From: Fasciola hepatica
Taxonomy: Eukaryota > Platyhelminthes > Trematoda > Plagiorchiida > Fasciolidae
NCBI GenBank assembly: GCA_948099385.1
Contig: CANUEZ040000047.1
Location: 29,344,501-29,408,500, forward strand
Reading direction: 5' to 3'
Length of the DNA: 64,000 bases
The position numbers were made by a program, and so were the translations under genes. The notes beneath the pieces were generated by a model. The model was not told the origin of the DNA and ran no database searches. It saw nothing but the letters and a program-made list of their open reading frames with translations. Below are positions 1 through 64,000 of the stretch, in pieces. Position 1 is the stretch's first letter. Every line of letters starts with the position of its first letter.

Positions 1-127
1 CAAGCTGCATCATGAATCATATTATAAACAAATCTAATCTGCCACTACTCAATTGCAAATAGTAAGCAAGCTGTGTAGGTTGTTCATAACGGAATGTGTT
101 CGTTGTACTTAGGCCCGTACAGAGAAG

Positions 128-149
128 TGATCGATCATAGGAGTCGATC
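128..149 (+). other. Conserved palindrome and inverted repeat GATCGA...TCGATC
   Basis: TGATCGATCA (128-137) is a perfect 10-bp palindrome. GATCGA (129-134) and TCGATC (144-149) form a 6-bp inverted repeat with a 9-nt spacer. It recurs at 403-bp spacing in nearly all copies. Altered versions occur at about 3,359 and 4,568 (GACC), 23,920 (GGATC), and 30,773 and 31,579 (GGATCT). It lies about 100 bp upstream of the inferred Pol III start and could be a protein-binding site; no known factor is assigned. Confidence 0.45.
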
Positions 150-319
150 GGTGTGTGGGAAGCTTGTTGTTACCGTTCAAAAGCCAGTTATGGAAGGGTG
201 CTATATGATGTAGTGTAGATGTTGAACAAACCGTTGAGAGCCATCGCGGATAACCTTGCGGTTAAGGTGTTCGATTCACAGTCGTTGAGCCTGTGTTCGA
301 GTCGCCGTGGGGGCTCGGT

Positions 320-380
320 GCATGTGCACTGCTCATCATTCCCAACAAGGATGAAACAGCTGCACAGTGCATATCCATGC
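320..380 (+). ncRNA. Hammerhead-like fold, copy 1, cleavage triplet lost
   Basis: Same fold as in copy 2: outer stem I 320-324 with 376-380, inner stem I 325-331 with 365-371, core 332-338, stem II 339-342 with 349-352, GAAA 353-356. Here base 363 is C, so the A15.1-U16.1 pair and the required U of the NUH triplet are both gone (GCA instead of GTA). This is a private substitution among the copies I read. Confidence 0.7.
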
Positions 381-403
381 TTTTCAATGGTCAGTTGAGC
401 GTT

Positions 404-443
404 CAAGCTGCATCATGAATCATATTATAAATAAATCTAATCT
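404..443 (+). other. AT-rich segment at arbitrary monomer start
   Basis: ATCATATTATATACAAATC and neighbours form the most AT-rich part of the unit and a hotspot of small variants (TATATAC, TATAAAC, TATAAATA, CATATAC, TATATGC) that are useful for telling copies apart. Nothing coding or structured is seen here. Confidence 0.6.
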
Positions 444-604
444 GCCACTACTCAATTGCAAATAGTAAGCAAGCTGTGTAGGTTGTTCATAACGGAATGT
501 GTTCGTTGTACTTAGGCCCGTACAGAGAAGTGATCGATCATAGGAGTCGATCGGTGTGTGGGAAGCTTGTTGTTACCGTTCAAAATCCAGTGATGGAAGG
601 GTGC

Positions 605-609
605 TATAT
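605..609 (+). promoter_or_regulatory. TATA-like element upstream of tRNA-like promoter
   Basis: A TATAT core within CTATATGATG lies about 45 bp before the A box and about 30 bp before the inferred start. Some Pol III genes use such an upstream TATA element in addition to internal boxes. It is variable between copies: TGTAT in several left-hand copies (for example near 3,830, 5,039, 7,860, 8,263, 10,278 and 11,093), TATTT near 11,488, 12,294 and 13,503, and TATTAG near 27,205 and 28,817. The short motif and its variability keep this tentative. Confidence 0.3.
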
Positions 610-653
610 GATGTAGTGTAGATGTTGAACAAACCGTTGAGAGCCATCGCGGA

Positions 654-664
654 TAGCGTAGCGG
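654..664 (+). promoter_or_regulatory. Pol III A box (consensus-matching allele)
   Basis: TAGCGTAGCGG fits the eukaryotic tRNA A-box pattern TRGCNNAGYGG at every fixed position and is followed by TTAAGG, as in many tRNA D arms. About twenty copies carry this allele; the others have TAGCCTTGCGG, TAACCTTGCGG or TAGCTTTGCGG. It is the internal promoter element bound by TFIIIC. Spacing to the B box is 33 nt, within the tRNA range. Confidence 0.75.
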
Positions 665-697
665 TTAAGGTGTTCGATTCACAGTCGTTGAGCCTGT

Positions 698-706
698 GTT
701 CGAGTC
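698..706 (+). promoter_or_regulatory. Pol III B box (C allele)
   Basis: GTTCGAGTC matches the B-box core GTTCGANTC exactly; the flanking bases T and G differ from the full GGTTCGANTCC. In many copies the last base is G instead (GTTCGAGTG), a C/G dimorphism at relative position 303 with strong regional bias. With the A box it forms a type-2 Pol III promoter of tRNA origin. Confidence 0.75.
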
Positions 707-722
707 GCCGTGGGGGCTCGGT

Positions 723-783
723 GCATGTGCACTGCTCATCATTCCCAACAAGGATGAAACAGCTGTACAGTGCATATCCATGC
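723..783 (+). ncRNA. Hammerhead ribozyme-like fold, type I, core G5C and G8C (copy 2)
   Basis: Stem I is GCATG (723-727) with CATGC (779-783) plus TGCACTG (728-734) with CAGTGCA (768-774), leaving a TATC bulge (775-778). The core CTCATCA (735-741) aligns with hammerhead CTGATGA but has C at the G5 and G8 positions. Stem II is TTCC (742-745) against GGAT (752-755) around loop CAACAA, with a T-T mismatch at the base pair next to the core. GAAA (756-759) follows. Stem III is ACA (759-761) with TGT (764-766) around loop GC, then A17 (767), giving a GTA triplet with cleavage expected at 767/768. Topology and the 6-nt loop II match the schistosome satellite hammerhead. Loss of both guanines predicts little or no activity. 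Confidence 0.75.
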
Positions 784-787
784 TTTT
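784..787 (+). terminator. T4 Pol III terminator candidate
   Basis: TTTT follows directly after CATGC, the last strand of hammerhead stem I, and is the only T4 between the A box and this point in the monomer. The same run is present at 381-384 and at 403-bp steps. It is interrupted in eight copies (see findings). Four Ts are the minimum for Pol III in vertebrates and often leaky. Confidence 0.5.
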
Positions 788-3700
788 CAATGGTCAGTTG
801 AGCGTTCAAGCTGCATCATGAATCATATTATATACAAATCTAATCTGCTACTACTCAATTGCAAATAGTAAGCAAGCTGTGTAGGTTGTTCATAACGGAA
901 TGTGTTCGTTGTACTTAGGCCCGTACAGAGAAGTGATCGATCATAGGAGTCGATCGGTGTGTGGGAAGCTTGTTGTTACCGTTCAAAAGCCAGTTATGGA
1001 AGGGTGCTATATGATGTAGTGTAGATGTTGAACAAACCGTTGAGAGCCATCGCGGATAACCTTGCGGTTAAGGTGTTCGATTCACAGTCGTTGAGCCTGT
1101 GTTCGAGTGGCCGTGGGGGCTCGGTGCATGTGCACTGCTCATCATTCCCAACAAGGATGAAATAGCTGTACAGTGCATATCCATGCTTTTCAATGGTCAG
1201 TTGAGCGTTCAAGCTGCATCATGAATCATATTATAAATAAATCTAATCTGCCACTACTCAATTGCAAATAGTAAGCAAGCTGTGTAGGTTGTTCATAACG
1301 GAATGTGTTCGTTGTACTTAGGCCCGTACAGAGAAGTGATCGATCATAGGAGTCGATCGGTGTGTGGGAAGCTTGTTGTTACCGTTCAAAAGCCAGTTAT
1401 GGAAGGGTGCTATATGATGTAGTGTAGATGTTGAACAAACCGTTGAGAGCCATCGCGGATAGCGTAGCGGTTAAGGTGTTCGATTCACAGTCGTTGAGCC
1501 TGTGTTCGAGTGGCCGTGGGGGCTCGGTGCATGTGCACTGCTCATCATTCCCAACAAGAATGAAACAGCTGTACAGTGCATATCCATGCTTTTCAATGGT
1601 CAGTTGAGCGTTCAAGCTGCATCATGAATCATATTATATACAAATCTAATCTGCCACTACTCAATTGCAAATAGTAAGCAAGCTGTGTAGGTTGTTCATA
1701 ACGGAATGTGTTCGTTGTACTTAGGCCCGTACAGAGAAGTGATCGATCATAGGAGTCGATCGGTGTGTGGGAAGCTTGTTGTTACCGTTCAAAAGCCAGT
1801 TATGGAAGGGTGCTATATGATGTAGTGTAGATGTTGAACAAACCGTTGAGAGCCATCGCGGATAACCTTGCGGTTAAGGTGTTCGATTCACAGTCGTTGA
1901 GCCTGTGTTCGAGTCGCCGTGGGGGCTCGGTGCATGTGCACTGCTCATCATTCCCAACAAGGATGAAATAGCTGTACAGTGCATATCCATGCTTTTCAAT
2001 GGTCAGTTGAGCGTTCAAGCTGCATCATGAATCATATTATAAATAAATCTAATCTGCCACTACTCAATTGCAAATAGTAAGCAAGCTGTGTAGGTTGTTC
2101 ATAACGGAATGTGTTCGTTGTACTTAGGCCCGTACAGAGAAGTGATCGATCATAGGAGTCGATCGGTGTGTGAGAAGCTTGTTGTTACCGTTCAAAAGCC
2201 AGTTATGGAAGGGTGCTATATGATGTAGTGTAGATGTTGAACAAACCGTTGAGAGCCATCGCGGATAGCGTAGCGGTTAAGGTGTTCGATTCACAGTCGT
2301 TGAGCCTGTGTTCGAGTCGCCGTGGGGGCTCGGTGCATGTGCACTGCTCATCATTCCCAACAAGGATTAAACAGCTGTACAGTGCATATCCATGCTTTTC
2401 AATGGTCAGTTGAGCGTTCAAGCTGCATCATGAATCATATTATATACAAATCTAATCTGCTACTACTCAATTGCAAATAGTAAGCAAGCTGCTTAGGTTG
2501 TTCATAACGGAATGTGTTCGTTGTACTTAGGCCCGTACAGAGAAGTGATCGATCATAGGAGTCGATCGGTGTGTGGGAAGCTTGTTGTTACCGTTCAAAA
2601 TCCAGTTATGGAAGGGTGCTATATGATGTAGTGTAGATGTTGAACAAACCGTTGAGAGCCATCGCGGATAGCCTTGCGGTTAAGGTGTTCGATTCACAGT
2701 CGTTGAGCCTGTGTTCGAGTGGCCGTGGGGGCTCGGTGCATGTGCACTGCTCATCATTCCCAACAAGGATGATATAGCTGTACAGTGCATATCCATGCTG
2801 TTCAATGGTCAGTTGAGCGTTCAAGCTGCATCATGAATCATATTATATACAAATCCAATCTGCCACTACTCAATTGCAAATAGTAAGCAAGCTGTGTAGG
2901 TTGTTTATAAGGGAATGTGTTCGTTGTACTTAGGCCCGTACAGAGAAGTGATCGATCATAGGAGTCGATCGGTGTGTGGGAAGCTTGTTGTTACCGTTCA
3001 AAATCCAGTTATGGAAGGGTGCTATATGATGTAGTGTAGATGTTGAACAAACCGTTGAGAGCCATCGCGGATAACCTTGCGGTTAAGGTGTTCGATTCAC
3101 AGTCGTTGAGCCTGTGTTCGAGTGGCCGTGGGGGCTCGGTGCATGTGCACTGCTCATCATTCCCAACAAGGATGAAACAGCTGTACAGTGCATATCCATG
3201 CTTTTCAATGGTCAGTTGAGCGTTCAAGCTGCATCATGAATCATATTATAAACAAATCTAATCTGCCACTACTCAATTGCAAATAGTAAGCAAGCTGTGT
3301 AGGTTGTTCATAACGGAATGTGTTCGTTGTACTTAGGCCCGTACAGAGAAGTGATCGACCATAGGAGTCGATCGGTGTGTGGGAAGCTTGTTGTTACAGT
3401 TCAAAAGCCAGTTATGGAAGGGTGCTATATGATGTAGTGTAGATGTTGAACAAACCGTTGAGAGCCATCGCGGATAGCGTAGCGGTTAAGGTGTTCGATT
3501 CACAGTCGTTGAGCCTGTGTTCGAGTGGCCGTGGGGGCTCGGTGCATGTGCACTGCTCATCATTCCCAACAAGAATGAAACAGCTGTACAGTGCATATCC
3601 ATGCTTTTCAATGGTCAGTTGAGCGTTCAAGCTGCATCATGAATCATATTATATACAAATCTAATATGCTACTACTCAATTGCAAATAGTAAGCAAGCTG

Positions 3701-6700
3701 TGTAGGTTGTTCATAACGGAATGTGTTCGTTGTACTTAGGCCCGTACAGAGAAGTGATCGATCATAGGAGTCGATCGGTGTGTGAGAAGCTTGTTGTTAC
3801 AGTTCAAAAGCCAGTTATGGAAGGGTGCTGTATGATGTAGTGTAGATGTTGAACAAACCGTTGAGAGCCATCGCGGATAGCCTTGCGGTTAAGGTGTTCG
3901 ATTCACAGTCGTTGAGCCTGTGTTCGAGTGGCCGTGGGGGCTCGGTGCATGTGCACTGCTCATCATTCCCAACAAGAATGAAACAGCTGTACAGTGCATA
4001 TCCATGCTTTTCAATGGTCAGTTGAGCGTTCAAGCTGCATCATGAATCATATTATATACAAATCTAATCTGCTACTACTCAATTGCAAATAGTAAGCAAG
4101 CTGTGTAGGTTGTTCATAAGGGAATGTGTTCGTTGTACTTAGGCCCGTACAGAGAAGTGATCGATCATAGGAGTCGATCGGTGTGTGGGAAGCTTGTTGT
4201 TACCGTTCAAAATCCAGTGATGGAAGGGTGCTATATGATGTAGTGTAGATGTTGAACAAACCGTTGAGAGCCATCGCGGATAACCTTGCGGTTAAGGTGT
4301 TCGATTCACAGTCGTTGAGCCTGTGTTCGAGTCGCCGTGGGGGCTCGGTGCATGTGCACTGCTCATCATTCCCAACAAGGATGAAACAGCTGTACAGTGC
4401 ATATCCATGCTTTTCAATGGTCAGTTGAGCGTTCAAGCTGCATCATGAATCATATTATAAACAAATCTAATCTGCCACTACTCAATTGCAAATAGTAAGC
4501 AAGCTGTGTAGGTTGTTCATAACGGAATGTGTTCGTTGTACTTAGGCCCGTACAGAGAAGTGATCGACCATAGGAGTCGATCGGTGTGTGGGAAGCTTGT
4601 TGTTACCGTTCAAAAGCCAGTTATGGAAGGGTGCTATATGATGTAGTGTAGATGTTGAACAAACCGTTGAGAGCCATCGCGGATAACCTTGCGGTTAAGG
4701 TGTTCGATTCACAGTCGTTGAGCCTGTGTTCGAGTGGCCGTGGGGGCTCGGTGCATGTGCACTGCTCATCATTCCCAACAAGAATGAAACAGCTGTACAG
4801 TGCATATCCATGCTTTTCAATGGTCAGTTGAGCGTTCAAGCTGCATCATGAATCATATTATATACAAATCTAATATGCTACTACTCAATTGCAAATAGTA
4901 AGCAAGCTGTGTAGGTTGTTCATAACGGAATGTGTTCGTTGTACTTAGGCCCGTACAGAGAAGTGATCGATCATAGGAGTCGATCGGTGTGTGGGAAGCT
5001 TGTTGTTACCGTTCAAAAGCCAGTTATGGAAGGGTGCTGTATGATGTAGTGTAGATGTTGAACAAACCGTTGAGAGCCATCGCGGATAGCTTTGCGGTTA
5101 AGGTGTTCGATTCACAGTCGTTGAGCCTGTGTTCGAGTGGCCGTGGGGGCTCGGTGCATGTGCACTGCTCATCATTCCCAACAAGGATGAAACAGCTGTA
5201 CAGTGCATATCCATGCTTTTCAATGGTCAGTTGAGCGTTCAAGCTGCATCATGAATCATATTATATACAAATCTAATCTGCTACTACTCAATTGCAAATA
5301 GTAAGCAAGCTGTGTAGGTTGTTCATAACGGAATGTGTTCGTTGAACTTAGGCTCGTACAGATAAGTGATCGATCATAGGAGTCGATCGGTGTGTGAGAA
5401 GCTTGTTGTTACAGTTCAAAAGCCAGTTATGGAAGGGTGCTATATGATGTAGTGTAGATGTTGAACAAACCGTTGAGAGCCATCGCGGATAGCTTTGCGG
5501 TTAAGGTGTTCGATTCACAGTCGTTGAGCCTGTGTTCGAGTCGCCGTGGGGGCTCGGTGCATGTGCACTGCTCATCATTCCCAACAAGGATGAAACAGCT
5601 GTACAGTGCATATCCATGCTTTTCAATGGTCAGTTGAGCGTTCAAGCTGCATCATGAATCATATTATATACAAATCTAATATGCTACTACTCAATTGCAA
5701 ATAGTAAGCAAGCTGTGTAGGTTGTTCATAACGGAATGTGTTCGTTGTACTTAGGCCCGTACAGAGAAGTGATCGATCATAGGAGTCGATCGGTGTGTGG
5801 GAAGCTTGTTGTTACCGTTCAAAAGCCAGTTATGGAAGGGTGCTATATGATGTAGTGTAGATGTTGAACAAACCGTTGAGAGCCATCGCGGATAACCTTG
5901 CGGTTAAGGTGTTCGATTCACAGTCGTTGAGCCTGTGTTCGAGTCGCCGTGGGGGCTCGGTGCATGTGCACTGCTCATCATTCCCAACAAGGATGAAACA
6001 GCTGTACAGTGCATATCCATGCTTTTCAATGGTCAGTTGAGCGTTCAAGCTGCATCATGAATCATATTATATACAAATCTAATCTGCTACTACTCAATTG
6101 CAAATAGTAAGCAAGCTGTGTAGGTTGTTCATAAGGGAATGTGTTCGTTGTACTTAGTCCCGTACAGAGAAGTGATCGATCATAGGAGTCGATCGGTGTG
6201 TGGGAAGCTTGTTGTTACAGTTCAAAAGCCAGTTATGGAAGGGTGCTATATGATGTAGTGTAGATGTTGAACAAACCGTTGAGAGCCATCGCGGATAACC
6301 TTGCGGTTAAGATGTTCGATTCACAGTCGTTGAGCCTGTGTTCGAGTCGCCGTGGGGGCTCGGTGCATGTGCACTGCTCATCATTCCCAACAAGGATGAA
6401 ACAGCTGTACAATGCATATCCATGCTTTTCAATGGTCAGTTGAGCGTTCAAGCTGCATCATGAATCATTTTATATACAAATCTAATCTGCCACTACTCAA
6501 TTGCAAATAGTAAGCAAGCTGTGTAGGTTGTTCATAACGGAATGTGTTCGTTGTACTTAGGCCCGTACAGAGAAGTGATCGATCATAGGAGTCGATCGGT
6601 GTGTGGGAAGCTTGTTGTTAGCGTTCAAAAGCCAGTTATGGAAGGGTGCTATATGATGTAGTGTAGATGTTGAACAAACCGTTGAGAGCCATCGCGGATA

Positions 6701-8876
6701 ACCTTGCGGTTAAGGTGTTCGATTCACAGTCGTTGAGCCTGTGTTCGAGTGGCCGTGGGGGCTCGGTGCATGTGCACTGCTCATCATTCCCAACAAGGAT
6801 GAAATAGCTGTACAGTGCATATCCATGATTTTCAATGGTCAGTTGAGCGTTCAAGCTGCATCATGAATCATATTATATACAAATCTAATCTGCTACTACT
6901 CAATTGCAAATAGTAAGCAAGCTGTGTAGGTTGTTCATAACGGAATGTGTTCGTTGTACTTAGGCCCGTACAGAGAAGTGATCGATCATAGGAGTCGATC
7001 GGTGTGTGGGAAGCTTGTTGTTACAGTTCAAAAGCCAGTTATGGAAGGGTGCTATATGATGTAGTGTAGATGTTGAACAAACCGTTGAGAGCCATCGCGG
7101 ATAGCCTTGCGGTTAAGGTGTTCGATTCACAGTCGTTGAGCCTGTGTTCGAGTCGCCGTGGGGGCTCGGTGCATGTGCACTGCTCATCATTCCCAACAAG
7201 GATGAAACAGCTGTACAGTGCATATCCATGCTTTTCAATGGTCAGTTGAGCGTTCAAGCTGCATCATGAATCATATTATAAACAAATCTAATCTGCCACT
7301 ACTCAATTGCAAATAGTAAGCAAGCTGTGTAGGTTGTTCATAACGGAATGTGTTCGTTGTACTTAGGCCCGTACAGAGAAGTGATCGATCATAGGAGTCG
7401 ATCGGTGTGTGGGAAGCTTGTTGTTACCGTTCAAAATCCAGTTATGGAAGGGTGCTATATGATGTAGTGTAGATGTTGAACAAACCGTTGAGAGCCATCG
7501 CGGATAGCCTTGCGGTTAAGATGTTCGATTCACAGTCGTTGAGCCTGTGTTCGAGTGGCCGTGGGGGCTCGGTGCATGTGCACTGCTCATCATTCCCAAC
7601 AAGGATGAAACAGCTGTACAGTGCATATCCATGCTTTTCAATGGTCAGTTGAGCGTTCAAGCTGCATCATGAATCATATTATATACAAATCTAATCTGCT
7701 ACTACTCAATTGCAAATAGTAAGCAAGCTGTGTAGGTTGTTCATAACGGAATGTGTTCGTTGTACTTAGGCCCGTACAGAGAAGTGATCGATCATAGGAG
7801 TCGATCGGTGTGTGAGAAGCTTGTTGTTACAGTTCAAAAGCCAGTTATGGAAGGGTGCTGTATGATGTAGTGTAGATGTTGAACAAACCGTTGAGAGCCA
7901 TCGCGGATAACCTTGCGGTTAAGGTGTTCGATTCACAGTCGTTGAGCCTGTGTTCGAGTGGCCGTGGGGGCTCGGTGCATGTGCACTGCTCATCATTCCC
8001 AACAAGGATGAAATAGCTGTACAGTGCATATCCATGCTTTTCAATGGTCAGTTGAGCGTTCAAGCTGCATCATGAATCATATTATATACAAATCTAATCT
8101 GCCACTACTCAATTGCAAATAGTAAGCAAGCTGTGTAGGTTGTTCATAACGGAATGTGTTCGTTGTACTTAGGCCCGTACAGAGAAGTGATCGATCATAG
8201 GAGTCGATCGGTGTGTGAGAAGCTTGTTGTTACCGTTCAAAAGCCAGTTATGGAAGGGTGCTGTATGATGTAGTGTAGATGTTGAACAAACCGTTGAGAG
8301 CGATCGCGGATAGCCTTGCGGTTAAGGTGTTCGATTCACAGTCGTTGAGCCTGTGTTCGAGTCGCCGTGGGGGCTCGGTGCATGTGCACTGCTCATCATT
8401 CCCAACAAGGATGAAACAGCTGTACAGTGCATATCCATGCTTTTCAATGGTCAGTTGAGCGTTCAAGCTGCATCATGAATCATATTATAAACAAATCTAA
8501 TCTGCCACTACTCAATTGCAAATAGTAAGCAAGCTGTGTAGGTTGTTCATAACGGAATGTGTTCGTTGTACTTAGGCCCGTACAGAGAAGTGATCGATCA
8601 TAGGAGTCGATCGGTGTGTGGGAAGCTTGTTGTTACCGTTCAAAATCCAGTTATGGAAGGGTGCTATATGATGTAGTGTAGATGTTGAACAAACCGTTGA
8701 GAGCGATCGCGGATAGCCTTGCGGTTAAGGTGTTCGATTCACAGTCGTTGAGCCTGTGTTCGAGTCGCCGTGGGGGCTCGGTGCATGTGCACTGCTCATC
8801 ATTCCCAACAAGGATGAAACAGCTGTACAGTGCATATCCATGCTTTTCAATGGTCAGTTGAGCGTTCAAGCTGCAT

Positions 8877-9682
8877 CATGAATCATATTATATACAAATC
8901 TAATCTGCTACTACTCAATTGCAAATAGTAAGCAAGCTGTGTAGGTTGTTCATAACGGAATGTGTTCGTTGTACTTAGGCCCGTACAGAGAAGTGATCGA
9001 TCATAGGAGTCGATCGGTGTGTGAGAAGCTTGTTGTAACAGTTCAAAAGCCAGTTATGGAAGGGTGCTATATGATGTAGTGTAGATGTTGAACAAACCGT
9101 TGAGAGCCATCGCGGATAACCTTGCGGTTAAGGTGTTCGATTCACAGTCGTTGAGCCTGTGTTCGAGTCGCCGTGGGGGCTCGGTGCATGTGCACTGCTC
9201 ATCATTCCCAACAAGGATGAAATAGCTGTACAGTGCATATCCATGCTTTTCAATGGTCAGTTGAGCGTTCAAGCTGCATCATGAATCATATTATATACAA
9301 ATCTAATCTGCTACTACTCAATTGCAAATAGTAAGCAAGCTGTGTAGGTTGTTCATAACGGAATGTGTTCGTTGTACTTAGGCCCGTACAGAGAAGTGAT
9401 CGATCATAGGAGTCGATCGGTGTGTGAGAAGCTTGTTGTAACAGTTCAAAAGCCAGTTATGGAAGGGTGCTATATGATGTAGTGTAGATGTTGAACAAAC
9501 CGTTGAGAGCCATCGCGGATAACCTTGCGGTTAAGGTGTTCGATTCACAGTCGTTGAGCCTGTGTTCGAGTCGCCGTGGGGGCTCGGTGCATGTGCACTG
9601 CTCATCATTCCCAACAAGGATGAAATAGCTGTACAGTGCATATCCATGCTTTTCAATGGTCAGTTGAGCGTTCAAGCTGCAT
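8877..9682 (+). repeat. Tandem duplication of one monomer (2 x 403 bp)
   Basis: Two adjacent units appear identical and share a variant seen nowhere else that I noticed, GTTGTAACAG (near 9,034 and 9,437), together with GAGAAGC and a T at hammerhead position 15.2. This marks a very recent single-unit duplication. Confidence 0.75.
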
Positions 9683-11289
9683 CATGAATCATATTATATA
9701 CAAATCTAATCTGCTACTACTCAATTGCAAATAGTAAGCAAGCTGTGTAGGTTGTTCATAAGGGAATGTGTTCGTTGTACTTAGGCCCGTACAGAGAAGT
9801 GATCGATCATAGGAGTCGATCGGTGTGTGGGAAGCTTGTTGTTACAGTTCAAAAGCCAGTTATGGAAGGGTGCTATATGATGTAGTGTAGATGTTGAACA
9901 AACCGTTGAGAGCCATCGCGGATAACCTTGCGGTTAAGATGTTCGATTCACAGTCGTTGAGCCTGTGTTCGAGTGGCCGTGGGGGCTCGGTGCATGTGCA
10001 CTGCTCATCATTCCCAACAAGGATGAAACACCTGTACAATGCATATCCATGCTTTTCAATGGTCAGTTGAGCGTTCAAGCTGCATCATGAATCATTTTAT
10101 ATACAAATCTAATCTGCCACTACTCAATTGCAAATAGTAAGCAAGCTGTGTAGGTTGTTCATAACGGAATGTGTTCGTTGTACTTAGGCCCGTACAGAGA
10201 AGTGATCGATCATAGGAGTCGATCGGTGTGTGGGAAGCTTGTTGTTACCGTTCAAAAGCCAGTTATGGAAGGGTGCTGTATGATGTAGTGTAGATGTTGA
10301 ACAAACCGTTGAGAGCCATCGCGGATAGCCTTGCGGTTAAGGTGTTCGATTCACAGTCGTTGAGCCTGTGTTCGAGTGGCCGTGGGGGCTCGGTGCATGT
10401 GCACTGCTCATCATTCCCAACAAGGATGAAATAGCTGTACAGTGCATATCCATGCTTTTCAATGGTCAGTTGAGCGTTCAAGCTGCATCATGAATCATGT
10501 TATATACAAATCTAATCTGCTACTACTCAATTGCAAATAGTAAGCAAGCTGTGTAGGTTGTTCATAACGGAATGTGTTCGTTGTACTTAGGCTCGTACAG
10601 AGAAGTGATCGATCATAGGAGTCGATCGGTGTGTGGGAAGCTTGTTGTTACAGTTCAAAAGCCAGTTATGGAAGGGTGCTATATGATGTAGTGTAGATGT
10701 TGAACAAACCGTTGAGAGCCATCGCGGATAGCGTAGCGGTTAAGGTGTTCGATTCACAGTCGTTGAGCCTGTGTTCGAGTGGCCGTGGGGGCTCGGTGCA
10801 TGTGCACTGCTCATCATTCCCAACAAGGATGAAACAGCTGTACAGTGCATATCCATGCTTTTCAATGGTCAGTTGAGCGTTCAAGCTGCATCATGAATCA
10901 TATTATATACAAATCTAATCTGCTACTACTCAATTGCAAATAGTAAGCAAGCTGTGTAGGTTGTTCATAACGGAATGTGTTCGTTGTACTTAGGCCCGTA
11001 CAGAGAAGTGATCGATCATAGGAGTCGATCGGTGTGTGAGAAGCTTGTTGTTACCGTTCAAAAGCCAGTTATGGAAGGGTGCTGTATGATGTAGTGTAGA
11101 TGTTGAACAAACCGTTGAGAGCCATCGCGGATAACCTTGCGGTTAAGGTGTTCGATTCACAGTCGTTGAGCCTGTGTTCGAGTCGCCGTGGGGGCTCGGT
11201 GCATGTGCACTGCTCATCATTCCCAACAAGGATGAAATAGCTGTACAGTGCATATCCATGCTTTTCAATGGTCAGTTGAGCGTTCAAGC

Positions 11290-14160
11290 TGCATCATGAA
11301 TCATATTATATACAAATCTAATCTGCTACTACTCAATTGCAAATAGTAAGCAAGCTGTGTAGGTTGTTCATAACGGAATGTGTTCGTTGTACTTAGGCCC
11401 GTACAGAGAAGTGATCGATCATAGGAGTCGATCGGTGTGTGAGAAGCTTGTTGTTACCGTTCAAAAGCCAGTTATGGAATGGTGCTATTTGATGTAGTGT
11501 AGATGTTGAACAAACCGTTGAGAGCCATCGCGGATAACCTTGCGGTTAAGGTGTTCGATTCACAGTCGTTGAGCCTGTGTTCGAGTCGCCGTGGGGGCTC
11601 GGTGCATGTGCACTGCTCATCATTCCCAACAAGGATGAAACAGCTGTACAGTGCATATCCATGCTTTTCAATGGTCAGTTGAGCGTTCAAGCTGCATCAT
11701 GAATCATATTATATACAAATCTAATCTGCTACTACTCAATTGCAAATAGTAAGCAAGCTGTGTAGGTTGTTCATAAGGGAATGTGTTCGTTGTACTTAGG
11801 CCCGTACAGAGAAGTGATCGATCATAGGAGTCGATCGGTGTGTGGGAAGCTTGTTGTTACAGTTCAAAAGCCAGTTATGGAAGGGTGCTATATGATGTAG
11901 TGTAGATGTTGAACAAACCGTTGAGAGCCATCGCGGATAGCCTTGCGGTTAAGGTGTTCGATTCACAGTCGTTGAGCCTGTGTTCGAGTCGCCGTGGGGG
12001 CTCGGTGCATGTGCACTGCTCATCATTCCCAACAAGAATGAAACAGCTGTACAGTGCATATCCATGCTTTTCAATGGTCAGTTGAGCGTTCAAGCTGCAT
12101 CATGAATCTTATTATATGCAAATATAATCTGCTACTACTCAATTGCAAATAGTAAGCAAGCTGTGTAGGTTGTTCATAACGGAATGTGTTCGTTGTACTT
12201 AGGCCCGTACAGAGAAGTGATCGATCATAGGAGTCGATCGGTGTGTGAGAAGCTTGTTGTTACCGTTCAAAAGCCAGTTATGGAATGGTGCTATTTGATG
12301 TAGTGTAGATGTTGAACAAACCGTTGAGAGCCATCGCGGATAACCTTGCGGTTAAGGTGTTCGATTCACAGTCGTTGAGCCTGTGTTCGAGTCGCCGTGG
12401 GGGCTCGGTGCATGTGCACTGCTCATCATTCCCAACAAGGATGAAACAGCTGTACAGTGCATATCCATGCTTTTCAATGGTCAGTTGAGCGTTCAAGCTG
12501 CATCATGAATCATATTATATACAAATCTAATCTGCTACTACTCAATTGCAAATAGTAAGCAAGCTGTGTAGGTTGTTCATAAGGGAATGTGTTCGTTGTA
12601 CTTAGGCCCGTACAGAGAAGTGATCGATCATAGGAGTCGATCGGTGTGTGGGAAGCTTGTTGTTACCGTTGAAAAGCCAGTTATGGAAGGGTGCTATATG
12701 ATGTAGTGTAGATGTTGAACAAACCGTTGAGAGCCATCGCGGATAGCGTAGCGGTTAAGGTGTTCGATTCACAGTCGTTGAGCCTGTGTTCGAGTCGCCG
12801 TGGGGGCTCGGTGCATGTGCACTGCTCATCATTCCCAACAAGAATGAAACAGCTGTACAGTGCATATCCATGCTTTTCAATGGTCAGTTGAGCGTTCAAG
12901 CTGCATCATGAATCTTATTATATGCAAATCTAATCTGCTACTACTCAATTGCAAATAGTAAGCAAGCTGTGTAGGTTGTTCATAACGGAATGTGTTCGTT
13001 GTACTTAGGCCCGTACAGAGAAGTGATCGATCATAGGAGTCGATCGGTGTGTGAGAAGCTTGTTGTTACCGTTCAAAAGCCAGTTATGGAAGGGTGCTAT
13101 ATGATGTAGTGTAGATGTTGAACAAACCGTTGAGAGCCATCGCGGATAGCGTAGCGGTTAAGGTGTTCGATTCACAGTCGTTGAGCCTGTGTTCGAGTCG
13201 CCGTGGGGGCTCGGTGCATGTGCACTGCTCATCATTCCCAACAAGGATGAAATAGCTGTACAGTGCATATCCATGCTTTTCAATGGTCAGTTGAGCGTTC
13301 AAGCTGCATCATGAATCATATTATATACAAATCTAATCTGCTACTACTCAATTGCAAATAGTAAGCAAGCTGTGTAGGTTGTTCATAACGGAATGTGTTC
13401 GTTGTACTTAGGCCCGTACAGAGAAGTGATCGATCATAGGAGTCGATCGGTGTGTGAGAAGCTTGTTGTTACCGTTCAAAATCCAGTTATGGAATGGTGC
13501 TATTTGATGTAGTGTAGATGTTGAACAAACCGTTGAGAGCCATCGCGGATAACCTTGCGGTTAAGGTGTTCGATTCACAGTCGTTGAGCCTGTGTTCGAG
13601 TCGCCGTGGGGGCTCGGTGCATGTGCACTGCTCATCATTCCCAACAAGGATGAAACAGCTGTACAGTGCATATCCATGCTTTTCAATGGTCAGTTGAGCG
13701 TTCAAGCTGCATCATGAATCATATTATATACAAATCTAATCTGCTACTACTCAATTGCAAATAGTAAGCAAGCTGTGTAGGTTGTTCATAAGGGAATGTG
13801 TTCGTTGTACTTAGGCCCGTACAGAGAAGTGATCGATCATAGGAGTCGATCGGTGTGTGGGAAGCTTGTTGTTACAGTTCAAAAGCCAGTGATGGAAGGG
13901 TGCTATATGATGTAGTGTAGATGTTGAACAAACCGTTGAGAGCCATCGCGGATAGCGTAGCGGTTAAGGTGTTCGATTCACAGTCGTTGAGCCTGTGTTC
14001 GAGTGGCCGTGGGGGCTCGGTGCATGTGCACTGCTCATCATTCCCAACAAGGATGAAACAGCTGTACAGTGCATATCCATGCTTTTCAATGGTCAGTTGA
14101 GCGTTCAAGCTGCATCATGAATCTTATTATATGCAAATCTAATCTGCTACTACTCAATTG
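11290..14160 (+). repeat. Dimer-based higher-order block, A-B pattern
   Basis: Marker A (GGAATGGTGCTATTTG, near 11,476, 12,282 and 13,491) and marker B (GAATCTTATTATATGC, near 12,104, 12,910 and 14,119) recur at 806 and then 1,209 bp, so an 806-bp A-B dimer was copied and one extra monomer lies inside the second interval. Marker B also appears at about 15,731 and 16,940, linking this block to the next trimer duplication. Confidence 0.7.
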
Positions 14161-14769
14161 CAAATAGTAAGCAAGCTGTGTAGGTTGTTCATAACGGAAT
14201 GTGTTTGTTGTACTTAGTCCCGTACAGAGAAATGATCGATCATAGGAGTCGATCGGTGTGTGGGAAGCTTGTTGTTACCGTTCAAAATCCAGTTATGGAA
14301 GGGTGCTATATGATGTAGTGTAGATGTTGAACAAACCGTTGAGAGCCATCGCGGATAACCTTGCGGTTAAGGTGTTCGATTCACAGTCGTTGAGCCTGTG
14401 TTCGAGTGGCCGTGGGGGCTCGGTGCATGTGCACTGCTCATCATTCCCAACAAGGATGAAACAGCTGTACAGTGCATATCCATGCTTTTCAATGGTCAGT
14501 TGAGCGTTCAAGCTGCATCATGAATCATATTATATACAAATCTAATCTGCTACTACTCAATTGCAAATAGTAAGCAAGCTGTGTAGGTTGTTCATAACGG
14601 AATGTGTTCGTTGTACTTAGTCCCGTACAGAGAAGTGATCGATCATAGGAGTCGATCGGTGTGTGGGAAGCTTGTTGTTACCGTTCAAAAGCCAGTTATG
14701 GAAGGGTGCTATATGATGTAGTGTAGATGTTGAACAAACCGTTGAGAGCCATCGCGGATAGCGTAGCGG

Positions 14770-17180
14770 TTAAGGTGTTCGATTCACAGTCGTTGAGCCT
14801 GTGTTCGAGTCGCCGTGGGGGCTCGGTGCATGTGCACTGCTCATCATTCCCAACAAGGATGAAAAAGCTGTACAGTGCATATCCATGCTTTTCAATGGTC
14901 AGTTGAGCGTTCAAGCTGCATCATGAATCATATTATATACAAATCTAATCTGCTACTACTCAATTGCAAATAGTAAGCAAGCTGTGTAGGTTGTACATAA
15001 CGGAATGTGTTCGTTGTACTTAGGCCCGTACAGAGAAGTGATCGATCATAGGAGTCGATCGGTGTGTGGGAAGCTTGTTGTTACCGTTCAAAAGCCAGTT
15101 ATGGAAGGGTGCTATATGATGTAGTGTAGATGTTGAACAAACCGTTGAGAGCCATCGCGGATAACCTTGCGGTTAAGGTGTTCGATTCACAGTCGTTGAG
15201 CCTGTGTTCGAGTCGCCGTGGGCGCACGGTGCATTTGCACTGCTCATCATTCCCAACAAGGATGAAATAGCTGTACAGTGCATATCCATGCTTTTCAATG
15301 GTCGGGTGAGCGTTCAAGCTGCATCATGAATCATATTATATACAAATCTAATCTGCTACTACTCAATTGCAAATAGTAAGCAAGCTGTGTAGGTTGTTCA
15401 TAAGGGAATGTGTTCGTTGTACTTAGGCCCGTACAGAGAAGTGATCGATCATAGGAGTCGATCGGTGTGTGGGAAGCTTGTTGTTACCGTTGAAAAGCCA
15501 GTTATGGAAGGGTGCTATATGATGTAGTGTAGATGTTGAACAAACCGTTGAGAGCCATCGCGGATAGCCTTGCGGTTAAGGTGTTCGATTCACAGTCGTT
15601 GAGCCTGTGATCGAGTCGCCGTGGGGGCTCGGTGCATGTGCACTGCTCATCATTCCCAACAAGAATGAAACAGCTGTACAGTGCATATCCATGCTTTTCA
15701 ATGGTCAGTTGAGCGTTCAAGCTGCATCATGAATCTTATTATATGCAAATCTAATCTGCTACTACTCAATTGCAAATAGTAAGCAAGCTGTGTAGGTTGT
15801 TCATAACGGAATGTGTTTGTTGTACTTAGTCCCGTACAGAGAAATGATCGATCATAGGAGTCGATCGGTGTGTGGGAAGCTTGTTGTTACCGTTCAAAAG
15901 CCAGTTATGGAAGGGTGCTATATGATGTAGTGTAGATGTTGAACAAACCGTTGAGAGCCATCGCGGATAGCCTTGCGGTTAAGGTGTTCGATTCACAGTC
16001 GTTGAGCCTGTGTTCGAGTCGCCGTGGGGGCTCGGTGCATGTGCACTGCTCATCATTCCCAACAAGGATGAAAAAGCTGTACAGTGCATATCCATGCTTT
16101 TCAATGGTCAGTTGAGCGTTCAAGCTGCATCATGAATCATATTATATACAAATCTAATCTGCTACTACTCAATTGCAAATAGTAAGCAAGCTGTGTAGGT
16201 TGTACATAACGGAATGTGTTCGTTGTACTTAGGCCCGTACAGAGAAGTGATCGATCATAGGAGTCGATCGGTGTGTGGGAAGCTTGTTGTTACCGTTCAA
16301 AAGCCAGTTATGGAAGGGTGCTATATGATGTAGTGTAGATGTTGAACAAACCGTTGAGAGCCATCGCGGATAACCTTGCGGTTAAGGTGTTCGATTCACA
16401 GTCGTTGAGCCTGTGTTCGAGTCGCCGTGGGCGCACGGTGCATTTGCACTGCTCATCATTCCCAACAAGGATGAAATAGCTGTACAGTGCATATCCATGC
16501 TTTTCAATGGTCGGGTGAGCGTTCAAGCTGCATCATGAATCATATTATATACAAATCTAATCTGCTACTACTCAATTGCAAATAGTAAGCAAGCTGTGTA
16601 GGTTGTTCATAAGGGAATGTGTTCGTTGTACTTAGGCCCGTACAGAGAAGTGATCGATCATAGGAGTCGATCGGTGTGTGGGAAGCTTGTTGTTACCGTT
16701 GAAAAGCCAGTTATGGAAGGGTGCTATATGATGTAGTGTAGATGTTGAACAAACCGTTGAGAGCCATCGCGGATAGCCTTGCGGTTAAGGTGTTCGATTC
16801 ACAGTCGTTGAGCCTGTGATCGAGTCGCCGTGGGGGCTCGGTGCATGTGCACTGCTCATCATTCCCAACAAGAATGAAACAGCTGTACAGTGCATATCCA
16901 TGCTTTTCAATGGTCAGTTGAGCGTTCAAGCTGCATCATGAATCTTATTATATGCAAATCTAATCTGCTACTACTCAATTGCAAATAGTAAGCAAGCTGT
17001 GTAGGTTGTTCATAACGGAATGTGTTTGTTGTACTTAGTCCCGTACAGAGAAATGATCGATCATAGGAGTCGATCGGTGTGTGGGAAGCTTGTTGTTACC
17101 GTTCAAAATCCAGTTATGGAAGGGTGCTATATGATGTAGTGTAGATGTTGAACAAACCGTTGAGAGCCATCGCGGATAGC
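14770..17180 (+). repeat. Trimer duplication (2 x 1,209 bp)
   Basis: Three distinctive neighbours recur 1,209 bp later in the same order: TGTACATAAC (14,993 and 16,202), GGGCGCACGG with CATTTGCAC (near 15,222 and 16,431), CCTGTGATCGAG (near 15,605 and 16,814), and TTAGTCCCGTACAGAGAAATG (15,826 and 17,035). The match breaks near the AAAAGCC/AAAATCC difference around 15,898 versus 17,107 and upstream at the A-box allele around 14,759. Confidence 0.8.
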
Positions 17181-20100
17181 CTTGCGGTTAAGGTGTTCGA
17201 TTCACAGTCGTTGAGCCTGTGTTCGAGTCGCCGTGGGGGCTCGGTGCATGTGCACTGCTCATCATTCCCAACAAGGATGAAAAAGCTGTACAGTGCATAT
17301 CCATGCTTTTCAATGGTCAGTTGAGCGTTCAAGCTGCATCATGAATCATATTATATACAAATCTAATCTGCTACTACTCAATTGCAAATAGTAAGCAAGC
17401 TGTGTAGGTTGTACATAACGGAATGTGTTCGTTGTACTTAGTCCCGTACAGAGAAGTGATCGATCATAGGAGTCGATCGGTGTGTGGGAAGCTTGTTGTT
17501 ACCGTTCAAAAGCCAGTTATGGAAGGGTGCTATATGATGTAGTGTAGATGTTGAACAAACCGTTGAGAGCCATCGCGGATAGCCTTGCGGTTAAGGTGTT
17601 CGATTCACAGTCGTTGAGCCTGTGTTCGAGTGGCCGTGGGGGCTCGGTGCATGTGCACTGCTCATCATTCCCAACAAGGATGAAAAAGCTGTACAGTGCA
17701 TATCCATGCTTTTCAATGGTCAGTTGAGCGTTCAAGCTGCATCATGAATCATATTATATACAAATCTAATCTGCTACTACTCAATTGCAAATAGTAAGCA
17801 AGCTGTGTAGGTTGTACATAACGGAATGTGTTCGTTGTACTTAGGCCCGTACAGAGAAGTGATCGATCATAGGAGTCGATCGGTGTGTGGGAAGCTTGTT
17901 GTTACCGTTCAAAAGCCAGTTATGGAAGGGTGCTATATGATGTAGTGTAGATGTTGAACAAACCGTTGAGAGCCATCGCGGATAACCTTGCGGTTAAGGT
18001 GTTCGATTCACAGTCGTTGAGCCTGTGTTCGAGTCGCCGTGGGGGCTCGGTGCATGTGCACTGCTCATCATTCCCAACAAGGATGAAACAGCTGTACAGT
18101 GCATATCCATGCTTTTCAATGGTCGGGAGAGCGTTCAAGCTGCATCATGAATCATATTATAAACAAATCTAATCTGCCACTACTCAATTGCAAATAGTAA
18201 GCAAGCTGTGTAGGTTGTTCATAACGGAATGTGTTCGTTGTACTTAGGCCCGTACAGAGAAGTGATCGATCATAGGAGTCGATCGGTGTGTGGGAAGCTT
18301 GTTGTTACCGTTCAAAATCCAGTTATGGAAGGGTGCTATATGATGTAGTGTAGATGTTGAACAAACCGTTGAGAGCCATCGCGGATAGCGTAGCGGTTAA
18401 GGTGTTCGATTCACAGTCGTTGAGCCTGTGTTCGAGTCGCCGTGGGGGCTCGGTGCATGTGCACTGCTCATCATTCCCAACAAGGATGAAACAGCTGTAC
18501 AGTGCATATCCATGCTTTTCAATGGTCAGGTGAGCGTTCAAGCTGCATCATGAATCATATTATATACAAATCTAATCTGCTACTACTCAATTGCAAATAG
18601 TAAGCAAGCTGTGTAGGTTGTTCATAAGGGAATGTGTTCGTTGTACTTAGGCCCGTACAGAGAAGTGATCGATCATAGGAGTCGATCGGTGTGTGGGAAG
18701 CTTGTTGTTACCGTTCAAAAGCCAGTTATGGAAGGGTGCTATATGATGTAGTGTAGATGTTGAACAAACCGTTGAGAGCCATCGCGGATAGCGTAGCGGT
18801 TAAGGTGTTCGATTCACAGTCGTTGAGCCTGTGTTCGAGTCGCCGTGGGGGCTCGGTGCATGTGCACTGCTCGTCATTCCCAACAAGGATGAAACAGCTG
18901 TACAGTGCATATCCATGCTTTTCAATGGTCAGTTGAGCGTTCAAGCTGCATCATGAATCATATTATAAACAAATCTAATCTGCCACTACTCAATTGCAAA
19001 TAGTAAGCAAGCTGTGTAGGTTGTTCATAACGGAATGTGTTCGTTGTACTTAGGCCCGTACAGAGAAGTGATCGATCATAGGAGTCGATCGGTGTGTGGG
19101 AAGCTTGTTGTTACCGTTCAAAAGCCAGTTATGGAAGGGTGCTATATGATGTAGTGTAGATGTTGAACAAACCGTTGAGAGCCATCACGGATAACCTTGC
19201 GGTTAAGGTGTTCGATTCACAGTCGTTGAGCCTGTGTTCGAGTGGCCGTGGGGGTTCGGTGCATGTGCACAGCTCATCATTCCCAACAAGGATGAAACAG
19301 CTGTACAGTGCATATCCATGCTTTTCAATGGTCAGTTGAGCGTTCAAGCTGCATCATGAATCATATTATATACAAATCTAATCTGCTACTACTCAATTGC
19401 AAATAGTAAGCAAGCTGTGTAGGTTGTTCATAAGGGAATGTGTTCGTTGTACTTAGGCCCGTACAGAGAAGTGATCGATCATAGGAGTCGATCGGTGTGT
19501 GGGAAGCTTGTTGTTACCGTTGAAAAGCCAGTTATGGAAGGGTGCTATATGATGTAGTGTAGATGTTGAACAAACCGTTGAGAGCCATCGCGGATAGCGT
19601 AGCGGTTAAGGTGTTCGATTCACAGTCGTTGAGCCTGTGTTCGAGTCGCCGTGGGGGCTCGGTGCATGTGCACTGCTCATCATTCCCAACAAGGATGAAA
19701 CAGCTGTACAGTGCATATCCATGCTTTTCAATGGTCAGTTGAGCGTTCAAGCTGCATCATGAATCATATTATAAACAAATCTAATCTGCTACTACTCAAT
19801 TGCAAATAGTAAGCAAGCTGTGTAGGTTGTTCATAAGGGAATTTGTTCGTTGTACTTAGGCCCGTACAGAGAAGTGATCGATCATAGGAGTCGATCGGTG
19901 TGTGGGAAGCTTGTTGTTACCGTTCAAAATCCAGTTATGGAAGGGTGCTATATGATGTAGTGTAGATGTTGAACAAACCGTTGAGAGCCATCACGGATAA
20001 CCTTGCGGTTAAGGTGTTCGATTCACAGTCGTTGAGCCTGTGTTCGAGTCGCCGTGGGGGCTCGGTGAATGTGCACTGCTCATCATTCCCAACAAGGATG

Positions 20101-23100
20101 AAACAGCTGTACAGTGCATATCCATGCTTTTCAATGGTCAGTTGAGCGTTCAAGCTGCATCATGAATCATATTATATACAAATCTAATCTGCCACTACTC
20201 AATTGCAAATAGTAAGCAAGCTGTGTAGGTTGTTCATAACGGAATGTGTTCGTTGTACTTAGGCCCGTACAGAGAAGTGATCGATCATAGGAGTCGATCG
20301 GTGTGTGGGAAGCTTGTTGTTACCGTTCAAAAGCCAGTTATGGAAGGGTGCTATATGATGTAGTGTAGATGTTGAACAAACCGTTGAGAGCCATCGCGGA
20401 TAGCCTTGCGGTTAAGGTGTTCGATTCACAGTCGTTGAGCCTGTGTTCGAGTCGCCGTGGGGGCTCGGTGCATGTGCACTGCTCATCATTCCCAACAAGG
20501 ATGAAATAGCTGTACAGTGCATATCCATGCTTTTCAATGGTCAGGTGAGCGTTCAAGCTGCATCATGAATCATATTATATACAAATCTAATCTGCTACTA
20601 CTCAATTGCAAATAGTAAGCAAGCTGTGTAGGTTGTTCATAACGGAATGTGTTCGTTGTACTTAGGCCCGTACAGAGAAGTGATCGATCATAGGAGTCGA
20701 TCGGTGTGTGGGAAGCTTGTTAATACCGTTCAAAAGCCAGTTATGGAAGGGTGCTATATGATGTAGTGTAGATGTTGAACAAACCGTTGAGAGCCATCGC
20801 GGATAGCCTTGCGGTTAAGGTGTTCGATTCACAGTCGTTGAGCCTGTGTTCGAGTCGCCGTGGGGGCTCGGTGCATGTGCACTGCTCATCATTCCCAACA
20901 AGGATGAAACAGCTGTACAGTGCATATCCATGCTTTTCAATGGTCAGTTGAGCGTTCAAGTTGCATCATGAATCATATTATATACAAATCTAATCTGCTA
21001 CTACTCAATTGCAAATAGTGAGCAAGCTGTGTAGGTTGTTCATAACGGAATGTGTTCGTTGTACTTAGGCCCGTACAGAGAAGTGATCGATCATAGGAGT
21101 CGATCGGTGTGTGGGAAGCTTGTTGTTACCGTTGAAAAGCCAGTTATGGAAGGGTGCTATATGATGTAGTGTAGATGTTGAACAAACCGTTGAGAGCCAT
21201 CACGGATAACCTTGCGGTTAAGGTGTTCGATTCACAGTCGTTGAGCCTGTGTTCGAGTGGCCGTGGGGGCTCGGTGCATGTGCACTGCTCATCATTCCCA
21301 ACAAGGATGAAACAGCTGTACAGTGCATCACCATGCTTTTCAATGGTCAGTTGAGCGTTCAAGCTGCATCATGAATCATATTATAAACAAATCTAATCTG
21401 CCACTACTCAATTGCAAATAGTAAGCAAGCTGTGTAGGTTGTTCATAAGGGAATGTGTTCGTTGTACTTAGGCCCGTACAGAGAAGTGATCGATCATAGG
21501 AGTCGATCGGTGTGTGGGAAGCTTGTTGTTACCGTTCAAAATCCAGTTATGGAAGGGTGCTATATGATGTAGTGTAGATGTTGAACAAACCGTTGAGAGC
21601 CATCGCGGATAGCCTTGCGGTTAAGGTGTTCGATTCACAGTCGTTGAGCCTGTGTTCGAGTGGCCGTGGGGGCTCGGTGCATGTGCACTGCTCATCATTC
21701 CCAACAAGGATGAAACAGCTGTACAGTGCATATCCATGCTTTTCAATGGTCAGTTGAGCGTTCAAGCTGCATCATGAATCATATTATAAACAAATCTAAT
21801 CTGCCACTATTCAATTGCAAATAGTAAGCAAGCTGTGTAGGTTGTACATAACGGAATGTGTTCGTTGTACTCAGGCCCGTACAGAGAAGTGATCGATCAT
21901 AGGAGTCGATCGGTGTGTGAGAAGCTTGTTGTTAGCGTTCAAAATCCAGTTATGGAAGGGTGCTATATGATGTAGTGTAGATGTTGAACAAACCGTTGAG
22001 AGCCATCGCGGATAACCTTGCGGTTAAGGTGTTCGATTCACAGTCGTTGAGCCTGTGTTCGAGTGGCCGTGGGGGCTCGGTGCATGTGCACTGCTCATCA
22101 TTCCCAACAAGGATGAAATAGCTGTACAGCGCATATCCATGCTTTTCAATGGTCAGTTGAGCGTTCAAGCTGCATCATGAATCATATTATAAACAAATCT
22201 AATCTGCCACTACTCAATTGCAAATAGTAAGCAAGCTGTGTAGGTTGTTCATAACGGAATGTGTTCGTTGTACTTAGGCCCGTACAGAGAAGTGATCGAT
22301 CATAGGAGTCGATCGGTGTGTGGGAAGCTTGTTGTTAGCGTTCAAAATCCAGTGATGGAAGGGTGCTATATGATGTAGTGTAGATGTTGAACAAACCGTT
22401 GAGAGCCATCGCGGATAGCCTTGCGGTTAAGGTGTTCGATTCACAGTCGTTGAGCCTGTGTTCGAGTCGCCGTGGGGGCTCGGTGCATGTGCACTGCTCA
22501 TCATTCCCAACAAGGATGAAACAGCTGTACAGTGCATATCCATGCTTTTCAATGGTCAGTTGAGCGTTCAAGCTGCATCATGAATCATATTATATACAAA
22601 TCTAATCTGCTACTACTCAATTGCAAATAGTGAGCAAGCTGTGTAGGTTGTTCATAACGGAATGTGTTCGTTGTACTTAGGCCCGTACAGAGAAGTGATC
22701 GATCATAGGAGTCGATCGGTGTGTGGGAAGCTTGTTGTTACCGTTCAAAAGCCAGTTATGGAAGGGTGCTATATGATGTAGTGTAGATGTTGAACAAACC
22801 GTTGAGAGCGATCGCGGATAGCCTTGCGGTTAAGGTGTTCGATTCACAGTCGTTGAGCCTGTGTTCGAGTGGCCGTGGGGGCTCGGTGCATGTGCACTGC
22901 TCATCATTCCCAACAAGGATGAAACAGCTGTACAGTGCATATCCATGCTTTTCAATGGTCAGTTGAGCGTTCAAGCTGCATCATGAATCATATTATATAC
23001 AAATCTAATCTGCTACTACTCAATTGCAAATAGTAAGCAAGCTGTGTAGGTTGTTCATAACGGAATGTGTTCGTTGTACTTAGGCCCGTACAGAGAAGTG

Positions 23101-26100
23101 ATCGATCATAGGAGTCGATCGGTGTGTGGGAAGCTTGTTGTTAGCGTTCAAAATCCAGTGATGGAAGGGTGCTATATGATGTAGTGTAGATGTTGAACAA
23201 ACCGTTGAGAGCCATCACGGATAACCTTGCGGTTAAGGTGTTCGATTCACAGTCGTTGAGCCTGTGTTCGAGTCGCCGTGGGGGCTCGGTGCATGTGCAC
23301 TGCTCATCATTCCCAACAAGGATGAAACAGCTGTACAGTGCATATCCATGCTTTTCAATGGTCAGTTGAGCGTTCAAGCTGCATCATGAATCATATTATA
23401 AACAAATCTAATCTGCCACTACTCAATTGCAAATAGTAAGCAAGCTGTGTAGGTTGTTCATAACGGAATGTGTTCGTTGTACTTAGGCCCGTACAGAGAA
23501 GTGATCGATCATAGGAGTCGATCGGTGTGTGGGAAGCTTGTTGTTACCGTTCAAAATCCAGTGATGGAAGGGTGCTATATGATGTAGTGTAGATGTTGAA
23601 CAAACCGTTGAGAGCCATCGCGGATAGCCTTGCGGTTAAGGTGTTCGATTCACAGTCGTTGAGCCTGTGTTCGAGTGGCCGTGGGGGCTCGGTGCATGTG
23701 CACTGCTCATCATTCCCAACAAGGATGAAAAAGCTGTACAGTGCATATCCATGCTTTTCAATGGTCAGTTGAGCGTTCAAGCTGCATCATGAATCATATT
23801 ATATACAAATCTAATCTGCTACTACTCAATTGCAAATAGTAAGCAAGCTGTGTAGGTTGTTCATAACGGAATGTGTTCGTTGTACTTAGGCCCGTACAGA
23901 GAAGTGATCGATCATAGGAGTGGATCGGTGTGTGGGAAGCTTGTTGTTACCGTTCAAAATCCAGTGATGGAAGGGTGCTATATGATGTAGTGTAGATGTT
24001 GAACAAACCGTTGAGAGCCATCGCGGATAGCCTTGCGGTTAAGGTGTTCGATTCACAGTCGTTGAGCCTGTGTTCGAGTGGCCGTGGGGGCTCGGTGCAT
24101 GTGCACTGCTCATCATTCCCAACAAGGATGAAACAGCTGTACAGTGCATATCCATGCTTTTCAATGGTCAGTTGAGCGTTCAAGCTGCATCATGAATCAT
24201 ATTATAAACAAATCTAATCTGCCACTACTCAATTGCAAATAGTAAGCAAGCTGTGTAGGTTGTTCATAACGGAATGTGTTCGTTGTACTTAGGCCCGTAC
24301 AGAGAAGTGATCGATCATAGGAGTCGATCGGTGTGTGGGAAGTTTGTTGTTACCGTTCAAAATCCAGTTATGGAAGGGTGCTATATGATGTAGTGTAGAT
24401 GTTGAACAAACCGTTGAGAGCCATCGCGGATAGCCTTGCGGTTAAGGTGTTCGATTCACAGTCGTTGAGCCTGTGTTCGAGTGGCCGTGGGGGCTCGGTG
24501 CATGTGCACTGCTCATCATTCCCAACAAGGATGAAATAGCTGTACAGTGCATATCCATGCTTTTCAATGGTCAGTTGAGCGTTCAAGCTGCATCATGAAT
24601 CATATTATATACAAATCTAATCTGCTACTACTCAATTGCAAATAGTAAGCAAGCTGTGTAGGTTGTTCATAACGGAATGTGTTCGTTGTACTTAGGCCCG
24701 TACAGAGAAGTGATCGATCATAGGAGTCGATCGGTGTGTGGGAAGCTTGTTGTTACCGTTCAAAATCCAGTGATGGAAGGGTGCTATATGATGTAGTGTA
24801 GATGTTGAACAAACCGTTGAGAGCCATCGCGGATAGCGTAGCGGTTAAGGTGTTCGATTCACAGTCGTTGAGCCTGTGTTCGAGTGGCCGTGGGGGCTCG
24901 GTGCATGTGCACTGCTCATCATTCCCAACAAGGATGAAACAGCTGTACAGTGCATATCCATGCTTTTCAATGGTCAGTTGAGCGTTCAAGCTGCATCATG
25001 AATCATATTATATACAAATCTAATCTGCCACTACTCAATTGCAAATAGTAAGCAAGCTGTGTAGGTTGTTCATAACGGAATGTGTTCGTTGTACTTAGGC
25101 CCGTACAGAGAAGTGATCGATCATAGGAGTCGATCGGTGTGTGGGAAGCTTGTTGTTACCGTTCAAAATCCAGTTATGGAAGGGTGCTATATGATGTAGT
25201 GTAGATGTTGAACAAACCGTTGAGAGCCATCGCGGATAGCCTTGCGGTTAAGGTGTTCGATTCACAGTCGTTGAGCCTGTGTTCGAGTGGCCGTGGGGGC
25301 TCGGTGCATGTGCACTGCTCATCATTCCCAACAAGAATGAAACAGCTGTACAGTGCATATCCATGCTTTTCAATGGTCAGTTGAGCGTTCAAGCTGCATC
25401 ATGAATCATATTATATACAAATCTAATCTGCTACTACTCAATTGCAAATAGTAAGCAAGCTGTGTAGGTTGTTCATAACGGAATGTGTTCGTTGTACTTA
25501 GGCCCGTACAGAGAAGTGATCGATCATAGGAGTCGATCGGTGTGTGGGAAGCTTGTTGTTACCGTTCAAAATCCAGTGATGGAAGGGTGCTATATGATGT
25601 AGTGTAGATGTTGAACAAACCGTTGAGAGCCATCGCGGATAGCCTTGCGGTTAAGGTGTTCGATTCACAGTCGTTGAGCCTGTGTTCGAGTCGCCGTGGG
25701 GGCTCGGTGCATGTGCACTGCTCATCATTCCCAACAAGGATGAAACAGCTGTACAGTGCATATCCATGCTTTTCAATGGTCAGTTGAGCGTTCAAGCTGC
25801 ATCATGAATCATATTATAAACAAATCTAATCTGCCACTACTCAATTGCAAATAGTAAGCAAGCTGTGTAGGTTGTTCATAACGGAATGTGTTCGTTGTAC
25901 TTAGGCCCGTACAGAGAAGTGATCGACCATAGGAGTCCATCGGTGTGTGGGAAGCTTGTCGTTACCGTTCAAAATCCAGTGATGGAAGGGTGCTATATGA
26001 TGTAGTGTAGATGTTGAACAAACCGTTGAGAGCCATCGCGGATAACCTTGCGGTTAAGGTGTTCGATTCACAGTCGTTGAGCCTGTGTTCGAGTGGCCGT

Positions 26101-26382
26101 GGGGGCTCGGTGCATGTGCACTGCTCATCATTCCCAACAAGGATGAAACAGCTGTACAGTGCATATCCATGCTTTTCAATGGTCAGTTGAGCGTTCAAGC
26201 TGCATCATGAATCATATTATATACAAATCTAATCTGCTACTACTCAATTGCAAATAGTAAGCAAGCTGTGTAGGTTGTTCATAACGGAATGTGTTCGTTG
26301 TACTTAGGCCCGTACAGAGAAGTGATCGATCATAGGAGTCGATCGGTGTGTGGGAAGCTTGTTGTTACCGTTCAAAAGCCAG

Positions 26383-29300
26383 TTATGGAAGGGTGCTATA
26401 TGATGTAGTGTAGATGTTGAACAAACCGTTGAGAGCGATCGCGGATAGCCTTGCGGTTAAGGTGTTCGATTCACAGTCGTTGAGCCTGTGTTCGAGTGGC
26501 CGTGGGGGCTCGGTGCATGTGCACTGCTCATCATTCCCAACAAGGATGAAACAGCTGTACAGTGCATATCCATGCTTTTCAATGGTCAGTTGAGCGTTCA
26601 AGCTGCATCATGAATCATATTATATACAAATCTAATCTGCTACTACTCAATTGCAAATAGTAAGCAAGCTGTTTAGGTTGTTCATAACGGAATGTGTTCG
26701 TTGTACTTAGGCCCGTACAGAGAAGTGATCGATCATAGGAGTCGATCGGTGTGTGTGAAGCTTGTTGTTACCGTTCAAAATCCAGTTATGGAATGGTGCT
26801 ATATGATGTAGTGTAGATGTTGAACAAACCGTTGAGAGCCATCGCGGATAGCCTTGCGGTTAAGGTGTTCGATTCACAGTCGTTGAGCCTGTGTTCGAGT
26901 CGCCGTGGGAGCTCGGTGCATGTGCACTGCTCATCATTCCCAACAAGGATGAAACAGCTGTACAGTGCATATCCATGCTTTTCAATGGTCAGTTGAGCGT
27001 TCAAGCTGCATCATGAATCATATTATATACAAATCTAATCTGCCACTACTCAATTGCAAATAGTAAGCAAGCTGTGTAGGTTGTTCATAAGCGAATGTGT
27101 TCGTTGTACTTAGGCCCGTACAGAGAAGTGATCGATCATATGAGTCGATCGGTGTGTGGGAAGCTTGTTGTTACCGTTCAAAAGCCAGTTATGGGAGGGT
27201 GCTATTAGATGTAGTGTAGATGTTGAACAAACCGTTGAGAGCGATCGCGGATAGCCTTGCGGTTAAGGTGTTCGATTCACAGTCGTTGAGCCTGTGTTCA
27301 AGTCGCCGTGGGGGCTCGGTGCATGTGCACTGCTCATCATTCCCAACAAGGATGAAACAGCTGTACAGTGCATATCCATGCTTTTCAATGGTCAGTTGAG
27401 CGTTCAAGCTGCATCATGAATCATATTATATACAAATCTAATCTGCTACTACTCAATTGCAAATAGTAAGCAAGCTGTGTAGGTTGTTCATAACGGAATG
27501 TGTTCGTTGTACTTAGGCCCGTACAGAGAAGTGATCGATCATAGGAGTCGATCGGTGTGTGGGAAGCTTGTTGTTACCGTTCAAAATCCAGTTATGGAAG
27601 GGTGCTATATGATGTAGTGTAGATGTTGAACAAACCGTTGAGAGCCATCGCGGATAGCGTAGCGGTTAAGGTGTTCGATTCACAGTCGTTGAGCCTGTGT
27701 TCGAGTGGCCGTGGGGGCTCGGTGCATGTGCACTGCTCATCATTCCCAACAAGTATGAAACAGCTGTACAGTGCATATCCATGCTTTTCAATGGTCAGTT
27801 GAGCGTTCAAGCTGCCTCATGAATCATATTATATACAAATCTAATCTGCTACTACTCAATTGCAAATAGTGAGCAAGCTGTGTAGGTTGTTCATAACGGT
27901 ATGTGTTCGTTGTACTTAGGCCCGTACAGAGAAGTGATCGATCATAGGAGTCGATCGGTGTGTGGGAAGCTTGTTGTTACCGTTCAAAAGCCAGTTATGG
28001 AAGGGTGCTATATGATGTAGTGTAGATGTTGAACAAACCGTTGAGAGCGATCGCGGATAGCCTTGCGGTTAAGGTGTTCGATTCACAGTCGTTGAGCCTG
28101 TGTTCGAGTGGCCGTGGGGGCTCGGTGCATGTGCACTGCTCATCATTCCCAACAAGGATGAAACAGCTGTACAGTGCATATCCATGCTTTTCAATGGTCA
28201 GTTGAGCGTTCAAGCTGCATCATGAATCATATTATATACAAATCTAATCTGCTACTACTCAATTGCAAATAGTAAGCAAGCTGTTTAGGTTGTTCATAAC
28301 GGAATGTGTTCGTTGTACTTAGGCCCGTACAGAGAAGTGATCGATCATAGGAGTCGATCGGTGTGTGTGAAGCTTGTTGTTACCGTTCAAAATCCAGTTA
28401 TGGAATGGTGCTATATGATGTAGTGTAGATGTTGAACAAACCGTTGAGAGCCATCGCGGATAGCCTTGCGGTTAAGGTGTTCGATTCACAGTCGTTGAGC
28501 CTGTGTTCGAGTCGCCGTGGGAGCTCGGTGCATGTGCACTGCTCATCATTCCCAACAAGGATGAAACAGCTGTACAGTGCATATCCATGCTTTTCAATGG
28601 TCAGTTGAGCGTTCAAGCTGCATCATGAATCATATTATATACAAATCTAATCTGCCACTACTCAATTGCAAATAGTAAGCAAGCTGTGTAGGTTGTTCAT
28701 AAGGGAATGTGTTCGTTGTACTTAGGCCCGTACAGAGAAGTGATCGATCATATGAGTCGATCGGTGTGTGGGAAGCTTGTTGTTACCGTTCAAAAGCCAG
28801 TTATGGAAGGGTGCTATTAGATGTAGTGTAGATGTTGAACAAACCGTTGAGAGCGATCGCGGATAGCCTTGCGGTTAAGGTGTTCGATTCACAGTCGTTG
28901 AGCCTGTGTTCAAGTCGCCGTGGGGGCTCGGTGCATGTGCACTGCTCATCATTCCCAACAAGGATGAAACAGCTGTACAGTGCATATCCATGCTTTTCAA
29001 TGGTCAGTTGAGCGTTCAAGCTGCATCATGAATCATATTATATACAAATCTAATCTGCTACTACTCAATTGCAAATAGTAAGCAAGCTGTGTAGGTTGTT
29101 CATAACGGAATGTGTTCGTTGTACTTAGGCCCGTACAGAGAAGTGATCGATCATAGGAGTCGATCGGTGTGTGGGAAGCTTGTTGTTACCGTTCAAAATC
29201 CAGTTATGGAAGGGTGCTATATGATGTAGTGTAGATGTTGAACAAACCGTTGAGAGCCATCGCGGATAGCGTAGCGGTTAAGGTGTTCGATTCACAGTCG

Positions 29301-29606
29301 TTGAGCCTGTGTTCGAGTGGCCGTGGGGGCTCGGTGCATGTGCACTGCTCATCATTCCCAACAAGAATGAAACAGCTGTACAGTGCATATCCATGCTTTT
29401 CAATGGTCAGTTGAGCGTTCAAGCTGCCTCATGAATCATATTATATACAAATCTAATCTGCTACTACTCAATTGCAAATAGTGAGCAAGCTGTGTAGGTT
29501 GTTCATAACGGAATGTGTTCGTTGTACTTAGGCCCGTACAGAGAAGTGATCGATCATAGGAGTCGATCGGTGTGTGGGAAGCTTGTTGTTAGCGTTCAAA
29601 ATCCAG
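26383..29606 (+). repeat. Tetramer duplication (2 x 1,612 bp)
   Basis: Four consecutive units with private marks recur in the same order 1,612 bp later: GAGCGATCGC (26,434 and 28,046), GTGGGAGCTCGG (near 26,906 and 28,518), TATTAGATG with TTCAAGTCGC (near 27,205 and 28,817; 27,298 and 28,910), and GCTGCCTCATG (near 27,812 and 29,424). Only a few differences separate the halves (for example near 27,092, 27,195, 27,753 and 27,900), so the event is recent. Confidence 0.8.
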
Positions 29607-30394
29607 TGATGGAAGGGTGCTATATGATGTAGTGTAGATGTTGAACAAACCGTTGAGAGCCATCGCGGATAGCGTAGCGGTTAAGGTGTTCGATTCACAG
29701 TCGTTGAGCCTGTGTTCGAGTCGCCGTGGGGGCTCGGTGCATGTGCACTGCTCATCAATCCCAAGAAGGATGAAATAGCTGTACAGTGCATATCCATGCT
29801 TTTCAATGGTCAGTTGAGCGTTCAAGCTGCATCATGAATCATATTATATACAAATCTAATCTGCTACTACTAAATTGCAAATAGTAAGCAAGCTGTGTAG
29901 GTTGTTCATAAGGGAATGTGTTCGTTGTACTTAGGCCCGTACAGAGAAGTGATCGATCATAGGAGTCGATCGGTGTGTGGGAAGCTTGTTGTTACCGTTC
30001 AAAATCCAGTTATGGAAGGGTGCTATATGATGTAGTGTAGATGTTGAACAAACCGTTGAGAGCCATCGCGGATAGCGTAGCGGTTAAGGTGTTCGATTCA
30101 CAGTCGTTGAGCCTGTGTTCGAGTCGCCGTGGGGGCTCGGTGCATGTGCACTGCTCATCATTCCCAACAAGGATGAAACAGCTGTACAGTGCATATCCAT
30201 GCTTTTCAATGGTCAGTTGAGCGTTCAAGCTGCATCATGAATCATATTATATACAAATCTAATCTGCTACTACTCAATTGCAAATAGTAAGCAAGCTGTG
30301 TAGGTTGTTCATAACGGAATGTGTTCGTTGTACTTAGGCCCGTACAGAGAAGTGATCGATCATAGGAGTCGATCGGTGTGTGGGAAGCTTGTTG

Positions 30395-32006
30395 TTAGCG
30401 TTCAAAATCCAGTGATGGAAGGGTGCTATATGATGTAGTGTAGATGTTGAACAAACCGTTGAGAGCGATCGCGGATAGCCTTGCGGTTAAGGTGTTCGAT
30501 TCACAGTCGTTGAGCCTGTGTTCGAGTGGCCGTGGGGGCTCGGTGCATGTGCACTGCTCATCATTCCCAACAAGGATGAAACAGCTGTACAGTGCATATC
30601 CATGCTTTTCAATGGTCAGTTGAGCGTTCAAGCTGCATCATGAATCATATTATATACAAATCTAATCTGCTACTACTCAATTGCAAATAGTAAGCAAGCT
30701 GTGTAGGTTGTTCATAAGGGAATGTGTTCGTTGTACTTAGGCCCGTACAGAGAAGTGATCGATCATAGGAGTGGATCTGTGTGTGGGAAGCTTGTTGTTA
30801 GCGTTCAAAAGCCAGTTATGGAAGGGTGCTATATGATGTAGTGTAGATGTTGAAAAAACCGTTGAGAGCCATCGCGGATAGCGTAGCGGTTAAGGTGTTC
30901 GATTCACAGTCGTTGAGCCTGTGTTCGAGTGGCCGTGGGGGCTCGGTGCATGTGCACTGCTCATCATTCCCAACAAGGATGAAACAGCTGTACAGTGCAT
31001 ATCCATGCTTTTCAATGGTCAGTTGAGCGTTCAAGCTGCATCATGAATCATATTATATACAAATCTAATCTGCTACTACTCAATTGCAAATAGTAAGCAA
31101 GCTGTGTAGGTTGTTCATAACGGAATGTGTTCGTTGTACTTAGGCCCGTACAGAGAAGTGATCGATCATAGGAGTCGATCGGTGTGTGGGAAGCTTGTTG
31201 TTAGCGTTCAAAATCCAGTGATGGAAGGGTGCTATATGATGTAGTGTAGATGTTGAACAAACCGTTGAGAGCGATCGCGGATAGCCTTGCGGTTAAGGTG
31301 TTCGATTCACAGTCGTTGAGCCTGTGTTCGAGTGGCCGTGGGGGCTCGGTGCATGTGCACTGCTCATCATTCCCAACAAGGATGAAACAGCTGTACAGTG
31401 CATATCCATGCTTTTCAATGGTCAGTTGAGCGTTCAAGCTGCATCATGAATCATATTATATACAAATCTAATCTGCTACTACTCAATTGCAAATAGTAAG
31501 CAAGCTGTGTAGGTTGTTCATAAGGGAATGTGTTCGTTGTACTTAGGCCCGTACAGAGAAGTGATCGATCATAGGAGTGGATCTGTGTGTGGGAAGCTTG
31601 TTGTTAGCGTTCAAAAGCCAGTTATGGAAGGGTGCTATATGATGTAGTGTAGATGTTGAAAAAACCGTTGAGAGCCATCGCGGATAGCGTAGCGGTTAAG
31701 GTGTTCGATTCACAGTCGTTGAGCCTGTGTTCGAGTGGCCGTGGGGGCTCGGTGCATGTGCACTGCTCATCATTCCCAACAAGGATGAAACAGCTGTACA
31801 GTGCATATCCATGCTTTTCAATGGTCAGTTGAGCGTTCAAGCTGCATCATGAATCATATTATATACAAATCTAATCTGCTACTACTCAATTGCAAATAGT
31901 AAGCAAGCTGTGTAGGTTGTTCATAACGGAATGTGTTCGTTGTACTTAGGCCCGTACAGAGAAGTGATCGATCATAGGAGTCGATCGGTGTGTGGGAAGC
32001 TTGTTG
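30395..32006 (+). repeat. Dimer duplication (2 x 806 bp)
   Basis: GTGGATCTGTGTG (30,771 and 31,577), GTTGAAAAAACCG (near 30,850 and 31,656) and GAGCGATCGC (30,463 and 31,269) all recur at 806 bp. The right end is set by the change from TTAGCGTTCAAAATCC to TTACCGTTCAAAAGCC near 32,006. Confidence 0.8.
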
Positions 32007-32659
32007 TTACCGTTCAAAAGCCAGTTATGGAAGGGTGCTATATGATGTAGTGTAGATGTTGAACAAACCGTTGAGAGCCATCGCGGATAGCCTTGCGGTT
32101 AAGGTGTTCGATTCACAGTCGTTGAGCCTGTGTTCGAGTGGCCGTGGGGGCTCGGTGCATGTGCACTGCTCATCATTCCCAACAAGGATGAAACAGCTGT
32201 ACAGTGCATATCCATGCTTTTCAATGGTCAGTTGAGCGTTCAAGCTGCATCATGAATCATATTATATACAAATCTAATCTGCTACTACTCAATTGCAAAT
32301 AGTAAGCAAGCTGTGTAGGTTGTTCATAACGGAATGTGTTCGTTGTACTTAGGCCCGTACAGAGAAGTGATCGATCATAGGAGTCGATCGGTGTGTGGGA
32401 AGCTTGTTGTTAGCGTTCAAAATCCAGTGATGGAAGGGTGCTATATGATGTAGTGTAGATGTTGAACAAACCGTTGAGAGCCATCGCGGATAGCCTTGCG
32501 GTTAAGGTGTTCGATTCACAGTCGTTGAGCCTGTGCTCGAGTGGCCGTGGGGGCTCGGTGCATGTGCACTGCTCATCATTCCCAACAAGGATGAAACAGC
32601 TGTACAGTGCATATCCATGCTTTTCAATGGTCAGTTGAGCGTTCAAGCTGCATCATGAA

Positions 32660-33465
32660 TCATATTATATACAAATCTAATCTGCTACTACTCAATTGCA
32701 AATAGTAAGCAAGCTGTGTAGGTTGTTCATAACGGAATGTGTTCGTTGTACTTAGGCCCGTACAGAGAAGTGATCGATCATAGGAGTCGATCGGTGTGTG
32801 GGAAGCTTGTTGTTAGCGTTCAAAATCCAGTGATGGAAGGGTGCTATATGATGTAGTGTAGATGTTGAACAAACCGTTGAGAGCGATCGCGGATAGCCTT
32901 GCGGTTAAGGTGTTCGATTCACAGTCGTTGAGCCTGTGTTCGAGTGGCCGTGGGGGCTCGGTGCATGTGCACTGCTCATCATTCCCAACAAGGATGAAAC
33001 AGCTGTACAGTGCATATCCATGCTTTTCAATGGTCAGTTGAGCGTTCAAGTTGCATCATGAATCATATTATATACAAATCTAATCTGCTACTACTCAATT
33101 GCAAATAGTAAGCAAGCTGTGTAGGTTGTTCATAACGGAATGTGTTCGTTGTACTTAGGCCCGTACAGAGAAGTGATCGATCATAGGAGTCGATCGGTGT
33201 GTGGGAAGCTTGTTGTTAGCGTTCAAAATCCAGTGATGGAAGGGTGCTATATGATGTAGTGTAGATGTTGAACAAACCGTTGAGAGCGATCGCGGATAGC
33301 CTTGCGGTTAAGGTGTTCGATTCACAGTCGTTGAGCCTGTGTTCGAGTGGCCGTGGGGGCTCGGTGCATGTGCACTGCTCATCATTCCCAACAAGGATGA
33401 AACAGCTGTACAGTGCATATCCATGCTTTTCAATGGTCAGTTGAGCGTTCAAGTTGCATCATGAA
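32660..33465 (+). repeat. Tandem duplication of one monomer (2 x 403 bp)
   Basis: Adjacent units share both GAGCGATCGC (near 32,881 and 33,284) and CAAGTTGCATC (near 33,047 and 33,450) with no other difference noticed, indicating a recent one-unit duplication at the left edge of the homogeneous right block. Confidence 0.6.
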
Positions 33466-35783
33466 TCATATTATATACAAATCTAATCTGCTACTACTCA
33501 ATTGCAAATAGTAAGCAAGCTGTGTAGGTTGTTCATAACGGAATGTGTTCGTTGTACTTAGGCCCGTACAGAGAAGTGATCGATCATAGGAGTCGATCGG
33601 TGTGTGGGAAGCTTGTTGTTAGCGTTCAAAATCCAGTGATGGAAGGGTGCTATATGATGTAGTGTAGATGTTGAACAAACCGTTGAGAGCCATCGCGGAT
33701 AGCCTTGCGGTTAAGGTGTTCGATTCACAGTCGTTGAGCCTGTGTTCGAGTGGCCGTGGGGGCTCGGTGCATGTGCACTGCTCATCATTCCCAACAAGAA
33801 TGAAACAGCTGTACAGTGCATATCCATGCTTTTCAATGGTCAGTTGAGCGTTCAAGCTGCATCATGAATCATATTATATACAAATCTAATCTGCTACTAC
33901 TCAATTGCAAATAGTAAGCAAGCTGTGTAGGTTGTTCATAACGGAATGTGTTCGTTGTACTTAGGCCCGTACAGAGAAGTGATCGATCATAGGAGTCGAT
34001 CGGTGTGTGGGAAGCTTGTTGTTACCGTTCAAAATCCAGTGATGGAAGGGTGCTATATGATGTAGTGTAGATGTTGAACAAACCGTTGAGAGCCATCGCG
34101 GATAGCCTTGCGGTTAAGGTGTTCGATTCACAGTCGTTGAGCCTGTGTTCGAGTGGCCGTGGGGGCTCGGTGCATGTGCACTGCTCATCATTCCCAACAA
34201 GGATGAAACAGCTGTACAGTGCATATCCATGCTTTTCAATGGTCAGTTGAGCGTTCAAGCTGCATCATGAATCATATTATATACAAATCTAATCTGCTAC
34301 TACTCAATTGCAAATAGTAAGCAAGCTGTGTAGGTTGTTCATAACGGAATGTGTTCGTTGTACTTAGGCCCGTACAGAGAAGTGATCGATCATATGAGTC
34401 GATCGGTGTGTGGGAAGCTTGTTGTTAGCGTTCAAAATCCAGTGATGGAAGGGTGCTATATGATGTAGTGTAGATGTTGAACAAACCGTTGAGAGCCATC
34501 GCGGATAGCCTTGCGGTTAAGGTGTTCGATTCACAGTCGTTGAGCCTGTGTTCGAGTCGCCGTGGGGGCTCGGTGCATGTGCACTGCTCATCATTCCCAA
34601 CAAGGATGAAACAGCTGTACAGTGCATATCCATGCTTTTCAATGGTCAGTTGAGCGTTCAAGCTGCATCATGAGTCATATTATATACAAATCTAATCTGC
34701 TACTACTAAATTGCAAATAGTAAGCAAGCTGTGTAGGTTGTTCATAACGGAATGTGTTCGTTGTACTTAGGCCCGTACAGAGAAGTGATCGATCATAGGA
34801 GTCGATCGGTGTGTGGGAAGCTTGTTGTTAGCGTTCAAAATCCAGTGATGGAAGGGTGCTATATGATGTAGTGTAGATGTTGAACAAACCGTTGAGAGCC
34901 ATCGCGGATAGCCTTGCGGTTAAGGTGTTCGATTCACAGTCGTTGAGCCTGTGTTCGAGTGGCCGTGGGGGCTCGGTGCATGTGCACTGCTCATCATTCC
35001 CAACAAGGATGAAACAGCTGTACAGTGCATATCCATGCTTTTCAATGGTCAGTTGAGCGTTCAAGCTGCATCATGAATCATATTATATACAAATCTAATC
35101 TGCTACTACTCAATTGCAAATAGTAAGCAAGCTGTGTAGGTTGTTCATAACGGAATGTGTTCGTTGTACTTAGGCCCGTACAGAGAAGTGATCGATCATG
35201 GGAGTCGATCGGTGTGTGGGAAGCTTGTTGTTACCGTTCAAAATCCAGTTATGGAAGGGTGCTATATGATGTAGTGTAGATGTTGAACAAACCGTTGAGA
35301 GCGATCGCGGATAGCCTTGCGGTTAAGGTGTTCGATTCACAGTCGTTGAGCCTGTGTTCGAGTGGCCGTGGGGGCTCGGTGCATGTGCACTGCTCATCAT
35401 TCCCAACAAGGATGAAACAGCTGTACAGTGCATATCCATGCTTTTCAATGGTCAGTTGAGCGTTCAAGCTGCATCATGAATCATATTATATACAAATCTA
35501 ATCTGCTACTACTCAATTGCAAATAGTAAGCAAGCTGTGTAGGTTGTTCATAACGGAATGTGTTCGTTGTACTTAGGCCCGTACAGAGAAGTGATCGATC
35601 ATAGGAGTCGATCGGTGTGTGGGAAGCTTGTTGTTACCGTTCAAAATCCAGTGATGGAAGGGTGCTATATGATGTAGTGTAGATGTTGAACAAACCGTTG
35701 AGAGCCATCGCGGATAGCCTTGCGGTTAAGGTGTTCGATTCACAGTCGTTGAGCCTGTGTTCGAGTGGCCGTGGGGGCTCGGT

Positions 35784-35844
35784 GCATGTGCACTGCTCAT
35801 CAATCCCAACAAGGATGAAACAGCTGTACAGTGCATATCCATGC
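35784..35844 (+). ncRNA. Hammerhead-like copy with fully paired stem II
   Basis: Base 35,803 is A instead of T (CATCAATCCC), so stem II becomes ATCC/GGAT with four pairs and no T-T mismatch beside the core. Stem I, stem III and the GTA triplet are intact; G5 and G8 are still C. It is the cleanest fold among the variant copies because it lacks the stem I defect of the 55-60 kb group. Confidence 0.6.
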
Positions 35845-38800
35845 TTTTCAATGGTCAGTTGAGCGTTCAAGCTGCATCATGAATCATATTATATACAAAT
35901 CTAATCTGCTACTACTCAATTGCAGATAGTAAGCAAGCTGTGTAGGTTGTTCATAACGGAATGTGTTCGTTGTACTTAGGCCCGTACAGAGAAGTGATCG
36001 ATCATAGGAGTCGATCGGTGTGTGGGAAGCTTGTTGTTACCGTTCAAAATCCAGTGATGGAAGGGTGCTATATGATGTAGTGTAGATGTTGAACAAACCG
36101 TTGAGAGCCATCGCGGATAGCCTTGCGGTTAAGGTGTTCGATTCACAGTCGTTGAGCCTGTGTTCGAGTGGCCGTGGGGGCTCGGTGCATGTGCACTGCT
36201 CATCATTCCCAACAAGGATGAAACAGCTGTACAGTGCATATCCATGCTTTTCAATGGTCAGTTGAGCGTTCAAGCTGCATCATGAATCATATTATATACA
36301 AATCTAATCTGCCACTACTCAATTGCAAATAGTAAGCAAGCTGTGTAGGTTGTTCATAAGGGAATTTGTTCGTTGTACTTAGGCCCGTACAGAGAAGTGA
36401 TCGATCATATGAGTCGATCGGTGTGTGGGAGGCTTGTTGTTACCGTTCAAAATCCAGTGATGGAAGGGTGCTATATGATGTAGTGTAGATGTTGAACAAT
36501 CCGTTGAGAGCCATCGCGGATAGCCTTGCGGTTAAGGTGTTCGATTCACAGTCGTTGAGCCTGTGTTCGAGTGGCCGTGGGGGCTCGGTGCATGTGCACT
36601 GCTCATCATTCCCAACAAGGATGAAACAGCTGTACAGTGCATATCCATGCTTTTCAATGGTCAGTTGAGCGTTCAAGCTGCATCATGAATCATATCATAT
36701 ACAAATCTAATCTGCTACTACTAAATTGCAAATAGTAAGCAAGCTGTGTAGGTTGTTCATAAGGGAATTTGTTCGTTGTACTTAGGCCCGTACAGAGAAG
36801 TGATCGATCATATGAGTCGATCGGTGTGTGTGAAGCTTGTTGTTACCGTTCAAAATCCAGCGATGGAAGGGTGCTATATGATGTAGTGTAGATGTTGAAC
36901 AAACCGTTGAGAGCCATCGCGGATAGCCTTGCGGTTAAGGTGTTCGATTCACAGTCGTTGAGCCTGTGTTCGAGTGGCCGTGGGGGCTCGGTGCATGTGC
37001 ACTGCTCATCATTCCCAACAAGGATGAAACAGCTGTACAGTGCATATCCATGCTTTTCAATGGTCAGTTGAGCGTTCAAGCTGCATCATGAATCATATTA
37101 TATACAAATCTAATCTGCTACTACTCAATTGCAAATAGTAAGCAAGCTGTGTAGGTTGTTCATAACGGAATTTGTTCGTTGTACTTAGGCCCGTACAGAG
37201 AAGTGATCGATCATATGAGTCGATCGGTGTGTGGGAAGCTTGTTGTTACCGTTCAAAATCCAGTGATGGAAGGGTGCTATATGATGTAGTGTAGATGTTG
37301 AACAATCCGTTGAGAGCCATCGCGGATAGCCTTGCGGTTAAGGTGTTCGATTCACAGTCGTTGAGCCTGTGTTCGAGTGGCCGTGGGGGCTCGGTGCATG
37401 TGCACTGCTCATCATTCCCAACAAGGATGAAACAGCTGTACAGTGCATATCCATGCTTTTCAATGGTCAGTTGAGCGTTCAAGCTGCATCATGAATCATA
37501 TTATATACAAATCTAATCTGCTACTACTCAATTGCAAATAGTAAGCAAGCTGTGTAGGTTGTTCATAACGGAATGTGTTCGTTGTACTTAGGCCCGTACA
37601 GAGAAGTGATCGATCATAGGAGTCGATCGGTGTGTGGGAAGCTTGTTGTTACCGTTCAAAATCCAGTGATGGAAGGGTGCTATATGATGTAGTGTAGATG
37701 TTGAACAAACCGTTGAGAGCCATCGCGGATAGCCTTGCGGTTAAGGTGTTCGATTCACAGTCGTTGAGCCTGTGTTCGAGTGGCCGTGGGGGCTCGGTGC
37801 ATGTGCACTGCTCATCATTCCCATCAAGGATGAAACAGCTGTACAGTGCATATCCATGCTTTTCAATGGTCAGTTGAGCGTTCAAGCTGCATCATGAATC
37901 ATATTATATACAAATCTAATCTGCTACTACTCAATTGCAAATAGTAAGCAAGCTGTGTAGGTTGTTCATAAGGGAATGTGTTCGTTGTACTTAGGCCCGT
38001 ACAGAGAAGTGATCGATCATAGGAGTCGATCGGTGTGTGGGAAGCTTGTTGTTAGCGTTCAAAATCCAGTGATGGAAGGGTGCTATATGATGTAGTGTAG
38101 ATGTTGAACAAACCGTTGAGAGCCATCGCGGATAGCCTTGCGGTTAAGGTGTTCGATTCACAGTCGTTGAGCCTGTGTTCGAGTGGCCGTGGGGTCTCGG
38201 TGCATGTGCACTGCTCATCATTCCCAACAAGTATGAAACAGCTGTACAGTGCATATCCATGCTTTTCAATGGTCAGTTGAGCGTTCAAGTTGCATCATGA
38301 ATCATATTATATACAAATCTAATCTGCTACTACTCAATTGCAAATAGTAAGCAAGCTGTGTAGGTTGTTCATAACGGAATGTGTTCGTTGTACTTAGGCC
38401 CGTACAGAGAAGTGATCGATCATAGGAGTCGATCGGTGTGTGGGAAGCTTGTTGTTAGCGTTCAAAATCCAGTGATGGAAGGGTGCTATATGATGTAGTG
38501 TAGATGTTGAACAATCCGTTGAGAGCCATCGCGGATAGCCTTGCGGTTAAGGTGTTCGATTCACAGTCGTTGAGCCTGTGTTCGAGTGGCCGTGGGGGCT
38601 CGGTGCATGTGCACTGCTCATCATTCCCAACAAGGATGAAACAGCTGTACAGTGCATATCCATGCTTTTCAATGGTCAGTTGAGCGTTCAAGCTGCATCA
38701 TGAATCATATCATATACAAATCTAATCTGCTACTACTCAATTGCAAATAGTAAGCAAGCTGTGTAGGTTGTTCATAAGGGAATTTGTTCGTTGTACTTAG

Positions 38801-41800
38801 GCCCGTACAGAGAAGTGATCGATCATATGAGTCGATCGGTGTGTGTGAAGCTTGTTGTTACCGTTCAAAATCCAGTGATGGAAGGGTGCTATATGATGTA
38901 GTGTAGATGTTGAACAAACCGTTGAGAGCCATCGCGGATAGCGTAGCGGTTAAGGTGTTCGATTCACAGTCGTTGAGCCTGTGTTCGAGTGGCCGTGGGG
39001 GCTCGGTGCATGTGCACTGCTCATCATTCCCAACAAGGATGAAACAGCTGTACAGTGCATATCCATGCTTTTCAATGGTCAGTTGAGCGTTCAAGTTGCA
39101 TCATGAATCATATTATATACAAATCTAATCTGCTACTACTCAATTGCAAATAGTAAGCAAGCTGTGTAGGTTGTTCATAACGGAATGTGTTCGTTGTACT
39201 TAGGCCCGTACAGAGAAGTGATCGATCATAGGAGTCGATCGGTGTGTGGGAAGCTTGTTGTTACCGTTCAAAATCCAGTGATGGAAGGGTGCTATATGAT
39301 GTAGTGTAGATGTTGAACAAACCGTTGAGAGCCATCGCGGATAGCCTTGCGGTTAAGGTGTTCGATTCACAGTCGTTGAGCCTGTGTTCGAGTGGCCGTG
39401 GGGGCTCGGTGCATGTGCACTGCTCATCATTCCCAACAAGGATGAAACAGCTGTACAGTGCATATCCATGCTTTTCAATGGTCAGTTGAGCGTTCAAGTT
39501 GCATCATGAATCATATTATATACAAATCTAATCTGCTACTACTCAATTGCAAATAGTAAGCAAGCTGTGTAGGTTGTTCATAACGGAATGTGTTCGTTGT
39601 ACTTAGGCCCGTACAGAGAAGTGATCGATCATAGGAGTCGATCGGTGTGTGGGAAGCTTGTTGTTACCGTTCAAAATCCAGTGATGGAAGGGTGCTATAT
39701 GATGTAGTGTAGATGTTGAACAAACCGTTGAGAGCCATCGCGGATAGCCTTGCGGTTAAGGTGTTCGATTCACAGTCGTTGAGCCTGTGTTCGAGTCGCC
39801 GTGGGGGCTCGGTGCATGTGCACTGCTCATCATTCCCAACAAGGATGAAACAGCTGTACAGTGCATATCCATGCTTTTCAATGGTCAGTTGAGCGTTCAA
39901 GCTGCATCATGAATCATATTATATACAAATCTAATCTGCTACTACTCAATTGCAAATAGTAAGCAAGCTGTGTAGGTTGTTCATAAGGGAATTTGTTCGT
40001 TGTACTTAGGCCCGTACAGAGAAGTGATCGATCATATGAGTCGATCGGTGTGTGGGAAGCTTGTTGTTACCGTTCAAAATCCAGTGATGGAAGGGTGCTA
40101 TATGATGTAGTGTAGATGTTGAACAATCCGTTGAGAGCCATCGCGGATAGCCTTGCGGTTAAGGTGTTCGATTCACAGTCGTTGAGCCTGTGTTCGAGTG
40201 GCCGTGGGGGCTCGGTGCATGTGCACTGCTCATCATTCCCAACAAGGATGAAACAGCTGTACAGTGCATATCCATGCTTTTCAATGGTCAGTTGAGCGTT
40301 CAAGCTGCATCATGAATCATATCATATACAAATCTAATCTGCTACTACTCAATTGCAAATAGTAAGCAAGCTGTGTAGGTTGTTCATAACGGAATGTGTT
40401 CGTTGTACTTAGGCCCGTACAGAGAAGTGATCGATCATATGAGTCGATCGGTGTGTGGGAAGCTTGTTGTTAGCGTTCAAAATCCAGTGATGGAAGGGTG
40501 CTATATGATGTAGTGTAGATGTTGAACAAACCGTTGAGAGCCATCGCGGATAGCCTTGCGGTTAAGGTGTTCGATTCACAGTCGTTGAGCCTGTGTTCGA
40601 GTGGCCGTGGGGGCTCGGTGCATGTGCACTGCTCATCATTCCCAACAAGGATGAAACAGCTGTACAGTGCATATCCATGCTTTTCAATGGTCAGTTGAGC
40701 GTTCAAGCTGCATCATGAATCATATTATATACAAATCTAATCTGCTACTACTCAATTGCAAATAGTAAGCAAGCTGTGTAGGTTGTTCATAACGGAATGT
40801 GTTCGTTGTACTTAGGCCCGTACAGAGAAGTGATCGATCATAGGAGTCGATCGGTGTGTGGGAAGCTTGTTGTTACCGTTCAAAATCCAGTGATGGAAGG
40901 GTGCTATATGATGTAGTGTAGATGTTGAACAAACCGTTGAGAGCCATCGCGGATAGCCTTGCGGTTAGGGTGTTCGATTCACAGTCGTTGAGCCTGTGTT
41001 CGAGTGGCCGTGGGGGCTCGGTGCATGTGCACTGCTCATCAATCCCAACAAGGATGAAACAGCTGTACAGTGCATATCCATGCTTTTCAATGGTCAGTTG
41101 AGCGTTCAAGCTGCATCATGAATCATATTATATACAAATCTAATCTGCTACTACTCAATTGCAAATAGTAAGCAAGCTGTGTAGGTTGTTCATAACGGAA
41201 TGTGTTCGTTGTACTTAGGCCCGTACAGAGAAGTGATCGATCATAGGAGTCGATCGGTGTGTGGGAAGCTTGTTGTTAGCGTTCAAAATCCAGTGATGGA
41301 AGGGTGCTATATGATGTAGTGTAGATGTTGAACAAACCGTTGAGAGCCATCGCGGATAGCCTTGCGGTTAAGGTGTTCGATTCACAGTCGTTGAGCCTGT
41401 GTTCGAGTGGCCGTGGGGGCTCGGTGCATGTGCACTGCTCATCATTCCCAACAAGGATGAAACAGCTGTACAGTGCATATCCATGCTTTTCAATGGTCAG
41501 TTGAGCGTTCAAGCTGCATCATGAATCATATTATATACAAATCTAATCTGCCACTACTCAATTGCAAATAGTAAGCAAGCTGTGTAGGTTGTTCATAAGG
41601 GAATGTGTTCGTTGTACTTAGGCCCGTACAGAGAAGTGATCGATCATAGGAGTCGATCGGTGTGTGGGAAGCTTGTTGTTACCGTTCAAAATCCAGTGAT
41701 AGAAGGGTGCTATATGATGCAGTGTAGATGTTGAACAAACCGTTGAGAGCCATCGCGGATAGCGTTGCGGTTAAGGTGTTCGATTCACAGTCGTTGAGCC

Positions 41801-44800
41801 TGTGTTCGAGTGGCCGTGGGGGCTCGGTGCATGTGCACTGCTCATCAATCCCAACAAGGATGAAACAGCTGTACAGTGCATATCCATGCTTTTCAATGGT
41901 CAGTTGAGCGTTCAAGCTGCCTCATGAATCATATTATATACAAATCTAATCTGCTACTACTCAATTGCAAATAGTAAGCAAGCTGTGTAGGTTGTTCATA
42001 ACGGAATGTGTTCGTTGTACTTAGGCCCGTACAGAGACGTGATCGATCATAGGAGTCGATCGGTGTGTGGGAAGCTTGTTGTTAGCGTTCAAAAGCCAGT
42101 GATGGAAGGGTGCTATATACTGTAGTGTAGATGTTGAACAAACCGTTGAGAGCCATCGCGGATAGCCTTGCGGTTAAGGTGTTCGATTCACAGTCGTTGA
42201 GCCTGTGTTCGAGTGGCCGTGGGGGCTCGGTGCATGTGCACTGCTCATCATTCCCATCAAGGATGAAACAGCTGTACAGTGCATATCCATGCTTTTCAAT
42301 GGTCAGTTGAGCGTTCAAGCTGCATCATGAATCATATTATATACAAATCTAATCTGCTACTACTCAATTGCAAATAGTAAGCAAGCTGTGTAGGTTGTTC
42401 ATAACGGAATGTGTTCGTTGTACTTAGGCCCGTACAGAGAAGTGATCGATCATAGGAGTCGATCGGTGTGTGGGAAGCTTGTTGTTAGCGTTCAAAATCC
42501 AGTGATGGAAGGGTGCTATATGATGTAGTGTAGATGTTGAACAAACCGTTGAGAGCCATCGCGGATAGCCTTGCGGTTAAGGTGTTCGATTCACAGTCGT
42601 TGAGCCTGTGTTCGAGTGGCCGTGGGGTCTCGGTGCATGTGCACTGCTCATCATTCCCAACAAGGATGAAACAGCTGTACAGTGCATATCCATGCTTTTC
42701 AATGGTCAGTTGAGCGTTCAAGCTGCATCATGAATCATATTATATACAAATCTAATCTGCTACTACTCAATTGCAAATAGTAAGCAAGCTGTGTAGGTTG
42801 TTCATAACGGAATGTGTTCGTTGTACTTAGGCCCGTACAGAGAAGTGATCGATCATAGGAGTCGATCGGTGTGTGGGAAGCTTGTTGTTAGCGTTCAAAA
42901 TCCAGTGATGGAAGGGTGCTATATGATGTAGTGTAGATGTTGAACAAACCGTTGAGAGCCATCGCGGATAGCCTTGCGGTTAAGGTGTTCGATTCACAGT
43001 CGTTGAGCCTGTGTTCGAGTGGCCGTGGGGGCTCGGTGCATGTGCACTGCTCATCATTCCCATCAAGGATGAAACAGCTGTACAGTGCATATCCATGCTT
43101 TTCAATGGTCAGTTGAGCGTTCAAGCTGCATCATGAATCATATTATATACAAATCTAATCTGCTACTACTCAATTGCAAATAGTAAGCAAGCTGTGTAGG
43201 TTGTTCATAACGGAATGTGTTCGTTGTACTTAGGCCCGTACAGAGACGTGATCGATCATAGGAGTCGATCGGTGTGTGGGAAGCTTGTTGTTAGCGTTCA
43301 AAATCCAGTGATGGAAGGGTGCTATATGATGTAGTGTAGATGTTGAACAAACCGTTGAGAGCCATCGCGGATAGCCTTGCGGTTAAGGTGTTCGATTCAC
43401 AGTCGTTGAGCCTGTGTTCGAGTGGCCGTGGGGGCTCAGTGCATGTGCACTGCTCATCATTCCCAACAAGGATGAAACAGCTGTACAGTGCATATCCATG
43501 CTTTTCAATGGTCAGTTGAGCGTTCAAGCTGCATCATGAATCATATTATATACAAATCTAATCTGCTACTACTCAATTGCAAATAGTAAGCAAGCTGTGT
43601 AGGTTGTTCATAAGGGAATGTGTTCGTTGTACTTAGGCCCGTACAGAGAAGTGATCGATCATAGGAGTCGATCGGTGTGTGGGAAGCTTGTTGTTACCGT
43701 TCAAAATCCAGTGATGGAAGGGTGCTATATGATGTAGTGTAGATGTTGAACAAACCGTTGAGAGCGATCGCGGATAGCCTTGCGGTTAAGGTGTTCGATT
43801 CACAGTCGTTGAGCCTGTGTTCGAGTGGCCGTGGGGGCTCGGTGCATGTGCACTGCTCATCATTCCCAACAAGGATGAAACAGCTGTACAGTGCATATCC
43901 ATGCTTTTCAATGGTCAGTTGAGCGTTCAAGCTGCATCATGAATCATATTATATACAAATCTAATCTGCTACTACTCAATTGCAAATAGTAAGCAAGCTG
44001 TGTAGGTTGTTCATAACGGAATGTGTTCGTTGTACTTAGGCCCGTACAGAGAAGTGATCGATCATAGGAGTCGATCGGTGTGTGGGAAGCTTGTTGTTAG
44101 CGTTCAAAATCCAGTGATGGAAGGGTGCTATATGATGTAGTGTAGATGTTGAACAAACCGTTGAGAGCCATCGCGGATAGCCTTGCGGTTAAGGTGTTCG
44201 ATTCACAGTCGTTGAGCCTGTGTTCGAGTGGCCGTGGGGGCTCGGTGCATGTGCACTGCTCATCATTCCCAACAAGGATGAAACAGCTGTACAGTGCATA
44301 TCCATGCTTTTCAATGGTCAGTTGAGCGTTCAAGCTGCATCATGAATCATATTATATACAAATCTAATCTGCTACTACTCAATTGCAAATAGTAAGCAAG
44401 CTGTGTAGGTTGTTCATAAGGGAATGTGTTCGTTGTACTTAGGCCCGTACAGAGACGTGATCGATCATAGGAGTCGATCGGTGTGTGGGAAGCTTGTTGT
44501 TAGCGTTCAAAATCCAGTGATGGAAGGGTGCTATATGATGTAGTGTAGATGTTGAACAAACCGTTGAGAGCCATCGCGGATAGCCTTGCGGTTAAGGTGT
44601 TCGATTCACAGTCGTTGAGCCTGTGTTCGAGTGGCCGTGGGGGCTCGGTGCATGTGCACTGCTCATCATTCCCAACAAGGATGAAACAGCTGTACAGTGC
44701 ATATCCATGCTTTTCAATGGTCAGTTGAGCGTTCAAGCTGCATCATGAATCATATTATATACAAATCTAATCTGCTACTACTCAATTGCAAATAGTAAGC

Positions 44801-45759
44801 AAGCTGTGTAGGTTGTTCATAACGGAATGTGTTCGTTGTACTTAGGCCCGTACAGAGAAGTGATCGATCATAGGAGTCGATCGGTGTGTGGGAAGCTTGT
44901 TGTTACCGTTCAAAATCCAGTGATGGAAGGGTGCTATATGATGTAGTGTAGATGTTGAACAAACCGTTGAGAGCCATCGCGGATAGCCTTGCGGTTAAGG
45001 TGTTCGATTCACAGTCGTTGAGCCTGTGTTCGAGTGGCCGTGGGGGCTCGGTGCATGTGCACTGCTCATCATTCCCAACAAGGATGAAACAGCTGTACAG
45101 TGCATATCCATGCTTTTCAATGGTCAGTTGAGCGTTCAAGCTGCATCATGAATCATATTATATACAAATCTAATCTGCTACTACTCAATTGCAAATAGTA
45201 AGCAAGCTGTGTAGGTTGTTCATAACGGAATGTGTTCGTTGTACTTAGGCCCGTACAGAGAAGTGATCGATCATAGGAGTCGATCGGTGTGTGGGAAGCT
45301 TGTTGTTACCGTTCAAAATCCAGTGATGGAAGGGTGCTATATGATGTAGTGTAGATGTTGAACAAACCGTTGAGAGCCATCGCGGATAGCCTTGCGGTTA
45401 AGGTGTTCGATTCACAGTCGTTGAGCCTGTGTTCGAGTGGCCGTGGGGGCTCGGTGCATGTGCACTGCTCATCATTCCCAACAAGGATGAAACAGCTGTA
45501 CAGTGCATATCCATGCTTTTCAATGGTCAGTTGAGCGTTCAAGCTGCATCATGAATCATATTATATACAAATCTAATCTGCTACTACTCAATTGCAAATA
45601 GTAAGCAAGCTGTGTAGGTTGTTCATAACGGAATGTGTTCGTTGTACTTAGGCCCGTACAGAGAAGTGATCGATCATAGGAGTCGATCGGTGTGTGGGAA
45701 GCTTGTTGTTACCGTTCAAAATCCAGTGATGGAAGGGTGCTATATACTGTAGTGTAGAT

Positions 45760-47240
45760 GTTGAACAAACCGTTGAGAGCCATCGCGGATAGCCTTGCGG
45801 TTAAGGTGTTCGATTCACAGTCGTTGAGCCTGTGTTCGAGTGGCCGTGGGGGCTCGGTGCATGTGCACTGCTCATCATTCCCAACAAGGATGAAACAGCT
45901 GTACAGTGCATATCCATGCTTTTCAATGGTCAGTTGAGCGTTCAAGCTGCATCATGAATCATATCATATACAAATCTAATCTGCTACTACTCAATTGCAA
46001 ATAGTAAGCAAGCTGTGTAGGTTGTTCATAAGGGAATGTATTCGTTGTACTTAGACCCGTACAGAGAAGTGATCGATCATAGGAGTCGATCGGTGTGTGG
46101 GAAGCTTGTTGTTAGCGTTCAAAATCCAGTGATGGAAGGGTGCTATATGATGTAGTGTAGATGTTGAACAAACCGTTGAGAGCCATCGCGGATAGCCTTG
46201 CGGTTAAGGTGTTCGATTCACAGTCGTTGAGCCTGTGTTCGAGTCGCCGTGGGTGCTCGGTGCATGTGCACTGCTCATCATTCCCAACAAGGATGAAACA
46301 GCTGTACAGTGCATATCCATGCTATTCAATGGTCAGTTGAGCGTTCAAGCTGCATCATGAATCATATCATATACAGATCCAATCTGCTACCACTCAATTG
46401 CAAATAGTAAGCAAGCTGTGTAGGTTGTTCATAACGGAATGTGTTCGTTGTACTTAGGCCCGTACAGAGAAGTGATCGATCATAGGAGTCGATCGGTGTG
46501 TGGGAAGCTTGTTGTTACCGTTCAAAATCCAGTGATGGAAGGGTGCTATATGATGTAGTGTAGATGTTGAACAAACCGTTGAGAGCCATCGCGGATAGCC
46601 TTGCGGTTAAGGTGTTCGATTCACAGTCGTTGAGCCTGTGTTCGAGTGGCCGTGGGGGCTCGGTGCATGTGCACTGCTCATCATTCCCAACAAGGATGAA
46701 ACAGCTGTACAGTGCATATCCATGCTTTTCAATGGTCAGTTGAGCGTTCAAGCTGCATCATGAATCATATCATATACAAATCTAATCTGCTACTACTCAA
46801 TTGCAAATAGTAAGCAAGCTGTGTAGGTTGTTCATAAGGGAATGTATTCGTTGTACTTAGACCCGTACAGAGAAGTGATCGATCATAGGAGTCGATCGGT
46901 GTGTGGGAAGCTTGTTGTTAGCGTTCAAAATCCAGTGATGGAAGGGTGCTATATGATGTAGTGTAGATGTTGAACAAACCGTTGAGAGCCATCGCGGATA
47001 GCCTTGCGGTTAAGGTGTTCGATTCACAGTCGTTGAGCCTGTGTTCGAGTCGCCGTGGGTGCTCGGTGCATGTGCACTGCTCATCATTCCCAACAAGGAT
47101 GAAACAGCTGTACAGTGCATATCCATGCTATTCAATGGTCAGTTGAGCGTTCAAGCTGCATCATGAATCATATCATATACAGATCCAATCTGCTACCACT
47201 CAATTGCAAATAGTAAGCAAGCTGTGTAGGTTGTTCATAA
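45760..47240 (+). repeat. Dimer duplication with divergent member
   Basis: A run of unusual alleles (CATATCATATAC, GAATGTATTCG, TTAGACCCG, GGGTGCTCGG, GCTATTCAATGG, then CAGATCCAATCTGCTACCAC) appears at about 45,960-46,390 and again 806 bp later at about 46,766-47,196. The match ends at GAATGTG versus GAATTTG near 46,439 and 47,245. The divergent copies also break the antisense frame and the T4 run. Confidence 0.75.
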
Positions 47241-49168
47241 CGGAATTTGTTCGTTGTACTTAGGGCCGTACAGAGAAGTGATCGATCATATCAGTGGATC
47301 TGTGTGTGGGAAGCTTGTTGTTACCGTTCAAAATCCAGTGATGGAAGGGTGCTATATGATGTAGTGTAGATGTTGAACAATCCGTTGAGAGCCATCGCGG
47401 ATAGCCTTGCGGTTAAGGTGTTCGATTCACAGTCGTTGAGCCTGTGTTCGAGTGGCCGTGGGTGCTCGGTGCATGTGCACTGCTCATCATTCCCAACAAG
47501 GATGAAACAGCTGTACAGTGCATATCCATGCTTTTCAATGGTCAGTTGAGCGTTCAAGCTGCATCATGAATCATATCATATACAAATCTAATCTGCTACT
47601 ACTCAATTGCAAATAGTAAGCAAGCTGTGTAGGTTGTTCATAAGGGAATGTGTTCGTTGTACTTAGACCCGTACAGAGAAGTGATCGATCATAGGAGTCG
47701 ATCGGTGTGTGGGAAGCTTGTTGTTAGCGTTCAAAATCCAGTGATGGAAGGGTGCTATATGATGTAGTGTAGATGTTGAACAAACCGTTGAGAGCGATCG
47801 CGGATAGCCTTGCGGTTAAGGTGTTCGATTCACAGTCGTTGAGCCTGTGTTCGAGTGGCCGTGGGGGCTCGATGCATGTGCACTGCTCATCATTCCCAAC
47901 AAGGATGAAACAGCTGTACAGTGCATATCCATGCTTTTCAATGGTCAGTTGAGCGTTCAAGCTGCATCATGAATCATATTATATACAAATCTAATCTGCT
48001 ACTACTCAATTGCAAATAGTAAGCAAGCTGTGTAGGTTGTTCATAAGGGAATGTGTTCGTTGTACTTAGGCCCGTACAGAGAAGTGATCGATCATAGGAG
48101 TCGATCGGTGTGTGGGAAGCTTGTTGTTAGCGTTCAAAATCCAGTGATGGAAGGGTGCTATATGATGTAGTGTAGATGTTGAACAAACCGTTGAGAGCCA
48201 TCGCGGATAGCTTTGCGGTTAAGGTGTTCGATTCACAGTCGTTGAGCCTGTGTTCGAGTGGCCGTGGGGGCTCGGTGCATGTGCACTGCTCATCATTCCC
48301 AACAAGGATGAAACAGCTGTACAGTGCATATCCATGCTTTTCAATGGTCAGTTGAGCGTTCAAGCTGCATCATGAATCATATTATATACAAATCTAATCT
48401 GCTACTACTCAATTGCAAATAGTAAGCAAGCTGTGTAGGATGTTCATAACGGAATTTGTTCGTTGTACTTAGGCCCGTACAGAGAAGTGATCGATCATAG
48501 GAGTCGATCGGTGTGTGGGAAGCTTGTTGTTACCGTTCAAAATCCAGTGATGGAAGGGTGCTATATGATGTAGTGTAGATGTTGAACAAACCGTTGAGAG
48601 CCATCGCGGATAGCCTTGCGGTTAAGGTGTTCGATTCACAGTCGTTGAGCCTGTGTTCGAGTGGCCGTGGGGGCTCGGTGCATGTGCACTGCTCATCATT
48701 CCCAACAAGGATGAAACAGCTGTACAGTGCATATCCATGCTTTTCAATGGTCAGTTGAGCGTTCAAGCTGCATCATGAATCATATTATATACAAATCTAA
48801 TCTGCTACTACTCAATTGCAAATAGTAAGCAAGCTGTGTAGGTTGTTCATAAGGGAATGTGTTCGTTGTACTTAGGCCCGTACAGAGACGTGATCGATCA
48901 TAGGAGTCGATCGGTGTGTGGGAAGCTTGTTGTTAGCGTTCAAAATCCAGTGATGGAAGGGTGCTATATGATGTAGTGTAGATGTTGAACAAACCGTTGA
49001 GAGCCATCGCGGATAGCCTTGCGGTTAAGGTGTTCGATTCACAGTCGTTGAGCCTGTGTTCGAGTGGCCGTGGGGGCTCGGTGCATGTGCACTGCTCATC
49101 ATTCCCAACAAGGATGAAACAGCTGTACAGTGCATATCCATGCTTTTCAATGGTCAGTTGAGCGTTCA

Positions 49169-49571
49169 AGCTGCATCATGAATCATATTATATACAAATC
49201 TAATCTGCCACTACTCAATTGCAAATAGTAAGCAAGCTGTGTAGGTTGTTCATAACGGAATGTGTTCGTTGTACTTAGGCCCGTACAGAGAAGTGATCGA
49301 TCATAGGAGTCGATCGGTGTGTGGGAAGCTTGTTGATACCGATAAAATCCGGTGATGGAAGGGTGCTATATGATGTAGTGTAGATGTTGAACAAACCGTT
49401 GAGAGCCATCGCGGATAGCCTTGCGGTTAAGGTGTTCGATTCACAGTCGTTGAGCCTGTGTTCGAGTGGCCGTGGGGGCTCGGTGCATGTGCACTGCTCA
49501 TCATTCCCAACAAGGATGAAACAGCTGTACAGTGCATATCCATGCTTTTCAATGGTCAGTTGAGCGTTCAA
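49169..49571 (+). repeat. 402-bp copy: only indel in the array
   Basis: The copy reads GATACCGATAAAATCCGG where others read GTTACCGTTCAAAATCCAG. One base is missing within about 49,341-49,346 and several substitutions cluster around it. All later copies are shifted by one base relative to the 403-bp lattice. The lesion lies between the palindrome and the TATA-like motif and leaves promoter and hammerhead unchanged. Confidence 0.85.
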
Positions 49572-52500
49572 GCTGCATCATGAATCATATTATATACAAA
49601 TCTAATCTGCTACTACTCAATTGCAAATAGTAAGCAAGCTGTGTAGGTTGTTCATAACGGAATGTGTTCGTTGTACTTAGGCCCGTACAGAGAAGTGATC
49701 GATCATAGGAGTCGATCGGTGTGTGGGAAGCTTGTTGTTAGCGTTCAAAATCCAGTGATGGAAGGGTGCTATATGATGTAGTGTAGATGTTGAACAATCC
49801 GTTGAGAGCCATCGCGGATAGCCTTGCGGTTAAGGTGTTCGATTCACAGTCGTTGAGCCTGTGTTCGAGTGGCCGTGGGGGCTCGGTGCATGTGCACTGC
49901 TCATCATTCCCAACAAGGATGAAACAGCTGTACAGTGCATATCCATGCTTTTCAATGGTCAGTTGAGCGTTCAAGCTGCATCATGAATCATATTATATAC
50001 AAATCTAATCTGCTACTACTCAATTGCAAATAGTAAGCAAGCTGTGTAGGTTGTTCATAACGGAATGTGTTCGTTGTACTTAGGCCCGTACAGAGAAGTG
50101 ATCGATCATAGGAGTCGATCGGTGTGTGGGAAGCTTGTTGTTAGCGTTCAAAATCCAGTTATGGAAGGGTGCTATATGATGTAGTGTAGATGTTGAACAA
50201 ACCGTTGAGAGCCATCGCGGATAGCCTTGCGGTTAAGGTGTTCGATTCACAGTCGTTGAGCCTGTGTTCGAGTGGCCGTGGGGGCTCGGTGCATGTGCAC
50301 TGCTCATCATTCCCAACAAGGATGAAACAGCTGTACAGTGCATATCCATGCTTTTCAATGGTCAGTTGAGCGTTCAAGCTGCATCATGAATCATGTTATA
50401 TACAAATCTAATCTGCTACTACTCAATTGCAAATAGTAAGCAAGCTGTGTAGGTTGTTCATAAGGGAATGTGTTCGTTGTACTTAGGCCCGTACAGAGAA
50501 GTGATCGATCATAGGAGTCGATCGGTGTGTGGGAAGCTTGTTGTTAGCGTTCAAAATCCAGTGATGGAAGGGTGCTATATGATGTAGTGTAGATGTTGAA
50601 CAAACCGTTGAGAGCCATCGCGGATAGCTTTGCGGTTAAGGTGTTCGATTCACAGTCGTTGAGCCTGTGTTCGAGTGGCCGTGGGGGCTCGGTGCATGTG
50701 CACTGCTCATCATTCCCAACAAGGATGAAACAGCTGTACAGTGCATATCCATGCTTTTCAATGGTCAGTTGAGCGTTCAAGCTGCATCATGAATCATATT
50801 ATATACAAATCTAATCTGCTACTACTCAATTGCAAATAGTAAGCAAGCTGTGTAGGTTGTTCATAAGGGAATGTGTTCGTTGTACTTAGGCCCGTACAGA
50901 GACGTGGTCGATCATAGGAGTCGATCGGTGTGTGGGAAGCTTGTTGATACCGTTCAAAATCCAGTGATGGAAGGGTGCTATATGATGTAGTGTAGATGTT
51001 GAACAAACCGTTGAGAGCGATCGCGGATAGCCTTGCGGTTAAGGTGTTCGATTCACAGTCGTTGAGCCTGTGTTCGAGTGGCCGTGGGGGCTCGGTGCAT
51101 GTGCACTGCTCATCATTCCCAACAAGGATGAAACAGCTGTACAGTGCATCACCATGCTTTTCAATGGTCAGTTGAGCGTTCAAGCTGCATCATGAATCAT
51201 ATTATATGCAAATCTAATCTGCTACTACTCAATTGCAAATAGTAAGCAAGCTGTGTAGGATGTTCATAACGGAATTTGTTCGTTGTACTTAGGCCCGTAC
51301 AGAGAAGTGATCGATCATAGGAGTCGATCGGTGTGTGGGAAGCTTGTTGTTACCGTTCAAAATCCAGTTATGGAAGGGTGCTATATGATGTAGTGTAGAT
51401 GTTGAACAAACCGTTGAGAGCCATCGCGGATAGCCTTGCGGTTAAGGTGTTCGATTCACAGTCGTTGAGCCTGTGTTCGAGTGGCCGTGGGGTCTCGGTG
51501 CATGTGCACTGCTCATCATTCCCAACAAGGATGAAACAGCTGTACAGTGCATATCCATGCTTTTCAATGGTCAGTTGAGCGTTCAAGCTGCATCATGAAT
51601 CATATTATATGCAAATCTAATCTGCTACTACTCAATTGCAAATAGTAAGCAAGCTGTGTAGGTTGTTCATAAGGGAATGTGTTCGTTGTACTTAGGCCCG
51701 TACAGAGAAGTGATCGATCATAGGAGTCGATCGGTGTGTGGGAAGCTTGTTGTTAGCGTTCAAAATCCAGTGATGGAAGGGTGCTATATGATGTAGTGTA
51801 GATGTTGAACAAACCGTTGAGAGCCATCGCGGATAGCCTTGCGGTTAAGGTGTTCGATTCACAGTCGTTGAGCCTGTGTTCGAGTGGCCGTGGGGTCTCG
51901 GTGCATGTGCACTGCTCATCATTCCCAACAAGGATGAAACAGCTGTACAGTGCATATCCATGCTTTTCAATGGTCAGTTGAGCGTTCAAGCTGCATCATG
52001 AATCATATTATATGCAAATCTAATCTGCTACTACTCAATTGCAAATAGTAAGCAAGCTGTGTAGGTTGTTCATAAGGGAATTTGTTCGTTGTACTTAGGC
52101 CCGTACAGAGAAGTGATCGATCATAGGAGTCGATCGGTGTGTGGGAAGCTTGTTGTTAGCGTTCAAAATCCAGTGATGGAAGGGTGCTATATGATGTAGT
52201 GTAGATGTTGAACAAACCGTTGAGAGCCATCGCGGATAGCCTTGCGGTTAAGGTGTTCGATTCACAGTCGTTGAGCCTGTGTTCGAGTGGCCGTGGGGGC
52301 TCGGTGCATGTGCACTGCTCATCATTCCCAACAAGGATGAAACAGCTGTACAGTGCATATCCATGCTTTTCAATGGTCAGTTGAGCGTTCAAGGTGCATC
52401 ATGAATCATATCATATACAAATCCAATCTGCTACTACTCAATTGCAAATAGTAAGCAAGCTGTGTAGGTTGTTCATAAGGGAATGTGTTCGTTGTACTTA

Positions 52501-55279
52501 GGCCCGTACAGAGAAGTGATCGATCATAGGAGTCGATCGGTGTGTGGGAAGCTTGTTGTTACCGTTCAAAATCCAGTGATGGAAGGGTGCTATATGATGT
52601 AGTGTAGATGTTGAACAAACCGTGGTGAGCCATCGCGGATAGCCTTGCGGTTAAGGTGTTCGATTCACAGTCGTTGAGCCTGTGTTCGAGTGGCCGTGGG
52701 GGCTCGGTGCATGTGCACTGCTCATCATTCCCAACAAGGATGAAACAGCTGTACAGTGCATATCCATGCTTTTCAATGGTCACTTGAGCGTTCAAGCTGC
52801 ATCATGAATCATATTATATACAAATCTAATCTGCTACTACTCAATTGCAAATAGTAAGCAAGCTGTGTAGGATGTTCATAACGGAATTTGTTCGTTGTAC
52901 TTAGGCCCGTACAGAGAAGTGATCGATCATAGGAGTCGATCGGTGTGTGGGAAGCTTGTTGTTAGCGTTCAAAATCCAGTGATGGAAGGGTGCTATATGA
53001 TGTAGTGTAGATGTTGAACAAACCGTTGAGAGCCATCGCGGATAGCCTTGCGGTTAAGGTGTTCGATTCACAGTCGTTGAGCCTGTGTTCGAGTGGCCGT
53101 GGGGTCTCGGTGCATGTGCACTGCTCATCATTCCCAACAAGGATGAAACAGCTGTACAGTGCATATCCATGCTTTTCAATGGTCAGTTGAGCGTTCAAGC
53201 TGCATCATGAATCATATTATATACAAATCTAATCTGCTACTACTCAATTGCAAATAGTAAGCAAGCTGTGTAGGTTGTTCATAACGGAATGTGTTCGTTG
53301 TACTTAGGCCCGTACAGAGACGTGATCGATCATAGGAGTCGATCGGTGTGTGGGAAGCTTGTTGTTAGCGTTCAAAATCCAGTGATGGAAGGGTGCTATA
53401 TGATGTAGTGTAGATGTTGAACAAACCGTTGAGAGCCATCGCGGATAGCCTTGCGGTTAAGGTGTTCGATTCACAGTCGTTGAGCCTGTGTTCGAGTGGC
53501 CGTGGGGGCTCGGTGCATGTGCACTGCTCATCATTCCCAACAAGGATGAAACAGCTGTACAGTGCATATCCATGCTTTTCAATGGTCAGTTGAGCGTTCA
53601 AGCTGCATCATGAATCATATTATATACAAATCTAATCTGCTACTACTCAATTGCAAATAGTAAGCAAGCTGTGTAGGTTGTTCATAACGGAATGAGTTCG
53701 TTGTACTTAGGCCCGTACAGAGAAGTGATCGATCATAGGAGTCGATCGGTGTGTGGGAAGCTTGTTGATACCGTTCAAAATCCAGTGATGGAAGGGTGCT
53801 ATATGATGTAGTGTAGATGTTGAACAAACCGTTGAGAGCGATCGCGGATAGCCTTGCGGTTAAGGTGTTCGATTCACAGTCGTTGAGCCTGTGTTCGAGT
53901 GGCCGTGGGGTCTCGGTGCATGTGCACTGCTCATCATTCCCAACAAGGATGAAACAGCTGTACAGTGCATATCCATGCTTTTCAATGGTCAGTTGAGCGT
54001 TCAAGCTGCATCATGAATCATATTATATGCAAATCTAATCTGCTACTACTCAATTGCAAATAGTAAGCAAGCTGTGTAGGTTGTTCATAAGGGAATGTGT
54101 TCGTTGTACTTAGGCCCGTACAGAGAAGTGATCGATCATAGGAGTCGATCGGTGTGTGGGAAGCTTGTTGTTACCGTTCAAAATCCAGTGATGGAAGGGT
54201 GCTATATGATGTAGTGTAGATGTTGAACAAACCGTTGAGAGCCATCGCGGATAGCCTTGCGGTTAAGGTGTTCGATTCACAGTCGTTGAGCCTGTGTTCG
54301 AGTGGCCGTGGGGGCTCGGTGCATGTGCACTGCTCATCATTCCCAACAAGGATGAAACAGCTGTACAGTGCATATCCATGCTTTTCAATGGTCAGTTGAG
54401 CGTTCAAGCTGCATCATGAATCATATTATATACAAATCTAATCTGCTACTACTCAATTGCAAATAGTAAGCAAGCTGTGTAGGTTGTTCATAACGGAATG
54501 TGTTCGTTGTACTTAGGCCCGTACAGAGAAGTGATCGATCATAGGAGTCGATCGGTGTGTGGGAAGCTTGTTGTTACCGTTCAAAATCCAGTGATGGAAG
54601 GGTGCTATATGATGTAGTGTAGATGTTGAACAAACCGTTGAGAGCCATCGCAGATAGCTTTGCGGTTAAGGTGTTCGATTCACAGTCGTTGAGCCTGTGT
54701 TCGAGTGGCCGTGGGGGCTCGGTGCATGTGCACTGCTCATCATTCCCAACAAGGATGAAACAGCTGTACAGTGCATATCCATGCTTTTCAATGGTCAGTT
54801 GAGCGTTCAAGCTGCATCATGAATCATGTTATATACAAATCTAATATGCTACTACTCAATTGCAAATAGTAAGCAAGCTGTGTAGGTTGTTCATAAGGGA
54901 ATGTGTTCGTTGTACTTAGGCCCGTACAGAGAAGTGATCGATCATAGGAGTCGATCGGTGTGTGGGAAGCTTGTTGTTAGCGTTCAAAATCCAGTGATGG
55001 AAGGGTGCTATATGATGTAGTGTAGATGTTGAACAAACCGTTGAGAGCCATCGCGGATAGCCTTGCGGTTAAGGTGTTCGATTCACAGTCGTTGAGCCTG
55101 TGTTCGAGTGGCCGTGGGGGCTCGGTGCATGTGCACTGCTCATCATTCCCAACAAGGATGAAACAGCTGTACAATGCATATCCATGCTTTTCAATGGTCA
55201 GTTGAGCGTTCAAGCTGCATCATGAATCATATTATATACAAATCTAATCTGCTACTACTCAATTGCAAATAGTAAGCAA

Positions 55280-58200
55280 GCTGTGTAGGTTGTTCATAAC
55301 GGAATGTGTTAGTTGTACTTAGGCCCGTACAGAGAAGTGATCGATCATAGGAGTGGATCTGTGTGTGGGAAGCTTGTTGTTACCGTTCAAAATCCAGTGA
55401 TGGAAGGGTGCTATATGATGTAGTGTAGATGTTGAACAAACCGTTGAGAGCCATCGCGGATAGCCTTGCGGTTAAGATGTTCGATTCACAGTCGTTGAGC
55501 CTGTGTTCGAGTCGCCGTTTGGCCTCGGTGCATGTGCACTGCTCATCATTCCCAACAAGGATGAAACAGCTGTACAGTGCATATCCATGCTTTTCAATGG
55601 TCAGTTGAGCGTTTAAGCTGCATCATGAATCATGTTATATACAAATCTAATATGCTACTACTCAATTGCAAATAGTAAGCAAGCTGTGTAGGTTGTTCAT
55701 AAGGGAATGTGTTCGTTGTACTTAGGCCCGTACAGAGAAGTGATCGATCATATGAGTCGATCGGTGTGTGGGAAGCTTGTTGTTAGCGTTCAAAATCCAG
55801 TGATGGAAGGGTGCTATATGATGTAGTGTAGATGTTGAACAAACCGTTGAGAGCCATCGCGGATAGCCTTGCGGTTAAGGTGTTCGATTCACAGTCGTTG
55901 AGCCTGTGTTCGAGTGGCCGTGGGGGCTCGGTGCATGTGCACTGCTCATCAATCCCAACAAGGATGAAACAGCTGTACAATGCATATCCATGCTATTCAA
56001 TGGTCAGTTGAGCGTTCAAGCTGCATCATGAATCATATTATATACAAATCTAATCTGCTACTACTCAATTGCAAATAGTAAGCAAGCTGTGTAGGTTGTT
56101 CATAAGGGAATTTGTTCGTTGTACTTAGGCCCGTACAGAGACGTGATCGATCATAGGAGTCGATCGGTGTGTGGGAAGCTTGTTGTTACCGTTCAAAATC
56201 CAGTGATGGAAGGGTGCTATATGATGTAGTGTAGATGTTGAACAAACCGTTGAGAGCCATCGCGGATAGCCTTGCGGTTAAGGTGTTCGATTCACAGTCG
56301 TTCAGCCTGTGTTCGAGTTGCCGTGGGGTCTCGGTGCATGTGCACTGCTGATCATTCCCAACAAGGTTGAAACAGCTGTACAGTGCATATCCATGCTTTT
56401 CAATGGTCAGTTGAGCGTTCAAGCTGCATCATGAATCATATCATATACAAATCTAATCTGCTACTACTTAATTGCAAATAGTAAGCAAGCTGTGTAGGTT
56501 GTTCATAAGGGAATGTGTTCGTTGTACTTAGGCCCGTACAGAGAAGTGATCGATCATAGGAGTCGATCGGTGTGTGGGAAGCTTGTTGTTACCGTTCAAA
56601 ATCCAGTGATGGAAGGGTGCTATATGATGTAGTGTAGATGTTGAACAAACCGTTGAGAGCGATCGCGGATAGCCTTGCGGTTAAGGTGTTCGATTCACAG
56701 TCGTTGAGCCTGTGTTCGAGTCGCCGTTTGGCCTCGGTGCATGTGCACTGCTCATCATTCCCAACAAGGATGAAACAGCTGTACAGTGCATATCCATGCT
56801 TTTCAATGGTCAGTTGAGCGTTTAAGCTGCATCATGAATCATGTTATATACAAATCTATTATGCTACTACTCAATTGCAAATAGTAAGCAAGCTGTGTAG
56901 GTTGTTCATAACGGAATGTGTTCGTTGTACTTAGGCCCGTACAGAGAAGTGATCGATCATAGGAGTCGATCGGTGTGTGTGAAGCTTGTTGTTACCGTTC
57001 AAAATCCAGTTATGGAAGGGTGCTATATGATGTAGTGTAGATGTTGAACAAACCGTGGTGAGCCATCGCGGATAGCCTTGCGGTTAAGGTGTTCGATTCA
57101 CAGTCGTTGAGCCTGTGTTATAGTGGCCGTGGGGGCTCGGTGCATGTGCACTGCTCATCAATCCCAACAAGGATGAAACAGCTGTACAATGCATATCCAT
57201 GCTATTCAATGGTCAGTTGAGCGTTCAAGCTGCATCATGAATCATATTATATACAAATCTAATCTGCTACTACTCAATTGCAAATAGTAAGCAAGCTGTG
57301 TAGGTTGTTCATAAGGGAATTTGTTCGTTGTACTTAGACCCGTACAGAGAAGTGATCGATCATAGGAGTCGATCGGTGTGTGGGAAGCTTGTTGTTACCG
57401 TTCAAAATCCAGTGATGGAAGGGTGCTATATGATGTAGTGTAGATGTTGAACAAACCGTTGAGAGCCATCGCGGATAGCCTTGCGGTTAAGGTGTTCGAT
57501 TCACAGTCGTTGAGCCTGTGTTCGAGTGGCCGTGGGGGCTCGGTGCATGTGCACTGCTCATCATTCCCAACAAGGATGAAACAGCTGTACAGTGCATATC
57601 CATGCTTTTCAATGGTCAGTTGAGCGTTCAAGCTGCATCATGAATCATATCATATACAAATCTAATATGCTACTACTTAATTGCAAATAGTAAGCAAGCT
57701 GTGTATGTTGTTCATAAGGGAATGTGTTCGTTGTACTTAGGCCCGTACAGGGAAGTGATCGATCATAGGAGTCGATCGGTGTGTGGGAAGCTTGTTGTTA
57801 CCGTTCAAAATCCAGTTATGGAAGGGTGCTATATGATGTAGTGTAGATGTTGAACAAACCGTTGAGAGCCATCGCGGATAGCTTTGCGGTTAAGGTGTTC
57901 GATTCACAGTCGTTGAGCCTGTGTTCGAGTGGCCGTGGGGGCTCGGTGCATGTGCACTGCTCATCAATCCCAACAAGGATGAAACAGCTGTACAATGCAT
58001 ATCCATGCTTTTCAATGGTCAGTTGAGCGTTCAAGCTGCATCATGAATCATATTATATACAAATCTAATCTGCTACTACTCAATTGCAAATAGTAAGCAA
58101 GCTGTGTAGGTTGTTCATAACGGAATGTGTTCGTTGTACTTAGGCCCGTACAGAGAAGTGATCGATCATAGGAGTCGATCGGTGTGTGGGAAGCTTGTTG

Positions 58201-60900
58201 TTACCGTTCAAAATCCAGTTATGGAAGGGTGCTATATGATGTAGTGTAGATGTTGAACAAACCGTTGAGAGCCATCGCGGATAGCCTTGCGGTTAAGGTG
58301 TTCGATTCACAGTCGTTGAGCCTGTGTTCGAGTGGCCGTGGGGGCTCGGTGCATGTGCACTGCTCATCAATCCCAACAAGGATGAAACAGCTGTACAATG
58401 CATATCCATGCTATTCAATGGTCAGTTGAGCGTTCAAGCTGCATCATGAATCATATTATATACAAATCTAATCTGCTACTACTCAATTGCAAATAGTAAG
58501 CAAGCTGTGTAGGTTGTTCATAACGGAATGTGTTCGTTGTACTTAGACCCGTACAGATAAGTGATCGATCATAGGAGTCGATCGGTGTGTGGGAAGCTTG
58601 TTGTTACCGTTCAAAATCCAGTGATGGAAGGGTGCTATATGATGTAGTGTAGATGTTGAACAAACCGTTGAGAGCCATCGCGGATAGCCTTGCGGTTAAG
58701 GTGTTCGATTCACAGTCGTTGAGCCTGTGTTCGAGTCGCCGTGGGGGCTCGGTGCATGTGCACTGCTCATCATTCCCAACAAGGATGAAACAGCTGTACA
58801 GTGCATATCCATGCTTTTCAATGGTCAGTTGAGCGTTCAAGCTGCATCATGAATCATATCATATACAAATCTAATCTGCTACTACTTAATTGCAAATAGT
58901 AAGCAAGCTGTGTAGGTTGTTCATAAGGGAATGTGTTCGTTGTACTTAGGCCCGTACAGAGAAGTGATCGATCATAGGAGTCGATCGGTGTGTGGGAAGC
59001 TTGTTGTTACCGTTCAAAATCCAGTGATGGAAGGGTGCTATATGATGTAGTGTAGATGTTGAACAAACCGTTGAGAGCCATCGCGGATAGCCTTGCGGTT
59101 AAGGTGTTCGATTCACAGTCGTTGAGCCTGTGTTCGAGTCGCCGTTTGGCCTCGGTGCATGTGCACTGCTCATCATTCCCAACAAGGATGAAACAGCTGT
59201 ACAGTGCATATCCATGCTTTTCAATGGTCAGTTGAGCGTTTAAGCTGCATCATGAATCATGTTATATACAAATCTAATATGCTACTACTCAATTGCAAAT
59301 AGTAAGCAAGCTGTGTCAGTTGTTCATAAGGGAATTTGTTCGTTGTCCTTAGGCCCGTACAGAGAAGTGATCGATCATAGGAGTCGATCGGTGTGTGGGA
59401 AGCTTGTTGTTACCGTTCAAAATCCAGTTATGGAAGGGTGCTATATGATGTAGTGTAGATGTTGAACAAACCGTTGAGAGCCATCGCGGATAGCCTTGCG
59501 GTTAAGGTGTTCGATTCACAGTCGTTGAGCCTGTGTTCGAGTGGCCGTGGGGGCTCGGTGCATGTGCACTGCTCATCAATCCCAACAAGGATGAAACAGC
59601 TGTACAATGCATATCCATGCTATTCAATGGTCAGTTGAGCGTTCAAGCTGCATCATGAATCATATTATATACAAATCTAATCTGCTACTACTCAATTGCA
59701 AATAGTAAGCAAGCTGTGTAGGTTGTTCATAAGGGAATTTGTTCGTTGTACTTAGACCCGTACAGAGAAGTGATCGATCATAGGAGTCGATCGGTGTGTG
59801 GGAAGCTTGTTGTTACCGTTCAAAATCCAGTGATGGAAGGGTGCTATATGATGTAGTGTAGATGTTGAACAAACCGTTGAGAGCCATCGCGGATAGCCTT
59901 GCGGTTAAGGTGTTCGATTCACAGTCGTTGAGCCTGTGTTCGAGTGGCCGTGGGGGCTCGGTGCATGTGCACTGCTCATCATTCCCAACAAGGATGAAAC
60001 AGCTGTACAGTGCATATCCATGCTTTTCAATGGTCAGTTGAGCGTTCAAGCTGCATCATGAATCATATCATATACAAATCTAATCTGCTACTACTTAATT
60101 GCAAATAGTAAGCAAGCTGTGTAGGTTGTTCATAAGGGAATGTGTTCGTTGTACTTAGGCCCGTACAGAGAAGTGATCGATCATAGGAGTCGATCGGTGT
60201 GTGGGAAGCTTGTTGTTACCGTTCAAAATCCAGTGATGGAAGGGTGCTATATGATGTAGTGTAGATGTTGAACAAACCGTTGAGAGCCATCGCGGATAGC
60301 CTTGCGGTTAAGGTGTTCGATTCACAGTCGTTGAGCCTGTGTTCGAGTGGCCGTGGGGGCTCGGTGCATGTGCACTGCTCATCATTCCCAACAAGGATGA
60401 AACAGCTGTACAGTGCATATCCATGCTTTTCAATGGTCAGTTGAGCGTTCAAGCTGCATCATGAATCATATTATATACAAATCTAATCTGCTACTACTCA
60501 ATTGCAAATAGTAAGCAAGCTGTGTAGGTTGTTCATAACGGAATGTGTTCGTTGTACTTAGGCCCGTACAGAGAAGTGATCGATCATAGGAGTCGATCGG
60601 TGTGTGGGAAGCTTGTTGTTACCGTTCAAAATCCAGTGATGGAAGGGTGCTATATGATGTAGTGTAGATGTTGAACAAACCGTTGAGAGCCATCGCGGAT
60701 AGCCTTGCGGTTAAGGTGTTCGATTCACAGTCGTTGAGCCTGTGTTCGAGTCGCCGTTTGGCCTCGGTGCATGTGCACTGCTCATCATTCCCAACAAGGA
60801 TGAAACAGCTGTACAGTGCATATCCATGCTATTCAATGGTCAGTTGAGCGTTCAAGCTGCATCATGAATCATATTATATACAAATCTAATCTGCTACTAC
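55280..60900 (+). repeat. Trimer higher-order repeat (1,209-bp period)
   Basis: Several marks recur every 1,209 bp. GCTATTCAATGG is centred on 55,995, 57,204, 58,413, 59,622 and 60,831. ACTTAATTGC occurs near 56,466, 57,675, 58,884 and 60,093. TTAGACC occurs at 57,334, 58,543 and 59,752. The CATCAATCCC stem II variant has its variant base at 55,952, 57,161, 58,370 and 59,579. A CGCCGTTTGGCC variant occurs near 55,516, 56,725, 59,143 and 60,755, off the lattice at the last step, so conversion has partly scrambled the trimer. This is the longest higher-order structure in the window. Confidence 0.75.
56336..56396 (+). ncRNA. Divergent hammerhead-like copy with G5 present
   Basis: Core reads CTGATCA (56,348-56,354): G5 (56,350) matches the hammerhead consensus, while the G8 position is still C. 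Stem II is damaged by A to T at 56,367. The same unit has an altered B box (GTTCGAGTT) and TTCAGCC upstream, making it one of the most divergent copies. With one core guanine and a broken stem II it is still unlikely to be active. Confidence 0.55.
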
Positions 60901-63900
60901 TCAATTGCAAATAGTAAGCAAGCTGTGTAGGTTGTTCATAAGGGAATGTGTTCGTTGTACTTAGGCCCGTACAGAGAAGTGATCGATCATAGGAGTCGAT
61001 CGGTGTGTGGGAAGCTTGTTGTTAGCGTTCAAAATCCAGTGATGGAAGGGTGCTATATGATGTAGTGTAGATGTTGAACAAACCGTTGAGAGCCATCGCG
61101 GATAGCCTTGCGGTTAAGGTGTTCGATTCACAGTCGTTGAGCCTGTGTTCGAGTGGCCGTGGGGGCTCGGTGCATGTGCACTGCTCATCATTCCCAACAA
61201 GGATGAAACAGCTGTACAGTGCATATCCATGCTTTTCAATGGTCAGTTGAGCGTTCAAGCTGCATCATGAATCATATCATATACAAATCTTATCTGCTAC
61301 TACTCAATTGCAAATAGTAAGCAAGCTGTGTAGGTTGTTCATAACGGAATGTGTTCGTTGTACTTAGACCCGTACAGAGACGTGATCGATCATAGGAGTC
61401 GATCTGTGTGTGGGAAGCTTGTTGTTACCGTTCAAAATCCAGTGATGGAAGGGTGCTATATGATGTAGTGTAGATGTTGAACAAACCGTTGAGAGCCATC
61501 GCGGATAGCCTTGCGGTTAAGGTGTTCGATTCACAGTCGTTGAGCCTGTGTTCGAGTGGCCGTGGGGGCACGGTGCATGTGCACTGCTCATCATTCCCAA
61601 CAAGGATGAAACAGCTGTACAGTGCATATCCATGCTTTTCAATGGTCAGTTGAGCGTTCAAGCTGCATCATGAATCATATTATATACAAATCTAATCTGC
61701 TACTACTCAATTGCAAATAGTAAGCAAGCTGTGTAGGTTGTTCATAACGGAATGTGTTCGTTGTACTTAGGCCCGTACAGAGAAGTGATCGATCATAGGA
61801 GTCGATCGGTGTGTGGGAAGCTTGTTGTTACAGTTCAAAAGCCAGTTATGGAAGGGTGCTATATGATGTAGTGTAGATGTTGAACAAACCGTTGAGAGCC
61901 ATCGCGGATAGCCTTGCGGTTAAGGTGTTCGATTCACAGTCGTTGAGCCTGTGTTCGAGTCGCCGTGGGGGCTCGGTGCATGTGCACTGCTCATCATTCC
62001 CAACAAGGATGAAACAGCTGTACAGTGCATATCCATGCTTTTCAATGGTCAGTTGAGCGTTCAAGCTGCATCATGAATCATATTATATACAAATCTAATC
62101 TGCTACTACTCAATTGCAAATAGTAAGCAAGCTGTGTAGGATGTTCATAACGGAATGTGTTCGTTGTACTTAGGCCCGTACAGAGAAGTGATCGATCATA
62201 GGTGTGGATCGGTGTGTGGGAAGCTTGTTGTTACCGTTCAAAATCCAGTGATGGAAGGGTGCTATATGATGTAGTGTAGATGTTGAACAAACCGTTGAGA
62301 GCCATCGCGGATAGCCTTGCGGTTAAGGTGTTCGATTCACAGTCGTTGAGCCTGTGTTCGAGTCGCCGTGGGGGCTCGGTGCATGTGCACTGCTCATCAT
62401 TCCCAACAAGGATGAAACAGCTGTACAGTGCATATCCATGCTTTTCAATGGTCAGTTGAGCGTTCAAGCTGCATCATGAATCATATTATATACAAATCTA
62501 ATCTGCTACTACTCAATTGCAAATAGTAAGCAAGCTGTGTAGGTTGTTCATAAGGGAATGTGTTCGTTGTACTTAGGCCCGTACAGAGAAGTGATCGATC
62601 ATAGGAGTCGATCGGTGTGTGGGAAGCTTGTTGTTAGCGTTCAAAATCCAGTGATGGAAGGGTGCTATATGATGTAGTGTAGATGTTGAACAAACCGTTG
62701 AGAGCCATCGCGGATAGCCTTGCGGTTAAGGTGTTCGATTCACAGTCGTTGAGCCTGTGTTCGAGTCGCCGTGGGGGCTCGGTGCATTTGCACTGCTCAT
62801 CATTCCCAACAAGGATGAAACAGCTGTACAGTGCATATCCATGCTTTTCAATGGTCAGTTGAGCGTTCAAGCTGCATCATGAATCATATTATATGCAAAT
62901 CTAATCTGCTACTACTCAATTGCAAATAGTAAGCAAGCTGTGTAGGTTGTTCATAACGGAATGTGTTCGTTGTACTTAGGCCCGTACAGAGAAGTGATCG
63001 ATCATAGGAGTCGATCGGTGTGTGGGAAGCTTGTTGTTAGCGTTCAAAATCCAGTGATGGAAGGGTGCTATATGATGTAGTGTAGATGTTGAACAAACCG
63101 TTGAGAGCCATCGCGGATAGCCTTGCGGTTAAGGTGTTCGATTCACAGTCGTTGAGCCTGTGTTCGAGTCGCCGTGGGGGCTCGGTGCATGTGCACTGCT
63201 CATCATTCCCAACAAGGATGAAACAGCTGTACAGTGCATATCCATGCTTTTCAATGGTCAGTTGAGCGTTCAAGCTGCATCATGAATCATATTATATACA
63301 AATCTAATCTGCTACTACTCAATTGCAAATAGTAAGCAAGCTGTGTAGGTTGTTCATAACGGAATGTGTTCGTTGTACTTAGGCCCGTACAGAGAAGTGA
63401 TCGATCATAGGAGTCGATCGGTGTGTGGGAAGCTTGTTGTTACCGTTCAAAATCCAGTGATGGAAGGGTGCTATATGATGTAGTGTAGATGTTGAACAAA
63501 CCGTTGAGAGCCATCGCGGATAGCCTTGCGGTTAAGGTGTTCGATTCACAGTCGTTGAGCCTGTGTTCGAGTCGCCGTGGGGGCTCGGTGCATGTGCACT
63601 GCTCATCATTCCCAACAAGGATGAAACAGCTGTACAGTGCATATCCATGCTTTTCAATGGTCAGTTGAGCGTTCAAGCTGCATCATGAATCATATTATAT
63701 ACAAATCTAATCTGCTACTACTCAATTGCAAATAGTAAGCAAGCTGTGTAGGTTGTTCATAAGGGAATGTGTTCGTTGTACTTAGGCCCGTACAGAGAAG
63801 TGATCGATCATAGGAGTCGATCGGTGTGTGGGAAGCTTGTTGTTACCGTTCAAAATCCAGTGATGGAAGGGTGCTATATGATGTAGTGTAGATGTTGAAC

Positions 63901-64000
63901 AAACCGTTGAGAGCCATCGCGGATAGCCTTGCGGTTAAGGTGTTCGATTCACAGTCGTTGAGCCTGTGTTCGAGTGGCCGTGGGGGCTCGGTGCATGTGC
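58601..64000 (+). repeat. Array block R-prime: right subfamily regaining C allele
   Basis: Copies keep the AAAATCC / CAGTGATGG signature in most units but the C allele of the B box returns (copies near 58.7, 59.1, 60.7 kb and the run about 61.9-63.6 kb). One copy around 61.8 kb has the complete left-block signature TTACAGTTC, AAAAGCC and CAGTTATGG, standing alone among right-type neighbours. Confidence 0.6.

Follow-up and report, generated by a model that had tools for sequence, protein, structure and literature searches.

The analysed window, a stretch of 64,000 nucleotides, consists over its entire length (positions 1 to 64000, plus strand) of one tandem array, the satellite monomer being 403 bp long. 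Tandem Repeats Finder reported a period of 403 with 158.8 copies and 98% matches. In the interval count, the spacing between anchors was exactly 403 bp in 157 of the 158 intervals and 402 bp in the remaining one, the sole 402-bp monomer being that at 49167–49568. Inspection by eye of the region near the monomer start showed that two variants, TATAAATAAATC and TATATACAAATC, take turns through monomers 2 to 7 (positions 404–2820); monomer 1 starts with a third form, and monomer 8 carries the second variant again. This alternation may reflect a higher-order repeat of two units in that part of the array.

Each monomer contains a hammerhead-like element of 61 nt, located at 723–783 of the window and present again in all 158 complete monomers, from which it was excised by position (one reading, from the 402-bp monomer, is off by one base). 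The excised elements fall into 24 distinct readings, the commonest of which was found in 100 copies. A preliminary description, made from the letters of this stretch, had proposed a type I hammerhead ribozyme fold in every satellite monomer. Its letters, elements and positions at 723–783 were all reproduced when the coordinates were rechecked, and the statement that the element recurs in every monomer agrees with the copy counts (158.8 copies in the array, 158 complete monomers with the element). The order of a type I hammerhead, open at stem I (stem I – core – stem II – GAAA – stem III – NUH – stem I), is found at this locus.

The 5′ side of stem I (723–734, plus strand) consists of an outer block, GCATG, and an inner block, TGCACTG, which are perfectly complementary to 779–783 and 768–774, respectively. 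Stem I is thus formed by 5 bp (723–727/779–783) and 7 bp (728–734/768–774), and on its 3′ side (768–783; CAGTGCA, TATC, CATGC) the TATC segment at 775–778 is unpaired. The core, CTCATCA, is located at 735–741 and is followed by stem II (743–754), which has 3 bp (743–745/752–754) and a 6-nt loop, CAACAA (746–751). Beside this stem, positions 742 and 755 form a U.U mismatch at 10.1/11.1. The GAAA of the core (G12 A13 A14 A15.1) lies at 756–759, and stem III (759–766) reads ACA GC TGT, with pairs 759–761/764–766 and a GC loop, which makes it a perfect 8-nt palindrome. H17 is an A at 767, and the cut predicted from its position in the descriptor (see below) would fall at 767/768, were the core working.

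GAAA is present in 155 of the 158 copies (156 if the shifted reading is allowed for; the others are one TAAA and one GATA), and the cleavage triplet GTA ahead of the predicted cut in 156 (157 with the shifted reading; one copy has GCA), so both the GAAA and the NUH triplet of a type I hammerhead are found here. The palindrome of stem III, ACAGCTGT, occurs 135 times in the window, and ATAGCTGT 16 times. At 760 (monomer position 357), the stem III C is replaced by T in 16 copies and by A in 5, while at 753 (monomer position 350) the stem II G is replaced by A in 11 of 157 copies and by T in 2 of 157. As these variants demonstrate, stem II and stem III are not strictly kept. An A at 742, the first stem II position, was observed in 9 of 157 copies and could replace the U.U mismatch with a base pair.

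The core is the part of the element that departs from a hammerhead. It reads CUCAUCA where a type I hammerhead has CUGANGA, with C in place of G at positions 5 and 8. The tally over 158 copies gave CTCATCA in 155 (156 with the shifted reading), CTCGTCA in one and CTGATCA in one; allowing for the shifted reading, both core guanines are missing in 157 of the 158 copies, and the last copy lacks the second. The motif CTGANGA does not occur on either strand of the 64-kb window. Positions C3 and G8 of the hammerhead core pair, and they covary in several natural ribozymes (PMC3088659); in the element C3 is unchanged and its partner at position 8 is likewise a C, which leaves an uncompensated C.C where the pair would be. 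According to the same paper, changes at most core positions cause a drastic loss; RNAs with core mutations may retain modest activity, yet they are generally assumed to be non-functional, and a U10.1–U11.1 mismatch, like that of the element, allows more cleavage than any other mispair (PMC3088659). A working hammerhead with a consensus core was ruled out on these letters. The preliminary description had all elements, the core included, in correct hammerhead order, which holds for order and spacing, but the core itself departs from CUGANGA twice.

To describe the arrangement as a whole, a descriptor was composed of stem I, a core with at most two mismatches, stem II, GAAA, stem III and NUH, and was run on the consensus monomer. 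The element scored 21. Among 3000 dinucleotide shuffles of this monomer, 1 equalled that value and 85 gave any match; the descriptor was composed after the element had been seen, which makes the figure of 1/3000 somewhat generous. The descriptor found no match on the minus strand of this monomer. The hammerhead order and spacing are beyond chance. The preliminary description had named random shuffles with equal folds as a possible refutation; by the descriptor an equal arrangement hardly ever arises from shuffles, but in fold energy alone the element is unremarkable. For the 75-nt stretch carrying it, the z-score of fold stability was −1.75, with 8 of 200 shuffles equally stable, and for the whole monomer −1.50, with 7 of 100.

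The lowest-energy fold is a plain hairpin of −18.5 kcal/mol in which the core is buried, compared to −13.3 kcal/mol for the hammerhead-like form (calculated with a 2-bp stem III and a 4-nt loop, since the 2-nt loop is below the minimum of the program). The hammerhead-like form was worse by at least 2.0 kcal/mol in each of the 24 distinct readings, and in the predicted ensemble the pairing of core positions 5 to 9 stands at 0.84–0.99. The stem II variants behave differently in the two forms: G→A (11 copies) breaks the hammerhead pair while slightly stabilising the plain hairpin (−19.0 kcal/mol), and G→T (2 copies) also breaks the hammerhead pair. Secondary-structure energies ignore the tertiary contacts of hammerheads, and the folding results are therefore supporting evidence only.

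Searches with Rfam covariance models gave no family at its gathering score in the whole window and, in a two-unit stretch, no hammerhead up to an E-value of 10. When the 75 bases were searched, Hammerhead_HH9 (RF02275) aligned in the right register with 14.0 bits (E 0.28; cut-off 52), the alignment spanning stem I, the core, stem II and GAAA; it was the sole hammerhead entry listed, one lower-scoring overlapping match of the same clan being left out. A microRNA family outscored it on the same bases (16.2 bits, minus strand), and the snoRNA-like and microRNA-like entries of the minus strand were all far under their cut-offs. We treat the sub-threshold Hammerhead_HH9 alignment as suggestive and not as a match. 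The covariance-model check proposed in the preliminary description thus gave no score above the curated threshold, the best listed hammerhead reaching 14.0 of 52 bits. Since C replaces two near-invariant guanines of the core in nearly all copies, a working hammerhead is unsupported; the lack of any CTGANGA, the Rfam result and the predicted pairing of the core speak against the earlier reading in the same way.

Directly upstream of the element, at 653–711 (plus strand) and at the corresponding place of each monomer, lies a weak tRNA-like stretch, possibly the head of a SINE. It matched RF00005 with 13.5 bits (E 1.6; cut-off 29) in the right register in one copy, while a copy of the majority type (2650–2740) had no tRNA match and ARAGORN found 0 tRNAs in positions 1–4000 of the window. 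The tRNA-scoring copy has the form TAGCGTAGCGG, present in 20 of the 158 monomers. A count of 158 for a pol III A/B box pattern was dropped, as the consensus matches (monomer positions 211 and 269) do not coincide with the A and B boxes of the tRNA-like stretch.

The element was then compared with the hammerhead of Schistosoma mansoni, as printed in PMC7118274. Over the core, stem II with its loop and GAAA, 19 of 25 positions are identical, a value reached by none of 5000 shuffles (best shuffle 17), whereas the best match of the minus strand to the S. mansoni core was 15/25. Stem II with its loop is identical at 10 of 14 positions, which occurs at a frequency of ∼0.0002 at a fixed position in shuffles. 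Stem I shows no such likeness. The whole 5′ block agrees at 23 of 41 positions in the same register. For the 17-nt 3′ block of stem I, the best match to S. mansoni (11/17) lies elsewhere in the monomer.

The active type I hammerhead of the SINE-like element Sm-alpha (W36.2) resembles the element in its stem I, which is split into two blocks and contains an unpaired internal stretch (judged by eye), in GAAA and in a 6-nt loop II (CAAATA in Sm-alpha, CAACAA in the element). The two differ in the core (CTGATGA versus CTCATCA), in the letters of stem I and in the length of the monomer, which is 332–338 bp in Sm-alpha and 403 bp in the array. Sm-alpha is related to tRNA-Gln-derived repeats (PMC2770079), whereas the tRNA-like stretch of the array is weak and, as read, has no Gln anticodon. 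Ancestry of the Sm-alpha type is supported by the 19/25 identity, the two-block stem I, the 6-nt loop II and the right register of Hammerhead_HH9, and descent of the element from such a hammerhead is likely, as judged from these comparisons. In the preliminary description the satellite was said to descend from, or belong to, the Sm-alpha type; the core, stem II, stem I architecture and register agree with this, but the stem I letters do not. Similarity to a hammerhead satellite, the absence of which it had listed as evidence against the fold, is present (19/25; 0/5000 shuffles).

Hammerhead ancestry is also favoured by the palindromic stem III, which could pair between two monomers to give a dimeric hammerhead form. 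The short-stem-III hammerheads of newt and viroid RNAs are described as working as dimers with a lengthened helix III (PMC6155905), and palindromic stem III sequences are also mentioned in PMC3088659. Animal retrozymes (PMC7229834) and the cave-cricket hammerhead satellite (PMC2837043), like the array, are built from tandemly repeated units a few hundred bp in length, each of which has a type I hammerhead; they have been reported as self-cleaving or catalytic, whereas the array is known here from sequence alone. For Hammerhead_HH9, the register of the alignment is shared, yet its 14.0 bits fall short of the gathering score, which is 52. Exact-pattern scans for relatives, which covered viral contigs and bacterial and archaeal genome contigs (not animal genomes), gave 0 hits in either set.

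A satellite of the same length has been described in schistosomes. W27.2, a satellite family on the W chromosome of S. mansoni, has a monomer of 403 bp and combines the former W27 and W29; it is one of four families with a type I hammerhead-like sequence, the aligned examples of which deviate from CUGANGA and GAAA (PMC8490949). W27 and W29 are listed as female-specific (PMC3701142). In assembly V7, W27.2 comprises 101.3 copies on a 40.8-kb scaffold, compared to 158.8 copies over the 64 kb of the window, and its orthologs are shorter in the other species examined (PMC8490949). Were the array W27.2, it would thus have to belong to a different assembly or to a close relative. Both features used here to recognize W27.2, the 403-bp tandem monomer and the hammerhead-like sequence, are found in the array, and the satellite is very probably W27.2 of S. 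mansoni or a close schistosome relative. This link is drawn by length and content only. The hammerhead-like satellite has thus very probably been described already (PMC8490949). Six pieces of the monomer were searched for as letters in the text of papers and were found in 0 papers; a literature search, with figures and supplements outside its scope, retrieved no per-copy core tally for the satellite, and the word 'tRNA' occurs 0 times in the main text of PMC8490949.

That study also reported transcription of W elements and cleavage assays, and found the hammerhead motifs of W25.2, W27.2 and W36.2 nearly always fully preserved across the schistosome species compared (PMC8490949). In the assays candidates 1–3 were active; inactivity had been expected of candidate 4 (core CUGANAA) and of candidate 5 (a cut-site deletion), and all predictions were reported as confirmed; the candidates were variants of W25.2 and W36.2, not of W27.2.

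Three other readings of the element were weighed against that of a decayed ribozyme. It might be a working, though atypical, hammerhead that is able to cut with a CUCAUCA core, possibly in dimeric form only, the dimer being formed through the palindromic stem III, ACAGCTGT. The remaining elements are in place, U10.1–U11.1 is the best-tolerated mispair, some natural core variants are partly active (PMC3088659), dimeric action is known for the short stem III of newt and viroid (PMC6155905), the palindrome is found 135 times in the window and the W27.2 motif is preserved among schistosomes (PMC8490949). Nevertheless, two core guanines are replaced and the C3.C8 opposition is uncompensated, the predicted ensemble has the core paired, and candidate 4, with a single core change, was predicted to be inactive and confirmed as such (PMC8490949). 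We give this reading a slim chance, and a slimmer one to its strong form, in which a doubly substituted CUCAUCA core still cuts, for example as a stem III dimer, uniformly over a satellite of at least 64 kb.

The element could, on the other hand, be no more than a plain inverted repeat or hairpin whose likeness to a hammerhead is accidental, as would be consistent with its lowest-energy fold, its unremarkable stability (z −1.75), the lack of any Rfam hammerhead at the gathering score (or, on the dimer, up to E 10), the higher score of a minus-strand microRNA family on the same 75 bases (16.2 bits) and stem I letters unlike those of Sm-alpha. This is very improbable given the descriptor score, equalled by 1 of 3000 shuffles, the 19 of 25 positions shared with the core and stem II of the S. 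mansoni hammerhead (0/5000 shuffles) and the independent report of a hammerhead-like sequence in a 403-bp schistosome satellite (PMC8490949); on the first two of these grounds, a chance hairpin alone was rejected. Finally, the hairpin may have been reused, e.g. for protein binding or as a small-RNA precursor, and conserved for that role. The element diverges roughly half as much as the remaining monomer sequence, W elements are transcribed with their motifs preserved across species (PMC8490949), and the 11 copies with the G→A variant retain the plain hairpin (−19.0 kcal/mol). However, the low divergence is not exceptional, with 6% of 60-base windows lower, and homogenised arrays appear conserved without selection; we consider such a role hardly likely.

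The reading of a decayed ribozyme is the one we favour. With good probability, the 403-bp unit is a SINE-derived satellite, presumably W27.2 or a relative of it, whose Sm-alpha-type hammerhead has decayed and which is kept alike by homogenisation of the array and not by selection for cleavage. Its ancestor would have been a SINE-like element with an active hammerhead of the Sm-alpha type, which became the unit of a satellite. By analogy with the documented family, this element may have been transcribed, have cut itself once per unit and have spread as an RNA-derived element. The core would then have decayed, with two guanines changed to C in nearly all copies and the C3–G8 pair lost, and it is now predicted to form a plain hairpin by pairing with the GGAUGA side of stem II. 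The uniformity of the copies suggests that the decayed unit spread by unequal exchange or conversion, and that the likeness of the array is maintained by homogenisation rather than by selection for cleavage.

Divergence within the element is 0.76%, compared to 1.40% in the remainder of the monomer, although 6% of 60-base windows have even lower values; nothing points clearly to selection on the hammerhead fold. The preservation of the motifs across species does not sit easily with plain decay and speaks for some constraint or a recent common origin. Ribozyme function is unlikely, as judged from the core letters and the predicted folds, and the element is most likely the fossil of a documented ribozyme rather than a working one.

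Hammerhead satellites of schistosomes have already been documented, and the useful addition made here is the quantitative count per copy. The presence of 158 copies with an almost uniformly non-consensus core suggests that a satellite of this type can be amplified, reach great length and be uniform even where its ribozyme does not follow the consensus. An array of this kind, lacking the consensus, would separate the upkeep of the array from self-cleavage.
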